Source: Alishewanella agri BL06
GTDB taxonomy: Bacteria > Pseudomonadota > Gammaproteobacteria > Enterobacterales > Alteromonadaceae
NCBI RefSeq assembly: GCF_000272005.1
Contig: NZ_AKKU01000015.1
Location: forward strand, 1 to 64,000
Direction: 5' to 3'
Length of the DNA stretch: 64,000 nt
The position numbers and the translations under genes were made by a program. Below are positions 1 through 64,000 of the stretch, one piece after another (the first letter of the stretch is position 1; every line of letters begins with the position of its first letter). The notes beneath the pieces were generated by a model that saw nothing but the letters and a program-made list of their open reading frames with translations, ran no database searches and was not told the DNA's origin.

Positions 1-38
1 GACTACTTTTTTGTTTTATTCGCAATGATGATGCTATT

Positions 39-1019
39 CTAGCCAGGTTCTGGTACCAATGCCAGCGCCTGCAACAACAGCTCAGGCTCAGCGCTCGCCA
101 AATGTCCTTGCTCACTCAACAAACGTCGCCATTGCCGGGCACCCGGCATGCCCTGAAATAAGCCCAACATATGGCGGGCGATGTGCCAAAAACGCGCCCC
201 TTGCTGTATCTGCTGCTGAATATAGGGTACCATCAAGCGTACCAGTTGATGCTGGCTTGGTACGGCCCAATGATCTTGGTACAACAGCGCATCAACCTGA
301 CTCAGCAGATAGGGGTTGGTGTAAGCTTCCCGGCCTATCATCACACCATCCAGTTGCTGTAAATGCTGTTGTGCGTCTGTCAGCGTTTTAATACCACCAT
401 TAATGCTGATATCCAGCTGCGGAAAGTCACGTTTAAGCTGATACACCCGATCATAATTGAGTGGCGGGATTTCGCGGTTTTCTTTCGGACTCAAGCCCTT
501 TAACCAGGCTTTACGCGCGTGGATTACAAACTGCTGGCAACCGGCTTCAGCAACAGTAGCAACAAAATCCTGCAAAAACTGATACTCGTCAGAATCATCA
601 ATACCAATGCGGGTTTTGACACTGACCGGGATACTGACCACATCCTGCATTGCTTTTACACTATCAGCGACCAGCTGTGGTCTGGCCATCAGGCAGGCGC
701 CAAACATACCGTTTTGTACCCGATCTGACGGGCAGCCAACGTTAAGATTCAACGCATCGTAACCACGCTGCTCAGCCAGCTTGGCGCAATGAGCCAGTTC
801 AGCCGGCTCAGAGCCCCCCAGTTGCAGTACCAGTGGCTGCTCCTGCTGGCTAAAGCCCAGATAGTCGCCTTTGCCATGGATAATGGCACCCGTGGTGACC
901 ATTTCGGTATACAACACCGCGTGTTTACTCATCAAACGATGGAAATAACGACAATGCCGATCTGTCCAATCCAGCATCGGAGCAACGGAGAATTTTTGTG
1001 GCAGCACAAGGTTGTTCAA
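39..1019 (-). CDS. dusA: tRNA-dihydrouridine(20/20a) synthase DusA
   Basis: FMN-dependent enzyme that reduces uridine 20/20a in the D-loop of tRNAs using NADPH. The 326-residue protein begins with the Dus-family [12 protein letters not shown] segment (residues 13-24). It has the NLNVGCPS motif (91-98) with catalytic Cys96, the KTRIGID phosphate/FMN segment (from 135), [10 protein letters not shown] (166-175, a DusA hallmark) and NGGI (207-210). The start appears to be TTG, with AAAGG about nine bases upstream; no ATG lies nearby before the conserved core. It is transcribed away from zur and ends near the window edge. The DusA assignment over DusB/C is strong. Confidence 0.96.
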
Positions 1020-1039
1020 TTCAGCAGACCTTTCAATAA

Positions 1040-1270
1040 TTAGGTGTGTACCAGGTAGCTGGTCAGCTTTTTAACCAGCGGCAGTACCAACAGTAAGGTT
1101 GGAAAAGCAATCAACCAGGACAACCCCCAGGCAGAAAGCCATCCTTGTACCGTAAAGGCTTCCAGACCCAGACTTTTCAAAGTACTAACCAGAGACACAA
1201 TAAAGGTCATCAATATCGATAACAGTAATGGCATCACAAAAGCAGCCATTTTGGACGGTAATTTGGGCAT
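1040..1270 (-). CDS. DUF2798-type small membrane protein
   Basis: A 76-residue protein with two hydrophobic segments (about residues 8-30 and 46-68) separated by a short loop, and a basic lysine-containing C-terminus. Size, hairpin topology and pattern match the DUF2798 family of small inner-membrane proteins, whose function is unknown. It lies 20 bases upstream of dusA on the same strand and may be cotranscribed with it. It is divergent from zur, but I saw no convincing Zur operator, so zinc control is only a possibility. The family call is from memory of the pattern. Confidence 0.7.
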
Positions 1271-1415
1271 TCTAGGTTCAACGTCTACTACTAAAGCACC
1301 GCATTATACCCTATCTGCGCCTGTGTTGCAGCGTATCGGTATGCCCCGGCAACACTAGCGCAGAACCGGCAATATGATACACTGCGTCAGAAAGGTTGCC
1401 GATGGGAGTACAGGA

Positions 1416-1853
1416 ATGTCAACTGAGAGTTTAGTGTCCAGGGCGCGAGCAATTTGCGAGCAAAATGGTGCCCGCTTTACCAGCATTCGGGAAAAAGTGT
1501 TTCGCCTGATGGCAGAGAATCATGGTGGTCAGGGTGCCTATGAACTGTTGGAGCAACTGAAACAAACCGAACCTGCGGCTAAACCTGCGACCATTTACCG
1601 CGCCCTGGAGTTTTTAACCGAACAAGGCTTTATCCACAAAATTGAATCCAGTAATGCCTTTATGCTGTGCCAGCATTTTGATAAACATCATCCGGCACAG
1701 TTGCTGATCTGTGAAAAGTGCGGCAACGTAACCGAACTGCATTCTGCTACCCTGCATACCGAGTTTAGTAAGCAGGCCGCCGCGCTCGGGTTTCATATTC
1801 ACCATCAAACTATTGAAGCACGGGGCAGTTGTCGGCAATGTCGTGGAAATTAA
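1416..1853 (+). CDS. zur: Fur-family zinc uptake regulator Zur
   Basis: Zinc-responsive repressor of zinc-acquisition genes. The 145-residue protein has the winged-helix region with AKPATIYRALEFL (55-67), as in E. coli Zur, and the structural-zinc cysteine pairs CEKC (99-102) and CRQC (139-142). I chose the ATG at 1416 over the upstream in-frame ATG at 1374: GGGAG lies seven bases before it, and translation from it gives the family-typical N-terminus. Fur itself is excluded by the AYELLEQL/AKPATIYRAL signature and the ending. A TATGATAC-like -10 sequence lies near 1372. Confidence 0.93.
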   Translation: MSTESLVSRARAICEQNGARFTSIREKVFRLMAENHGGQGAYELLEQLKQTEPAAKPATIYRALEFLTEQGFIHKIESSNAFMLCQHFDKHHPAQLLICEKCGNVTELHSATLHTEFSKQAAALGFHIHHQTIEARGSCRQCRGN

Positions 1854-1950
1854 ACGCACAAACTGCTGTTCGCTCTTGTATTATAAAGTAAAAACTTCTA
1901 GGCTTAAGACTGTTGCCAGTATGTTGATTCTCAAACCCATAGGCATTTAA

Positions 1951-2415
1951 ATGAATGTTGAATACATAAACCCTTTTCTTTCTTCGTTGGTGAATGTGCT
2001 GTCAACTATGGCCAATACCAAGATTGTACCTGGTCAACCGCGTATAAAAAAAGAAGAGGTGGCGCAAGGTGATGTGTCCGGCTTAATCGGCATGGTCGGA
2101 CCGACTATGAAAGGCTCATTTTCGGTCAGCTTTGACGAAAAGCTCGCGATTGAAATTATGTTCCGGATGCTGGGTGAGCGCCCCAGCGGCATTAACCCCG
2201 ATGTGACCGATATGGTGGGCGAAATCACCAATATGGTTACTGGCGGTGCCAAGCGGATCCTTGGTGAAAAAGGTTATGAATTTTCAATGGCGACCCCAAT
2301 CGTAGTCTCCGGGAAGAACCATACTATTACCCATAAATGCGATGGCCCGACTATTCTGATGCCTTTCAGCTCAGAGTTTGGCAAAGTCCATATCGAAGTG
2401 AGCTTTGATAAATAG
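1951..2415 (+). CDS. cheX: Chemotaxis phosphatase CheX
   Basis: CheX-type CheY-P phosphatase, which removes phosphate from the response regulator to end chemotaxis signalling. The 154-residue protein carries the ExxN active-site motif at Glu91-Asn94 within GEITNMVTGGAK, as in the CheC/CheX/FliY family. It has a single such motif, as CheX does, and the usual length. It stands alone, convergent with alr, rather than in a chemotaxis operon. With motX at 12 kb it shows a motile, chemotactic cell. A related CheX-like protein with another partner cannot be excluded. Confidence 0.88.
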   Translation: MNVEYINPFLSSLVNVLSTMANTKIVPGQPRIKKEEVAQGDVSGLIGMVGPTMKGSFSVSFDEKLAIEIMFRMLGERPSGINPDVTDMVGEITNMVTGGAKRILGEKGYEFSMATPIVVSGKNHTITHKCDGPTILMPFSSEFGKVHIEVSFDK

Positions 2416-2437
2416 CCGCCTGCTGTAGCGGCTCAGC

Positions 2438-3517
2438 TTATAACAAATACTGATAATCGACCCGCGGCGTAATATTACATAACAGTTCATAAGGGATGGT
2501 TGCTGCGCAGGCAGCCACCCGCTCTATTGCTAGCTCCGGCCCCCACAACACCGCCTCGTCCCCAAGCTTGTCCTGTGCGTTCGGTCCAAGATCGACGGTA
2601 ATCATATCCATTGATACCCGGCCAGCCAACGGCACCTCGCGACCATTTAACCACACTGGTGTGCCATTGAAGGCATGCCGAGGATAGCCATCACCGTATC
2701 CGACAGCAATTACGCCAACAGTGGTATCACAAGCCGCCTGCCAATGCCCGCCATAGCCAACCCGCTCACCGGCCCGCACCTTACGCAACGCAATCAGACG
2801 ACTACTCAGACGCATTACCGGCTGTAAATGATGCGCAGTGCCAATCTGGTCAATAAAAGGCGAAATGCCGTGTAACATCAGCCCAGGCCTTACCCACTCA
2901 GCATGGCTTTGCGGAAAGGCCAGAATCGCCGCTGAGTTGGCCAAGCTACGCTGTTCTGCTTTACCGGCAATAAGATCAGTAAATACCGCCAATTGCTGCA
3001 AGGTACGATCTGAGCCGGGCTCATCAGCACAGCAAAAATGGCTCATCAGGCGGATCCCCGGTAACACTGCGCTGCATTGCCACAAGCGACGGTAAAAGTC
3101 GTCAAATTGCGCCGGCTCGATGCCCAGCCGGTGCATACCGCTATCGATCTTTAGCCAGACCTTTAACTGGCCATCCAGTGCCGCTTGCTCCAGCGCCTGT
3201 AGTTGTAGTTCGTTATGCACCACGGTTTGCAGATTATTGGCCAGTAACAGCGGCAGCTCAGCGGCCTCATAAAAGCCCTCGAGTAACACTATCGGTTTCA
3301 CAATGCCGCCAGTACGCAGCGCCAGGGCTTCATCTATTCGTGCCACCGCAAAGGCATCGGCATCACTGAGTGCTTGTGCCACCCTGACCAAACCATGGCC
3401 ATAGGCATTCGCTTTTAACACCGCCAATACCTGACTCTGTGGTGCCAATTGCCGCACCCGGGCTAGATTATGTTGTAGCGCCTGCAAATTGATCTGCGCG
3501 ACCGGCCGCCGACTCAT
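2438..3517 (-). CDS. alr: Alanine racemase
   Basis: PLP enzyme that interconverts L- and D-alanine, supplying D-Ala for peptidoglycan. The 359 residues match the family length. PLP-binding Lys35 lies in AVLKANAYGHG, and the second catalytic base Tyr255 lies in ERVGYGGHW. The C-terminal beta-domain has GRVSMDMITVDLG. Its ATG overlaps the dnaB stop as TAATG (one shared base), so it is translationally coupled to dnaB. dnaB-alr is a conserved gammaproteobacterial pair. Confidence 0.97.
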   Translation of the reverse strand: MSRRPVAQINLQALQHNLARVRQLAPQSQVLAVLKANAYGHGLVRVAQALSDADAFAVARIDEALALRTGGIVKPIVLLEGFYEAAELPLLLANNLQTVVHNELQLQALEQAALDGQLKVWLKIDSGMHRLGIEPAQFDDFYRRLWQCSAVLPGIRLMSHFCCADEPGSDRTLQQLAVFTDLIAGKAEQRSLANSAAILAFPQSHAEWVRPGLMLHGISPFIDQIGTAHHLQPVMRLSSRLIALRKVRAGERVGYGGHWQAACDTTVGVIAVGYGDGYPRHAFNGTPVWLNGREVPLAGRVSMDMITVDLGPNAQDKLGDEAVLWGPELAIERVAACAATIPYELLCNITPRVDYQYLL

Positions 3518-4908
3518 TAATACTCATCCTCAAAACGGGCACTGCCGGCATAGTTATCAAAGCGCGAGAAATGGCCGTGGAAAGTTAGACGCACCCGGCC
3601 AATTGGGCCGTTCCGCTGCTTACCGATAATAATTTCAGCCGTACCTTTATCTGCTGTATCCTCGTGGTAGACCTCATCACGATAGATAAACATAATCAAA
3701 TCCGCATCCTGTTCTATCGAACCCGATTCCCGCAAGTCAGAGTTCACCGGCCGCTTATCGGCGCGTTGTTCCAGTGAACGGTTAAGCTGCGATAGCGCAA
3801 CTACCGGCACTTTCAATTCTTTTGCCAGGGCTTTTAACGAGCGGGAAATTTCGGCGATCTCCAGGGTGCGGTTTTCACTCATCCCGGGTACCGTCATCAG
3901 CTGCAGATAGTCGACCATAATCATGCTTAAGCCACCGTGCTCGCGGGCAATTCGCCTTGCCCTCGAACGCACTTCGGTAGGGGTTAAGCCTGAGGCATCA
4001 TCGATATACATTTTGCCTTTGCTGTTCAGAAGCTCTATCGCCGATGACAAGCGCGCCCAATCTTCATCTTCCAGCTGGCCGGTACGCACCTTGGTCTGGT
4101 TAATCCGGCCTAATGAGGCCAGCATCCGCATCATAATCTGGTCTGACGGCATCTCTAAGCTGAAAATCAATACCGGCTTATCGCTGGTAATAGCCGCATG
4201 TTCACACAGATTCATGGCAAAGGTGGTTTTACCCATTGATGGTCGCGCCGCGACGATAATCAGGTCCGACGGCTGCAAACCATTGGTCATCTTGTCCAGA
4301 TCGACATAGCCGGTCGACACGCCGGTGATACCGTTTTGCGGTGAACGATACAGCGCATCAATTTTATCAATGGTTTTGGCGAGGATGCTGTTGATGGGCT
4401 CCGGCCCTTCATTGGCTTTGGCGCGTTGCTCGGCAATCTTGAATACTTTGGTTTCGGCAAAGTCCAGCAGCTCTGCCGCAGTGCGGCCCTGCGTATCGTA
4501 GCCGGCGTCAGCGATATCATGGGCAACACCAATCATATCCCGCACTACCGCGCGTTCGCGCACGATATCGGCATAGGCCAGAATATTCGCAGCGCTGGGG
4601 GTGTTTTTGGCAATTTCGCCCAAATAAGCAAAGCCGCCAATATCATCCAGCTGTTGATTGGCTTCCAGCGCTTCGGAAACGGTGATCAGGTCAATCGGCT
4701 GGTTACCTTCTGCCAGCCGTGCCATCGCATTAAAAATCAGCCGGTGCGAGCGCAGATAAAAATCATGCTCGACTACCTTTTCAGAAACCCGGTCCCAGGC
4801 TTCATTATCCAGCATCAGGCCACCCAGCACCGATTGCTCCGCTTCAATCGAATGCGGCGGCATCTTTACTGCTGCAACCTGTTTATCTTTTACACTTTGT
4901 TGTGCCAC
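3517..4908 (-). CDS. dnaB: Replicative DNA helicase DnaB
   Basis: Hexameric 5'-3' helicase that unwinds the replication fork and recruits primase. The 463-residue protein has the N-terminal domain beginning PPHSIEAEQSVLGG (17-30) and the RecA-like domain with Walker A RPSMGKTT (222-229). The DYLQLM Walker B region and SQLNRSLEQRADKRP follow. No intein interrupts it. The start is a GTG; the next in-frame ATG (residue 16) directly precedes the conserved core and would make the N-terminus unusually short. It is coupled to alr downstream. Confidence 0.97.
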   Translation of the reverse strand: MAQQSVKDKQVAAVKMPPHSIEAEQSVLGGLMLDNEAWDRVSEKVVEHDFYLRSHRLIFNAMARLAEGNQPIDLITVSEALEANQQLDDIGGFAYLGEIAKNTPSAANILAYADIVRERAVVRDMIGVAHDIADAGYDTQGRTAAELLDFAETKVFKIAEQRAKANEGPEPINSILAKTIDKIDALYRSPQNGITGVSTGYVDLDKMTNGLQPSDLIIVAARPSMGKTTFAMNLCEHAAITSDKPVLIFSLEMPSDQIMMRMLASLGRINQTKVRTGQLEDEDWARLSSAIELLNSKGKMYIDDASGLTPTEVRSRARRIAREHGGLSMIMVDYLQLMTVPGMSENRTLEIAEISRSLKALAKELKVPVVALSQLNRSLEQRADKRPVNSDLRESGSIEQDADLIMFIYRDEVYHEDTADKGTAEIIIGKQRNGPIGRVRLTFHGHFSRFDNYAGSARFEDEY

Positions 4909-5070
4909 GTTTTACTACCACAGGAAAAACTTGCTGATGGCGTCATGCTAACCCGCGACTGCGCCAAAGCCAATTAAAGCTTATAAAATTTTATGCGCTA
5001 CCAACTGACTGGCAGTTGAATAGGATATGGATAGTAAGGAAAAACACACAGGAAAAACAGATGATGCGGA

Positions 5071-5103
5071 AAATAACAAACGCACTGCCAGGCGGCAGTG
5101 CGT
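5071..5103 (-). terminator. Intrinsic terminator of the rpsF-priB-rpsR-rplI operon
   Basis: A perfect 9-bp stem (5081-5089 with 5094-5102, CGCACTGCC/GGCAGTGCG) and four-base loop, followed on the minus strand by TTTGTTATTTT. It starts 12 bases after the rplI stop. Confidence 0.9.
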
Positions 5104-5114
5104 CTTAGCCATGA

Positions 5115-5567
5115 TTAGGCTTCAGCGATGATCACAACCTTAATGGTTGCAATCACTTCTGCGTGTAACTGCAGATCGATTTCGAACTCGCCAGTTTCAC
5201 GTAAAGTGCCGTTTGGTAACTTCACTTCCGCTTTAGCTACAGCTACGCCGGCTTCAGTGATCGCATCAGCGATATCACGAGTACCAACAGAACCGAACAG
5301 TTTACCCTCGTCACCCGCTTTAGAAGCGATGGTAACCTGAGCCAGTTCAGCAACCTTAGCAGCACGGTCGTTAGCTACTGCTAAGTCAGCAGCCAGTTTG
5401 GCTTCTAATTCAGCACGACGGGCTTCGAACTTCTCGATGTTAGCCTTAGTAGCCGGAACTGCTTTACCCTGTGGGAATAAGAAGTTACGGGCATAACCAG
5501 ACTTAACAGTTACATTGTCACCTAAACCACCCAGGTTTGCGACTTTGTCTAACAGAATAATTTGCAT
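5115..5567 (-). CDS. rplI: 50S ribosomal protein L9
   Basis: Large-subunit protein that binds 23S rRNA domain V near the L1 stalk. The 150-residue sequence has the L9 N-terminal signature ([19 protein letters not shown], residues 8-26), then NFLFPQGKA, a long connecting helix and the C-terminal domain. It is the last gene of the rpsF-priB-rpsR-rplI operon, with an AGGGG Shine-Dalgarno sequence eight bases before the ATG and a strong terminator just downstream. Confidence 0.98.
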
Positions 5568-5585
5568 TGCCTATACCCCTCTGTA

Positions 5586-5813
5586 TTAGCTGTGTGAGTC
5601 GCTGTATGGTAACAGAGCCAGGTAACGAGCGCGTTTGATGGCGCGGGCTAACTGACGCTGATATTTAGCGCTGGTGCCAGTAATACGGCTTGGTACGATC
5701 TTGCCACTTTCTGTAACATAGTTTTTCAGAACGGCGGTGTCTTTGTAATCAATCTCTACAGTGCCTTCTGCAGAAAAACGGCAGAATTTACGGCGACGGA
5801 AAAAACGTGACAT
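5586..5813 (-). CDS. rpsR: 30S ribosomal protein S18
   Basis: Small-subunit platform protein that forms a heterodimer with S6. The 75 residues are the usual length and include the basic [11 protein letters not shown]-terminus and the [21 protein letters not shown]-terminal segment. It lies between priB and rplI in the conserved operon. The S6:S18 dimer is known in bacteria to feed back on the rpsF leader; see the leader entry. Confidence 0.98.
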
Positions 5814-5824
5814 TTGTCTGTCTC

Positions 5825-6130
5825 CTAACTTAATTGTTCAATCTGTTGCGCATGCAGGACCAGTTTTGCCTGACCACTGCGGCTTTGGTGCCGGTTTAAA
5901 AAACCACTCACCCGAACCATGCTGCCCAACGTCAGATGCTGAGCGTGTTGTTGTAACACTGTGCCACTTAATACCACCTGCATCCGGACATAAGCCTGGC
6001 GGTTTAAGCCAGCTTCCTGTTGCATGCTGCGATGTTCCAGGGTTAACACAGTGTGCGGGATCCCCGCCGGACTCTCGCTGCGCTCAGGGTGCCGGCAAAG
6101 GGCGCCGCTTAGCACAAGGATATTGTCCAT
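5825..6130 (-). CDS. priB: Primosomal replication protein PriB
   Basis: Single-stranded-DNA-binding OB-fold protein of the PriA-PriB-DnaT replication restart pathway. The 101-residue protein has the PriB pattern: NILVLSG strand, [16 protein letters not shown], and a C-terminal [18 protein letters not shown]. It sits between rpsF (seven-base gap) and rpsR (11-base gap), its classic position. The Shine-Dalgarno sequence is weak, so translation probably depends on coupling to rpsF. Confidence 0.95.
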
Positions 6131-6137
6131 TTACAAC

Positions 6138-6515
6138 TTACTCGTCGTTTGCTACTTGCTCTTCAGTTTCACGAGGAGCACGCTCACGACGCTCTTCACG
6201 TACCTTAGCCATTGGTGATGGCTCAACGATGGCACCGTTAGTGCGCATAATCAGGTTACGTAATACCGCATCGTTGTAGCGGAAGTTAGTTTCCAGCTCA
6301 TCGATCACGCTTTGTGGTGCTTCCACGTTCATCAGCACATAGTGTGCTTTGTGCAGTTTTTGAATTGGGTAAGCCAGTTGACGACGACCCCAATCTTCTA
6401 AACGGTGGATAGAACCGCCCGCTTCTTTGATCGCGCCAGTGTAACGCTCGATCATACCAGGCACTTGTTCACTCTGATCTGGGTGAACCATAAAAACGAT
6501 TTCGTAATGACGCAT
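6138..6515 (-). CDS. rpsF: 30S ribosomal protein S6
   Basis: Small-subunit platform protein that pairs with S18. The 125-residue protein starts [20 protein letters not shown] and contains [20 protein letters not shown], both diagnostic of S6. The acidic, charged C-terminal tail after about residue 100 is typical of proteobacteria in which RimK adds glutamates to S6; whether that happens here is inference. First gene of the operon, with a structured leader upstream. Confidence 0.98.
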
Positions 6516-6600
6516 TGTAGCTCCTTACGGTTAGTAAGCCTCGGAAGAACTCGGCCGGGTTCTTATAAAGGCAAGGAACGTTGAGTGTATGGCCGAAGGT
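6516..6600 (-). promoter_or_regulatory. Structured rpsF 5' leader, candidate S6:S18 autoregulatory site
   Basis: On the minus strand the rpsF leader holds a stem AAGAAC/GTTCTT (6544-6549 with 6558-6563). This is followed by CCGAGG and then CTTAC-loop-GTAAG, which runs into the AAGGAG Shine-Dalgarno sequence. S6:S18 dimers are known to bind rpsF leaders through a CCG-containing structure and repress the operon. The layout fits that model, but the fold was judged only by eye. Confidence 0.4.
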
Positions 6601-6652
6601 CGCGTATTTTAAGGACTCAGCCGTGAAATAACAAGTGAAAGCGGCAGATTGC

Positions 6653-6690
6653 ACAAAAAAAGTTCAGGCCAGCAAGCTGGCCTGAACATT
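6653..6690 (-). terminator. Intrinsic terminator after the small-lipoprotein gene
   Basis: A perfect 12-bp stem (6662-6673 with 6676-6687) is followed on the minus strand by seven Ts. It closes the S41-peptidase/small-lipoprotein unit before the rpsF operon. Confidence 0.93.
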
Positions 6691-6711
6691 AGATACACCG
6701 GGTGAGCAACT

Positions 6712-7086
6712 TTAACGTGCCACAGTCTGGCAACGGGCGCCGTTAAGCCGCACACTCTTGCCTGAACCCGGATGCTGTAAAATACAGCTGTCTCCCGCCT
6801 TAACCAGTACAAAGCGATAGGACGGTAATTGGTGACGACCGTCCAAGGGGCGACCTTGGCTATCGAGCGGCATTCGCTGCTCAATAAACAGCTCCGGACT
6901 CTGTTGCAGTACATCATCGGCTAAGGTCACAGTGTTACCACCGACAATACTGGTAATAAAATCGTTCAGTTGCTGGCGGACTTCAGCGCCACCAGCCACT
7001 AACACAGCCGGCTCTGCCGCTGCACCACTTTGACAGCCGGTCAGTAACAACATACTGCCCAAGGTCAAGATGGTTATCGCTTTCAC
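6712..7086 (-). CDS. Small lipoprotein of unknown function coupled to an S41 peptidase
   Basis: A 124-residue protein with a lipoprotein signal peptide, LLLTGC lipobox and predicted lipidated Cys18. I recognise no domain. The mature part has two cysteines (101 and 119), suitable for a disulfide in the periplasm, and ends in a short beta-rich region. Its GTG start overlaps the TGA of the upstream S41 peptidase as GTGA, so the two are translationally coupled. It could be a partner, inhibitor or substrate-presenting factor of that peptidase; this is inference from context only. Confidence 0.75.
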   Translation of the reverse strand: MKAITILTLGSMLLLTGCQSGAAAEPAVLVAGGAEVRQQLNDFITSIVGGNTVTLADDVLQQSPELFIEQRMPLDSQGRPLDGRHQLPSYRFVLVKAGDSCILQHPGSGKSVRLNGARCQTVAR

Positions 7087-8747
7087 GGGTTACCCTCCGC
7101 CGGCTGCAGTTCAGTCATCAGCTTATTATTAAACAGAATGTCCTGATAACGAGGATCTAACAAACGCATCTTGCCAGCCGCGTCGTCATCCACCCGGGCA
7201 TGATTATCAGACATTTGTAAGCTACCAAACCCAGCACTGCCTGCTTCAACCATCGGGCAGCGATCATTCTGCGCATAATAAACCGCCGCGCCAAGTAAAC
7301 GTTCGGCAGGATCGCCCAGCTGTTTGCTGAAGTCATCCGCCAGTGGACAGCCTTTCACATCAGCCTGGAACACCGGATTGGTTTTTGGAATAAAGCCGTC
7401 GGCATATTCACCAAAACCTTTGGCATTTACGCCGGTAAACTGGATGGTGAAGTAAGTCGTACCACAGTTGTCAGTCGGATAAAAACCATAAGGCTTACCA
7501 CAGGTTTGATCGCCAATCAGGATCACCTCAACATCAATCCCGCGCAAACCATTGATAAAGGCTTCACTGGCAGAGCAGGTGTTCCCGGTACTTAAGATAA
7601 AGACCCGGCTTAGATTTAATGACGGCAAATCAGTGTCAGTCAGGCGCCCTGCTTCATAATCAATGACTTTCGAATAAAACGGCACCGGAGACAATGTCTG
7701 ACCGGTAACCGGGTTGGTATTCGGATATTTATCATTAAAGATAGTCCGTTCAAAGAAGCTACCCTGAATAATATTCGGACCCGTTACCATATAACCGAGC
7801 TGAGATGCCAAGGCTAGCAAACCACCGCCGTTATAGCGTAAATCAATCACCAACTCGTCAATATTGGCATCCGCGAACTGGTTTACTGCGCTAATCAATT
7901 GCTGCTGTGCCAGCGCAATATGACTGTTAAATTGCACGTAGCCCACCTTACCGGCAAAGGTATCCAACACTCTGACATTTTGCACCGGCGACGCAGCCAC
8001 ATTAGCCGATGTCATACTTACGGCTTTACGTGCACCCGCAGCCGATTCAAACACAAAGTCAAAGCGCTGGCCGGTAGCTGACGGGAAAAGTGCGCGATTT
8101 AGCAGGTCAACACCGGCTTGGGTATTATCGTTAACAAAGTCAATGCCATTAACACTTAGTAATCTGTCACCCCTTACCAGACCCGCATTGGCTGCCGGTG
8201 AGTTTGGCTCGGTGTAAGCAATCGTCAGTTCACGTGGTGGGGTGTTACGACCAAAAGACCAACGAATACCATAGCCAGCGGATACGCCGGCTTGCGTTTG
8301 TTGCTGGTATTCAGCGGTGTTCTCAGTAAAGTGGAAATTATCTTTCGGCGTGCCTGAGTCGGTTAGCTGTTCTGTTTTAAGCAGATTAAAATACTGAGCC
8401 ACACTGTAGGGTGCCGGATCACGATCAACGACTTCGCGATACCAAAGATAAGTATTATTAGTCCAGGAACGTAACCACATTTTTTCGTGCATAGCGGTGC
8501 CGGCACGATCCGGATAAGGACGGTTACTATTAAAAGGGTCAGTACCGGTACGCGGCGTTTGACAGAAGTTCTTTAAGGTACTTTCGGCCGGGAACTGGCC
8601 AGCAACCCAGGTTGGAGCGGTAGGCGTGGTATTGCCAGAACCGCCACCACCACCGGCAGAGCCACCGGAACCACCACCGCCACACGCCGTCAGCGTTATC
8701 ACGGAAAGTGACAACAATGACATTGTTAATGATTTTTTACTAATCAT
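7083..8747 (-). CDS. S41-family peptidase lipoprotein with PDZ domain
   Basis: Predicted periplasm-facing C-terminal-processing-type protease. The signal peptide ends in LTAC (lipid Cys22), followed by a glycine-rich linker. A PDZ-like domain (about 150-210, with GLVRGDRLLSVNGIDF) and the S41 core (about 265-440) follow. Nucleophile Ser392 lies in CSASE and general-base Lys418 in TCGKP. The ATG at 8747 is preferred over TTG at 8753 because GGAGG lies six bases upstream. It is a paralogue of the gene at 12746-14080 and is coupled to the small lipoprotein downstream. Substrate unknown. Confidence 0.9.
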   Translation of the reverse strand: MISKKSLTMSLLSLSVITLTACGGGGSGGSAGGGGGSGNTTPTAPTWVAGQFPAESTLKNFCQTPRTGTDPFNSNRPYPDRAGTAMHEKMWLRSWTNNTYLWYREVVDRDPAPYSVAQYFNLLKTEQLTDSGTPKDNFHFTENTAEYQQQTQAGVSAGYGIRWSFGRNTPPRELTIAYTEPNSPAANAGLVRGDRLLSVNGIDFVNDNTQAGVDLLNRALFPSATGQRFDFVFESAAGARKAVSMTSANVAASPVQNVRVLDTFAGKVGYVQFNSHIALAQQQLISAVNQFADANIDELVIDLRYNGGGLLALASQLGYMVTGPNIIQGSFFERTIFNDKYPNTNPVTGQTLSPVPFYSKVIDYEAGRLTDTDLPSLNLSRVFILSTGNTCSASEAFINGLRGIDVEVILIGDQTCGKPYGFYPTDNCGTTYFTIQFTGVNAKGFGEYADGFIPKTNPVFQADVKGCPLADDFSKQLGDPAERLLGAAVYYAQNDRCPMVEAGSAGFGSLQMSDNHARVDDDAAGKMRLLDPRYQDILFNNKLMTELQPAEGNP

Positions 8748-8854
8748 ATGCAACCTCCACTATTTAATTCAGGGCTTCCAGCTAAAAATTTACCCGAAAT
8801 TAACATGAAAGTTTCGGTGGTGCAAGCACCCACAGTCAGAGGGTGGCGGGCCAG

Positions 8855-9592
8855 TTACACCTGCTGCCGTTGCCGTACTGCTTCAAATAAGCAAATGCCA
8901 GTAGCAACCGAAACGTTCAAACTCGACACCGAGCCAAACATCGGTATCTTTACCAGGGCATCACAGGTTTCCCGGGTCAGACGCCGTAAGCCCTCGCCTT
9001 CGGCGCCTAATACCAGCGCTAAAGGCCCAGTTAAATCGGCCTGGTAGACCAGGGTTTCAGTTTCACCGGCAGTACCTACTACCCAAACCCCTGCTTGCTG
9101 TAATTGGCGTAAGGTGCGCGCCAGATTCGTTACCGTAATAAAGGGCACCGATTCGGCGGCACCGCAGGCGACCTTGCGTACCACTGATGTTAATTTTACT
9201 GAGCGATCTTTTGGTGCGATCACCGCATGCACACCGGCCGCATCCGCGCTACGTAAAATGGCACCCAGGTTATGCGGATCAGTCACACCGTCCAGCACCA
9301 ATAACAAGGGTTTACTCTGGGTTTCAATAATCGCCGCCAGATCAGCCTCGTTACCACTGCTGCTTAACCGTGCTTTAGCCACAATACCCTGATGCTGGCC
9401 GCCGACCATCTCATCCAGGGTTTTACGATTACAAAATTGCACTGAAATGCCGTGTTGCCGCGCTTGCTGCAACAATGGCTGCATCCGTTTGTCGTCGCGG
9501 TCTTTTAACGCGAAAATTTCCAGCACATCCTGTGGCGCGCGTTTTAATAAGGCTTCGACCGCGTGCAGGCCAAATACCAGATCATTACTCAT
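8855..9592 (-). CDS. rlmB: 23S rRNA (guanosine-2'-O-)-methyltransferase RlmB
   Basis: SPOUT methyltransferase that methylates the 2'-O of G2251 in the 23S rRNA P loop. The 245 residues match E. coli RlmB in length. The three trefoil-knot SpoU motifs are present: [26 protein letters not shown] and [15 protein letters not shown]. It lies 32 bases after rnr on the same strand; rnr-rlmB is a conserved operon. Confidence 0.97.
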
Positions 9593-9624
9593 AGCTTACC
9601 TGTAGTGAATTACAGAGCGCCGGA

Positions 9625-11997
9625 TTAGCGGCGACTCTTGGATTTCTTTGCTTTGGGCACAGCAGGCTTTTTACCTGCCGGGGCTTTGGCTGCTTTGGTG
9701 GTTTTGCCTGCTTTGGTTGCTTTGCCCGCCTTGGCCGGCGCAGTTTTGCCAGCTTGCCGCGCCAGTTTTTCTTCAAAAGCGGCATTTTTACTGGCTTTAA
9801 TCTGCCGGCCAGAAACCTGGGTGCGAGCTTCGCCCACCAGTACCAGATCAATTTTCCGCGCTTCCAGATTCACCGCCACCACTTTCACGGTCACCGCATC
9901 GCCCATCCGGTAACTGACACCTGAGTGCTCACCGGTCAGAATTTGCCGTTCGGTATCAAAGCGGTAATAGTCATTCTGCAGCGAGGTGACATGCACCAAA
10001 CCTTCAATATACAAGTCACTCAGTCTGACAAAGAGCCCAAAATTGGTGACGGTTGACACCACCCCCGGAAACTCTGAGCCCAGGTGATCCTGCATATATT
10101 CACATTTTAGCCAGTCGGCGACTTCACGGGTCGCATCATCGGCCCGCCGCTCCGTCATCGAGCACTGCTCACCGAGTGGCGCCATATCTTTTTCAATATA
10201 GGCTTTCGGACCGGTAACCTGCTGGCCTTGTTTCGCCAGAATGGCTTTAATGGCCCGGTGCAGCACCAGATCCGGATAGCGGCGAATTGGCGAGGTAAAG
10301 TGGGCATAGGCTTCCAGCGCCAAACCAAAGTGTCCCTGGTTATCACCCTGATATACCGCTTGTTTCATTGAGCGCAACATCGTGGTTTCAATCAGTTCGC
10401 GGTCGGGGCGATCGGACAAACGCGCCAACACCTCAGTCAGCTCCAACGGTGTCGGCTCATCTGACAGATTGGCTTCAATGCCCAGCTCAGCTAAAAAGCG
10501 TTTAAAGTTAGCAAAGCGATCGCCATCCGGCCGCTCGTGTACGCGGAATAAGGCATGAGCTTCATGCTTCTCAATAAAGCGTGCCGCCGCCACGTTGGCC
10601 ATAATCATACATTCTTCAATGATCTTATGCGCTTCGTTGCGATGCACCGGCACAATCTGCTCAATCTTGCGGTGGCTGTTAAAGATAAAACGGGTTTCCA
10701 CGGTTTCAAATTCAATGGCACCGCGCTGTGCCCGTACTTTCGCCAGTTTTTTATACAGGCTGTACAGAGTTTCCAGGTTGGTTAGCTGGGCGGCATATTC
10801 CTGCCGTAGCTTAGGATCGCCCTGTAAAATGGCATGCACCTTGTTATAGGTAAAGCGCGCCGCTGAATGCATCACCGCTTCATAAAACTGATAGCTTTCC
10901 AGCTTGCCGTGCGCACTGATATGCATTTCAGCGACAAAGCATAAGCGGTCAACGTGCGGATTTAATGAGCACAGACCATTCGACAAGGCTTCGGGCAACA
11001 TAGGAACCACATGGTCCGGAAAGTACACCGAGTTCCCGCGCTCCAGCGCACTGTGATCCAGAGGTGTGCCAAATTGCACATAAGCGCTGACATCAGCAAT
11101 CGCGACCCACAGCTTCCAGCCGCCGTTCTCTTTGGCTTCGGCATAGACCGCATCGTCAAAGTCACGGGCATCTTCACCGTCGATAGTCACCAAAGGTAAC
11201 TGCGTCAAATCAACCCGCCCCTGTTTAGCCGCAGCAGGTACCTCTTCGCCAAATTTCGCGACTTGCTGAATCACCGCATCGGAAAAGACGTGCGGGATCT
11301 GATGATTTCGGATCGCCACTTCGATTTCCATCCCGGGCGCCATATGCTCGCCCAGTACTTCGACCACCCGCCCCATGGCGTTCACCCGCTTCGATGGCCG
11401 CTGCGTAATTTCTACTAATACCACCTGACCATGGCGGGCCGCACCCTGCTCACCTTCAGGCACAATAATATCCTGGCAGATCCGCGCATCATCGGGCACT
11501 ACAACGCAAAGCGCATGGTCTTTATAATAACGGCCGACAATGGCTTCGCTGCGCGGCTCTAAGACCCGCACCACCCGCGCTTCGATCTTATCTTTGCTTT
11601 TCACGCTGGCAGCGGTCGCCAGCACCTTATCGCCTGGCAGCAAACGCTGCATTTCATGGAACGGCAGATACCAGTCTGGCCCGCCTTGTTCTAATTTTAA
11701 AAAGCCAAAGCCCTCACGATGACCCATCACCGTGCCTTTGACTAAATCCATGTGATCGACTAACCCATAGCGCTTACTTTTGGTAAACAGCAGCTGGCCA
11801 TCGCGCTCCATAGCACGTAAGCGCTTTTTCAGCGCAAAGATCGCCTCATCGTCATTCAGACCAAGTTCGCTTACCAGTTCTTCAAAGTAGGCCGGCTGTT
11901 GCCGTTTTTCGATGTGCTCGAGAATAAACTCGCGGCTGGGGATAGGGTTGTCGTATTTTTCTTGCTCACGCGCAAGATGCGGATCATTTACCGTCAT
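9625..11997 (-). CDS. rnr: Ribonuclease R
   Basis: Processive 3'-5' exoribonuclease that degrades structured RNA and takes part in rRNA quality control and trans-translation. The 790-residue protein has an N-terminal winged helix, cold-shock domains and an RNB catalytic domain with DGEDARDFDDAV (acidic metal-binding residues). A C-terminal S1 domain (GVVSTVTNFGLFVRL) precedes a low-complexity Lys/Ala/Gly-rich tail of about 60 residues. Such basic tails in RNase R assist duplex RNA and ribosome binding. It is cotranscribed with rlmB. Confidence 0.97.
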   Translation of the reverse strand: MTVNDPHLAREQEKYDNPIPSREFILEHIEKRQQPAYFEELVSELGLNDDEAIFALKKRLRAMERDGQLLFTKSKRYGLVDHMDLVKGTVMGHREGFGFLKLEQGGPDWYLPFHEMQRLLPGDKVLATAASVKSKDKIEARVVRVLEPRSEAIVGRYYKDHALCVVVPDDARICQDIIVPEGEQGAARHGQVVLVEITQRPSKRVNAMGRVVEVLGEHMAPGMEIEVAIRNHQIPHVFSDAVIQQVAKFGEEVPAAAKQGRVDLTQLPLVTIDGEDARDFDDAVYAEAKENGGWKLWVAIADVSAYVQFGTPLDHSALERGNSVYFPDHVVPMLPEALSNGLCSLNPHVDRLCFVAEMHISAHGKLESYQFYEAVMHSAARFTYNKVHAILQGDPKLRQEYAAQLTNLETLYSLYKKLAKVRAQRGAIEFETVETRFIFNSHRKIEQIVPVHRNEAHKIIEECMIMANVAAARFIEKHEAHALFRVHERPDGDRFANFKRFLAELGIEANLSDEPTPLELTEVLARLSDRPDRELIETTMLRSMKQAVYQGDNQGHFGLALEAYAHFTSPIRRYPDLVLHRAIKAILAKQGQQVTGPKAYIEKDMAPLGEQCSMTERRADDATREVADWLKCEYMQDHLGSEFPGVVSTVTNFGLFVRLSDLYIEGLVHVTSLQNDYYRFDTERQILTGEHSGVSYRMGDAVTVKVVAVNLEARKIDLVLVGEARTQVSGRQIKASKNAAFEEKLARQAGKTAPAKAGKATKAGKTTKAAKAPAGKKPAVPKAKKSKSRR

Positions 11998-12064
11998 TAA
12001 TTAAACTTTTGTTTCCTTTCGATACTATTCAGTGTAACACCCCGCAGAGAAAATGAGATGAATT

Positions 12065-12685
12065 TCATCTGACAGGGCGTTCGGCATTCGCCACTACCCG
12101 TGCTGGCATCTTGTCTGCCAGCTGTTTTTTCAGGCGATTGATTTTAGCATGAGTTGCCTGATCTGCGGTAATGCTATGATGTAACCAGCGATAAGCTTGC
12201 TCGAAATCGTTTGGACTACCTTGCCCCGCGACCAGAATTTCCGCCAGCCGCAGCTGCGCCTTTAAATTACCCATCGCCGCCGCTTCGCGTAAATAGATAA
12301 TCGCTTTCGCCAGATCCTGCTGCACAAAACGGCCAATATGATAATAGCGGCCAATTTGTTCCAGCCCCTCCGGTAGTCCCTGAGATGCTGCCTGCAACAT
12401 AAAATCCCAACCACGCTCCACGTCACGTGGCACGCAAACGCCATAGGCCAGCATATCGCCAAACAAAAACTGGTAAGATGGTAGCTTCATGATCTCAGCC
12501 CGGGCTTCGATATCCTGCACCAGCTGACATTCATCTGCCTTAACCCGCTGTAAATGACTATTTACCCGAATCATTTTCAGCAGTTCATCCTGAGTATATA
12601 ACTCTACCGGTTGCAGCTCCTGCGCTGATAATACCGGAATCAGCAGCAAGGTGATGAGTGCTGTCAGAGCTGAAGATTTTCGCAT
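12065..12685 (-). CDS. motX: Sodium-type polar flagellar protein MotX
   Basis: Periplasmic T-ring component that holds PomA/PomB stators around sodium-driven polar flagella. The 206-residue protein has a signal peptide (cleavage near SAQE) and a VKADECQLVQDIEARA segment strongly resembling Vibrio/Shewanella MotX. Sel1-like repeats follow (about 80-160, with LEQIGRYYHIGRFVQQDLAKA and AAAMGNLKAQLRLAEIL). The Sel1 repeats alone would be generic; the N-terminal half, length and position beside rnr support MotX. It implies a sodium-driven flagellar motor whose other genes lie outside the window. Confidence 0.85.
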   Translation of the reverse strand: MRKSSALTALITLLLIPVLSAQELQPVELYTQDELLKMIRVNSHLQRVKADECQLVQDIEARAEIMKLPSYQFLFGDMLAYGVCVPRDVERGWDFMLQAASQGLPEGLEQIGRYYHIGRFVQQDLAKAIIYLREAAAMGNLKAQLRLAEILVAGQGSPNDFEQAYRWLHHSITADQATHAKINRLKKQLADKMPARVVANAERPVR

Positions 12686-12745
12686 AGCGTCAGATTACCG
12701 TTGTTAAGGTTGGGTCTGGAAAATCTTAGCAAATTTTGCGCCAGC

Positions 12746-14080
12746 TTACTGCTCATTATAAAACCGCCAGCTGGGTTGATTACGTACGGCAGTGGCAGTT
12801 TGCTGCAGCAGGCCACTTGGTTCCGCCGACGCGCTGGCTAAACTCACTGCCGGACAGCGGCCAAGCTGAATGTAATCAACCGCTGCCGCATATAAGGGAT
12901 CATTAGGTACACCCCAATCACCCACTACAGCTGGCGTAATGGCACAATTTGGTGTCAGACCATTAAAGTAGTCTCCAAAGTCCAACGCATTAACGGTTTG
13001 AAAATTGATCGCAAATAAACGGAAATTGCCAACAGGTGTCGGAATCTGCCCCACCGGCTTACCACAGGTACGCTCACCAATCTGAATGACATCGATAAAA
13101 GGACTGAGGGAGTTAATGACCAATTCACTCGACGAGCAGCTGCCGGGAGTAGTTAACACCAAGACCCGTGACAGATTTAACAGGGTGCGCCCCTGACCAA
13201 GTGAGAACAATACCGTGTTGTTACTGGCAGTATTTTTATCATTATAGCGGTATTTCACAAACACTTTGCCTTGCAGCTGCGGATAGGCAATATGCGAACT
13301 TAACTGATTTGCCACCCGGATCAGTCCGCCGCCGTTATAGCGCAAATCCAAAATTAACTCGTCAATCTGTTGCTGATTAAAATACGCGAAGGCTTGCTCC
13401 AGCTCTGTTTCGGACAGCTCGATAAAACTATTAAACACCAGATAACCAACTTTGCGCGCTGCCAGTTGCTGCACGGAACGATGCAACACGGTATTGGTCG
13501 ACACCCGGCTCTTTACCAGATCCGCCCGCTGCTCAACACCATCAGGCTGTCGCCAAACAAAATTACGCACCACTCCGGCCTGATTTGGGCCATAAATGTC
13601 TTCACTACTATAACGACCACTGTCAAAGCCGCTCAGCCATTCACTGACGCTGATCCCCTCAATAGTGACGATTTTGTCACCGCGTTTTAATCCTTGTTCA
13701 GCGGCGGGGCTTTGTGGGTAAACATAGATCACCTGTAGCGCCGAAGCGTTATCAGCACGCTGGCTGGCAAAGCCAAAACCGAAAAATACCGCATTAATAA
13801 AGCGGTCCTGGTATTCCTGTTCGGTTAACATAAAACTGTAATTGTCCCGCGCTGCCAGACTGGCATAAAAATAGTCTTGCGGATTACTGAAACTGTCTGG
13901 CGCCGGATTGCGTAGCTCCCGGTACCACAAATAATTACGGCTGAGCTCACAACCTATCCGGGCGTTGATACTAGTTTGCTGACAAAGCTCCGCATTACCA
14001 GGAGCAACCGGCTGGCTGTCTGAGCCACCACAGCCAGCCAACAGCATTAACGCCGTAAACACCACCAAGCGCATCAACAT
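12746..14080 (-). CDS. Second S41-family peptidase lipoprotein
   Basis: A 444-residue paralogue of the S41 peptidase at 7083-8747. The lipobox is LLAGC (Cys17). The protein shares the NYLWYREL segment (49-56), a PDZ region with SPAAEQGLKRGDKIVTIEG (124-142), DLRYNGGGL (245-253), nucleophile Ser316 in CSSSE and base Lys341 in TCGKP. It lacks the long glycine linker and the C-terminal extension of its paralogue. The ATG has GGAGG six bases upstream. It has no coupled small lipoprotein. Substrate unknown. Confidence 0.88.
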   Translation of the reverse strand: MLMRLVVFTALMLLAGCGGSDSQPVAPGNAELCQQTSINARIGCELSRNYLWYRELRNPAPDSFSNPQDYFYASLAARDNYSFMLTEQEYQDRFINAVFFGFGFASQRADNASALQVIYVYPQSPAAEQGLKRGDKIVTIEGISVSEWLSGFDSGRYSSEDIYGPNQAGVVRNFVWRQPDGVEQRADLVKSRVSTNTVLHRSVQQLAARKVGYLVFNSFIELSETELEQAFAYFNQQQIDELILDLRYNGGGLIRVANQLSSHIAYPQLQGKVFVKYRYNDKNTASNNTVLFSLGQGRTLLNLSRVLVLTTPGSCSSSELVINSLSPFIDVIQIGERTCGKPVGQIPTPVGNFRLFAINFQTVNALDFGDYFNGLTPNCAITPAVVGDWGVPNDPLYAAAVDYIQLGRCPAVSLASASAEPSGLLQQTATAVRNQPSWRFYNEQ

Positions 14081-14199
14081 CGTATTCCTCCATCAGCACC
14101 GCTTAATTTAGCAAAAAGCTTACGTCTTAATTATTGCCAAAGTTTGGTTATAGCACAGCTTGAGTTAAAGCATACCTGCTTTGCCGGCAAAATCCGGGT

Positions 14200-14228
14200 A
14201 AAAAAAACGCTGCCAGGTGGCAGCGTTA
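14200..14228 (-). terminator. Intrinsic terminator of purA
   Basis: An 8-bp stem CGCTGCCA/TGGCAGCG (14208-14215 with 14218-14225) is followed on the minus strand by seven Ts. It starts about 17 bases after the purA stop. Confidence 0.88.
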
Positions 14229-14244
14229 TTTGACGATTCAGCGC

Positions 14245-15600
<1,356 letters not shown>

Positions 15601-15615
15601 TCAGCCGTCCAGACG

Positions 15616-15642
15616 AAAAAAAGGCCATGATTTTTCATGGCC
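15616..15642 (-). terminator. Intrinsic terminator of the class-V PLP enzyme gene
   Basis: An 8-bp stem GGCCATGA/TCATGGCC (15623-15630 with 15635-15642), a T4 loop (A4 on the minus strand), then seven Ts on the minus strand. It insulates purA from the upstream gene. Confidence 0.9.
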
Positions 15643-15658
15643 AATTAAACTAATTGAT

Positions 15659-16819
15659 TTATAAGGATTTAAGGCAAGATAAATCGAACTGATCAGCGTT
15701 CTGATACAAGGCAAAACCAAACCGCAACCGATCTGCACGGTAATCTGTCTCGATAGCATGATGTTTTAGATGCGCGGCCAGTTCTGCGACCTGACTGGCA
15801 CTAGCCAGCCGAAAGGTAAAAAAGTGTCCGTGTGCCGGTTCAGATAACAACAAGTTACTACGGTTTAACAGCGGGTGCTCAAGCTTATCGATTAAGGTTA
15901 AAAAATGCTGTTGCAGCTGCTGCACATACTGATGGATCCTGCCCACCGTAATACCTTGTTGTTTAAACAGCAACAAAGCGGCTTCCAAACGGTACAAAGC
16001 AGTAAAATCCATAGTCGCACCAGCAAAGCGGTAACCGTCCTCGCTATACAGCACTAAAGCCGATTTCTGTGCCGCCAGAGTACCAAATTCAGCGAACCAG
16101 CCGGTATAGAGTGGGCGCAGTTGACAACCTGTGGGCACTGCCATAAAACAGCAGCCCTCACCACCCTGCGCATATTTGTAGCTGCCCGCCAGATAAAAAA
16201 TCCGCTCAGCAATTTCTGCCAGATCGGTCGGTAAAGCCATAAAACCATGGTAGCCATCAATCACCAGCATCGCTGTCGTTACCTCTGCCAGACCTTTGAC
16301 AAAGGTTGGCAGATCGGCAATCGCATAGCCAGAGTTAAAAAATACCTGACTGCAAAACACCAGCTGATAATCATCGGCAGCGGCGGCTGCGGTAAATCTC
16401 TCGCTAAAAGTGGCAAAGGGCTCGGTTGGGATCTGTACCACGTCTATATTAGCTAACTCGCTTAGACGCTTAATCTGGCGTTGAAAGCTGTAAAACTCGC
16501 TGTCAGTGGTCAGTACTCTTAACGGCCGTTGCCAATCGAAGCAGCTGAGCAGTCGCATCACAAACTCGTGCGTATTAGCGGCGAACACAATTTGTTCCGG
16601 CTGTGGTAAGTTTAGGACATCAGCGATAAGCTGTTGTGTATGCGGAATTTTCTGACCAAAGATCAGCTGCCACTTATCATCCACCAAGCGCGCACTGTCA
16701 TCCCAGTAGGCCAACTGCGCATCGCGGGTTACGTCCGGCCAATAGTGATGAGAATGGCAGGCAAAGTGTTGCTTGCCTTGGTTAGCGCCAAGAAAATGTT
16801 GATAAAACTGTTGATACAT
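15659..16819 (-). CDS. Class-V aminotransferase-fold (kynureninase-like) PLP enzyme
   Basis: A 386-residue fold-type I PLP enzyme. Predicted Schiff-base Lys215 lies in AGSYKYAQGGEG and the pyridine-N-binding Asp188 in VIDGYHGF. An N-terminal HSHHYWPD stretch resembles kynureninase-like entries. The substrate cannot be named from sequence; kynureninase, a desulfurase or a lyase are all possible. There is no tryptophan-degradation gene next to it. Terminators on both sides make it a single-gene unit inserted between hflC and purA relative to E. coli. Confidence 0.8.
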   Translation of the reverse strand: MYQQFYQHFLGANQGKQHFACHSHHYWPDVTRDAQLAYWDDSARLVDDKWQLIFGQKIPHTQQLIADVLNLPQPEQIVFAANTHEFVMRLLSCFDWQRPLRVLTTDSEFYSFQRQIKRLSELANIDVVQIPTEPFATFSERFTAAAAADDYQLVFCSQVFFNSGYAIADLPTFVKGLAEVTTAMLVIDGYHGFMALPTDLAEIAERIFYLAGSYKYAQGGEGCCFMAVPTGCQLRPLYTGWFAEFGTLAAQKSALVLYSEDGYRFAGATMDFTALYRLEAALLLFKQQGITVGRIHQYVQQLQQHFLTLIDKLEHPLLNRSNLLLSEPAHGHFFTFRLASASQVAELAAHLKHHAIETDYRADRLRFGFALYQNADQFDLSCLKSL

Positions 16820-16858
16820 ACCCTACCCTCTGGCTTTGTCCGAACCGGTTTTATAGCA

Positions 16859-16881
16859 AAAAGGCCCATACAGGGCCTTTT
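16859..16881 (-). terminator. Intrinsic terminator of the hfq-hflX-hflK-hflC operon
   Basis: Stem AAAAGGCCC/GGGCCTTTT (16859-16867 with 16873-16881) with a five-base loop, giving a U-rich 3' end on the minus strand. It lies 19 bases after the hflC stop. Confidence 0.85.
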
Positions 16882-16899
16882 CTATCGGTCAAACAGCGG

Positions 16900-17781
16900 T
16901 TAGTTGCTAACTTTATCAGAACGCATATATTTGAAGAAATCGTTGTCAGGTTGTACCACCAACACATCATTCTTCGAATTAAAGCTGTTGCGATACGCCT
17001 CTAAGCTGCGTACAAAAGCATAGAACTCGGCATTTTTACTATACATATCAGCATAGACTTTCGCTGCTGTCGCATCACCTTCACCGCGCACGGTACGCGA
17101 ATTCCGCTCGGCATCCGCCAGCATAACGGTAACGCGGGCATCAACATCGGCACGGATAATCTCTGCCTGCTCCCGGCCACGGGCGCGGTGTTCATCGGCT
17201 ACCGCTTTTCGCTCAGCACGCATCCGGGCAAAGATCGAATCACTGATCTCGGTTGGCAGGTTAATTTGCTTTACCCGCACATCAATCACTTCGATACCCA
17301 GCTCATTGGCTGCCTGCGCCGCTTGCGATAAGGCGCTTTGCATTAACTGGGTCCGTTCGCCAGAGACAATTTCCTGAATGGTGCGGCTACCAAACTCGGT
17401 CCGTAAACCGTTATTGATATACTGCTTTAACAGCACTTCAGCTTGGGACTTAATACCACCGGTAGATAAGAAGAAAGCACCAAAGTCCTTAATCCGCCAC
17501 TTAACATAGCTATCCACTAACAGGTCTTTTTTCTCAGCGGTCACGAAACGATCTGCCTGATCGTCCAGAGTTTGCACCCGGGCGTCAAGTTTGCGCACTT
17601 CCTGGATTACCGGCAATTTAAAGTGCAAACCCGGCTCATAAACCAGCACCCGGTTTTCCGCATCACGCTGAATCTTGCCGAACTGAGTGACAATGGCACG
17701 CTGCCCTTCCGGCACTACGAAAATAGCCGATACCACAATCAGCGCAACCACAACTACAATAGCAATAATAAAATTCTTCAT
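16900..17781 (-). CDS. hflC: FtsH modulator HflC
   Basis: SPFH/prohibitin-family inner-membrane protein that forms the HflKC cage around FtsH and moderates its proteolysis. The 293-residue protein has one N-terminal transmembrane segment (about 3-22), then VPEGQRAIVTQFGKI and the SPFH domain. A coiled-coil region rich in EHRARGREQAEIIRAD follows. The ATG has GGGAGG upstream and lies six bases after hflK. Last gene of the hfq operon here. Confidence 0.97.
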   Translation of the reverse strand: MKNFIIAIVVVVALIVVSAIFVVPEGQRAIVTQFGKIQRDAENRVLVYEPGLHFKLPVIQEVRKLDARVQTLDDQADRFVTAEKKDLLVDSYVKWRIKDFGAFFLSTGGIKSQAEVLLKQYINNGLRTEFGSRTIQEIVSGERTQLMQSALSQAAQAANELGIEVIDVRVKQINLPTEISDSIFARMRAERKAVADEHRARGREQAEIIRADVDARVTVMLADAERNSRTVRGEGDATAAKVYADMYSKNAEFYAFVRSLEAYRNSFNSKNDVLVVQPDNDFFKYMRSDKVSN

Positions 17782-17787
17782 CCGATG

Positions 17788-18933
17788 TTACCTCCCACTT
17801 GCACTGCGTGGTGAACTGCTGCGAACCGGCACTTGCTGCACTGGGGCATTACTGCTATCCAGGCTTGGGCGCACCGGCTGGCTGGCCGGAGTATTGGTCG
17901 CACTGGCGGCGCCTTGTTTCATTAGCTGATCCAGCGGCAAATACATCAGGTTGTTGCTGTTTTTGACATCAACCAGAATTTTCGAGGTACTGCTGTAAAC
18001 CTGTTCCATCGTCTCAAGATACATCCGATCCCGGGTCACTTGTGGCGCAGCCAGGTACTGTGGCAACAGCTGTTCGAAACGGGCCACTTCACCCTGAGCT
18101 TTCAACACGATTTGCTGTTTATAGGCTTCGGCTTCCTGCATTACGCGGTTGACCTGGCCACGGGCGCGCGGTTCCACTTCACGGGCATAAGCCGTTGCTT
18201 CCTGCACGAAACGCTCCTGATCTTCCTGCGCTTTGATGGCATCGTCGAAAGCATCACGCACTTCTTCCGGTGGCCGGGCATCACGGAAGTTAACATCCAC
18301 CAGCGTCAGACCCATGTTATAAGGCTGAATAATGCTTTCCAGTTCCTGACGGGTATTTTGCCGCACGACTTCACGGCCACGGGTCAGAACGTCATCCATA
18401 ATAGAATGACCAATCACAAAACGTAGTGCTGCATCAGTGGCTTCGCGTAAGCTACGATCGGCATCCACTACTGAGAACAGGTATTGGCGGGCATTGAAAA
18501 TGCGGTATTGAATTTCAAAGGTCACCCGAACCAGGTTTTGATCCTGAGTTAACATAAAACCATCAGTGCGCAGTGAACGAACTTCCTGAGTGTTAACCGG
18601 GGTCACAGTATCAATAAAGGTGGGTTTCCAATGGATACCAGCGCCCACTTCAGTGTGGTACTGGCCAAAGCGCAGGACAACGCCGCGTTCCGCATCTTTA
18701 ATGGTATAGAAACCGCTCAGGCCCCATACCAGTAGGGCGACAACAATAATCACCGTCATCAGTGCAGAGGCACCATTACCACCGGTGTTATTACCCTTAC
18801 CGCCAAAGATACCGCCAAATTTCTTACCGAAATTGCGAAACACTTCATCTAAATCGGGCGGGCCTTGATCCCGACCACCTTGCTTCCAGGGGTCGTTATT
18901 CTTGCCGTTATTGCCCGGCTCATTCCAAGCCAT
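17788..18933 (-). CDS. hflK: FtsH modulator HflK
   Basis: Partner of HflC in the membrane complex around FtsH. From the ATG at 18933 (GGAG six bases upstream) it has 381 residues: a polar glycine-rich cytosolic N-terminus beginning MAWNEPGNNGKNNDPW, one transmembrane segment (about 60-80), the SPFH domain with AERGVVLRFGQY, and a coiled coil with ARGQVNRVMQEAEAYK. The C-terminus is Ser/Pro-rich. The alternative start at 18945 adds four residues without a better ribosome site. Confidence 0.96.
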   Translation of the reverse strand: MAWNEPGNNGKNNDPWKQGGRDQGPPDLDEVFRNFGKKFGGIFGGKGNNTGGNGASALMTVIIVVALLVWGLSGFYTIKDAERGVVLRFGQYHTEVGAGIHWKPTFIDTVTPVNTQEVRSLRTDGFMLTQDQNLVRVTFEIQYRIFNARQYLFSVVDADRSLREATDAALRFVIGHSIMDDVLTRGREVVRQNTRQELESIIQPYNMGLTLVDVNFRDARPPEEVRDAFDDAIKAQEDQERFVQEATAYAREVEPRARGQVNRVMQEAEAYKQQIVLKAQGEVARFEQLLPQYLAAPQVTRDRMYLETMEQVYSSTSKILVDVKNSNNLMYLPLDQLMKQGAASATNTPASQPVRPSLDSSNAPVQQVPVRSSSPRSASGR

Positions 18934-18974
18934 GCTTAACTCCACTTATAAAGTTGCTATCAAAGGTTAATGTA

Positions 18975-20267
18975 TCAAAAAACTGGCGGCCTGACGATAT
19001 AGTTTTCCAGCGGCTGCTCGCATTGCTTTAACAATCGGGCCCAGTTCGCTGCCGTTATTTTTAAGCTCAACTCACAGCTACCGTCTTCCTGATACTGTTC
19101 ATGCTGCACTGCTTGTAAGGCAAATAATTGTGCCCGAATTTGGCTAAGTCGCGGCGGCAGACGCAGTACAAGCTGCAAATGCTGCTGTGACAGTAACTGG
19201 ATAACTGCCTGTTGCAGCAAATCCAGACCAGCACCGGTTTTCGCAGATAACCAAACTGCCTCGGGTAACCCCTGTTCGTTATAATCAATACGGGGAGACT
19301 GCGCTAACTGGTCAATTTTGTTGTAAACCAGTAATTGAGGCACCTCAGCAGCGTCAATTTCTGTTAACACCAGCTGCACTTGCCGCATATTTTCTGCCCG
19401 TCGGGCATCGGCGGCATCAATCACATGTAGCTGTAAATCGGCATCCCGGGTTTCCTGCAGGGTTGACTTAAATGCGGCCACTAAATCATGTGGCAAGTGT
19501 CGGATAAAGCCAACGGTATCGGCCAGGATCGCCTCGCCAAACTGCGGTAGCTCAATACGACGCAGCGTCGGATCGAGCGTCGCAAATAGCTGGTCAGCCG
19601 CATAAACTTCCGCGGTGGTCAGACGGTTAAATAAGGTTGATTTGCCGGCATTGGTGTAGCCAACGATGGAGAGTACCGGCTGCTCTGAGCGCTGCCGGGC
19701 GCGACGGCCCTGCTCACGCTGCCGGCCTAGTTTATCCAGCCGGATTTTTAACGCCTTTACTCTGTCGCGCAACAGCCGACGGTCAGTTTCCAAGCGGGTT
19801 TCACCCGGACCGCGCAAACCGATACCGCCTTTTTGCCGCTCATTATCGAAACCACGGATTAATCGGGATGCGAGGTGTTGCAGCTGCGCCAGCTCGACTT
19901 GCAGCTTGCCTTCATAGGTTCGGGCGCGTTGGGCAAAGATATCCAGGATCAGGCTGGTGCGATCAATAACCCGCGCCTGACACAAACGCTCCAGATTTCG
20001 TGTCTGACTCGGACTTAACTCGTTATTGAAAATCACCACTGTCGCGCCCGTGTCAGCGACCAGGGCGGCGAGCTCGGCAGCCTTGCCCGAGCCAATAAAC
20101 AGTTTGGCATCAGGAGCCTGTCGACTGCAGGATAATTCTCCCAACACAACCACACCCGCAGAAGCTACTAACATCCGTAGCTCCTGCAGATCTTCGGTTG
20201 AGTGTTCCTGCGGGAAATTAACGTGTACCAGTACGGCTTGCTCAGCCGGCTCAGCCAGATCAAACAA
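18975..20267 (-). CDS. hflX: Ribosome-rescue GTPase HflX
   Basis: GTPase that splits stalled or heat-damaged 70S ribosomes. The 430-residue protein has the HflX N-terminal domain (LSPSQTRNLERLC, GGIGLRGPGET) and a GTPase domain with G1 GYTNAGKST, G3 DTVGFIRHLP and G4 NKID. The start is TTG with GGAG nine bases upstream, and it aligns with the MFD start of E. coli HflX. It lies 18 bases after hfq in the conserved hfq-hflX-hflKC order. Confidence 0.96.
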   Translation of the reverse strand: MFDLAEPAEQAVLVHVNFPQEHSTEDLQELRMLVASAGVVVLGELSCSRQAPDAKLFIGSGKAAELAALVADTGATVVIFNNELSPSQTRNLERLCQARVIDRTSLILDIFAQRARTYEGKLQVELAQLQHLASRLIRGFDNERQKGGIGLRGPGETRLETDRRLLRDRVKALKIRLDKLGRQREQGRRARQRSEQPVLSIVGYTNAGKSTLFNRLTTAEVYAADQLFATLDPTLRRIELPQFGEAILADTVGFIRHLPHDLVAAFKSTLQETRDADLQLHVIDAADARRAENMRQVQLVLTEIDAAEVPQLLVYNKIDQLAQSPRIDYNEQGLPEAVWLSAKTGAGLDLLQQAVIQLLSQQHLQLVLRLPPRLSQIRAQLFALQAVQHEQYQEDGSCELSLKITAANWARLLKQCEQPLENYIVRPPVF

Positions 20268-20285
20268 GCGCTGTTACTCCGCTAA

Positions 20286-20606
<321 letters not shown>

Positions 20607-20633
20607 TTAAACGTGAAATTTTTGCTGCCATTT

Positions 20634-21563
20634 TTAGCTTAGCGAAGAAACGACAGCTTGCAAGTTTTCTGACAGTTCTGCTTCTGTTTTTAACCAGATC
20701 AAATCGGGCCAGCTACGCAGCCAGGTCAACTGACGTTTTGCCAGCTGCCGGGTTGCTGCGATGCCTTGACTGACCATGGTCGGATAATCAATTTTACCGT
20801 CCAGATAATCCCACATCTGACGATAGCCGACACAGCGCATCGAAGGTAAGTCCGGATGCAAATCGCCGCGTTGATATAACTGTCGCACTTCCTGTTCAAA
20901 GCCTTGCGCTAACATCTGCAAAAAGCGTTGTTCTATACGCTGATGCAGCAGGGCACGATCAACCGGCGCTATCGCAAATTGCCGTACCGGGTAAGGCAGC
21001 GGCTCACCGGCGGCTGCGGTCAGTTCGGTCAAGCTTTGCCCGGAAATCCGGTATACCTCAAGCGCCCGGTTAATCCGCTGTGGATCATTCGGATGGATCC
21101 TGCTTGCTGATACGGGATCCACTAAGGCTAACTCTGCATGTAACGCTGTCCAGCCTTTGACAGCCGCTTCGGCTTCGAGTTCCGCCCGTACTGCCGGATC
21201 TGCGGCCGGTAAGCTGGAAATGCCCTGCAATAACGCCTTGAAATAGAGCATAGTGCCACCAACCAGAATCGGTGTATTACCCCGCGCTCTGATGTCAGCA
21301 ATTAATGCCAGCGCATCAGCACGAAAATCCGCCGCTGAGTAGCTGTCAGCCGGATCACGGATATCCAGCAAATAATGCGGCGCTGCCGCTTGCTCTGCCG
21401 CATCGGGTTTAGCGGTACCAATATCCATGCCCCGATACACCAGCGCGCTATCAACGCTGATTAACTCGGCGGTTTGCAAATGCTGTTTTAACGCTATTGC
21501 CAGTGCCGTTTTACCTGAGGCGGTGGGCCCCATAATACAGATCACCGGCTGTTCAACTGCCAT
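20634..21563 (-). CDS. miaA: tRNA dimethylallyltransferase MiaA
   Basis: Transfers dimethylallyl from DMAPP to A37 of tRNAs reading U-starting codons (i6A37). From the ATG at 21563 (GGAG seven bases upstream) it has 309 residues, with P-loop GPTASGKT (12-19), [19 protein letters not shown] and [10 protein letters not shown]. The start lies inside the end of mutL (11-base overlap), so it is translationally coupled. The longer reading from 21602 adds 13 residues of mutL-frame sequence and is rejected. Confidence 0.97.
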
Positions 21564-23370
21564 GACCGCGCTCCGGTAAGCTGTCTGCCCAGGCGGCAAC
21601 ATTCAGCAGTTGTGCCGTCGGATGCTGCGATGTTAAGAGCTGTGAATAAGAGTTTAACAAAATTTCTGCCTGCAGAAAATTGGCTGATAGTAGTAGCGCT
21701 AATAGCACTGTCGCTGTGACCGCTTGCTGCGCTTGGCGACCTTGCTGCAGCATTAAACTAAACCAGTCACTGATCGCCGTGTGCCGCAACCACTGCGGTA
21801 CCGCCCGGATAATGGCGGTATTATCTCTGATCAACAGATCAAAACCCAGCTCTTCCAGTGCCGCAGCTTGTTGCAGCAGCCAGTCTAATTCTGGTGTTAT
21901 CAGTTGTAGCCGCAGCGGTAACAATAAGGGCGCGCTGACTACTTGCTGCTGCCATGCCAGGGCCGCAGCTTGCGTCAGATCTTGCAGATATAATTGCTGT
22001 TGCTCTGACCAGAGCACATAGCGGTTCTCAACCAGAAGGTAAGAACCCTGCGCCTTTTGCGGCAGGGCTTGTGCAGTGCTACTGGCCAGATACGTCAGCT
22101 GAGCGTTAACGGTGCTAGTGTTAACCTCTTTGCCAGGGCCACCCGTTAAGCTGCTTCGCTGCGAAGAATTGACCTTGCCCACCGGATTTTGAGCAGTGAA
22201 TTGCAGTCGCCCTTCACCGACACTTCGCCCAGCAGGACTGTTGCTATCCGCCTGCAGCGGCCTTTGATAATGGTTATCTTTAGTGATAGCCGGCCAAGTT
22301 GCAACCGGCTCCGCTGAGGTAGGGCTAGGCTTGATGCCGGTTTGCGCTGTGCTGGGTGGCGCCGCCATTGCCAAGCTTTGCTGCAGCGCATCTGCTAAAG
22401 CACTGACCACAAAATCATGTACCAGTCGCGCCTGATGAAAACGCACCTCATGTTTTGCCGGATGCACATTAACATCCACTTCGGATGGCGCTAACTCCAG
22501 ATATAACACAAAGGCCGGTTGTTGTTCGGCGCTGAGTTGTTCACCGTACGCCTGCCGGATTGCATGATTCAGCAATTTATCCCGCATCATCCGGCCGTTA
22601 ACATAACTGTACTGGCAGGCGGCCTGTGTCTGGCAAGCGGCAGGCGGCAAAATCCAGCCACTAAGGCGGATTTGCTGATACTGATTTTCAATCCACACTG
22701 CCTGTTCAGCAAAAGCCCGGCCACAGATCGCCGCTAAGCGCTTTTGCCGCGCGCCCTGATGCTGGCAAAGAGGTAACCGGCGTATCGGCTGGCCGTTATG
22801 GGTTAACGACCAGCTAACATCAAACCGGCTCAGCGCCAGCCGTTTGACCAGCTCATCAATATGACTAAATTCGGTTTTATCGCTGCGTAAAAAACGCCGC
22901 CGGGCTGGGGTATTGAAGAACAGATCAAGCACTTCGATACTGGTGCCATCCGGATGGGCAGCGGGCCGCACCTGCACCGCCATGTCCCGGCCTTCAGCAC
23001 TGGCTTGCCAGGCTTTATCCTGCGCGGCCGGTTTTGAGGTCAGAGTTAACCGGGAGACCGAGCTGATACTGGCGAGAGCTTCACCGCGAAAGCCGAGACT
23101 ACAAATTTGCTCCAAATCGGCCAGGCTACTGATCTTACTGGTCGCATGCCGGCTTAACGCCAGCACCAGTTCCTGCTCGGCAATACCATTGCCATTGTCG
23201 CGGATCAGGATTTTCTTACTGCCGCCCTTCTCTATTTCCAGCTCGATTTGCGTCGCACCGGCGTCCAGGCTGTTCTCTACCAGTTCTTTTACCACTGATG
23301 CCGGGCGCTCTACCACCTCACCGGCAGCAATCTGGTTCGCCAGCTGCGGCGGCAATAATTGAATGGGCAT
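21553..23370 (-). CDS. mutL: DNA mismatch repair protein MutL
   Basis: Matchmaker ATPase linking MutS to MutH/UvrD in mismatch repair. The 605-residue protein has the GHKL ATPase motifs [19 protein letters not shown] and [10 protein letters not shown] in the first 100 residues. A variable Ser/Pro/Gln-rich linker (about 330-420) leads to a C-terminal dimerisation domain. I saw no DQHAxxER endonuclease motif, which fits a MutH-dependent MutL. It begins one base after the amiB stop. Confidence 0.97.
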
Positions 23371-23371
23371 C

Positions 23372-24748
23372 TCAGGGGATCCGTAACACCTGACCGATAC
23401 GCAGGCTATCAGAACGTAACTGATTGTGCGTGCGTAACTCGTCTATCGACACATTATAACGTTGCGCCAGTAGTGACAGCGATTCGCCAGCCTGAACACG
23501 GTGTTCTTTCGCCCGACGCTGGGCGAACAACGAATCTGCCGGTGGCGACAACTCAAAGTGCCGGCGCACACCATTAAAAATGGATTGCACCAGTTTTTGC
23601 TGATGGCCAGGCGTCCGTAATAAGCGCTCTTCCTGTGGATTGGAAATAAAACCCACTTCAACCAAAATCGATGGAATATCGGGCGCTCGTAATACCCCTA
23701 AACTGGCGGCCTGCGGTTCGCGCTTATGCAAGGTAGTAATTTTACCCATCTCAGATAACACCTGATTCGCCACCTGATGCGCAGTGACCATCGAATGATT
23801 CATCGACAAGTCCAGTACCGTTTGTGCCAGATAGCGTTCATTGGCCGAGTCTTTAATCACCTCGGCCACGCCACCTAACAGTTCACCGTGACGCTCGGTT
23901 TGTTCCAACATCCGGCCCACTTCTGAGGTAGCGCGACGCAGTGATAAAACCCAGACGGCAGCGCCGCGCGGATGTGGCGAAGTAAAAGCATCGGCATGCA
24001 CGGAAATCAAAAGATCGGCTTGCAACCGCCGGGCAATATCAGTGCGGTTATTGACCGGAATATAATAATCGCCGGTACGCACCAGCGCCGCTTTCATACC
24101 AGGCTCACGGTTAAAACGTTCAACCAAGGCTTTGGCTAATGGCAAGGTCAGGTTTTTCTCAAAAGTGCCGGAAGGACCAATAGAACCAGGGTCGTTTCCA
24201 CCATGCCCGGCATCTACGGCAATAATAATATCGCGCGCTGCCCGAATACTGGCAGGTACCGGTGTTCTGGCCGGCGTAGTATTGGCTGGAGTTGTTGCCA
24301 CAGGACGACTGGCCTGGCTGGCATTAGCGCTACTGGCCGCAGCGCTGGCCGTCAGCGGTAGATCGACAACCAGCCGGTGCCCGAAACTGTCCACCGGGGT
24401 TAACGCAAACACATTCGGCTTTATCGTTTGGGTCAGATCGAGCACAATACGCATCTTGCCCTGACCACCACTGCTACGAATGCCGCTAATCAACGGCGAT
24501 TGCCCGTTGCTGGCTGGTAACGCCGGGCTACCTCGAACGTTACTGAGATCAATCACTAAACGATCAGGTTTATCGAGGGTAAAGTATTTAAAATCCGGCG
24601 CCGATGCCAAATCAAAGACCACCCGCGTATTATCCGATGCCGGAGCAATCCGCACACTTTGTACCTGCGCGCTTGCCTGCACCAGCGGTGCGGCAAATAA
24701 ACAGATTAAGACCAGAACCAGCAGTGACAGCGCGTTATTTTTGCTCAT
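23372..24748 (-). CDS. amiB: N-acetylmuramoyl-L-alanine amidase (AmiB type)
   Basis: Periplasmic zinc amidase that cleaves peptide stems from septal peptidoglycan for daughter-cell separation. The 458-residue protein has a signal peptide (about 1-25) and an AMIN domain (about 30-130). The Amidase_3 domain has the zinc ligands in [20 protein letters not shown] and SVHADAF and the catalytic Glu in [12 protein letters not shown]-terminal LysM domain (about 412-458) follows. Such AmiB enzymes are usually EnvC/NlpD-activated; that is family knowledge. Confidence 0.95.
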
Positions 24749-25208
24749 TATCCGTCAATATCGTTATTATTTTACTGCCTGCCTGACTGCCCGCTACTAA
24801 CTGCAAAGTGCGCAGTTCTCCCTGCTGAGTCAGTTGTAATTGTAAATCGGCTTGCGGCAAATAACCGGCGCCCCGCTCCGGCCATTCGATTAAACATAAG
24901 CTGTTTGGATTAAAGTAATCCCTTATGCCCATAAATTCCAGCTCTTCCGGATCATGCAGCCGATATAAATCAAAGTGATATACCTGCAACTCCGCCAACT
25001 GATAGGGTTCGACCAGCGTATAGGTCGGGCTTTTTACCGCGCCCGGATGCCCCAGCGCCTGAATCAGCCCACGGCAAAAGGTCGTTTTCCCAGCCCCCAG
25101 GTCACCTTGCAAAAACACCACCATACCACCATGCAACAGGCCGGCTAATCTTGCCGCCAGGGCCAGGGTAGCAGCTTCTGATTGCAGTGTAAGGTGGTGT
25201 TGACTCAC
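24735..25208 (-). CDS. tsaE: tRNA t6A biosynthesis ATPase TsaE
   Basis: ATPase subunit of the TsaBDE complex that makes threonylcarbamoyladenosine at A37. The 157-residue protein has P-loop GDLGAGKTT (35-43) and the conserved SPTYTLVEPY and HFDLYRLHDPEELEFMGIRD segments. The start is GTG. Its end overlaps amiB by 14 bases. In E. coli nnrE lies directly upstream; here tsaE is directly divergent from queG and nnrE is missing. Confidence 0.97.
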   Translation of the reverse strand: MSQHHLTLQSEAATLALAARLAGLLHGGMVVFLQGDLGAGKTTFCRGLIQALGHPGAVKSPTYTLVEPYQLAELQVYHFDLYRLHDPEELEFMGIRDYFNPNSLCLIEWPERGAGYLPQADLQLQLTQQGELRTLQLVAGSQAGSKIITILTDNEQK

Positions 25209-25364
25209 TATCTGATCCTACCGTGCTTGATATCACTTTCTGGCTGGCTATGGTAACAAAGGAACAAGCCAGACAGCCAGTAAAACCAATAAAATACCGC
25301 CATTGGACGTCTAAGTTGCCGATTAGTTCCGGTTAGTGACACAACGCGGCTGCCAAAAGTAAGT

Positions 25365-25373
25365 TGTGATAAT
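25365..25373 (+). promoter_or_regulatory. Extended -10 promoter candidate for queG
   Basis: TGTGATAAT (25365-25373) matches an extended -10 element. The -35 region is poor, as is usual for extended -10 promoters. It lies 29 bases before the queG ATG. Confidence 0.4.
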
Positions 25374-25401
25374 ATAAAGCCTTCTTAACAGGCGTTATAA
25401 C

Positions 25402-26535
25402 ATGCAAGCAGAAAAGATCCGCAATCAGATTAAAGCCTGGGCCAAAGAGCTGGGCTTTCAGGCCTGTGGCATTAGCCGGCCACAGCTGGGTGCAGAACAA
25501 GAACAGCGTTTACAGCAGTGGCTGGACGCCGGTTACCATGGTGAAATGCAGTATATGGCAGAGCATGGCATGTTGCGCGCCAGACCTGCCGGGCTGCATC
25601 CGGGGACCTTGAGTGTAATCAGCGTGCGCCTGGATTACCTGCCAAAAGCGGCGGCCTTTGCCACGAATCTGGCCGACCCCAGCCAGGCCTATATCAGCCG
25701 CTATGCGCTGGGTCGCGATTATCATAAATTAATGCGTAACCGCTTAAAGCAACTGGGACAAAAAATTGCCACCCTGATCTCGGATCTGGACGGCCGGCCC
25801 TTTGTAGATTCGGCGCCGATTTTAGAACGGCCTTTAGCGCAGCAAGCCGGCCTGGGCTGGATAGGGAAACACAGTCTACTGCTGGCTGAAGAAGCCGGTT
25901 CCTGGTTTTTTCTCGGCGAGTTACTGGTTAATCTGGAACTGCCGGTTGACCAACCACACCCCGGCGATTGCGGCAGCTGCGTCGCCTGTATTACCAGCTG
26001 CCCTACCGGCGCTATCGTTGCGCCCTATGTCGTTGATGCCCGCCGCTGCATCTCCTATCTGACAATTGAGCTGAAAGGCGCCATTCCAACGGAATTCAGA
26101 CCCTTACTGGGTAATCGCATTTACGGCTGTGATGATTGCCAGCTGGTATGCCCGGTGAACCGGCAGGCACCGCTGACTGCGGAGCCGGATTTTCAACGCC
26201 GGCCGCAGTGGCAGGATCAATCGCTGCTGGCATTATTTCAGTGGGATGAAACGACCTTCCTGCGCCTGACCGAAGGCAGTGCCATCCGGCGTATTGGTTT
26301 TGAACGTTGGCAGCGCAACCTGGCAGTGGCGCTGGGTAATGCCCCCTACCAGCCGGAAATTGTCGCCTCGCTTAAGCAGGCACAGCCAACAGCGACGCCG
26401 CTGGTTGCCGAACATATTGAGTGGGCCTTGCAGCAACAAAAACAAAAAAGCTATCTGGCGCAGAATCTGTTACCACGTAGTACCGAAAGACTGGTGCGGA
26501 TTATTCAGAAGGGCTTGCCCAGAGATGCTGGCTAA
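25402..26535 (+). CDS. queG: Epoxyqueuosine reductase QueG
   Basis: Cobalamin- and Fe-S-dependent enzyme for the last step of queuosine synthesis, reducing epoxyqueuosine in tRNA. The 377-residue protein has the catalytic RPFVDSAPILERPLAQQAGLG segment (broken here only by convention). Two [4Fe-4S] clusters are marked by CGSCVACITSCPTGAI and by CDDCQLVCPVN together with Cys in RRCISYLTIE. A HEAT-like C-terminal domain follows. tgt and queA of the same pathway lie at 53-55 kb. Its 3' end overlaps the convergent DUF1289 gene by 35 bases. Confidence 0.97.
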   Translation: MQAEKIRNQIKAWAKELGFQACGISRPQLGAEQEQRLQQWLDAGYHGEMQYMAEHGMLRARPAGLHPGTLSVISVRLDYLPKAAAFATNLADPSQAYISRYALGRDYHKLMRNRLKQLGQKIATLISDLDGRPFVDSAPILERPLAQQAGLGWIGKHSLLLAEEAGSWFFLGELLVNLELPVDQPHPGDCGSCVACITSCPTGAIVAPYVVDARRCISYLTIELKGAIPTEFRPLLGNRIYGCDDCQLVCPVNRQAPLTAEPDFQRRPQWQDQSLLALFQWDETTFLRLTEGSAIRRIGFERWQRNLAVALGNAPYQPEIVASLKQAQPTATPLVAEHIEWALQQQKQKSYLAQNLLPRSTERLVRIIQKGLPRDAG

Positions 26536-26704
26536 GTTGGGCATCACGCTGTGCCTGGCGAGCTGCCGCCAGCACACAAATTTGTTGCTGTCGGGCGCTT
26601 GAGGCCTGATGCCATTCGGTAATTTCACTGAGTAAACGGCCGCAGCCAAGGCAACAGTCCTGCTGATCCAGACAACAATTACGCACACAAGGGGACTTAA
26701 CCAT
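26501..26704 (-). CDS. DUF1289 cysteine-rich small protein
   Basis: A 67-residue protein with the DUF1289 signature SPCVRNCCLDQQDCCLGCGR (residues 4-23), containing a dense cysteine cluster suited to metal or Fe-S binding, followed by an EITEW motif. Function unknown. It is convergent with queG and overlaps its last 35 bases. The other reading frame at 26470-26688 lacks the signature and is a shadow. Confidence 0.85.
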   Translation of the reverse strand: MVKSPCVRNCCLDQQDCCLGCGRLLSEITEWHQASSARQQQICVLAAARQAQRDAQLSQHLWASPSE

Positions 26705-26834
26705 ACGCAGTCCTCTACAACGGCTTATCGATAGTGCCTGAGTATAGCGCGGCAGCGTCAGACCCGCGCAAAATTTAACAAAAAATTCTTATTTGGCAAG
26801 CATAGCTTCGTTGCTGCCAGCTGCCCAGTAACCA

Positions 26835-26865
26835 GAAACGACAAAGCAGCCAGTAGGCTGCTTTG
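26835..26865 (-). terminator. Hairpin terminator after tRNA-Gly
   Basis: A 10-bp stem CAAAGCAGCC/GGCTGCTTTG (26842-26851 with 26856-26865), four-base loop, then TGTCGTTTC on the minus strand. It lies ten bases after the tRNA CCA. The U tract is weak, so termination may be partial. Confidence 0.65.
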
Positions 26866-26874
26866 TGTTGAATT

Positions 26875-26950
26875 TGGAGCGAGTTACGAGGTTCGAACTC
26901 GTGACCTCGACCTTGGCAAGGTCGCGCTCTACCAGCTGAGCTAAACTCGC
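26875..26950 (-). tRNA. glyV: tRNA-Gly(GCC)
   Basis: A 76-base tRNA with perfect acceptor stem GCGAGTT/AACTCGC, encoded CCA, anticodon loop CTTGCCAAG (anticodon GCC) and T-loop TTCGAAC. It lies between orn and queG, as the glyVXY cluster does in E. coli, but as a single copy. Confidence 0.98.
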
Positions 26951-27034
26951 ATCGGGTCGCAGTGATTAACGAGGTTAATCTTGCGTCTGATGGCGCGCAT
27001 TTTACAAAATCAGTCGCCCGATGCAAGGTTTTTT

Positions 27035-27583
27035 TCAGGGTAAACGAAAAAAATATTGGCGATAGGTGACTAATTCAGCAATTGACTCACGGATATCGTC
27101 CAGCGCCAGGTGGCTGCTGCTCTTTTGCACCTTGTTCAGCACCTCAGGATGCCAGCGCCGCGCCAGTTCTTTTACCGTGCTGACATCTAAATTACGGTAA
27201 TGGAAGAAGGCTTCCAGCTCTGGCGCATACTCCGCCAAAAAACGCCGGTCCTGACCAATGCTGTTCCCACACATCGGGGATTTGCCCTTGCTCACATATT
27301 GGCTTAAAAAGGCGATGGTTTGCTGCTCAGCCTCTGCCAGCGTCACCGTGCTGGCACGACAACGGGCAGTCAAACCGCTTTTGCCATGCTGCTCTACACA
27401 CCAGGGGTCCATATTATCCAGAATCTCGTCCGCCGTCTTAATCGCAAATACCGGGCCCTCGGCCAGAATATTTAACTGACTGTCGGTAACGATGGTCGCC
27501 ATTTCCAAAATGACGTCGGTTTTCGGTTCCAGGCCGGTCATTTCCAGATCCAGCCAAATCAGATTAGTATCATTTACTGCCAT
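27035..27583 (-). CDS. orn: Oligoribonuclease
   Basis: 3'-5' exonuclease that degrades 2-5-nucleotide RNAs, including pGpG from c-di-GMP turnover, and is usually essential. From the ATG at 27583 (GAGGAA close upstream) it has 182 residues, with the DEDDh residues Asp12 and Glu14 in WLDLEMTGL, the [11 protein letters not shown] segment and ALDDIRESI. An upstream start at 27700 would add 39 non-conserved residues overlapping rsgA and is rejected. Divergent from rsgA as in E. coli. Confidence 0.97.
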
Positions 27584-27692
27584 AGTTTCCTCAGCTATAT
27601 CGAAGCCAGATGGCTTTGTCCGCGGGCGCTTTACAGGTATGATACACCCCAGAAACCAACTGTGATAGCTAAAGCCAGCAAAACGGTAAACC

Positions 27693-28727
27693 GTGACCAA
27701 GAAAAAACACCTGAATCAACGCCAGCATCAACGTATTGCCGACAATGAGCAGCGGCGGCTAAAACGCAGCAATAAAGCCAGTGCCAGTGACTGGGACGAC
27801 GCCCTACTGCACCCGCCGGAACCGGGGTTAGTGCTTAGCCGCTTTGGTCAGCATGCCGATGTCGAAGATACGAGCGGTGCTGTGGTGCGCTGTAATATGC
27901 GCCGCACTATCAGTTCGGTGGTGACCGGCGACCAGGTCAGCTGGCGCCGCAGCAAACAACCGACCGGCAGCATTGATGGCGTGATTGAAGCGGTGGCAGA
28001 ACGGCACTCGGTACTGCTACGCCCGGATTTTTATGATGGCTTAAAACCGGTCGCCGCCAATATCGATTTAATGATTATTGTCTCCGCCATCCTGCCGGCG
28101 CTGTCGTTAAATATTATCGACCGTTATCTGGTGGCCTCAGAAATCACCGGCATTAAACCGCTACTGGTCATTAATAAAATCGACTTATTACCCGAAACTG
28201 AACAACAGGCGCTCGACCAACAACTGCAACTGTACCGGCAGATGGGCTACGCCTGCCTGCTGGTCAGTGCCAAAACCGGTCAAGGTATGGCCGAGCTGCT
28301 ACAGTATCTGCATAGCGGTACCAGCATCTTTGTCGGCCAGTCGGGCGTCGGCAAGTCATCGCTGATGAATACCCTGATGCCGGGCCTGGCGGCCGCGACG
28401 CAGGAAGTATCAGAAGTATCGGGTCTGGGCCAGCATACCACCACGGTTTCCCGGCTGTATCACCTGCCGGAAGGCGGCAAGCTGATTGATTCACCGGGTA
28501 TTCGCGAGTTTGCACTCTGGCATTTATCGCCGGAGGAAGTGACCAACGGCTTTATCGAGTTCCGGCCCTGGCTGGGCCGGTGTAAGTTCCGCGACTGTAA
28601 GCATCTGACCGATCCGGGCTGTGCTATTCAGCATGCCGTAGCAGAGGGCGAGATCAGCCCGCTACGCTACGAGAGTTACCAGAAAATCCTGCACAGTATG
28701 GCGCAGGATAAACCGCATTATTTTTAA
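27693..28727 (+). CDS. rsgA: Ribosome small-subunit GTPase RsgA
   Basis: Circularly permuted GTPase that assists late 30S maturation. The 344-residue protein has an OB-fold N-terminus and G4 NKID (161-164) preceding G1 GQSGVGKSS (215-223). The C-terminal zinc site is formed by Cys297, Cys302, His304 and Cys310. The start is GTG, matching the N-terminal MxKxK pattern of E. coli RsgA; its Shine-Dalgarno sequence is poor. It is followed by psd, as in E. coli. Confidence 0.97.
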
Positions 28728-28761
28728 CTTTTAGTCTTTCAATACGAGTAGCTGACATCTT

Positions 28762-29637
28762 ATGGATAAATTTAAAATCACTCTGCAATACCTGTTACCC
28801 AAGCACCTGTTATCACGTTTGGTGGGTTATCTGGCCGCAGCGAAACTGGGTTTTATCAGTCATGCCCTGATTAGCCTGTTTATCAAAGCCTATAAGATCA
28901 ATATGCAGGAAGCCAGGCATGAAAAAGCCAGTGACTATGCCAGCTTTAATGAGTTCTTTACCCGGCCGCTGAAAGACGGTATCCGGCCGCTGGTCGCCGA
29001 TCCTGCCATCGTCGCGCACCCGGTAGACGGTGCCATCAGCCAGCTCGGCGATATCGTCGCTGGCCAGCTGGTGCAGGCAAAAAACCACGATTACAGCCTG
29101 CAAAGTCTGCTCGGCGGTAAAGCCGAAACGGCGGAGCCTTTTGCTGGCGGTAAATTCGCTACCATTTATCTGGCGCCCAAAGATTACCACCGTATCCATA
29201 TGCCGGTTAGCGGCACCCTGCGCGAGATGATCTATGTACCGGGCGAGCTATTCTCAGTAAACCCGCTGACCGCTGAAAATGTCCCGGATCTGTTTGCCCG
29301 TAATGAACGAGTAGTAACCATTTTTGATACTGAATTCGGCCCTATGGCATTGGTATTGGTTGGCGCCACTATCGTAGCCAGTATCGAAACCGTTTGGGCG
29401 GGCACCGTCACACCACCGACCGGTAAAGAGGTATTTCGCTGGCAATATCCGGCTGAGGGTTTAAACAGCATCAGACTGGAAAAGGGCGCTGAGATGGGCC
29501 GTTTTAAACTGGGCTCTACTGTGATTCTGGCGTTCCCGCATGGCAGCATCGACTTTTTAGCTGACCAACAGCCGGGCACAGTGACCCGTATGGGCACCGC
29601 CTTTGCCAATATTAAGCCAGCCAAGATGGCGGACTAA
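28762..29637 (+). CDS. psd: Phosphatidylserine decarboxylase proenzyme
   Basis: Membrane-associated pyruvoyl enzyme that makes phosphatidylethanolamine. The 291-residue proenzyme has the autocleavage motif LGST (250-253), where Ser252 becomes the pyruvoyl group. The supporting residues are Asp89 in PVDGAIS and His146 in DYHRIHM. It lies 34 bases after rsgA and directly precedes a glycerophosphodiester phosphodiesterase gene, grouping two phospholipid-metabolism steps. Confidence 0.97.
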
Positions 29638-29638
29638 G

Positions 29639-30328
29639 ATGCAGATTATTGCCCATCGCGGCGCCAGTGGTGAGTATCCGGAAAATACCCTGCTGGCGTT
29701 TCGCCAGGCCTTAGCCCAGGGCGCAGATGCTATCGAGCTGGATGTGTTTGCGGTAGAAGGCGAACTGATTGTGATCCACGATCCGCATCTGCAGCGCACC
29801 ACCAATGGCCGCGGCAGTATTTACCAGCATAGCCTGGCACAACTGGCCACTATCGACGCCGGTGCCGGCGAGCCGATCCCGCTATTGTGGCAGGTGCTAC
29901 AGCTGGTACAAGGCCGCTGTTGGCTAAATATCGAATTAAAGGGAGCGGATACGCTCGAACCTTTGCTAAAACTGTTGCAGCGCGCTGAGCGCGAGCTGAA
30001 CTATGATCTTAACAGCCTGCTGATTTCCTCCTTTAATCATAAACTGTTGGCCGCCGTAAAAGCGGCGCGGCCTGAGCTAAAAACCGGTGCGCTAACGGCT
30101 TCACTGCCTATCGACAATTGCGCCTTCGCTACGCAATTGCAGGCGTACTCAGTACACTGTGATGCCGGCTTTATCGATGCGGCGCTGGTTGCCGATGCCA
30201 AAGCCCGGCAACTGCAGCTTTATGTTTATACGGTAGATGAGGCAGATGATTTAGCGCGGCTAAAGGCGCTCGGTGTCGATGGGGTTTTTACTAATTATCC
30301 GGCGCGCAGCCGCAAGCTTCTGACATAA
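29639..30328 (+). CDS. ugpQ: Glycerophosphodiester phosphodiesterase
   Basis: Cytosolic GDPD-family enzyme that splits glycerophosphodiesters into glycerol-3-phosphate and an alcohol. From the ATG at 29639 it has 229 residues, no signal peptide, and the catalytic set His6-Arg7 (AHRGAS), Glu33/Asp35 (IELDV) and His48 (IHDPH), plus ELKG. The start lies one base after the psd stop, so it is coupled. The upstream start at 29603 would extend into psd. UgpQ is the nearest E. coli counterpart; the symbol is tentative. Confidence 0.9.
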   Translation: MQIIAHRGASGEYPENTLLAFRQALAQGADAIELDVFAVEGELIVIHDPHLQRTTNGRGSIYQHSLAQLATIDAGAGEPIPLLWQVLQLVQGRCWLNIELKGADTLEPLLKLLQRAERELNYDLNSLLISSFNHKLLAAVKAARPELKTGALTASLPIDNCAFATQLQAYSVHCDAGFIDAALVADAKARQLQLYVYTVDEADDLARLKALGVDGVFTNYPARSRKLLT

Positions 30329-30347
30329 AACCACAACCACCTGATGT

Positions 30348-30375
30348 AAAAAAACCTGCTTTAAGCAGGTTTTTT
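30348..30375. terminator. Bidirectional intrinsic terminator
   Basis: Stem CCTGC/GCAGG, extendable through the loop, is flanked by an A-run on the left and a T-run on the right. It serves both ugpQ (+) and the MerC-like gene (-), whose stop lies within it. Confidence 0.9.
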
Positions 30376-30765
30376 ATCATCGGTTTCACAGCTATTACAC
30401 TGATTGCAAAGCCGCATATTCATAATATGGGCAAACACGACGAGCGAGGCGCCAATCACCAGAATTAAATGCTCGTACTCATGCCCCCAGGCACCGCGCT
30501 GCCAGTAAATAAAACCACCTAAGAACAGCGAATAAAATGGGTAGAGTTTGCGGTGATAACGATGAAAGCCGATAAACAGCGTAATAAAGCCCAGCACCAT
30601 AGTAAATAACAATACAAAACCTTCAAAGGCATGGTTATGAGCAGCAGTTAAACCCAACAGCGGTAATACAGGCAGGATCACCGGCAATAAAATGCAGTGA
30701 ATGGCACAGAGTGATGTGACCATAATACCGAACTTATCAAATAACAGCCTTGCCTTTGCCAGCAC
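30361..30765 (-). CDS. MerC-domain membrane protein
   Basis: A 134-residue protein with about four transmembrane segments and the MerC signature SLCAIHC (Cys20, His23, Cys24) in the first one, preceded by LLFDKFGI. MerC proteins import mercury, but chromosomal stand-alone members often have other or unknown roles; no mer gene is nearby. A cytosolic-type tail carries C120xxC123xxC126. I chose GTG at 30765 (AGAGGG seven bases upstream) over the 5'-most start at 30861, which adds a non-conserved stretch. Confidence 0.8.
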   Translation of the reverse strand: MLAKARLLFDKFGIMVTSLCAIHCILLPVILPVLPLLGLTAAHNHAFEGFVLLFTMVLGFITLFIGFHRYHRKLYPFYSLFLGGFIYWQRGAWGHEYEHLILVIGASLVVFAHIMNMRLCNQCNSCETDDKKPA

Positions 30766-30912
30766 AACCAAACCCTCTGCATTCCACGAGACGATATAAT
30801 ATAACAAAAGCACGCAATTGCAAACGGGCAAGTGAAAAAATGCTGCGCCCGGCAGCGTCACTAAGCGGGCTATGGCATAATAGCCGTATTTAATCCGGAA
30901 AGACTTATAGCT

Positions 30913-31221
30913 ATGGATACTCTGTTACAACAGCTGGATGAAAATCTGAAAGAGCTTTATCGCAAGGCGTTAGACGCCGATGCCATACTGGAGCAGTTAC
31001 AACAGCAAGGCCAGGCGAAATATCAGGCGGTGTTTGCTAAAGATGCGGGGTTTAAGGTTGAGAGCAATCGCTTTATGCCCTATCTGGCAGAAACAGCGGA
31101 ACAAATCGCCGCAATGCGCCACAGCCAGCAATTTAATACTGCCACTTTGCAACGCGTAGTGCAGCAGTTACAGTTATTACATAAAACCCTGGCAGAGCTG
31201 CGGATTGCCGTAAAAGCCTGA
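30913..31221 (+). CDS. priC: Short PriC-like protein
   Basis: A 102-residue all-helical protein. Its LLQQLDENLKEL start and LAETAEQIAAMRHSQQF segment resemble the N-terminal domain of PriC (primosomal protein N''), the PriA-independent replication-restart factor. E. coli PriC is about 175 residues, so the C-terminal SSB/DnaB-contacting part is missing or very different. No frameshift remnant is visible in the 90 bases after the stop. It may be a lineage-specific short PriC or an unrelated helical protein; the call is tentative. Confidence 0.5.
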   Translation: MDTLLQQLDENLKELYRKALDADAILEQLQQQGQAKYQAVFAKDAGFKVESNRFMPYLAETAEQIAAMRHSQQFNTATLQRVVQQLQLLHKTLAELRIAVKA

Positions 31222-31250
31222 TAGGGCTGACCGCCAAACAGATAGTAGCC

Positions 31251-31280
31251 TAAAAAAACAGCCGGCACTGCGCCGGCTGT
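31251..31280. terminator. Intrinsic terminator between convergent priC-like and DUF3016 genes
   Basis: Perfect 8-bp stem CAGCCGGC/GCCGGCTG (31259-31266 with 31272-31279). The minus strand has seven Ts after it, so it serves mainly the DUF3016 gene. The plus side has only TTGTTAT. Confidence 0.88.
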
Positions 31281-31310
31281 TGTTATGATGGCAAGGTGGG
31301 GAGTGGCGGC

Positions 31311-31850
31311 CTAATTACTGACTTTTGGCGCTACTGCTGCATGTTGCGTTACTGCTGGCTGCACAGTCTTATTAAACCAGTCTTGTAACATCAACTGTTC
31401 GTGCTCAAATTCAGGACGGGTACCGGTTTTACTTAACCGCTGCAAGAACGCCATATCCCGCAGTTTTTCTTCACCGCTTAACACTTCTTCACCATAGTTA
31501 TCACGCAAGCTATGACTAAAGCGCACTGCAGGTGAATAAATATCTTTTACAATACGCAGCGCCTGGCCGCTTGGCCCGGCAAAATAGTCAACATCACCGG
31601 CCAAATCGATATCGGTTACCGTCACTTGCCACTGATAGCCCTCTGGCATTTTGGCAGCCAAATCAGTAAAGATTTTCTCAACTGACTTCAGTACTTTCTG
31701 TTCATAACGACTGCGAGATTCGTTGGTTGGTCGGATATCGGTAAATTTTTCAGGCTGCTCGAACGTCACTTTCACTTCGGCAGCTGCCGCTTGCGCATCA
31801 GCAATACCGAACGCTGCCAGCATTGTTAACACTAAAAGACTGTTACGCAT
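31311..31850 (-). CDS. Periplasmic DUF3016-family protein
   Basis: A 179-residue secreted protein. The signal peptide (about 1-20, cleavage near ADAQA) is followed by VKVTFEQPEKFTDIRPTNES, a start typical of DUF3016 proteins in Alteromonadales, a family with no assigned function. The ATG at 31850 has AGGAGA five bases upstream; the longer reading from 31922 puts extra residues before the signal peptide and is rejected. Convergent with the PriC-like gene and downstream of none. Confidence 0.8.
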   Translation of the reverse strand: MRNSLLVLTMLAAFGIADAQAAAAEVKVTFEQPEKFTDIRPTNESRSRYEQKVLKSVEKIFTDLAAKMPEGYQWQVTVTDIDLAGDVDYFAGPSGQALRIVKDIYSPAVRFSHSLRDNYGEEVLSGEEKLRDMAFLQRLSKTGTRPEFEHEQLMLQDWFNKTVQPAVTQHAAVAPKVSN

Positions 31851-31936
31851 GGTGTTCTCCTGTGGTCTGAATAGACCTTCTATCAACCTGTACAAAGTAT
31901 AGCCGGCGCAAAATTTATGCAAGCTGAATGGGCAAT

Positions 31937-31969
31937 AAAAAAGCCCTGCGGTTTCCCGCAGAGCTTTTT
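31937..31969 (-). terminator. Intrinsic terminator of groES-groEL
   Basis: AAAAAGCCCTGCGG pairs with CCGCAGAGCTTTTT with one mismatch around a TTTC loop, and a T-run follows on the minus strand. It lies 22 bases after the groEL stop. Confidence 0.88.
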
Positions 31970-31990
31970 CAATAAAATCAGTGATTTACA

Positions 31991-33652
<1,662 letters not shown>

Positions 33653-33676
33653 TTAATCAGAAAGAGAAAGGGGAAA

Positions 33677-33967
33677 TTAATCCAGGATCACACCTAAGAT
33701 GTTATCTTCTTTGGTGATCACATATTCCTGACCATCAATTTTCTCAGTGCGCTCTACATAGGCACCGAACAGAACCTTGTCGCCAACCTTAACGTCCAGT
33801 GGTTTCACATCGCCGTTATCTAAAATACGACCATTGCCCACTGCTACTACGACACCGCGTGTTGATTTTTCTGCGGAAGCACCAGTCAGAACGATGCCAC
33901 CGGCAGACTTGCTCTCAGCGTCGGTACGTTTGATGATGACACGATCATGTAATGGACGAATATTCAT
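33677..33967 (-). CDS. groS: Co-chaperonin GroES
   Basis: Ten-kDa heptameric lid of GroEL. The 96-residue protein begins [13 protein letters not shown], contains the mobile loop [12 protein letters not shown]-equivalent (residues 17-27, here with [12 protein letters not shown]), and ends [10 protein letters not shown]. First gene of the groESL operon, with AGGAGA upstream of the ATG. Confidence 0.98.
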
Positions 33968-34025
33968 GCTCTATCTCCTAAAGCGTTTGGGTTTTAACGT
34001 GACAGTTAAATTTTGTGTGCTCGCT

Positions 34026-34054
34026 ATATGGGGCGAACCGAAAAAAATTCCAAG
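34026..34054 (-). promoter_or_regulatory. Sigma-32 heat-shock promoter of groESL
   Basis: On the minus strand a CTTGGAA -35 (34048-34054) and CCCCATAT -10 (34026-34033) are separated by 14 bases. This is one mismatch from the RpoH consensus CTTGAAA/CCCCATnT. The -35 lies in the first of two copies of GGAATTTTTTTCGG. Confidence 0.88.
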
Positions 34055-34075
34055 GGCTGGCCGAAAAAAATTCCG
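34037..34075. repeat. Direct repeat ccgaaaaaaattcc around the groESL -35
   Basis: Two exact copies of a 14-base unit, at 34038-34051 and 34061-34074, 23 bases apart. One contributes the last bases of the sigma-32 -35. The spacing is about two helical turns, so a protein binding both copies on one face is possible. Confidence 0.7.
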
Positions 34076-34136
34076 CAAAACACAGCCACGGTTTACCGTA
34101 CAATGGTGCTAACCTAACGAAAAACCAAGGTCTGAT

Positions 34137-34457
34137 ATGCGCGATTATCTGCTGATCCTGTGTAACTGCCCGGATGAGGCAACGGCAACGGCCATTAGCA
34201 CCCAGCTGTTACAGCAACGGCTGGTGGCCTGTGTTAACCGGCTACCCGCGGTACAATCCAGTTATATCTGGCAAGGCAAACTGGAGCAGGCGGTGGAAAT
34301 TCAGTTGCAACTTAAAGCGCCAAAGCGGAACTTTACCGCAATTGAGCAAGCCATAAGCGCCATTCACCCGTATGCTGTGCCGGAAATTATCGCCGTTGAG
34401 TTTTGTCAGCTGAATCAGGCTTATGCCGCCTGGATTAATGAGGTTACCTGTGATTAA
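34137..34457 (+). CDS. cutA: Divalent-cation tolerance protein CutA
   Basis: Small trimeric ferredoxin-like protein linked to copper tolerance in E. coli. The 106-residue protein has LLLACVNRLP-type core (LLQQRLVACVNRL, 24-36), SSYIWQGKLEQ and the HPYAVPEIIAVEF signature (77-89). Its end overlaps the start of dsbD by eight bases, the same pair as in E. coli. Divergent from groESL. Confidence 0.95.
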   Translation: MRDYLLILCNCPDEATATAISTQLLQQRLVACVNRLPAVQSSYIWQGKLEQAVEIQLQLKAPKRNFTAIEQAISAIHPYAVPEIIAVEFCQLNQAYAAWINEVTCD

Positions 34458-36267
34458 ACGCTGTTGTTATCTACTGCTGCTGCCCCTACTGTTCCTGTTG
34501 CTAACCAGCACGGCGACTGCGCAGCAGCAAAGCCCGCAAACCAGCCCGACGAATAATAATGCTGTGCTGCAAAGCCTGTTGCAGGGCCAGCCACAATTTT
34601 TACCGGTGGAACAGGCCTTTGTGCTGGACTACCGCCAGCAGGATAACGAGCTGTTGCTAAGCTGGACTATCGCCGATGGCTACTATATGTATCGCGATAA
34701 GTTTAAGTTTGGCGGCGTGGCGGTCAGCTTTTCGCATCCGACCTATCCGGCCAGTATCAGTATTGAAGATGAATTCTTTGGTAAAACCGAAGTCTATTAC
34801 CATCAGCTGCAGCTAAAAATCCCGCTGTCAGATATCGATGAAGATGCACTCTTTCGGATGCAATTTATGGGCTGTGCCGAAGCCGGTCTGTGTTATCCGC
34901 CAACCACGGTAGAAATTCCACTGACCCAGCCTGGCCAGTCTGAAACCAGCGCCAGCTTAGCGACAACAGCGCCGGTCTCCAGCCAGTTTGGCTTATTGGA
35001 GCGCTTAAGCGAAGGCTCAGTGCTGGTGAGTCTGGGCGTATTTTTCCTGCTCGGCTTAGGGCTGTCCTTTACCCCCTGCGTGTTTCCGATGTATCCGATT
35101 CTAAGTAGCATTATTGTCGGCCACGGCCAGCGGTTATCGACCAAACGCGCCTTTGGCTTATCGATGTCTTATGTGCAGGGTATGGCGCTGACCTACTCCC
35201 TGCTAGGGCTGGTGGTCGCCAGTTTAGGCGTAAAATTCCAGGCGGCAATGCAGCATCCGGCCGTGTTAATCGTCGCTGCGGTGATCTTCGTACTGCTGGC
35301 CTTGGCGATGTTTGGCGTCTTTAATCTGCAACTGCCAGCCCGCTGGCAGGAAAGGGTGGCGGGCGTCAGTAACAAACAACAGGGCGGCTCGCTAAAAGGC
35401 GCCTTTGTGATGGGCGCGTTATCCGGCCTGATTGCCTCGCCCTGCACCACAGCCCCGCTATCTGCGGCACTGTTATATGTGGCGCAAAGCGGCGATCTGG
35501 CCCTTGGCGCCCTGACGCTTTATGTGCTGAGCCTGGGGATGGGTTTACCTTTGTTATTACTCGGTACCTCAGGCGGTCGCCTGCTGCCAAAAGCCGGCAA
35601 CTGGATGAACGCGGTCAAAAATATCTTTGGCTTCCTGTTACTGGCGGTGCCACTGATCCTGCTAGAGCGCTTTTTACCTTTCTGGATTGTGTTAGCCCTT
35701 GGCACCGTCTTAACGCTGGCGCTGGTATTTTATTTATATCGCTTGCTGTTCAGCCTAAGCAGTGTCAACGCTAAAGCCAGTGTCGCAGTGCTGGCACAGC
35801 TGTTGTTACTGGGTATCTTCTGGCTGAATTTACAGTATTACCGCCCGGCCAGCCCGGCTCTGCCGCAGGCAACGATTAGCGCAGAGGGCGAAAATATTAA
35901 TGCGCTCGGCTTTATCGTGGTAAAAGATGCCGATGAGCTCGCGCAGCAACTGCAGAAGGCCAAAGCGGCCGGTCAGTATGCATTGGTCGACCTGTATGCC
36001 GAGTGGTGCGTAGCCTGTAAAGAGTTTGAGCAATTGACCTTTCCAAGGCCGGAGGTTACCGCCCTCACCTCACAGATGCGGCTGATTAAAATTGATGTCA
36101 CCCGGATGACCCGCAAAGATCAGGCGCTGCTGGATAGCTATCAGGTGTTGGGTTTACCTACCCTGCTATTTTTCGCCCCAGATGGCAGCGAACTAAAGCA
36201 AAGCCGCGTCACCGGCTTTATGAATGCCAGCGCCTTTGCCAATCATTTACAGGCGATGATGCAATAA
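34450..36267 (+). CDS. dsbD: Thiol:disulfide interchange protein DsbD
   Basis: Inner-membrane reductase that moves electrons from cytosolic thioredoxin to periplasmic DsbC/DsbG/CcmG. From GTG at 34450 (GAGG six bases upstream) it has 605 residues. A signal peptide is followed by the n-domain with the Cys142/Cys148 pair (GCAEAGLCYPP). The eight-helix t-domain has FTPCVFPMYP (Cys209) and SPCTTAPL, and the c-domain is thioredoxin-like with WCVACK. All six redox cysteines are present. ATG at 34423 or 34438 lacks a ribosome site. Confidence 0.96.
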   Translation: MIKRCCYLLLLPLLFLLLTSTATAQQQSPQTSPTNNNAVLQSLLQGQPQFLPVEQAFVLDYRQQDNELLLSWTIADGYYMYRDKFKFGGVAVSFSHPTYPASISIEDEFFGKTEVYYHQLQLKIPLSDIDEDALFRMQFMGCAEAGLCYPPTTVEIPLTQPGQSETSASLATTAPVSSQFGLLERLSEGSVLVSLGVFFLLGLGLSFTPCVFPMYPILSSIIVGHGQRLSTKRAFGLSMSYVQGMALTYSLLGLVVASLGVKFQAAMQHPAVLIVAAVIFVLLALAMFGVFNLQLPARWQERVAGVSNKQQGGSLKGAFVMGALSGLIASPCTTAPLSAALLYVAQSGDLALGALTLYVLSLGMGLPLLLLGTSGGRLLPKAGNWMNAVKNIFGFLLLAVPLILLERFLPFWIVLALGTVLTLALVFYLYRLLFSLSSVNAKASVAVLAQLLLLGIFWLNLQYYRPASPALPQATISAEGENINALGFIVVKDADELAQQLQKAKAAGQYALVDLYAEWCVACKEFEQLTFPRPEVTALTSQMRLIKIDVTRMTRKDQALLDSYQVLGLPTLLFFAPDGSELKQSRVTGFMNASAFANHLQAMMQ

Positions 36268-36274
36268 TAATGGG

Positions 36275-36301
36275 CGGCTGCAGCAAGCCAGGCTGCAGCC
36301 G
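36275..36301 (+). terminator. Hairpin after dsbD, possible terminator
   Basis: A 9-bp stem CGGCTGCAG/CTGCAGCCG (36275-36283 with 36293-36301) eight bases after the dsbD stop. No clean U-run follows, only GTGTCCTTTCC, so intrinsic termination is uncertain. Confidence 0.45.
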
Positions 36302-36381
36302 TGTCCTTTCCTCTTGTCTCCCCCTTTAGGTCGCCGAGATCCTAACCATCCAGATGGCTACTGGCTGATAAGACCAGTATT

Positions 36382-36412
36382 TTGCTGCCATTTGCGGCGA
36401 TTTCACTATAAT
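36382..36412 (+). promoter_or_regulatory. Promoter candidate for aroQ-accB-accC
   Basis: A perfect TATAAT -10 (36407-36412) with TTGCTG (36382-36387) at a long 19-base spacing. The -10 is convincing and the -35 is not. About 120 bases of leader follow before aroQ, long enough for regulation, but I recognise no element in it. Confidence 0.5.
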
Positions 36413-36532
36413 AAGGCGCGGATCTGTCAGACAGGCATCGACAAGGTGCCCGAATTGGCCGTAAAGTGTGCATCTAACAGCTACGGCAACACTTGCTGAC
36501 ATCTTCCGGGAAAAGACAGGATAACTTAATTA

Positions 36533-36991
36533 ATGACCGCGAATTTACGCATTCTGTTATTGAATGGCCCTAATCTGAATATGCTGGGTATTCGGGAGCC
36601 TGCGACCTATGGTGCCGCAACGCTGGCGCAAATTGTCGCCGACTTGCAACAACAAGCAGCAGAGCTTAACGTGACGCTGACGGCACTACAATCCAATGCC
36701 GAGCATCAATTGATTGACGCCATTCAGCAAAGTTATCAGCAGCAGGATTTTATTATTATCAATCCCGGTGCCTTTACCCATACCAGCATTGCGCTGCGTG
36801 ATGCACTGTTATCAGTGGCGATTCCCTTTATCGAAGTACATTTATCCAATGTGCATGCCCGGGAAGCTTTCCGCCAACACTCTTATTTATCTGATATCGC
36901 CAAAGGGGTCATTTGTGGCCTGGGCGCCAGAGGCTACCACTATGCTCTGGATGCGGCGGTATCACTGTTACGACCACACAACCAAAATTAA
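36533..36991 (+). CDS. aroQ: Type II 3-dehydroquinate dehydratase
   Basis: Third step of the shikimate pathway (3-dehydroquinate to 3-dehydroshikimate). The 152-residue dodecameric type II enzyme has [15 protein letters not shown] with catalytic Tyr in PATYG (about residue 24). [10 protein letters not shown] and [17 protein letters not shown] carry the catalytic His, and [11 protein letters not shown] follows. It is the first gene of an aroQ-accB-accC unit, a conserved gammaproteobacterial arrangement. Confidence 0.97.
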
Positions 36992-37009
36992 CTCAATCAG
37001 GCGAAAAAG

Positions 37010-37471
37010 ATGGACATTAGAAAAATTAAAAAATTGATCGAACTGCTGGAAGAATCAGGCATTTCTGAGCTGGAAATTACCGAGGGTGAAGAGTCGGTAC
37101 GTATCAGCCGTAATGGCCCGGCGCAGCACTATGCCCCAGCGCCGATGCATTATGCTGCCCCGGCTCCGGCACCTGTTGCCGCTCCTGCCGCCGCACCTGT
37201 GGCCGCAGCTCCAGCCGCTGCCCAACCTGCGGTGTCTGGTCACGTGGTTAAATCACCAATGGTCGGCTCTTTCTATCGCGCCGCTTCGCCAACCTCGAAA
37301 AACTTTGTTGAAGTCGGCCAGAGCGTGAAAGTCGGTGATACGCTCTGTATCGTCGAAGCGATGAAGATGATGAACCAAATCCAGTCTGACAAGGCCGGGG
37401 TGGTAAAAGAAATTCTGGTTGAAAACGGCGAGCCGGTAGAATTCGATCAACCGCTATTTATTATCGAATAA
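37010..37471 (+). CDS. accB: Biotin carboxyl carrier protein of acetyl-CoA carboxylase
   Basis: Carries biotin between the carboxylase and transferase sites of acetyl-CoA carboxylase. The 153-residue protein has an N-terminal [16 protein letters not shown] helix and an Ala/Pro-rich flexible linker (about 41-74). The biotinyl domain has EAMKMMN (116-122) with biotinylated Lys119. It lies 18 bases after aroQ and 15 before accC. In E. coli AccB represses its own operon; I saw no specific site here. Confidence 0.98.
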
Positions 37472-37486
37472 GATAAGGACGCTCTG

Positions 37487-38830
37487 ATGCTGGAAAAAGT
37501 CCTGATCGCAAACCGAGGCGAAATTGCGCTGCGCATTCTGCGCGCCTGCAAAGAGCTCGGGATCAAGACGGTAGCCGTGCACTCCACGGTTGACCGTAAT
37601 TTAAAGCACGTGCTGCTGGCCGATGAAACTATCTGTATCGGCCCGGCACCGTCACCACAAAGCTATTTAAATATCCCCGCGCTGATTGCGGCGGCCGAAG
37701 TGACTAATGCCCAGGCCATCCACCCGGGTTACGGTTTTTTAGCCGAGCGCGCTGACTTTGCGCAGCAGGTTGAAGAAAGCGGCCTGGTCTTTATCGGCCC
37801 GCACCCGGATTCGATCCGGCTGATGGGTGATAAGGTTTCTGCCATTGAAGCGATGAAAAAAGCCGGCGTACCCTGTGTACCGGGCTCAGACGGCGCAGTC
37901 GGCGATGATGCAGCAACCAATAAAGCGATCGCGAAACGCATTGGTTACCCTATTATCGTTAAGGCTGCCGGTGGCGGTGGTGGCCGCGGTATGCGCGTGG
38001 TGCGTAGCGAAGAAGAACTGGTTAGCTCAATTGAAATGACCAAGGCCGAAGCCAAGGCCGCCTTTGGTAATGACATGGTGTATATGGAGAAATTCCTGGA
38101 AAACCCACGTCATATCGAAATTCAGGTGCTGGCGGATGGTCAGGGCAATGCGATTCACTTAGGTGAACGTGACTGTTCAATGCAGCGCCGCCATCAAAAA
38201 GTGGTGGAAGAAGCACCGGCACCAGGCATTACACCAGAGCTGCGTGCCTTTATCGGTGGTCGTTGTGTCGATGCCTGTAAGGTGATGAACTACCGCGGCG
38301 CCGGTACTTTCGAGTTCCTGTTTGAAAACGGCGAATTCTTCTTTATCGAGATGAATACCCGCATTCAGGTAGAACACCCGGTTACTGAGATGATCACCGG
38401 CGTCGACCTGATTAAAGAGCAGCTACGCATTGCCTCTGGCATGCCTCTGACCATTAAGCAGGAAGATATCGTGATCCGTGGCCATGCGGTGGAATGCCGG
38501 ATTAACGCCGAAGATCCGGTGAGCTTTATTCCGTCACCAGGTAAAATCACCCGCTTCCATCCACCAGGTGGTAACGGCATCCGTTGGGATTCGCATATCT
38601 ATGCCGATTACAGCGTACCGCCAAACTACGACTCCATGGTTGGCAAGCTGATTACCTACGGTGAGAGCCGTGATATCGCCATCGCCCGGATGCGTAACGC
38701 ACTGGACGAGTTACTGGTTGAGGGCATTAAAACCAATATCCCGCTGCATAAAGACATTATGCGCGATGCCGGTTTCTGCCAAGGCGGCACCAATATCCAC
38801 TATCTGGAAAAGAAACTGGGTATTAAGTAA
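37487..38830 (+). CDS. accC: Biotin carboxylase of acetyl-CoA carboxylase
   Basis: ATP-grasp enzyme that carboxylates biotin on AccB, the first step of fatty-acid synthesis. The 447-residue protein has [19 protein letters not shown] (8-26), the glycine-rich ATP loop [31 protein letters not shown] and [13 protein letters not shown]. The gene is intact, but the sequence just downstream, which reads as its terminator, is split by an IS4-family insertion (38869-40299). Confidence 0.98.
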
Positions 38831-38849
38831 GCCGCGGTATTCGCACGTG

Positions 38850-38868
38850 AAAAGGAGCCTGCATGGCT
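38850..38868 (+). other. Left half of the split accBC terminator
   Basis: AAAAGGAGCC-TGCAT-GGCT (38850-38868) plus the sequence right of the IS from 40310 (CC and seven Ts) would form a 10-bp stem with a U-run if the IS and one target copy were removed. The left copy now keeps only the AGCC/GGCT part of the stem and has lost its U-run. Confidence 0.8.
38859..38868. repeat. Target-site duplication, left copy
   Basis: CTGCATGGCT directly before the left inverted repeat; identical to 40300-40309. Ten bases fits the IS4-family range. Confidence 0.92.
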
Positions 38869-38901
38869 TAATGCCGATCAGTTAATAGCTTTTCAGATCG
38901 G

Positions 38902-38929
38902 TTGACCGATCCAGTAGTTGGTATATAAA
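38902..38929 (+). promoter_or_regulatory. Internal promoter of the IS transposase
   Basis: TTGACC (38902-38907) and TATAAA (38924-38929) are spaced 16 bases apart. The -35 lies in the palindrome GATCGGTTGACCGATC (38896-38911). The predicted start, near 38936, falls inside the left arm of the hairpin at 38931-38954. Confidence 0.65.
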
Positions 38930-38930
38930 G

Positions 38931-38961
38931 GCCTACAGAATGAACTCTGTAGGCTTTTTTT
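38931..38961 (+). terminator. IS-internal terminator abutting the transposase ATG
   Basis: A 9-bp stem GCCTACAGA/TCTGTAGGC (38931-38939 with 38946-38954), six-base loop and seven Ts ending directly at the ATG (38962). The only Shine-Dalgarno-like bases (TAGG) lie in the 3' arm. It would stop read-through from accC and also hide the ribosome site. Confidence 0.85.
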
Positions 38962-40290
38962 ATGCATATTAGCCAAGCGCTGGAAACCGTTTTAGTAAAT
39001 AGTCATACCGTTGACTTTGATAGTTTGTCAGATGTTTTAGACCCTGGACTTATTGAAACAGGGCTTAGCATTGCCGGTGTATCCACGATCAGAACTCGCC
39101 GTCTTCCCATGGAGCAAATGGTATGGGCAGTACTGGGTATGGCCCTGTTTCGTAATATGTCTATAAAACAGCTTGTATCTCAGATGGATATCTTGTTGCC
39201 AGGCAAAGTACCTTATGTTGCGCCAAGTGCCGTCGTACAGGCCAGGCAGCGTTTAGGCTACGAAGCGATAGAGCATATATTTAATCTCACCGCTGGACAT
39301 TGGAATCAGCAAGCTGACCATCCCAATTGGTGCGGATTAACGCTATTAGGTGTGGATGGTGTCGTGTTTCGCACCGAAGATACACCCGAGAATAGTGCCG
39401 CATTCGCCAGAACGAAGTCGCACACGGGAGAAGCCTGCTACCCACAAATTCGAATGGTATGTCAGATGGAGTTAACGAGCCATTTGCTCACCGCCAGCCG
39501 GTTTGACAGTGTTGATACTAATGAGATGATTTTAGCTGAGGACCTAATCCCTCATACCAGTGATAACTCTCTGACAATATTCGATAAGGGGTTTTACTCA
39601 CTGGGTTTGCTTTATAAGTGGCAAAGCACAGGTGAACAACGCCATTGGTTACTGCCATTGAAGAAGCATACACAGTATGAAGTCATTCGGTCATTGGGCA
39701 AACAGGATCAACTGGTACGACTGACAACGACGCCCCAATCACGCAAGAAATTCGCAGACTTACCGCATACGATTGAAGCGAGATTGCTGACTAAAACCAT
39801 TAAAGACAAAGAAGTCAAAATACTCTGCTCTTTGGTAGACCCGATGCGTTTTCCTGCCGCTGACATTGTTGATTTATACTCGACCCGCTGGGAAATCGAA
39901 CTGGGCTTCAGGGAAATAAAGCAGTCAATGTTGCAGAATACCTACACACTGCGCTCAAGAAAACCAGATATGGTGAAACAAGAGCTGTGGGGAGTATTGC
40001 TGGCCTATAACTTGATCCGGTATCAGATGGTACTTATGGCTGCCTCGTTAGGAAAAGATATCACGCCAAGTCAGCTGAGCTTCAAAGAATCAGCAAGTTA
40101 CATCGTATTCCAGTTAGCGACATTACCCTATGTTGCGCCAGGAAGAGTCCCACGGGTAGTGATGAATATTACCGAAATGGCGTCTTACTTCTTACTACCT
40201 GGACGACGAGAGCGATGTTACCCACGGTGTATAAAGTCGAGTAAGCAGAAATACCCTGTTAGAAAGAAAAATGCCGGTCAGCTTAACTGA
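38962..40290 (+). CDS. IS4-family transposase
   Basis: A 442-residue DDE transposase. The catalytic triad is Asp132 ([13 protein letters not shown]), Asp208 (TIFDKGFYS) and Glu313. The last sits in a canonical YREK motif, Tyr306-x2-Arg309-x3-Glu313-x6-Lys320. An N-terminal domain of the IS4 type precedes it. The ORF runs into the right inverted repeat: its last codons and TGA stop (40288-40290) lie within the palindromic right end. It is intact. Translation from ATG 38962 seems to depend on transcripts that start within the upstream hairpin. Confidence 0.95.
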
Positions 40291-40299
40291 CCGGCATTA
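40271..40299. repeat. Palindromic right end of the IS
   Basis: ATGCCGGTCAG and CTGACCGGCAT face each other around CTTAA (40271-40297), so the right terminal repeat is doubled into a hairpin. The left end has only a single repeat plus a different palindrome. Confidence 0.8.
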
Positions 40300-40309
40300 C
40301 TGCATGGCT
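40300..40309. repeat. Target-site duplication, right copy
   Basis: CTGCATGGCT directly after the right inverted repeat, identical to 38859-38868; followed by CC and seven Ts from the original terminator. Confidence 0.92.
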
Positions 40310-40399
40310 CCTTTTTTTATTTTCCTGGTTTCGTGACGAGCAAAATCCGGCGTTTGGGTATACAATATCGCCCCTTTATTGGCGAGCTGAGGTTTTATC

Positions 40400-41281
40400 A
40401 TGCCCTGGATCCAACTGCGGGTCACCACCACTGAGAAAAAAGCCGAGCAGGTCAGCGATATGCTGATGAGCTGGGGCGCCCAGGCGGTAACCTTTCTTGA
40501 TGCCAAAGATACGCCAATTTATGAGCCGCTGCCGGGGGAAATCCTGTACTGGGAAAATACCGTGGTAATGGGCTTATTTGATGCTGAACACCCGATGCAA
40601 AAAGTGCTGAGGCAGCTAGAAAGCACGGCGCTGTTTAAAGAAGGCCTCAGCTATAAGCTGGAACAGCTGGAAGATAAAGACTGGGAACGCGAGTGGATGG
40701 ATAACTTCCACCCGATTAAATTTGGCCAGCGTCTTTGGGTTTGCCCCAGTTGGCGCGATATTCCTGACCCCACTGCCGTTAACGTGCTGCTGGATCCGGG
40801 CCTGGCCTTTGGTACCGGTACCCACCCTACCACCGCACTCTGTATGCAATGGCTGGATCAGTATATCGAACCGGCACAAACCGTGGTCGATTTTGGCTGC
40901 GGCTCCGGCATTCTCGGCATTGCCGCGCTGAAACTTGGCGCCAGTCGGGTGGTCGGTATCGATATTGACCCGCAGGCGATTATGGCTTCCAAAGCCAACG
41001 CCGAGCGTAATGGCGTAGCCGGGAAAATTGAATTGTATTTACCCAAAGATCAACCGAGCTTACAGGCCGATGTGGTGGTGGCCAATATCCTGGCCGGCCC
41101 GTTGGCGGAACTCTCTGCCATTATCAGCGCCTATGTTAAGCCGGGCGGTTTACTGGCGTTATCCGGTATTCTGGAGAGTCAGGCACAAAGCGTCATGGCG
41201 GCCTATGCCAGCGAATTTGAGTTTGACCCTATCGCAGTACAGGAAGAATGGGTGCGCTTAAGCGCACGAAAAATCGCCTGA
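40400..41281 (+). CDS. prmA: Ribosomal protein L11 methyltransferase
   Basis: SAM-dependent enzyme that trimethylates L11. The 293-residue protein has an N-terminal substrate-recognition domain, [14 protein letters not shown] (132-145), the SAM motif [12 protein letters not shown] (163-174) and the NILAGPL catalytic-loop segment. It has GAGG seven bases before the ATG. In E. coli panF sits between accC and prmA; here only the IS does. Confidence 0.97.
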
Positions 41282-41471
41282 TTCAGGCCCAATTCAGCCG
41301 ATTATGTTTTGCTGGCTACTGTTGCAAAAAACAGCAACAGTTAAATTATCTTTTAATGACATGCAGTAAATTCGCGGGCCTGCTTTTCGGAAAACACTTA
41401 TTTTCAGCCTTTTAGGGAATGTCAATCCCTGAAAGGGCAAAAAAAAGCAAAAATTGTTTAAAAAACAGCCT

Positions 41472-41510
41472 TTGCTTTAGTGGTAAAAATCCGTAAACTT
41501 AGCGCCCCTT
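41472..41510 (+). promoter_or_regulatory. dusB-fis promoter with GC-rich discriminator
   Basis: TTGCTT (41472-41477), 16-base spacer, TAAACT (41494-41499), then a discriminator with AGCGCCCC up to the start region. GC-rich discriminators mark stringently controlled promoters such as the E. coli fis operon. A/T tracts at 41440-41465 just upstream resemble UP-element or Fis sites. Confidence 0.6.
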
Positions 41511-41522
41511 GAGGACAGAGCC

Positions 41523-42506
41523 TTGGAATCAGTGGTGCGCATAGGTCCATATCAGTTAGCGAATCAGGTGATCTGCGCTCCGATGGCTGGGGTAACCGAT
41601 CACACTTTTCGTGAACTCTGCCGCCGGTTTGGTGCGGCTTTAGCTGTGTCAGAGATGCTGTCGAGCAATCCGCAGGTCTGGCAAAGCGAAAAGTCACAAA
41701 ATCGGATGGGCCATCGCCAGGAGTCTGGCATTCGCTCAGTGCAAATTGCCGGCAGCGATCCGGAACAAATGGCTGCCGCCGCGCAGTATAACGTCGACAT
41801 CGGCGCCGATATTATCGACATTAATATGGGTTGCCCGGCGAAAAAGGTGAATAAAAAGCTGGCAGGCTCAGCCCTGTTGCAATACCCGGAGCTGGTAGAG
41901 CAAATCGTGCGGGCAGTGGTACAGGCCGTTAAGGTACCGGTAACACTGAAGATCCGCACTGGCTGGGACCCGGAACATCGCAATGGCGTGCAAATCGCCC
42001 GCATTGCCGAGGATAACGGCATTCAGGCACTGGCGGTGCATGGCCGCACCAAAGCCTGTATGTATAAAGGAGAAGCCGAGTACGACACCATTGCTGCGAT
42101 TAAGCAGCAAGTGAAGATACCGGTCATCGCCAATGGTGATATAACCTCACCGGAAAAAGCGCAATTCGTGCTCGACTACACCGGCGCCGACGCCATTATG
42201 ATTGGTCGCGCGGCCCAGGGTCGGCCATGGATTTTCCGGGAAGTGGTGCACTATCTGGCAACAGGGGAGAAACTGGCTGCGCCTTCGGTTAGCGAAGTGC
42301 AGCAAATCATGCTGGAACATGTGCAGGGCTTGCACCAGTTATATGGTGACTATGCCGGTGCCCGTATCGCCCGCAAACATGTGGGCTGGTACCTGGCAGA
42401 GCATGATCCAGACGGGTTATTTCGTAGTGAATTCAACGGTATTGAGCATGCCAACGTGCAGCTGGATGCCTTAAATAGCTATTTTCATAAACTAGCAGCA
42501 ACCTAA
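41523..42506 (+). CDS. dusB: tRNA-dihydrouridine synthase B
   Basis: FMN enzyme that makes dihydrouridine at tRNA position 17. The 327-residue protein has [16 protein letters not shown] (18-33), [20 protein letters not shown] with catalytic Cys, [29 protein letters not shown] and [11 protein letters not shown]. The start is TTG with GAGGA seven bases upstream; GTG codons at 41532/41535 are alternatives, the latter aligning with the E. coli start. It is cotranscribed with fis, 17 bases downstream. Confidence 0.97.
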
Positions 42507-42523
42507 CGTAAAAGAGAAAAGCA

Positions 42524-42814
42524 ATGTTTAATTCGAACGTTACTTCGCCATTTATCACTAACGCCCACGTTCAGTCTCAGGAAAAGCCACAGGCCTTATC
42601 CAGTGCCGTCCAAAAAGCTGTTGCCAACTACCTGCAACAGTTAAACGGCCAGGACGTTAACGATCTGTACGAGCTGGTATTATCTGAATTAGAGCGGCCA
42701 TTACTGGAAGAAGTAATGAAATATACCCGCGGCAACCAAACCCGTGCCGCTAACCTGATGGGTATCAACCGCGGCACGCTGCGCAAAAAGTTAAAACAAT
42801 ACGGCATGTCATAA
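42524..42814 (+). CDS. fis: DNA-binding protein Fis
   Basis: Nucleoid protein and growth-phase regulator that bends DNA and activates rRNA promoters. The 96-residue protein is nearly identical to E. coli Fis from [15 protein letters not shown] onward, with the helix-turn-helix [20 protein letters not shown]. The N-terminal beta-hairpin region is divergent. Second gene of the dusB-fis operon, with a terminator 25 bases downstream. It probably regulates its own promoter upstream of dusB. Confidence 0.98.
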
Positions 42815-42836
42815 TGCCACGCGGGGTCGGCCCCGC

Positions 42837-42862
42837 TAAAAGCACCTTCGGGTGCTTTTTTA
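42837..42862 (+). terminator. Intrinsic terminator of dusB-fis
   Basis: Stem AGCACC/GGTGCT (42841-42846 with 42851-42856) closed by a TTCG tetraloop, followed by a T-run; AAAA precedes it. Confidence 0.92.
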
Positions 42863-42873
42863 TTGGCTAAACT

Positions 42874-43142
42874 TAGGGCGTGTTGACGTTTGCTGCTTAG
42901 ATTTTGTTCGCACTGGCGGCGCTTTGATCGCGAAACGAGGAGTGCGGTTTAGTTATTCTAAATAAGTGACGAGTGACAAAGAGCAAAGCGCCGCCAGCGC
43001 GAACCCTTCGGGCAGCGTTTGGCTGGCGTTTCTACTGCGTTATCGCTTGTTCATGTAGAATAACTACACATCACAAGCTCTGCCTTGTATAAACACCAGC
43101 CAAACGGCTGCAAAAACAAGAAGCAAATGTCAACACGCCCTA
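42874..43142. mobile_element. MITE-like palindromic element (269 bp with TA ends)
   Basis: Terminal inverted repeats of 23 bp, GGGCGTGTTGACGTTTGCT... (from 42876) and its inverse (to 43140), match at 21 of 23 positions and are flanked by TA on both sides. TA duplication is typical of IS630/mariner-type elements. Inside are two nested inverted repeats: 42906-42926 with 42984-43004, and 43012-43031 with 43091-43111. There is no ORF of note. It fills most of the 435-base fis-purH gap. A half copy lies at 62071-62090. Confidence 0.82.
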
Positions 43143-43180
43143 GTGAAAAAAATAGCAGGCTGGCAGCTGCAGCCAGCCTG
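43143..43180 (-). terminator. Orphan minus-strand intrinsic terminator in the purH leader
   Basis: A 9-bp stem CAGGCTGGC/GCCAGCCTG (43156-43164 with 43172-43180). On the minus strand it is followed by CTATTTTTTT. No annotated minus-strand gene lies upstream of it. On the plus strand it is just a hairpin in the purH leader. Confidence 0.6.
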
Positions 43181-43210
43181 AAGCAAGCAATAGCAAGCAT
43201 TCGTTTCTGT

Positions 43211-43234
43211 GACAACCGTGACGACAACCGTGAC
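43211..43234. repeat. Tandem 12-bp repeat upstream of purH
   Basis: GACAACCGTGAC occurs twice in tandem, then a third partial GACAA, just before the purH ribosome site. Possible regulator site or replication slippage product. Confidence 0.6.
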
Positions 43235-43249
43235 AAAGAGAACCCGCTG

Positions 43250-44833
43250 ATGAATACACTTCGCCCTGTGCGCCGCGCTTTATTAAGCGTATCTGATAAA
43301 ACCGGTATTGTAGAATTTGCCAAAGCCCTGGCCGCAATGCAGGTTGAGATCCTGTCTACCGGTGGTACCGCCAAACTGTTGGCCGAGCAAGGTATCGCCG
43401 TGATTGAAGTATCAGACTACACCGGTCATCCGGAAATTATGGATGGCCGGGTAAAGACCCTGCACCCGAAAATTCACGGCGGTATTCTGGCGCGCCGCGG
43501 CACCGACGAAGCGGTAATGGTAGCCAATAATATTGGCCCTATTGATCTGGTAGTGGTGAACCTGTATCCCTTTGCCAATACGGTCGCTAAACCGGGTTGC
43601 ACCTTGGCTGATGCGGTAGAAAATATCGATATCGGTGGCCCGACTATGGTGCGTGCCGCCGCGAAAAACCATCAGGACGTTACCATTATCGTCAAGGCCA
43701 GTGATTATCCGAAAGTACTGGCTGAGCTTAACGCCAATAATGGCGCCACCACCTTAGAAACCCGCTTTAGCCTGGCGATCAGCGCCTTTGAACATACGGC
43801 ACAGTACGATGGCATGATTGCCAATTACTTTGGTGCCATGTTACCGGCTTATGGCAGCGAAGAAGCCGCCAGCCGTTTCCCGCGCACCTTTAACAGCCAG
43901 TTTGTGAAGAAACAGGACTTACGTTACGGCGAAAACGGCCACCAGCAAGCCGCGTTCTATGTTGATGCCAACGCCACTGAGGCTTGCGTCTCGACCGCGA
44001 CGCAGCTGCAGGGTAAGGCGCTGTCTTACAATAATATCGCGGATACCGATGCGGCGCTGGAGTGTGTTAAAGAGTTTGCCGAACCGGCCTGTGTGATTGT
44101 TAAACACGCTAACCCTTGTGGTGTCGCGATTGGCGAGAGCATTTTGGAAGCCTATAACCGCGCTTACAGCACGGATCCGACCTCGGCTTTCGGTGGCATT
44201 ATTGCTTTTAACCGTGAGCTGGATGTCACTACCGCTAAAGAAATTGTTAGCCGGCAGTTTGTCGAAGTGATTATTGCCCCTAGCGCCAGTGCGGAAGCCG
44301 TTGCCGTAGTGGCGAGCAAGCCGAATGTGCGCTTATTGGTGTGTGGCGACTTTGCCGCTGCGGCACCGGCGCTGGATATTAAACAGGTTAATGGCGGTAT
44401 CTTACTGCAAGATCGCGATCAGCACCGCATCAGCGAGTCGGATTTGAAAGTGGTGACCAAACGGCAACCGACAGCGCAAGAGCTAAAAGATCTGCTGTTC
44501 TGCTGGAAGGTCGCGAAGTTTGTCAAATCCAATGCCATTGTTTATGTGAAAGACAGCATGACCATTGGTGTCGGCGCCGGCCAGATGAGCCGCGTTTATA
44601 GCGCAAAAATTGCCGGTATTAAAGCCGCAGACGAGAAACTGGAAGTAAAAGGGTCAGTGATGGCCTCAGATGCCTTCTTCCCGTTCCGCGACGGTATTGA
44701 TGCCGCTGCAGCTGCCGGTATTACGGCAGTGATTCAGCCAGGTGGCTCAATGCGCGATGCCGAAGTGATTGCCGCCGCCGACGAGCACGGCATGGCGATG
44801 GTATTTACCGGTGTGCGGCATTTCCGCCATTAA
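43250..44833 (+). CDS. purH: Bifunctional AICAR transformylase/IMP cyclohydrolase
   Basis: Last two steps of IMP synthesis. The 527-residue protein has an N-terminal IMP cyclohydrolase ([45 protein letters not shown]) and a C-terminal AICAR transformylase ([37 protein letters not shown], ending MRHFRH-like VRHFRH). I chose ATG 43250; the reading from 43085 starts within the MITE and adds 55 non-conserved residues. purD does not follow it, unlike in many relatives. Confidence 0.97.
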
Positions 44834-44854
44834 TACATTGTCAAACCTGAAATA

Positions 44855-44892
44855 AAACAGGTTGCCATTTTGGCAGCCTGTTTAGCTTTTTG
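44855..44892. terminator. Bidirectional terminator between purH and the PAS gene
   Basis: AAACAGGTTGCC pairs with GGCAGCCTGTTT (44855-44866 with 44872-44883) with one wobble. GCTTTTT follows on the plus strand, and TTTTATTTC on the minus. Confidence 0.85.
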
Positions 44893-45232
44893 GCACCGGC
44901 AACAATGCCAGCTGGTAGGTGGGCTCTGCCGCACCATGCTCCGGGGCAATGGCCTTACCGCTGGCCAGCATTTCGATTTGATGGCCATTTTGCTTACGCA
45001 GCGTCAGATAGCAGCCGCTCAGCTTACCGTAGTGTTGAATCGCCGGTAACACATGGGCCAAAAACAGCACCCGACTGGCCGGCGGCAATAGCTGATAAAT
45101 ATCCTGCTGCAATAAAAACTGTTCAGAGTAACCAAGCCAACTGCGCAGTGGCAGATTAATAGCCAGAATTTTCTGCCGCGCGGATAATGTCAGGATACCG
45201 CAAGGTAGCTGATCCAGTTCAAACAACACCAT
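44882..45232 (-). CDS. Solo PAS-domain protein
   Basis: A 116-residue cytosolic protein that is almost entirely one PAS-like domain: LPCGILTLSARQKILAINLPLRSWLGYS (in two parts around residues 9-36), then FLAHVLPAIQHYGKLSG and a YLTLRKQNGHQIEML strand pair. No output domain (kinase, GGDEF, PP2C) is attached, and the downstream gap has no room for a lost one. Its ATG lies inside the 3' end of the RsbQ-like hydrolase gene (14-base overlap, GGGAG seven bases upstream). It is probably a sensor or scaffold working with that hydrolase. Confidence 0.75.
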   Translation of the reverse strand: MVLFELDQLPCGILTLSARQKILAINLPLRSWLGYSEQFLLQQDIYQLLPPASRVLFLAHVLPAIQHYGKLSGCYLTLRKQNGHQIEMLASGKAIAPEHGAAEPTYQLALLPVPKS

Positions 45233-46046
45233 AACCGAGCTCCCGTTTAATCTGCTCTGCTAACAGTTGCGGCTGACAAAGCTGCGGATAATGGCCGCGG
45301 ACATTTAGCAATACCGCTCTGGCTTGTGGTAGCTTGGCGACCAGGTAATCAATGGCTTGCTGCGGCACTATCATATCGGCCTTAGTATAAAAAATCGTTA
45401 CTGGTATCGGCACTTGTGGTAAAGCTGCACGGATGTCGACATAAAATACTAAGCGGGCAAAATGGCGGCTAAACGCCGGGTTGTTACTTAAAAAACTCTG
45501 CGTCAACTGCTGGCTTACCACTGAATTCTCGGGCTCATCCAACACCTTGGGCGCTAAGATGCCTGCCCAGCCAAACTGGTTTTGTGCCATTAGCTGTAAT
45601 AACTGCTCAATATCAGCCGTGTCAAAACCGCCGTAATAATCCGGTGCATTCTGATAACGGGCTGAAGGGGTAATCGCCAGAACTTTCTTAAAGCGCTGCG
45701 GCTGGCGGATTGCCGCTAGCATACCGATCGCACTACTAATAGAGTGCGCCAGTAACAACACTGAACTGAGTTGCAGTTCCGCCAGCAAAGCCAGTAGGTC
45801 ATCGGCATAGGCCTGTAAATCAGGGTAATCCGCAATTGCGTCTTCATCAACCTGACTGCCACCACAGCCGGCATAATCGAATAACACCAGCTTTAATGGT
45901 AAAGACTGCAGCTGCGGCAGAAGTTTTTGCCAGATCCGCTGATCACAACCAAAACCGTGCGCCATTACCAATGTCTGGCTGCCACTGCCGAGCACGCGGG
46001 CATTGAGCTTTTGCATCATGGGTGTTACGGCCTGATCTACACTCAT
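45219..46046 (-). CDS. RsbQ/KAI2-type alpha/beta hydrolase
   Basis: A 275-residue alpha/beta hydrolase with the HGFGCDQ oxyanion segment (30-36), nucleophile Ser102 (LAHSISS), Asp224 (TKADMIVP) and His252 in RGHYPQL. The order, spacing and the GFGxDQ and GHxPxL motifs match the RsbQ/KAI2/D14 group. Bacillus RsbQ supplies a small-molecule signal to the PAS domain of RsbP. Here too the partner gene encodes a PAS protein and overlaps by 14 bases. The ligand is unknown. Confidence 0.85.
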   Translation of the reverse strand: MSVDQAVTPMMQKLNARVLGSGSQTLVMAHGFGCDQRIWQKLLPQLQSLPLKLVLFDYAGCGGSQVDEDAIADYPDLQAYADDLLALLAELQLSSVLLLAHSISSAIGMLAAIRQPQRFKKVLAITPSARYQNAPDYYGGFDTADIEQLLQLMAQNQFGWAGILAPKVLDEPENSVVSQQLTQSFLSNNPAFSRHFARLVFYVDIRAALPQVPIPVTIFYTKADMIVPQQAIDYLVAKLPQARAVLLNVRGHYPQLCQPQLLAEQIKRELGYGVV

Positions 46047-46147
46047 CTACGTCTGGTCCACTGCAGATTATCGTTCGAGTGTAACACAGTCATAGCGGCG
46101 CTACAGCGCTGTTTTTCAAACACTGAACGCAAATTATTCGCGACCAG

Positions 46148-46624
46148 CTAATCCATCAGTCGCACCGGGATGGACCACTGCAAGCAGGCGTTGTCCTGCT
46201 GCAGATCAAGACAGGTTAACGAGGCCTTACGTACCTTTAGCAGTGGCTGCTCAGCACCGAGCAAAGCGCTGATTAACGCCGAGAAGTCCGGTTCATGCCC
46301 AACCAGCAACACCTGCTGCGGCCAGGCCAAGCTGGCCTGCTGCAGTGCGGTTAACGCCTGACTGGTTGGCGTTTCTAGTGCCAGCCAATCCCGTTCCTCA
46401 GCCGGCGGTAACCTTGCCACCTTACTGACGATAGCTGCTGTTTGGCTAGCTCTGGGGTAAGGGCTGCTTAGCACCAACTGCGGTGTCAGATTGTACTTCA
46501 ACATAAAGTTAGCCACCTTGCGTGCCTGCAACCGGCCTTTTTCAATTAAACAGCGGTCAATATCCAACTGACCGGGGCGAATTACTTCGGCAGTGGCGTG
46601 GCGCAAGAAAAATAGGCTGGTCAT
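46148..46624 (-). CDS. sixA: Phosphohistidine phosphatase SixA
   Basis: Small histidine-phosphatase-superfamily enzyme that removes phosphate from histidine on phosphotransfer proteins (ArcB or the nitrogen PTS in E. coli). The 158-residue protein has the catalytic RHA motif at 8-10 (His9) in FFLRHATAE, SSPYPRASQTA, and the second His in LLVGHEPDFS. Single-gene unit; no PTS gene is adjacent. Confidence 0.9.
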   Translation of the reverse strand: MTSLFFLRHATAEVIRPGQLDIDRCLIEKGRLQARKVANFMLKYNLTPQLVLSSPYPRASQTAAIVSKVARLPPAEERDWLALETPTSQALTALQQASLAWPQQVLLVGHEPDFSALISALLGAEQPLLKVRKASLTCLDLQQDNACLQWSIPVRLMD

Positions 46625-46678
46625 AACAAAACCCTAAGTTAAAGTTGTCATGCATTAAACGCGTTTAAAATGACTTTT

Positions 46679-47242
46679 TTATGACGACGCAGCGATACGA
46701 GCCATTAATTGCCGGATAAAATGCGCTTTCGCCAGATTGTACGCCTGGCGATCGTCAGCAAAATCTGCTGCAGCCTGACGTTTAATCCTGGCGTACTCAG
46801 CAGCCACAAGCGGATGCTGCTGCAAATAATGACAAAATATCAGCTTCTGCCAATGCTCCGAATCTGGCGTCAGCATATGCAAATGATGGCTACGCCGCCC
46901 CTCGGCGTTGCGTTTAATAAACCACAGATAGTCTATCTCCTGCTCGCCTTTAACCTTTGGCCACCAAAATAGTTGATATCCCTCAGCTGCCATCAATGGC
47001 GCAGCCTGGTCCCGGATCTGTTCTAAATCTGCAACTTCCACTAATAAATCAATAATGGGTTTGGCAGGCATCCCCGGAATGGCAGTGCTGCCAAAATGCT
47101 CGATGCGACCGCAGAAAAATTGTGGCCAGCGCGCTCTGAGTAACGCTGCTTCAGCGGCAGCTTGTGCCGGCCAGCTAGCTTGCCAGTCGCTAAGCCAAAC
47201 CGGCTCGGCCAGCGCTTGTTGGGGGTATTTAGACTCTGTCAT
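46679..47242 (-). CDS. GrpB-family (UPF0157) protein
   Basis: A 187-residue protein with the UPF0157/GrpB signature IEHFGSTAIPGMPAKPIIDL (48-67), a nucleotidyltransferase-fold pattern, and HHLHMLTPDSEHW. The family is related to the MNT/GrpB nucleotidyltransferases, and some members are fused to dephospho-CoA kinase. Its reaction is not known. It stands alone between sixA and suhB. Confidence 0.82.
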   Translation of the reverse strand: MTESKYPQQALAEPVWLSDWQASWPAQAAAEAALLRARWPQFFCGRIEHFGSTAIPGMPAKPIIDLLVEVADLEQIRDQAAPLMAAEGYQLFWWPKVKGEQEIDYLWFIKRNAEGRRSHHLHMLTPDSEHWQKLIFCHYLQQHPLVAAEYARIKRQAAADFADDRQAYNLAKAHFIRQLMARIAASS

Positions 47243-47304
47243 GACTTTTTCCGCGACCGACGGCTACCAGCGAGCATAGCAAACACGAATTCACTGCACA
47301 AAGC

Positions 47305-47332
47305 TTTACTTTTTCCGCCCAGCGGCTACAAT
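47305..47332 (+). promoter_or_regulatory. suhB promoter candidate
   Basis: TTTACT (47305-47310), 16-base spacer, TACAAT (47327-47332), then the GC-rich ACGCGCCGC before the start region. A leader of about 50 bases follows. Confidence 0.6.
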
Positions 47333-47388
47333 ACGCGCCGCTCTTTTGATTGTTCTTTATACAGCTCTTTACAAATAAGGTAATCGCT

Positions 47389-48192
47389 ATGCATCCGATG
47401 TTAAACATCGCAATCCGTGCTGCGCGCAGCGCAGGTAATGTTATCGCCCGGGCCTGTGGCCAGCTGGACATGGTTCAGAAACTACAGAAAGGCACTAACG
47501 ACTTCGTCACCAACGTTGATCGTGAAGCTGAACAGGCTATCGTGGCTGTATTAAAGAAATCCTTCCCAACCCACGGTATTGTTGGCGAAGAGCATGGCGA
47601 TTACGGTAATAATGACAGCGAATTCCAATGGATTATTGATCCGCTGGATGGCACCACCAACTTTATTAAAGGCATTCCGCACTTCGCGGTCTCCATCGCC
47701 TTAAAACACCAGGGTAAATTAGACCAGGCAGTGATCTTCGATCCGCTGCGTGGTGAGCTGTTTACTGCCTCACGTGGCCGTGGCGCGCAGTTAAATGGTA
47801 CCCGCATCCGGGTTAATAATTTACCGGATTTGGAAGGCACTATCCTGGCCACCGGTTTTCCGTTTAAAGCCAAACACCATTTAGACAGCTACAGCAAAAT
47901 CTTTAACAGCTTCTTTGCCGATTGCGCTGATATGCGCCGTACCGGCTCGGCCGCACTGGATTTAGCCTATGTTGCAGCGGGTCGCTTTGATGGCTTCTGG
48001 GAAATCGGCTTAAAGCCATGGGATATCGCTGCCGGTGAACTGATTGTGCGTGAAGCCGGTGGTATGGTCTGTGACTTTGCCGGCGGCAATAACCATATGA
48101 AGAGTGGTAATATCGTTGCTGCCAGCCCGAAAGTGCTGCAGGCGATGGTTAAAGATATGCGTCCACACTTATCAGAAACTCTGGCTAAGTAA
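47389..48192 (+). CDS. suhB: Inositol-1-monophosphatase / Nus factor SuhB
   Basis: Inositol monophosphatase-fold protein; in E. coli SuhB also joins the rRNA antitermination complex. The 267-residue protein from ATG 47389 (AAGG eight bases upstream) has the metal-binding VGEEHG (65-70), IDPLDGTTNF (83-92) and a C-terminal KPWDIAAGELIVREAGG. The longer start at 47350 adds 13 residues with no ribosome site. Whether it acts on rRNA transcription here is inferred from E. coli. Confidence 0.95.
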   Translation: MHPMLNIAIRAARSAGNVIARACGQLDMVQKLQKGTNDFVTNVDREAEQAIVAVLKKSFPTHGIVGEEHGDYGNNDSEFQWIIDPLDGTTNFIKGIPHFAVSIALKHQGKLDQAVIFDPLRGELFTASRGRGAQLNGTRIRVNNLPDLEGTILATGFPFKAKHHLDSYSKIFNSFFADCADMRRTGSAALDLAYVAAGRFDGFWEIGLKPWDIAAGELIVREAGGMVCDFAGGNNHMKSGNIVAASPKVLQAMVKDMRPHLSETLAK

Positions 48193-48207
48193 GCTAAGCT
48201 AATCCTG

Positions 48208-48238
48208 AAAATCCGGCGCTTGCCGGATTTTTTTTTTT
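48208..48238 (+). terminator. Intrinsic terminator of suhB
   Basis: Stem AATCCGGC/GCCGGATT (48210-48217 with 48222-48229), GCTT loop, and about ten Ts. Confidence 0.94.
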
Positions 48239-48317
48239 GCAACTTTTCCATGCAAGCGGCAGACTAGGCTCTGGTTTGCTGGCAGATAAGCCGGCTGCAG
48301 ATGGTTATGAGGAAACT

Positions 48318-49568
48318 ATGCAAGAACAATGGGCACTAGTTGACACCTGGTCGGCGGAGCATGGTCAGCTGGCAATGTGGGCAGGCCTGGCTATTTTACT
48401 CAGCTTGGCATGGCTGGCGAACTTTATTGTTAAACATATTTTATTACGGGCGGTATTCCGCTTATTAGGTTTACAAAAGCAGCAATGTGAGCAGCGCGGA
48501 CTGGATTTTCGTTTTGTAAACCGCCTGGCAAATGTGGTGCCGGCGCTGGTGATCTCCACCCTGATTAGCCGGGTACCGCAGCTGCCGGAACTGCTGACGA
48601 CAGTTACCATTAATGTTAGCAATGCCTTTGTCGTGCTGACCATCGCTATTGCTATCAGTAATCTGCTTACGCTGATTAATACTTTGTATTCGCGTCGGCC
48701 AGACGCTAACAACAAACCGATTAAAGGCTATATCCAGCTGTTAAAGATTGTGATCTATGCCGTCGCCCTGATCCTGATGATTGCCGCCCTCTTTGATCGT
48801 TCACCGCTGATTTTGCTGTCGGGCTTGGGTGCAATGGCGGCCGTGCTGATGTTGATTTTTCAGGATACTTTGCTATCGCTGGTTGCCAGTGTGCAAATTT
48901 CATCCAATGATGTGATTCGGGTCGGCGATTGGGTCGAAATGCCACAATTAAATGCTGATGGTGATGTCATTGACATCGCGCTGCATACCGTAAAGATTCA
49001 GAACTGGGACCGCACCATCACCACCATCCCAACCCGGCGTTTTATGACAGATCCGTTTAAAAACTGGCGCGGGATGCAGGAGTCTGGTGGCCGTCGCATT
49101 AAACGTAGCCTGATGTTGGATCAGCAAAGTGTCAGTTTTCTGGATACTGAGCAAATAAGCCGTTTGAGCCGCTTTCGTTTGTTACAGAGCTACCTGGCAG
49201 CTAAACAGCGCGAGATCGACGAATGGAACCAGACATTAGCCGAGAAAGGCAAGGAGCCGGTAAATACCCGCCGCATTACCAATATCGGCACTTTTCGTGC
49301 GTATGTCCTGAATTATCTGAAACATCACGCCAGTATTCATCAGAATATGACCTGCATGGTCCGGCAACTGGCACCATCAGCTGACGGCTTACCGTTAGAA
49401 ATTTATTGCTTTACCAGTACCACTGCTTGGTTAGAGTATGAGGGTATTCAGTCAGATATTTTCGACCACTTGCTGGCAATTTTACCTGAATTCGGCTTAC
49501 GGGTGTATCAGCATCCCAGTGGCATGGATGTAAGAGCCTTACAGAGTGTCTTGGCGCAGCAGCATTAA
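48318..49568 (+). CDS. ybdG: Mechanosensitive channel YbdG/MscM type
   Basis: MscS-superfamily inner-membrane channel; the E. coli YbdG is a miniconductance channel for mild osmotic downshock. The 416 residues match YbdG (415). There are about five transmembrane segments (16-38, 70-90, 100-120, 140-165, 170-200). The pore/beta region is SGLGAMAAVLMLIFQDTLLS, then VRVGDWVEM-type IRVGDWVEMP, NWDRTITTIPT and a large cytosolic domain. The ATG at 48318 has GAGGAA upstream; the 48237 start lies in the suhB terminator. Confidence 0.92.
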   Translation: MQEQWALVDTWSAEHGQLAMWAGLAILLSLAWLANFIVKHILLRAVFRLLGLQKQQCEQRGLDFRFVNRLANVVPALVISTLISRVPQLPELLTTVTINVSNAFVVLTIAIAISNLLTLINTLYSRRPDANNKPIKGYIQLLKIVIYAVALILMIAALFDRSPLILLSGLGAMAAVLMLIFQDTLLSLVASVQISSNDVIRVGDWVEMPQLNADGDVIDIALHTVKIQNWDRTITTIPTRRFMTDPFKNWRGMQESGGRRIKRSLMLDQQSVSFLDTEQISRLSRFRLLQSYLAAKQREIDEWNQTLAEKGKEPVNTRRITNIGTFRAYVLNYLKHHASIHQNMTCMVRQLAPSADGLPLEIYCFTSTTAWLEYEGIQSDIFDHLLAILPEFGLRVYQHPSGMDVRALQSVLAQQH

Positions 49569-49605
49569 TTGCTGCGCCGGCAGCTTGGCAGCACACAGGG
49601 CCCGC

Positions 49606-49974
49606 TTAGGGCCGGACCAGCGGCAAATTGCGCTGCTGCCACTCGCGGTAACCGCCAGCTAAGCTTAATACCTGCTGATACCCCATTTGCTGTAAGGTTT
49701 GTGCAGATAAGGCTGAGCGATAGCCACCGCCGCAGTACAACACGATCTTTTGCTTCTTATCCGGTACGGTTTGCTCGATATCGCGTTCAATAATCCCCTT
49801 ACCCAGATGCATCGCCTCTGGCAAGTGCCCGGCTAACCATTCATGATCTTCGCGGATATCCAGTAACACATAGGGTTCCTGATGGCTCAGCAGCTCATCA
49901 ATGGATATTTCCTTAATCTGCGCTTTGGCCGCCGCAACTAAGGCCAGAAAACCCGGTGCATGTTGTTTACTCAC
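49606..49974 (-). CDS. Single-domain rhodanese
   Basis: A 122-residue rhodanese-homology protein with LLDIREDHEWLAGHLPEAMH (38-57) and active-site Cys81 in the loop CGGGYRS, so potentially a thiosulfate:cyanide or persulfide sulfurtransferase. No signal peptide; N-terminal helix about 6-20. The start is GTG with GGAG seven bases upstream. The gene begins right after the U-run of the secDF terminator, so its expression may rely on read-through. Confidence 0.85.
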   Translation of the reverse strand: MSKQHAPGFLALVAAAKAQIKEISIDELLSHQEPYVLLDIREDHEWLAGHLPEAMHLGKGIIERDIEQTVPDKKQKIVLYCGGGYRSALSAQTLQQMGYQQVLSLAGGYREWQQRNLPLVRP

Positions 49975-49985
49975 GCTTTACTCCA

Positions 49986-50016
49986 TAAAAAATGCCAGTC
50001 ATTGACTGGCATTTTT
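49986..50016 (-). terminator. Intrinsic terminator of yajC-secD-secF
   Basis: Stem AAAAATGCCAGTC/GACTGGCATTTTT (ends at 50000 and 50004) with an ATT loop; U-rich on the minus strand. Its U-run leads straight into the rhodanese ribosome site. Confidence 0.9.
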
Positions 50017-50034
50017 AGCACAACTCGTACCAAA

Positions 50035-50982
50035 TTACATTAGCGGCTCAGTACCCTCGCCTTCTTTTTCCGGCGGTGGCGGCGGTAGCATATCTTCGCG
50101 ATTCAGCCCCAGTTGCACAGCGATACCGCTGGCGACAAAGACCGACGAATAGGTACCAATCGCAATACCAAATAACAGCGCCGTCGCAAAGTTATGAATT
50201 AAGGCACCGCCCATATAAAACAGCACGACTAATACTACTATGGTGGTTAACGAGGTCACCACAGTCCGGTTTAGCGTTGACGTTACGGCATCGTTCACGG
50301 TTTCTTCGGCAGTGGCATCACGCAACTTACGGAAGCTTTCACGAATACGGTCAAACACCACTATAGTATCGTTAATCGAATAACCGATTAACGCCAAGAT
50401 CGCCGCCAGTACCGTCAGGTCGAATTCCAGTTGCAGTAACGAGAACAAGCCAAGCGTAATGATGACGTCGTGGGCCAATGCCAGTACCGCACCTACCGAC
50501 AAACGCCATTCAAAGCGCATACCAACGTACAGTAAGATACCCAGCAGAGCAACCAGCATGGCTAAGCCACCTTGCTCGCGCAGTTCACCGCCAACGGAAG
50601 GCCCGACAAACTCAATACGGCGCATTTCAACGCCATCGGCGGTTGTTTGGGCCAGCGCCGTCAGAATTTCATTAGAAATCCGGCTTTGTTCCACACCGTC
50701 ACGCGGCGCAATCCGGATTGAAATATCCTGGCTTGAGCCAAAATATTGCACCACGGCATCCGCATAACCGCGCTCGGCCAGCACATTGCGAACCTGCGTC
50801 AGATCCGCATCTTGCGTAAAGCCGACTTCCAACACGGTACCACCGGTAAAATCCAGGCCCCAGTTAATGCCTTTTACCGCTAACAAGCCGAGCGAGCCAA
50901 GCACCAGCAACGCTGACAACATCAGCGCCGGCCATTTGAAGCGCATAAAGTTTAGTGCTTCAGAAAAACTAAAAATTCTCAC
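50035..50982 (-). CDS. secF: Protein translocase subunit SecF
   Basis: RND-type accessory subunit that uses the proton/sodium gradient to pull preproteins through SecYEG. The 315-residue protein has six transmembrane segments, the D4-type GLDFTGGTVLEV (32-43) and the D5 motif ALIGYSINDTIVVFDRIRE (near 203-221). The start is GTG with GGAGG close upstream, nine bases after secD. C-terminus is acidic and proline-rich. Confidence 0.97.
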   Translation of the reverse strand: MRIFSFSEALNFMRFKWPALMLSALLVLGSLGLLAVKGINWGLDFTGGTVLEVGFTQDADLTQVRNVLAERGYADAVVQYFGSSQDISIRIAPRDGVEQSRISNEILTALAQTTADGVEMRRIEFVGPSVGGELREQGGLAMLVALLGILLYVGMRFEWRLSVGAVLALAHDVIITLGLFSLLQLEFDLTVLAAILALIGYSINDTIVVFDRIRESFRKLRDATAEETVNDAVTSTLNRTVVTSLTTIVVLVVLFYMGGALIHNFATALLFGIAIGTYSSVFVASGIAVQLGLNREDMLPPPPPEKEGEGTEPLM

Positions 50983-50991
50983 TGTGCCTCC

Positions 50992-52848
50992 TTACATTGG
51001 CAGCGACTGTACACGACGGCCGCCCCAGAACAGATTCACCAGTAAGCGGGTACCCACTACCGCAGTGAAAATCGAGGTTAAAATACCAATCGCCAGCGTA
51101 ATAGCAAAGCCTTTAACCGGGCCGGTACCAATACCAAACAGGATGAGTGCCACCAGTAAGGTCGTAATATTAGAGTCGGCAATAGTGGCAAAGGCGCGAT
51201 CATAACCCTGATGGATGGCCTGCTGTACCGAGCGGCCCTCAGCCAACTCTTCGCGGATCCGCTCAAAGATCAGTACGTTAGCATCAACCGCCATACCTAC
51301 CGTTAATACGATACCCGCCATACCGGGTAAGGTCAGGGTAGCGCCCGGAATCATCGACATCACACCCACTATCAGCACCAGATTAGCCACCAGCGCACAG
51401 TTGGCAATCAGGCCAAACACCTTGTAGTAGACGACCATAAAGATCAGCACCACCACCATACCCCACATAATCGCCGTCATACCCAGATCAATATTCTCCT
51501 GACCTAAGCTTGGACCGATAGTACGTTCTTCGATAATTTGGGTCGGGGCAATCAGCGCACCGGCTCGCAATAACAACGCCAGGTTCTGCGCTTCGGCCGG
51601 GTTACCAATACCGGTAATGCGGAAGCTGCGGCCAAGCCGCGCCTGAATGGTAGCAGCATTAATCACTTCTTCATGCTTGACCAAAACCGGGGTCCCGTCT
51701 GCCTGTAACTCTTCACCCGGCTTGTATTCGATAAAGACGGTGGCCATGCGACGACCAATTGAATCGCGCGTTGCGGTAGACAGCAAATTACCACCTTGCG
51801 CATCCAGCGAGATATTAACTTGTGGCTGACCCATTTCATCATAACTTGAGCTGGCATTGGTAATATGCTCACCGGTTAACATCACCCGGTTTTCCAGCAG
51901 ATAAGGCTGACCGCTGCGGTCATAATATAAACCGGCACCTGGCGGTAAACGACCATTTAAGGCCGCGGCTAAGTCACCCTGCTCATCGACCAGACGGAAT
52001 TCCAAGGTTGCCGTGGCACCCAGAATTTCTTTGGCTTGCGCCGGATCCTGCACGCCCGGCAGCTGTACGATAATCCGGTCAGCGCCCTGACGTTGCACCA
52101 GTGGCTCAGCAACGCCAATTTCGTTTACCCGATTGCGGATAATAGTAATGTTTTGATTTAACGCATATTCCCGGATTTCTTTAATCCGATTCTCACTCAG
52201 TGTGACATTCAAACTAAACTCGGCAGCACCCTCGCTAAACACAAACTCCCGGTCAATTTTACTCAGCGCACTGCGGGCTGCCGTTACATCTTCCGCTGAA
52301 CGCAGCAGGATCTGCACTTCGCCACGCTCTAAATCTGCAGCTACTGAGCGATAACGAACCCGAGCTTCACGCAAGTCAGCACGGAAAGCCTGTACCAGAT
52401 CATTGATATTCTTATCCATAGCGGCTTTCATATCGACCGCCATCAGGAAATGCACACCACCGCGTAAGTCCAGACCTAATTTCATTGGGCTGGCGCCAAT
52501 TGAGGCCAACCAGTCCGGTGTGGTCGGTACCAGGTTTAACGCCGTAACATAGTTAACGTTACCCAGTAACTCGGTGGCAACCTGCCTTGCCCGTAACTGC
52601 TCTTCCGCCGATTGAAAACGGGCCAATACCTGCCCGGCTTCCAGCGTGACCGCTTTAGGGGTAATACCGGCGCTGGTGAAAGCCTGCTCCAGCTGTTGCC
52701 TTGTGGTTTCTGATACCGCGCCACCGCGGGTAGCGTTAATATTTAGTGCCGGATCTTCCGGATATAAATTGGGCATGGCATACACCAATGCCAGCAGCAG
52801 TACCCCTATTACCACGAAGTACCGCCAGAGCGGATTTTGGTTTAACAC
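50992..52848 (-). CDS. secD: Protein translocase subunit SecD
   Basis: Partner of SecF. The 618-residue protein has one N-terminal membrane segment, then [13 protein letters not shown] (D2), a large periplasmic P1 domain (about 120-430), and a C-terminal five-helix part with [18 protein letters not shown] (D5 region). This is the usual E. coli-type length, and it is in one operon with yajC and secF. Confidence 0.97.
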
Positions 52849-52921
52849 TCAGAGTTCCTTTTATATCAGTACCGCTTACCAGAGAGGGTAGCGCCGTTCA
52901 GCCAGCGCTACCCTTACTGCA

Positions 52922-53257
52922 TTACAGTGACTTTAAGGTGCCTTTTGGCAACACAGCGCTTACCGCACCTTTTTGCACCGTGACTTCAGTGTTATCGTTT
53001 AACGCGATAACAATAAAATCTTTATCTTCAGCAATTTTGGTAATCCGACCTACCAGACCGCCCTGGGTCAGTACTTCGTCACCTTTGCCTAAAGCGGCCA
53101 TCAGATTACGGTGCTCTTTCACGCGTTTCGCTTGTGGCCGGTAGATCAGAAAATAGAAAATCAGACCAAAAGCCAGCAGCATAATAATCAGATCCCAACC
53201 ACCACCTTGCGGTGCAGCGGCAGTATCAGCGTAGGCTTGGTTAATAAATAAACTCAT
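52922..53257 (-). CDS. yajC: Preprotein translocase accessory subunit YajC
   Basis: Small single-span inner-membrane protein found with SecDF. The 111-residue protein has an N-terminal membrane segment (about 22-40), FLIYRPQAKRVKEH, and MAALGKGDEVLTQGGLVGRI, the YajC signature. It lies between tgt and secD as in E. coli. Confidence 0.96.
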   Translation of the reverse strand: MSLFINQAYADTAAAPQGGGWDLIIMLLAFGLIFYFLIYRPQAKRVKEHRNLMAALGKGDEVLTQGGLVGRITKIAEDKDFIVIALNDNTEVTVQKGAVSAVLPKGTLKSL

Positions 53258-53285
53258 ATGTATCCCCTTTAAGTATTGTAATGCG

Positions 53286-54425
<1,140 letters not shown>

Positions 54426-54520
54426 TCATCTGGCCGGAAAAACAGTCCGGCACTTTTGTCATCGCAAAGCACGTAGCGGGTTGCCACGGCTGTGTGCAGC
54501 AGTATATCAGAAGACCGTCT

Positions 54521-55546
54521 CTAACTGATAAACATGGCGTCGCCATAGGAATAAAAACGATATTTTTCCGCAATCGCGGTTTGGTAGGCCGCCATAATAT
54601 GCTCGCGACTACTCAGCGCTGATACCAGCATAATCAGTGTCGACTCGGGTAAATGGAAGTTGGTGATTAGGGCATCTATCACCTTAAACTGATAACCGGG
54701 GTAGATAAAGATAGCGGTATCACCGCTAAAAGGCGCCAGTACTCCACCGTGCTGCATCGCAGCTGATTCCAGCGAACGTACCGAAGTGGTGCCTACCGCA
54801 ACGACTCGGTTACCGCGGGCTTTACAGGCGGTAATGGCATCGACAACCTGTTGTTCAACTTCAAAATACTCGCTGTGCATTTTATGAGCGCTAATTTCGT
54901 CTACCCGCACCGGTTGAAAGGTGCCGGCACCCACATGCAGTGTTACGTATGCGAATTCGATGCCCTTTTGCTGTAACGCAGCCAGTAGCGGCTCGTCAAA
55001 ATGTAAACCCGCTGTCGGTGCAGCGACAGCGCCGGGTTTCTGGTTATACACGGTTTGATAGCGCGCCTTGTCCGCTTCGGTATCCGGACGGGCAATATAG
55101 GGCGGTAATGGCATATGCCCCAACCGTTCCAGCATACTCAGCACCGGCTCTGTTGCGAGGTATTCCAGCTCAAACAGGCTGTCATGTCGTGCCACCATCC
55201 GCACCCGGGCTTCCTGCTCTAATAGCAGTTCAGTGCCCACTTTAGGGGCTTTGCTGGCCCGGATATGGGCTAAAAAGCGCTGTTCGTTGAGTAAGCGCTC
55301 CACCAATACTTCGACTTTACCACCGGAGTCTTTCTGCCCGAATAGCCGCGCCGGAATGACCCGGGTATTGTTAAATACCAACAGATCACCCGGGTTAAGC
55401 AGCTGCAGAATGTCTTTGAAAATATAATGGGAAAGTGTGCCGTTTTGTTTGTCCATACAAAGCAAACGGCTGGCCGAACGTTCGGCTTGGGGTTCACTGG
55501 CAATGAGCTGCTCGGGCAGCTCAAAACTAAAGTCTTTAACTAACAT
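54521..55546 (-). CDS. queA: S-adenosylmethionine:tRNA ribosyltransferase-isomerase QueA
   Basis: Transfers and rearranges the ribosyl of SAM onto preQ1-tRNA to give epoxyqueuosine, the QueG substrate. The 341-residue protein from ATG 55546 (GAGAG about eight bases upstream) begins [16 protein letters not shown] and has [31 protein letters not shown] and [15 protein letters not shown] start at 55573 would add nine residues. Followed by tgt. Confidence 0.97.
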
Positions 55547-55609
55547 AATGCACTCTCTGGCTTTACCGGCCAATCCGGCGGGCGCTATGTTAGCAGATTT
55601 CGCGCTGCG

Positions 55610-56527
55610 CTAGCCGTTACCACGACACCTTTTTTGCAGCACTTCAGCGATTAATGCCGTCATCAGCTGATAGCTGCGAGCTTTACTGGATGTGGGGCGC
55701 CAGGCAACACCAATATCACGATAGGCGTTACCCGTAGCGGCCGGCTGACTAATCAGTTCGGTGCCTTCCAACACGCCACTGTTGATCGCCATTTGCGGCA
55801 TAAAGGTCACGCCCAGTTTGTTGTTAACCATTTGCGTCAGGGTATGCAGGCTGGTGGCGAAAAACGGGTTGACCTTACGGCTATCTTCCAGCTCACAGGC
55901 TTTTACCGCATGCCCGCTGAGGCAATGCTCGCGCTCAAGCAAAAAGATACTTTCATCCGGCCACTGATTAATATCCTGATTAAAACCGCGATCCTGCCAG
56001 TCCCTGTGCAACACCAGATTAAACTGATCCTGCGCCAGAATTTCAGTATGCAGGGCACCGGTTTCATAAGGGAGCGCCAGTAATACCATATCCAGCCGGC
56101 CTTCACCTAAGGCATGCAAGGAATTATCCGATGTGTCCTCTCGGAGCAATAACTGTAAATCCGGATAACGCTCGCGGCATAGCGTCATCACATCGCCGAG
56201 CACAAAGGGCGCAATAGTCGGGATGCAGCCGAGGCGGAATGGCCCGGTCATTGGTTTACCCTGCGATTTGGCAAAATCGGTCAGCTCCTCGCACTGTTCA
56301 ATAATATGCCGCGCCTGGCGCACCACGTCTTCACCCAGAGGGGTAAAAATAAAGGTTTTGTGATCACGCTCCAGCAACTGCGCGTCCATGGTTTCTTCCA
56401 GATTGGCAATTGCCGCGCTGAGTGTCGACTGCCCGATATAGCAAGCATCGGCGGCACGACCAAAATGCTGATGCTCGTGCAGCGCCAGTAAGTACTGTAA
56501 TTGTTTAATGCTGGGTAAACGTTTCAT
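55610..56527 (-). CDS. oxyR: Hydrogen-peroxide regulator OxyR
   Basis: LysR-type activator of peroxide defence. The 305-residue protein has the N-terminal helix-turn-helix (HFGRAADACYIGQSTLSAAI, 21-40) and the redox pair Cys202 and Cys211 in HCLSGHAVKAC. The pair has the same nine-residue spacing as Cys199/Cys208 of E. coli OxyR, so disulfide switching should work. Other LysR members lack this pair. No katG or ahpC lies beside it. Confidence 0.93.
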   Translation of the reverse strand: MKRLPSIKQLQYLLALHEHQHFGRAADACYIGQSTLSAAIANLEETMDAQLLERDHKTFIFTPLGEDVVRQARHIIEQCEELTDFAKSQGKPMTGPFRLGCIPTIAPFVLGDVMTLCRERYPDLQLLLREDTSDNSLHALGEGRLDMVLLALPYETGALHTEILAQDQFNLVLHRDWQDRGFNQDINQWPDESIFLLEREHCLSGHAVKACELEDSRKVNPFFATSLHTLTQMVNNKLGVTFMPQMAINSGVLEGTELISQPAATGNAYRDIGVAWRPTSSKARSYQLMTALIAEVLQKRCRGNG

Positions 56528-56702
56528 TCTTTTTTCCGATTAAAAACTTCTAAATAGCAAAGGTACATGGATTAAAGTACGCGTCTGTAGTACGGAATGC
56601 AAGTTACAAGGCACACCGGCGAAAAAATCAGGCCCCGACAGTCGCAGCCGCCGGACAGATCGCATATGCTTATTTATCTGATAGGTGCTTTACTTAAACT
56701 TA

Positions 56703-58352
56703 ATGAAAATTAATAGTTTTTATTTACGTCTTACCGCTTACTTCGCTGCCTTAGTGCTGCTTTGCTGTTTACTTTTGGCGTTCCATTTCGATCGGCTCGC
56801 GACCCTGGCACTCACTGAAGCCGCTGCCCGTAACCTGTTTAATACTACCCGTTCCGCCGCCATGCAGATCACTGTTAATATGCAGGAACGGGAACGGGAG
56901 GTACTGTTACTCAGTCGTAGCCATCTGCTAAAAACAGCCGATCTGCGCACTAGCCTGGTCAGTAACCGATTACAAGATATTCAGCAGTCCTACCCCTACT
57001 ACGCCTGGATTGGTATCGCAGCACCAGATGGCGAGGTGTTGAATGCCACCGGAAAACTGCTGGTTGGCGAAAATGTGGCAGCTCGCCCCTGGTTTCAGGC
57101 CGGGCTAAAAGGACCTTATGTCGGTGACGTCCATAAAGCCTTGTTACTAGAGCAATTGTTACGACCTAACAGCACCGAGCCTTTACGCTTTATTGATTTT
57201 GTTGCCCCGCTATACGATGAAACAGGTCAGGTAAAAGCCGTACTTGGCACCCATGTCGATTGGGCCTGGGTGGCGCAATTACTCAGTGGCATCCTAGACG
57301 GTGCGACTGAGCAACAGCTTGAATTCTTTATTCTGGATGCAAAGCAGCAGTGGCTGTATCCCTTTAGCGCCAGTAACACAGCTGTACCTCCGTTACCAGA
57401 CACAGGCCAAACAACCAGCATACGCTGGCCAGATCAACAACACTATCTGACCTCTGTGGTTCAGATCCAAACCAACCAGCCTGCCCTGCAATGGCAATTG
57501 GTACTGCGCCAACCCGTCAATACGGCACTGACACCGGTAAAACTATTACACCAACAAATATTGTGGTTGGCACTGGCGTTGATTGCGCTTGGGCTGTTAC
57601 TGTCATTAGTACTAGCCCGTCAATTCAGTTTGCCGATTATTAAATTGGCGCGTGATGCCCGCAGTATCTCGTCCGCAAAATTGCAGGACTTTCAGACCGA
57701 GTCATCACTGACTGAAATCCGTGAATTAGCCAACGCCCTACATACTATGCTGCAATCGTTACAGCACAAACAGCAGCAACTGACCGAGGCAAATAATACG
57801 CTGGAGCAGCAAGTTGCGGAGCGCACTCTGGAATTACAACACGCGAATCAGGTACTGCAGCAATTATCCCTGACCGATCCCTTAACCGGGGTGGCAAACC
57901 GCCGCCGGGCTGAACAGCAGCTGCAACTGGCGATAGCTCAATTTCAACGCTATCAAACCCCGGCTACTGTTTTACTGTTGGATATCGACCACTTTAAGCG
58001 GATTAACGACAACTTTGGTCATGATATCGGCGATCTGGTGTTAAAACAGTTGGCGCAAGCCTGGCAAGCCGAACTACGCAGCAGTGATCTGTTGGCGCGT
58101 TTAGGTGGCGAAGAGTTTCTGGTACTTGCTACCCAAACCAATCTGGACGATGCTGTTTTGCTGGCCGAAAAGCTGCGGGTGAGTACTGCAGCTTTGCATA
58201 TTCCTCAAGTCGGTAAGGTCACCGTCAGCATTGGGGTTGCTCCGTTCACCCCAGACAATCTGGAACACGAGCTGTTTTTAAAGCAGGCGGATGAAGCCTT
58301 GTATCGCGCCAAACAAACCGGCCGCAATCAGGTGCGTCTGGCGCTAAGTTAA
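56703..58352 (+). CDS. Membrane diguanylate cyclase with periplasmic sensor
   Basis: Makes c-di-GMP. The 549-residue protein has an N-terminal membrane helix (about 9-30), a periplasmic double-Cache-like domain (about 35-275, with PYYAWIGIAAPDGEVLNATG) and a second helix (about 282-305). A HAMP-like segment and coiled coil precede a GGDEF domain with GGEEF (468-472), LTDPLTGVANRR and an intact inhibitory site RSSD (459-462). It looks active and feedback-inhibited. ATG 56703 is preferred over GTG 56685; neither has a good ribosome site. Ligand unknown. Confidence 0.9.
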   Translation: MKINSFYLRLTAYFAALVLLCCLLLAFHFDRLATLALTEAAARNLFNTTRSAAMQITVNMQEREREVLLLSRSHLLKTADLRTSLVSNRLQDIQQSYPYYAWIGIAAPDGEVLNATGKLLVGENVAARPWFQAGLKGPYVGDVHKALLLEQLLRPNSTEPLRFIDFVAPLYDETGQVKAVLGTHVDWAWVAQLLSGILDGATEQQLEFFILDAKQQWLYPFSASNTAVPPLPDTGQTTSIRWPDQQHYLTSVVQIQTNQPALQWQLVLRQPVNTALTPVKLLHQQILWLALALIALGLLLSLVLARQFSLPIIKLARDARSISSAKLQDFQTESSLTEIRELANALHTMLQSLQHKQQQLTEANNTLEQQVAERTLELQHANQVLQQLSLTDPLTGVANRRRAEQQLQLAIAQFQRYQTPATVLLLDIDHFKRINDNFGHDIGDLVLKQLAQAWQAELRSSDLLARLGGEEFLVLATQTNLDDAVLLAEKLRVSTAALHIPQVGKVTVSIGVAPFTPDNLEHELFLKQADEALYRAKQTGRNQVRLALS

Positions 58353-58366
58353 CGCCTGAGCTGATA

Positions 58367-58391
58367 GCAAAAGGCCAGCTAACGCTGGCCT
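58367..58391 (-). terminator. Intrinsic terminator of pit
   Basis: Stem AGGCCAGC/GCTGGCCT (58372-58379 with 58384-58391) followed by TTTTGC on the minus strand. It lies between convergent genes and may serve both. Confidence 0.75.
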
Positions 58392-58399
58392 CGGCTGAT

Positions 58400-59665
58400 T
58401 TAACTAAAAATCGCTCTTAGCAGATAGAAGAAGATAACCGCTAAACCGGCACCCACCGGTAAGGTGATGACCCAGGAGATAAAGATATTCCGCACCACAC
58501 CCAGATTTAGTGCCGCTATGCCGCGAGCTAAACCCACACCCAGTACGGCACCCACCAGCGTTTGCGTGGTAGAGATAGGTAAGCCAGCACCTGATGCGAT
58601 AACCACCGTAGAAGCCGCTGATAATTCAGCAGCAAAACCCCGGCTTGGCGTTAAATGCGTGATAGCAGTACCGATAGTTTTAATTACCCGGGCACCCAGT
58701 GTTGCCAAACCAATCACAATACCTACAGCACCTAATGGCAGTACCCAGGGCGCCAAGGTCGCTTTGGAAGCAATTTCACCACCTGAAGTGACCACACTAA
58801 CCACAGCTGCCACCGGGCCGATAGCATTGGCGACATCATTTGAACCGTGGGCAAAGGCCATACAACAGGCGGTTGTGATCATCAGAATACCGAAGATTTT
58901 CTCGACATTATTAAAGTGCATTTCGCGATCGGCTTCCGGATCGATTTTCAAGCGTGAAATCGCCACCTTACCAATGAGGCCGACTACTAAGCCAATCCCT
59001 AACGCCAGATAGATACCGTTCGCTGTTGAGATATTCAGACCGATATGGGTCAAACCTTTCTGAATTGTCACTAACGACATAATAAAGCCTGCAAACACCA
59101 TATAAAATGGTACATACTTTTTTGCATTAGCGATGGGGTTCTCAGTATCAAAGATTAGCCGCTGCGCACTCATAAAGATCAGATAGGCTAAAATACCGGC
59201 CAGCATCGGTGTCACTACCCAACTGCCAACAATACCCGATACTTTATTCCACTGTACCGCCTCCGAACCCACTGCAACCAGGGCAAAACCGATGATCGCA
59301 CCAACGATCGAGTGCGTGGTAGAAACGGGCCAGCCAAAGTATGACGCCACCAACAACCAGGTACCGGCTGCCAGTAAGGCACCAATCATGCCGTAAACCA
59401 GGTATTCCGGTACTTCAGCAAAATAACTCGGGTCAATAATGCCGGAACGAATGGTCGAAGTAACAGAGCCACCGGCCAGATAAGCGCCGGCAAACTCAAA
59501 AATTGCTGCGATAAAAATCGCCTGTTTGATGGTTAAGGCTTTGGAGCCGACCGAAGTTCCCATCGCATTGGCAACATCATTTGCACCAACGCCATAGGCC
59601 ATAATAAAGCCAAAAACGGCGGCCAGAATAATCAGGATCAGGCCGTAAGATTCTAAAATTCCCAT
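58400..59665 (-). CDS. pit: Low-affinity inorganic phosphate transporter Pit
   Basis: Inner-membrane PiT-family symporter that imports metal-phosphate. The 421-residue protein has about ten membrane segments and the duplicated family signatures GANDVANAMGTSVGS (27-41) and GSNDVANAIGPVAAV. It lies 17 bases after a DUF47 gene; PiT-DUF47 pairs are common, and the DUF47 protein is thought to control the transporter. Confidence 0.95.
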   Translation of the reverse strand: MGILESYGLILIILAAVFGFIMAYGVGANDVANAMGTSVGSKALTIKQAIFIAAIFEFAGAYLAGGSVTSTIRSGIIDPSYFAEVPEYLVYGMIGALLAAGTWLLVASYFGWPVSTTHSIVGAIIGFALVAVGSEAVQWNKVSGIVGSWVVTPMLAGILAYLIFMSAQRLIFDTENPIANAKKYVPFYMVFAGFIMSLVTIQKGLTHIGLNISTANGIYLALGIGLVVGLIGKVAISRLKIDPEADREMHFNNVEKIFGILMITTACCMAFAHGSNDVANAIGPVAAVVSVVTSGGEIASKATLAPWVLPLGAVGIVIGLATLGARVIKTIGTAITHLTPSRGFAAELSAASTVVIASGAGLPISTTQTLVGAVLGVGLARGIAALNLGVVRNIFISWVITLPVGAGLAVIFFYLLRAIFS

Positions 59666-59682
59666 AAAAAATACCTGTGTGG

Positions 59683-60360
59683 TTAGCGGGCGAGCATAAT
59701 TTCCAGACGAGAACCAACGCGCAGTGCTACGTCAGCCAGATCGCCTAACCATTCCAGTGTGCGATATAAGAAGATCACATCGACCGGGTTTAAATCCTTC
59801 TCGGCTAACCGCACGGCCTTGCGCAGTTTAATTTGCATTTCATCAGTATCATGTTCGATGGCATCCAATTGCTCTACCATCTTAATCACCAGATCCACTT
59901 CTCGACCACGGAAACCGGTTTCCAGCAGTTCATCCAGCTCATTGATGACTTGTGACGCCATCTCTGTCGCATCTAAACAGCGTTTGATATAGGCGGTAAA
60001 ATCATCCTGTAACGGCAGCGGAATTTCTAACTCCCGCCCCAGCACCCGACCAGAAATATCTTTGGTTTTATTGGCAATCTTATCTTGCTGCGACACCAGC
60101 TCCAGAATATCGGTACGGTCGACCGGTAAAAATAAGCCACGGGGTAAATTAACCCGGATCTCGCGTTTTAATTTGTCGGCTTCTTTTTCCAGCGCGACAA
60201 TTTTTTTCCGAACATCGGCAGCCTGAATCCAATCTTTTTGATATACCGCAGCAAAAAAAGGCAGTAACAAGGTACTGGCTTCGTACACCTTGCGGATGTG
60301 CTCTTCAATCGGCTTAATCGGCGATTTGGCAAACACAGATAAAAAAGTATTAGCGGGCAT
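59683..60360 (-). CDS. DUF47 (PhoU-like) phosphate-transport partner
   Basis: A 225-residue all-helical PhoU-like protein of the TIGR00153/DUF47 family, beginning MPANTFLSVFAKSPIKPIEEH, with a conserved LEKEADKLKREIRVNLPRG-like helix and RTLEWLGDLADVALRVG near the end. Such proteins pair with Pit and are proposed to gate it. ATG 60360 has AGAGG six bases upstream; the start at 60423 lacks one. It precedes pit and follows a phoU terminator. Confidence 0.9.
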   Translation of the reverse strand: MPANTFLSVFAKSPIKPIEEHIRKVYEASTLLLPFFAAVYQKDWIQAADVRKKIVALEKEADKLKREIRVNLPRGLFLPVDRTDILELVSQQDKIANKTKDISGRVLGRELEIPLPLQDDFTAYIKRCLDATEMASQVINELDELLETGFRGREVDLVIKMVEQLDAIEHDTDEMQIKLRKAVRLAEKDLNPVDVIFLYRTLEWLGDLADVALRVGSRLEIMLAR

Positions 60361-60449
60361 AAAAGGCCTCTTTGTGTTGAATGACTCTAGTCGGCGCGCA
60401 TTGTAACCGCAATCAGAATGCAATAAAAATGAAATATCGGACCAGTAAC

Positions 60450-60482
60450 AAAAACGCCTTAGCCATTATTCTGGCTAAGGCG
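60450..60482 (-). terminator. Intrinsic terminator of pst-phoU
   Basis: A perfect 11-bp stem CGCCTTAGCCA/TGGCTAAGGCG (60455-60465 with 60472-60482), six-base loop, then TTTTTG on the minus strand. It separates the pst operon from the DUF47-pit unit. Confidence 0.92.
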
Positions 60483-60510
60483 CTGTCAAAAAGCGAGCTG
60501 CGGCGTCGAA

Positions 60511-61221
60511 TTAACTACGTACTTCCTGCTCCAGCTGCTCCTGGCTGCTATGCCGTACTACCTTACCTTTAACAAAGAAAATAATGTACTCGGACAGGTT
60601 TTTACAACGATCACCAATCCGCTCCAGCGAGCGGGCAGACCACAGCACATTCATCACCTTTGGAATAGAACGCGGATCTTCAATCATATAGGTCATCAGC
60701 TGGCGGGTAATGGCTTCATACTCCCGATCCACTTTTTTATCTTCTTTGTGTACCGTTAAGGCTGCTTCAACATCCATCCGGGCAAAGGCGTCCAGCACGT
60801 CGTGCAGCATTTGCGCCACATGGCGTCCCAGATTATCCAGATTAACTAACAGATCTTGCTGATCGCTGTTAAAGGATTCCAGCGCCACCTTAGCAATACG
60901 GCGGGTTTCATCACCGATCCGTTCCAGATCCGCGATACTTTTTAAAATCGCCATAATTAAGCGTAAATCGCTGGCCGCTGGCTGCCGCTTCGCAATCATC
61001 CGGGTACACTCTTTGTCGATTTGCAGTTCCCACTCGTTAACTTTCAAATCGTTTTCAATCACCTGCTGCGCCAGCTCACTGTCGTTATTGGCGATAGCAG
61101 TCAGCGCATCATACAACTGACGCTCAATCAGGCCGCCCATCGACATCACATGGTTGCGGATTTGCTCCAACTCTTCATTAAACTGGCTGGAAATGTGCTT
61201 CGATAAATTCAGTTTATCCAT
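60511..61221 (-). CDS. phoU: Phosphate signalling protein PhoU
   Basis: Negative regulator linking the Pst transporter to the PhoR-PhoB system. The 236-residue protein has two three-helix PhoU repeats, with metal-binding patterns [21 protein letters not shown] (second half 89-109) and [18 protein letters not shown] near the C-terminus. ATG 61221 is preferred over GTG 61236. It follows pstB by 44 bases. Confidence 0.96.
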
Positions 61222-61265
61222 GTTGGTACACCCCACTGTGGTCTGTTGACGACGTCCAGACAGCC

Positions 61266-62015
61266 TTAACCAAAGCGCCCGGTAATATAATCTTCTGTTT
61301 GTGGCTCGCTGGGATCAGTAAAAATCCGGTTGGTGGTATTAAACTCAACCAGCCGCCCCAAGTTCATAAACGCAGTGAAGTCGGATACTCGAGCTGCCTG
61401 CTGCATATTATGCGTTACAATAACTATAGTGTAGTGCTGCTTTAATTCATAAATCAGCTCTTCAATTTTCAGAGTCGAGATTGGATCCAAAGCCGAGGCG
61501 GGTTCATCCAACAGCAAGACCTCGGGTTCAATTGCAATCGCCCGGGCAATAACCAGACGCTGCTGTTGGCCACCGGATAAGGTCAGAGCATTATCGAACA
61601 GCCGCTCTTTGACCTCCTGCCACAGCGCTGCCTTGACCAACGCCTCCTCTACCAGCTCATCGAGCTGTCGCGAACTGTTCACACCTTGTAAGCGTAAGCC
61701 GAACGCCACGTTCTCATAGACTGACAATGGAAAAGGGTTAGGCTTTTGAAACACAATACCGACCCGGCGCCTAAGCTCAGCCAGGTCAACACCCGGACCA
61801 TAGATGTTCAGCTCATCAAGCAAGACGTCACCCTCGGTTACAGCGTCATCCAGCAACTCATTCATGCGGTTAAAACTCCGCAATAAACTGGATTTACCGC
61901 AACCGGAAGGGCCGATCAGGGCGGTGACCTGGTTAGCAGGGATGTTCAGGCTGATATTATCCAGCACCTTTTTCCCTGCCAAACTCACTGACAAATCCCG
62001 AACTGATATTTTCAA
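61266..62015 (-). CDS. pstB: Phosphate ABC transporter ATP-binding protein
   Basis: ATPase of the high-affinity Pst phosphate importer. The 249-residue protein has Walker [10 protein letters not shown] (35-43), the PstB-typical [15 protein letters not shown], signature LSGGQQQR, Walker [14 protein letters not shown] and [13 protein letters not shown]. The start is TTG with AGAGG eight bases upstream. It is separated from pstA by an 80-base gap holding a half copy of the MITE. Confidence 0.97.
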
Positions 62016-62070
62016 ACCTTAATCCTCTGCCGGCCAGTGTAACCGGATAATATGACAATTTTATGACTAA

Positions 62071-62090
62071 TAGGGCGTGTTGACGTTTAC
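62071..62090. repeat. Half copy of the MITE terminal repeat
   Basis: TAGGGCGTGTTGACGTTT (62071-62088) matches the left end of the 42874-43142 element over 18 bases, including the TA. The match stops a few bases before the pstA stop codon. No second terminal repeat is nearby, so it is a solo end. Confidence 0.75.
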
Positions 62091-62095
62091 TCGAC

Positions 62096-63451
62096 CTAGA
62101 CCACCCGACGCCGATAGTAACGCCGTAACCGCATCGCCAGTAAATTTAATACACCAATCAACACGAGCAGCACCAGAGCAATCGCAAATACTCTGGGTTC
62201 AGCGGCATCCGCATTCGAGCTCTGTAAACCGACATCATAGATTTGAAAGCCCAGACTCATAATTTGCTGATCCAGTTGGATATAAGGTGCGCTACTACTA
62301 AGCGGCAATACCGGCGCATATTTTACTACGCCAACAAAAATCAACGGCGCTACCTCGCCAGCGGCGCGAGATACCGCCAGGATAATACCGGTTAACATCG
62401 CCGGGCGGGCAGCCGGTAGGATCAGCTTACGCAACACTTCGGCTTTGGTCGCGCCCAGCGCATAACCCCCTAAGCGTAAACTGGATGGGATCCGCGCCAA
62501 TCCCTCCTCGGTTGCGACTATTACCACCGGCAGAGTCAGTAGCGCCAGCGTCAGCGATACCCAGATCAGGCCGGGGGTGCCAAAGGTGGGTTGCGGTAAT
62601 CGCTCCGGGTAAAACAGCTGGTCAATACTGCCACCCAACACATAGACAAAAAAGCCCAGGCCAAAGACGCCAAATACCACAGACGGCACGCCAGCCAGAT
62701 TATGTACGCTGAGTCTCACCAGACGCACCAAACGGCCATCCCGTGCATATTCGTGCAGATAAATCCCCGCCATAATACCGATCGGTGCTACGACTACCGC
62801 CATAAGTAACACCGACAACAGCGTACCGGTAATAGCCGGCAGTATGCCACCGGCACTGTTCGCTTCACGCGGTTCAGTACTGAGAAAAGACCACCATTGC
62901 CCGGCAAACCAGCGCATCTTTTGCAACCAACTTAAGCTATTGGGTGCCAACTGCAGCATAATATCTGCTTGCTGCAGCCGCAGTTGCTGGCCATTTGCCA
63001 GTTGCAATAGTAACTGGCCCTCTGACATCGCTTGCGGCCAGCCATACAGCTCACCGAACTGCCGATGCCTGACCAGCAAGACCTCTGGTGGTCGCTGCAC
63101 GTCACTAAGCTGCTGTTGCCAGTACCAGCGAAAAGCCGGTGCGCCTGACGGTTGATATCCTTGCTTGACTAATATACGCGTTGCAGGTGCAGAAAAAGTT
63201 AACCCCGCCGCGGCCAACTGTGGAGCCGTCAACTGCTGTTGACTAACCACTTCACCCAGCACCAAAGAAGCCTCATGTGGTGATTCTGCGTTCTGACTAA
63301 CCCGAAATTGCACAATATCAGCCGGCCAGAACAACCCCAGACCACGGCTTAACATCAGATAAGACAGCGCTAGCAGCAGCATCAAAACAAAAGCACTGGC
63401 CAGGGCGGCCAGCCAGAACCAGTAATTGCGCTGATGGTAATCCGGCGTCAT
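62096..63451 (-). CDS. pstA: Phosphate ABC transporter permease PstA (long form)
   Basis: Second permease of the Pst importer. The 451-residue protein is far longer than E. coli PstA (about 296). A first membrane helix (about 10-34) is followed by an extra soluble, probably periplasmic region (about 40-195). The standard BPD permease part then follows, with the EAA loop EEGLARIPSSLRLGGYALG and a final basic tail. Long PstA forms are known in marine gammaproteobacteria. Its ATG overlaps the pstC stop as ATGA. Confidence 0.94.
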   Translation of the reverse strand: MTPDYHQRNYWFWLAALASAFVLMLLLALSYLMLSRGLGLFWPADIVQFRVSQNAESPHEASLVLGEVVSQQQLTAPQLAAAGLTFSAPATRILVKQGYQPSGAPAFRWYWQQQLSDVQRPPEVLLVRHRQFGELYGWPQAMSEGQLLLQLANGQQLRLQQADIMLQLAPNSLSWLQKMRWFAGQWWSFLSTEPREANSAGGILPAITGTLLSVLLMAVVVAPIGIMAGIYLHEYARDGRLVRLVRLSVHNLAGVPSVVFGVFGLGFFVYVLGGSIDQLFYPERLPQPTFGTPGLIWVSLTLALLTLPVVIVATEEGLARIPSSLRLGGYALGATKAEVLRKLILPAARPAMLTGIILAVSRAAGEVAPLIFVGVVKYAPVLPLSSSAPYIQLDQQIMSLGFQIYDVGLQSSNADAAEPRVFAIALVLLVLIGVLNLLAMRLRRYYRRRVV

Positions 63452-64000
63452 GTGTCCAGCCTCTGGAAATTGCGTTTTAGCCGCTGGCGTACCAGATCAG
63501 CCAGGGTGTTAGCCATAAAGGTGAAAATAAATAACAGAATAGCGACTAAAAACAACATCCGGTAATGGCTACTGTCAACTGCAGCTTCCGGTAACTCAAT
63601 GGTCAGAGTGGCAGTTAAACTGCGTAGCCCCTCAAACAGGTTAAAGTTGCTGATTGGCGCATTACCGGTTGCCATTAAAATAATCATCGTTTCGCCCAGC
63701 GCCCGGCCCAGCCCCAACATGACCGCAGCCAGGACGCCTGGCAACGACAGTGGCCAAATCACCCGCCGCACGATTTGCCAATGCGTCGCGCCCAGTGCTG
63801 ATGCCCCCAGCGTTAACTGCCGCGGTACCTGTGACATCACATCGTAGCAAATACTAAAAATGATTGGTAACACCGCAAAGCCCATTGCCAGACCAACGAC
63901 CAAGGCATTACGCTGCTGATAACTGACGCCCTGCTCGTTTAACCAAAACCGAAAACTGCCGCTAAAAAACTGTTGTTGCAGGGTGTCACCGCCCAGTAAC
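63448..64000 (-). CDS. pstC: Phosphate ABC transporter permease PstC (partial, 5' end outside the window)
   Basis: The reading frame is open to the right edge; 183 residues of the C-terminal part are visible. It includes YQQRNALVVGLAMGFAVLP, the EAA loop VPRQLTLGASALGATHWQIV, GRALGETMIILMATGN, and a last membrane helix before the basic RQRLKRNFQRLDT tail. The codon at 63901-63903 (TTG) is not the true start, because upstream residues match PstC. Overlaps pstA by four bases. pstS would lie further right, if present. Confidence 0.93.
   Translation of the reverse strand, partial: LLGGDTLQQQFFSGSFRFWLNEQGVSYQQRNALVVGLAMGFAVLPIIFSICYDVMSQVPRQLTLGASALGATHWQIVRRVIWPLSLPGVLAAVMLGLGRALGETMIILMATGNAPISNFNLFEGLRSLTATLTIELPEAAVDSSHYRMLFLVAILLFIFTFMANTLADLVRQRLKRNFQRLDT

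Follow-up and report, generated by a model that had tools for sequence, protein, structure and literature searches.

An IS4-subgroup insertion sequence in the accC-prmA terminator of Alishewanella agri BL06 and the probable targeting of bidirectional intrinsic terminators by its relatives

An insertion sequence (IS) of the IS4 subgroup splits the terminator behind accC in Alishewanella agri BL06, and a comparison of 126 distinct insertion sites of related elements indicates that the transposase of this subgroup very probably picks bidirectional intrinsic terminators as its target. The site would be recognised at the DNA level and dyad-symmetrically, and the host terminator would be replaced by those of the IS. 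As read from the nucleotide sequences, the preferred site consists of an A-tract, a G+C-rich palindrome and a T-tract, with a duplication of 9-15 bp centred on the dyad and approximately 3 bp of stem left outside it on each side; the targets are predicted to be intrinsic terminators from their structure and U-run. The window, i.e., the whole stretch of DNA that was analysed, comprises 64,000 nucleotides, and the following features define the insertion locus.

37010-37471: accB
37487-38830, + strand: accC, the owner of the disrupted terminator (open reading frame; named by eye and from the earlier reading)
38850-38859, + strand: left stem arm AAAAGGAGCC of the split accC terminator (arms of 10 nt, fully complementary)
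38859-38868, + strand: left copy of the target-site duplication, CTGCATGGCT (direct-repeat detection)
38869-40299, + strand: IS4-subgroup insertion sequence, 1431 bp, with ends TAATGCCGATCAGTTAA and TTAACTGACCGGCATTA
38962-40290, + strand: transposase, 442 aa, with D132, D208 and E313, and Y306-R309-E313-K320 (single open reading frame of the IS)
40300-40309, + strand: right copy of the target-site duplication, CTGCATGGCT (direct-repeat detection)
40306-40318, + strand: right stem arm GGCTCC and T-run of the split accC terminator
40400-41281, + strand: prmA, the downstream gene (open reading frame; named from the earlier reading)

The IS begins with TAATGCCGATCAG and ends with GGCATTA, and the duplication that flanks it is perfect over 10 bp, as an earlier note on this DNA had stated. 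Joining the flanks without the IS yields AAAAGGAGCC-TGCAT-GGCTCCTTTTTTT, a terminator with a 10-bp stem located 3′ of accC. Its arms, AAAAGGAGCC and GGCTCCTTTT (40306-40315), are complementary throughout, and seven T residues occupy positions 40312-40318 in the right flank. The rebuilt site of 28 nt was predicted to fold at -15.3 kcal/mol (z -5.3), and 0 of 200 dinucleotide shuffles folded as well. The repeat and the rebuilt stem with its T-run bear out the proposal that an IS4-family element lies inside the accBC terminator. The duplicated target had been described as the loop and one arm; it actually spans the 5-nt loop with 1 nt of stem to its left and 4 nt of stem to its right, and is approximately centred on the dyad, with an offset of 1.5 bp that is the joint second largest among 109 strong sites (see below).

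The 442-aa open reading frame matches Pfam Nterm_IS4 and DDE_Tnp_1, both above the curated cut-off. According to De Palmenaer et al. 2008 (PMC2266710), the IS4 subgroup is defined by transposase motifs, a single open reading frame, a length of 1400-1650 bp, the terminal sequences and direct repeats of 10-13 bp. The motifs D(60-110)D(100-150)E and Y(2)R(3)E(6)K are both present in the transposase, the element has one open reading frame and a length within this range, its end TAATGCCGATCAGTTAA can be aligned with -AATR--------WTW, and its copies in the same genome are flanked by duplications of 10 or 11 bp. Judged by the same source, the element resembles IS4, the Escherichia coli type element, and its subgroup in ends, length, DDE and YREK motifs, and duplications of 10-13 bp. 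An AlphaFold2 model of the transposase (pLDDT 80.5) returned the Tn5 transposase as the top Foldseek match (E 1e-9, with a TM of only ~0.44), and a sequence-profile search with the transposase matched no PDB chain. Elements of the IS4 subgroup move by cut-and-paste. Other identities were ruled out: an IS1182-family (IS1272-like) element by the presence of a duplication and the completeness of the rebuilt hairpin, a member of the IS231 subgroup by ends that read TAATG and not CAT, and a REP-targeting IS by stems that differ among the five sites in the same genome.

The A. agri genome contains five copies of the IS, which are identical over the whole element and therefore point to recent spread. 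All five are located within terminator-type hairpins. Each rebuilt site comprises an A-run, a G+C stem, a loop of 3-5 nt and the second stem arm, and the duplication includes the loop. A right-hand T-run is present at three of the five sites; the other two have only the A-run, which would place the terminator on the other strand. In the comparison within the genus, which covered 31 genomes including A. agri BL06 and used the 5′ part of prmA as the anchor, prmA was matched in 30 genomes. Among the 30 loci read, accC was directly upstream of prmA in 23, and the gap contained a hairpin with a T-run in every one of these (23/23), confirming the expectation that IS-free relatives carry a terminator at this place. 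The terminator sequence AAAGGCCGCNNTTGCGGCCTTTTT was found in 16 of the 23 IS-free gaps. The remaining seven loci were the A. agri window with its IS, five with other upstream DNA, and L160/L301 (contig C15 of genome G207, positions 1-352), from another species of the genus. There, a related IS in the opposite orientation abuts the accC-prmA terminator with its left end, and the contig starts inside this related IS. This locus is apparently a second, independent hit of the same terminator.

The 126 pooled sites were called by inverted ends and duplication only, blind to hairpins, and came from capped searches, one of which kept 80 of 519 relatives, while no genome search contributed more than 30 loci. 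Sites with an identical key (10 + duplication + 10) were counted once, and one mismatch was tolerated in duplications of at least 10 bp, which concerned three rows (L047, L059 and L081). Hairpins were scored with our own measure and counted up to 3 bp away from the duplication centre; several thresholds are reported because the threshold of 16 was chosen after the scores were seen. A score of at least 16 was reached by 109 of the 126 sites versus 102 of 5000 positions drawn at random from the same flanks, with corresponding values of 112/126 versus 250/5000 at a threshold of 14 and 96/126 versus 26/5000 at a threshold of 20. Together with the five copies in the A. agri genome, these counts support the earlier claim that the IS recognises terminator hairpins, and they indicate that the other copies do not lie at random sites. 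In 98 of the 109 strong sites, dyad and duplication centre were no more than 0.5 bp apart, and in 76 they coincided exactly. No clear orientation bias emerged (A-run longer in 51, T-run longer in 35, equal in 23). The hosts included Alteromonadaceae, Psychromonas, Shewanella, Aeromonas, Pseudomonas, Pseudoalteromonas, Pectobacterium, Kluyvera and a Legionellaceae MAG. Distant relatives also obeyed the hairpin rule, both those with 36-38% identity (L134, L136 and L137) and those retrieved with a profile E of ~1e-114 to 1e-118 (L282, L284-L287, L289 and L292-L295); L235, another distant relative, was weak, with a score of 10. A class-wide search with PF13006 gave a match in 2 of 274 genomes and did not help in calling sites. 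As a control, sites of IS256-family elements (PF00872) in the same bacterial family were identified from their inverted repeats together with a duplication of 8 bp. Among the 13 called from 30 loci, a small sample, a score of at least 16 was found in 0/13 and both arms in 0/13.

Twenty-four loci in which both sides had candidate ends but a clean duplication was missing were inspected and left out of the scoring; among these, L186 repeats L110, L092 repeats L241, and a few are cut by contig ends. Further loci lacking a duplication or an open reading frame call were excluded. Two pairs of copies without duplications, L239/L241 (G219) and L280/L281 (G671), have reciprocal flanks, and swapping the halves rebuilds terminators, an arrangement that, judged from the flanks, would be as expected of recombination between IS copies.

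Outside the duplication, base frequencies revealed A-tracts at positions -4 to -8 and T-tracts at +4 to +8. These arms (A 0.79-0.95 at -4 to -7 and T 0.75-0.92 at +4 to +7) are the strongest sequence feature of the target, and the AAA-N-TTT spacing has a median N of 18 (121 of 143 rows with both runs). The logo of the 126 sites contains the A/T arms and a G+C bias, and the stem sequence is not common to the sites. Background hairpins were taken from 462,510 bp of the A. agri genome and the sites from many genomes, which weakens the exact ratios and hardly the direction of the comparison: neither arm was present in 1412 of 1702 background hairpins with a score of at least 16, and both were missing from 1 of the 109 strong sites. 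Since palindrome and arms are each over-represented, the target is composed as in bidirectional intrinsic terminators. The earlier suggestion that the hairpin is the target holds for the palindrome, which is indeed over-represented, but hairpins alone are an insufficient description, as the A-tract and T-tract arms are over-represented too.

The geometry of the cut partly follows the size and parity of the target hairpin. On each side of the duplication, usually 2-4 nt of stem are left over, with a mode of 3. Duplications range from 9 to 15 bp (1 site with 9, 29 with 10, 42 with 11, 36 with 12, 11 with 13, 6 with 14 and 1 with 15 bp), and 118 of the 126 are 10-13 bp long. Their parity equals that of the loop in 84 of 109 sites (p 6e-9). 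Duplication length increases with the distance between the A- and T-tracts, with a slope of 0.44 across all sites (n=116) and of 0.41 within the same element (p 7e-5, n=59, 13 elements). A slope of ~0.4 falls between a rigid stagger (0) and a cut anchored purely at the arms (1). In the explanation that we prefer, the transposase would recognise the site at the DNA level, by its dyad symmetry and A/T arms, and each strand cut would be placed partly from its own arm, allowing the stagger to bend to the target. The split host terminator would also be functionally replaced by inward-facing terminators of the IS, which could make the insertion nearly neutral and also shield the transposase gene from read-through. 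A more ambitious version extends this to the whole DDE subgroup as structure-guided: it would strike the dyad of bidirectional terminators, the hairpin (cruciform or pre-bent) would set the stagger, and the element would swap in its own terminators, so that the insertion is almost silent for the host. We hold this version only tentatively, at somewhat less than even likelihood.

Two models of how the DNA is read, by cruciform extrusion or by bending, are finer versions of DNA-level recognition and compatible with it. In the first, negative supercoiling drives extrusion of the palindrome, and each of the two resulting DNA hairpins is attacked on its 5′ arm by one IS end, ~3 bp above the four-way junction, with the duplication corresponding to the hairpin minus ~6 bp. 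For IS1272, a model with a cruciform has been drawn (PMC5678879), and both the 2-4 nt of stem on either side of the duplication and the variation of duplication length with arm distance inside one element agree with it. Hairpins without A/T arms are avoided, however, and extrusion alone thus does not account for the choice of target; the observed slope is 0.4 and not 1, and we regard this model as possible but rather doubtful. In the second, only sequence is read, in the form of A-tract and T-tract arms ~18-20 bp apart on bent DNA, and the hairpin is a by-product of such arms often belonging to terminators. The arms are the strongest sequence feature, with a spacing that agrees, and among the 17 sites (of 126) that scored below 16, five kept both arms, 10 kept one and two kept neither, i.e., at least one arm persisted in 15 of 17. 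IS231A, also of the IS4 family, is cited for target DNA bending. Nevertheless, when both arms were required together with G+C at at least 10 of 14 stem positions, a hairpin was present in 155 of 538 background placements versus 73 of 76 sites, and scores below 10 occurred in 291 of 538 versus 2 of 76. Duplication parity also tracks the loop. A reading of sequence alone is accordingly unlikely in our judgement.

Recruitment of the transposase to an RNA hairpin or to paused RNA polymerase would account for the resemblance of the targets to terminators and for the reuse of particular terminators in E. coli (see below). An RNA terminator, however, needs only the U-run, yet among hairpins scoring at least 22 both arms were found in 79 of 89 sites versus 31 of 190 background hairpins, and dyad-centred cuts in both orientations fit DNA symmetry, making this coupling to transcription quite improbable. 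Random insertion with persistence only in harmless terminators would agree with the sites being mostly outside long open reading frames (a frame of at least 100 aa spans 37 of 123 sites versus 634 of 699 controls), but it is hardly credible and was rejected, since selection is not expected to bring the cut to within half a base pair of the dyad and since the few IS256-family sites, scored in the same way, gave no strong hairpin.

The pooled set includes an E. coli IS4 cluster; 1753 of 5426 genomes of this species contained a match. A hairpin score of at least 16 was obtained in 13 of 19 loci read (L329 repeats L327), which is not a random-sample rate, as the loci were hand-picked from 60 spread rows with a preference for those without the name insG. 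The terminators between bamD and raiA (L327, L329, L333 and L338) and between adhE and tdk (L328, L331 and L336) had each received repeated insertions, and both orientations were seen at both. The earlier statement that this target choice spares genes stands as a tendency and not as a rule, because annotated genes (bcsG, ydcO, ygeA, yicI and fiu) were interrupted in 5 of the 19 loci; of these sites, the one in fiu is itself a palindrome resembling a terminator (score 22). The insG site of K-12 lacks a hairpin (score 3.5). When prophage copies were included, 15 of 25 distinct sites in the cluster, some of which share a terminator, scored at least 16 and 10 scored below it. Compared with 105 of the other 117 sites (of the 126), the type element is thus looser, and the 10 lower-scoring sites suggest that some elements can make do with the arms. 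Among the longest duplications are those of IS4 copies in the prophage contigs L124, L127 and L131 (15, 14 and 14 bp).

The data support a description of the IS as a palindrome-targeting DDE transposon with intrinsic terminators as natural targets, and this interpretation was widened to the IS4 subgroup. Strong target-arm specificity has been described for the subgroup (PMC2266710); the dyad centring, the palindrome enrichment and the flexible stagger were measured in the present analysis. The word "terminator" has no occurrence in the main text of that paper, and a literature search, with most subscription papers outside its coverage, found no statement of terminator targeting by the IS4 subgroup. 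According to PMC4923244 and PMC5678879, IS1272/TnSha1 of the IS1182 family inserts into hairpins, several of them terminators confirmed by RNA-seq, in both orientations. The present IS shares the insertion into hairpins or terminators and the use of both orientations, whereas IS1272 makes no duplication and partly deletes or replaces the stem-loop, in contrast to the dyad-centred duplication of 9-15 bp and the A/T arms observed here. ISRm22, of the IS4Sa subgroup, inserts at the symmetry axis of REP palindromes (Tobes and Pareja 2006, PMC1525189). It and other REP-targeting ISs resemble the present IS in inserting at the palindrome axis, ISRm22 also in having an IS4-family transposase; their target is a repeated REP sequence, whereas the terminators hit here vary in sequence. 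IS231A is comparable in target DNA bending and in having a target consensus, but belongs to another subgroup and has CAT ends. Its target consensus is reportedly palindromic. The older IS4 literature is said to give the target consensus AAAN20TTT, and a paper of 1984 reportedly placed IS4 in the pheST attenuator; this work comes close to terminator targeting. Group IIC introns are mobile elements that settle at intrinsic terminators as well, but these are retroelements and the present IS is a DDE transposon.

A general target-arm specificity would thereby become a concrete target, the intrinsic terminator struck at its dyad, which offers a straightforward explanation for the low harm caused by such ISs: the choice of terminators lets them spread with genes mostly spared. 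The reading of DNA structure by a DDE transposase becomes directly testable with designed palindromes, and terminator targeting suggests a safe-landing insertion tool.

The proposed replacement of the host terminator rests on the following signals inside the IS.

38902-38929, + strand: candidate transposase promoter, TTGACC-16-TATAAA (10/12 consensus bases by eye)
38927-38958, + strand: internal terminator-like hairpin with T-run, directly 5′ of the transposase ATG (fold -22.8 kcal/mol, z -5.2)
40270-40298, - strand: right-end hairpin with a T-rich stretch next to it on this strand, a predicted terminator (fold and consensus scan)

The hairpin at 38927-38958 opposes transcription coming in from the left, and the right-end hairpin (40298-40270) that from the right; the earlier claim that the IS has its own terminator thus holds by structure. 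The + strand transcript of the IS has no canonical terminator before prmA, its T-run being located 13 nt behind the hairpin. Neither the candidate promoter nor the 38927-38958 hairpin was among the + strand calls of the consensus scan, in the case of the promoter because the scan accepts only -10 elements that end in T. The predicted start of the candidate promoter, ~38936, is within the 5′ arm of this hairpin, and a transcript starting at 38934 folds poorly (-9.8 kcal/mol, z -0.15). Incoming transcripts would form the hairpin and thereby also sequester the ribosome-binding region, whereas RNA made from the candidate promoter would begin inside the 5′ arm and probably fold poorly. This arrangement is in line with the proposal, made in PMC2965389, that terminators before transposase genes block expression driven from outside. 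Among 94 distinct IS ends, a left terminator was found in 88, a right terminator in 74 and both in 70, with 6 and 20 failing the left and right tests, respectively. As most have their own left and right terminators, the host terminator may be replaced by inward-facing ones, and the annotation of terminators adjoining such ISs should record that they are split and may have been replaced.

The right end of the IS (40265-40299), with its A-run and palindrome, itself resembles the preferred target. Stand-alone right-end palindromes with a T-rich tail were observed at L022:1502-1530, L032:1514-1542 and L033:1501-1529, with no transposase match (tblastn, E 1e-3). These are possibly left-over ends that serve as host terminators, or they may reflect the origin of the IS end.
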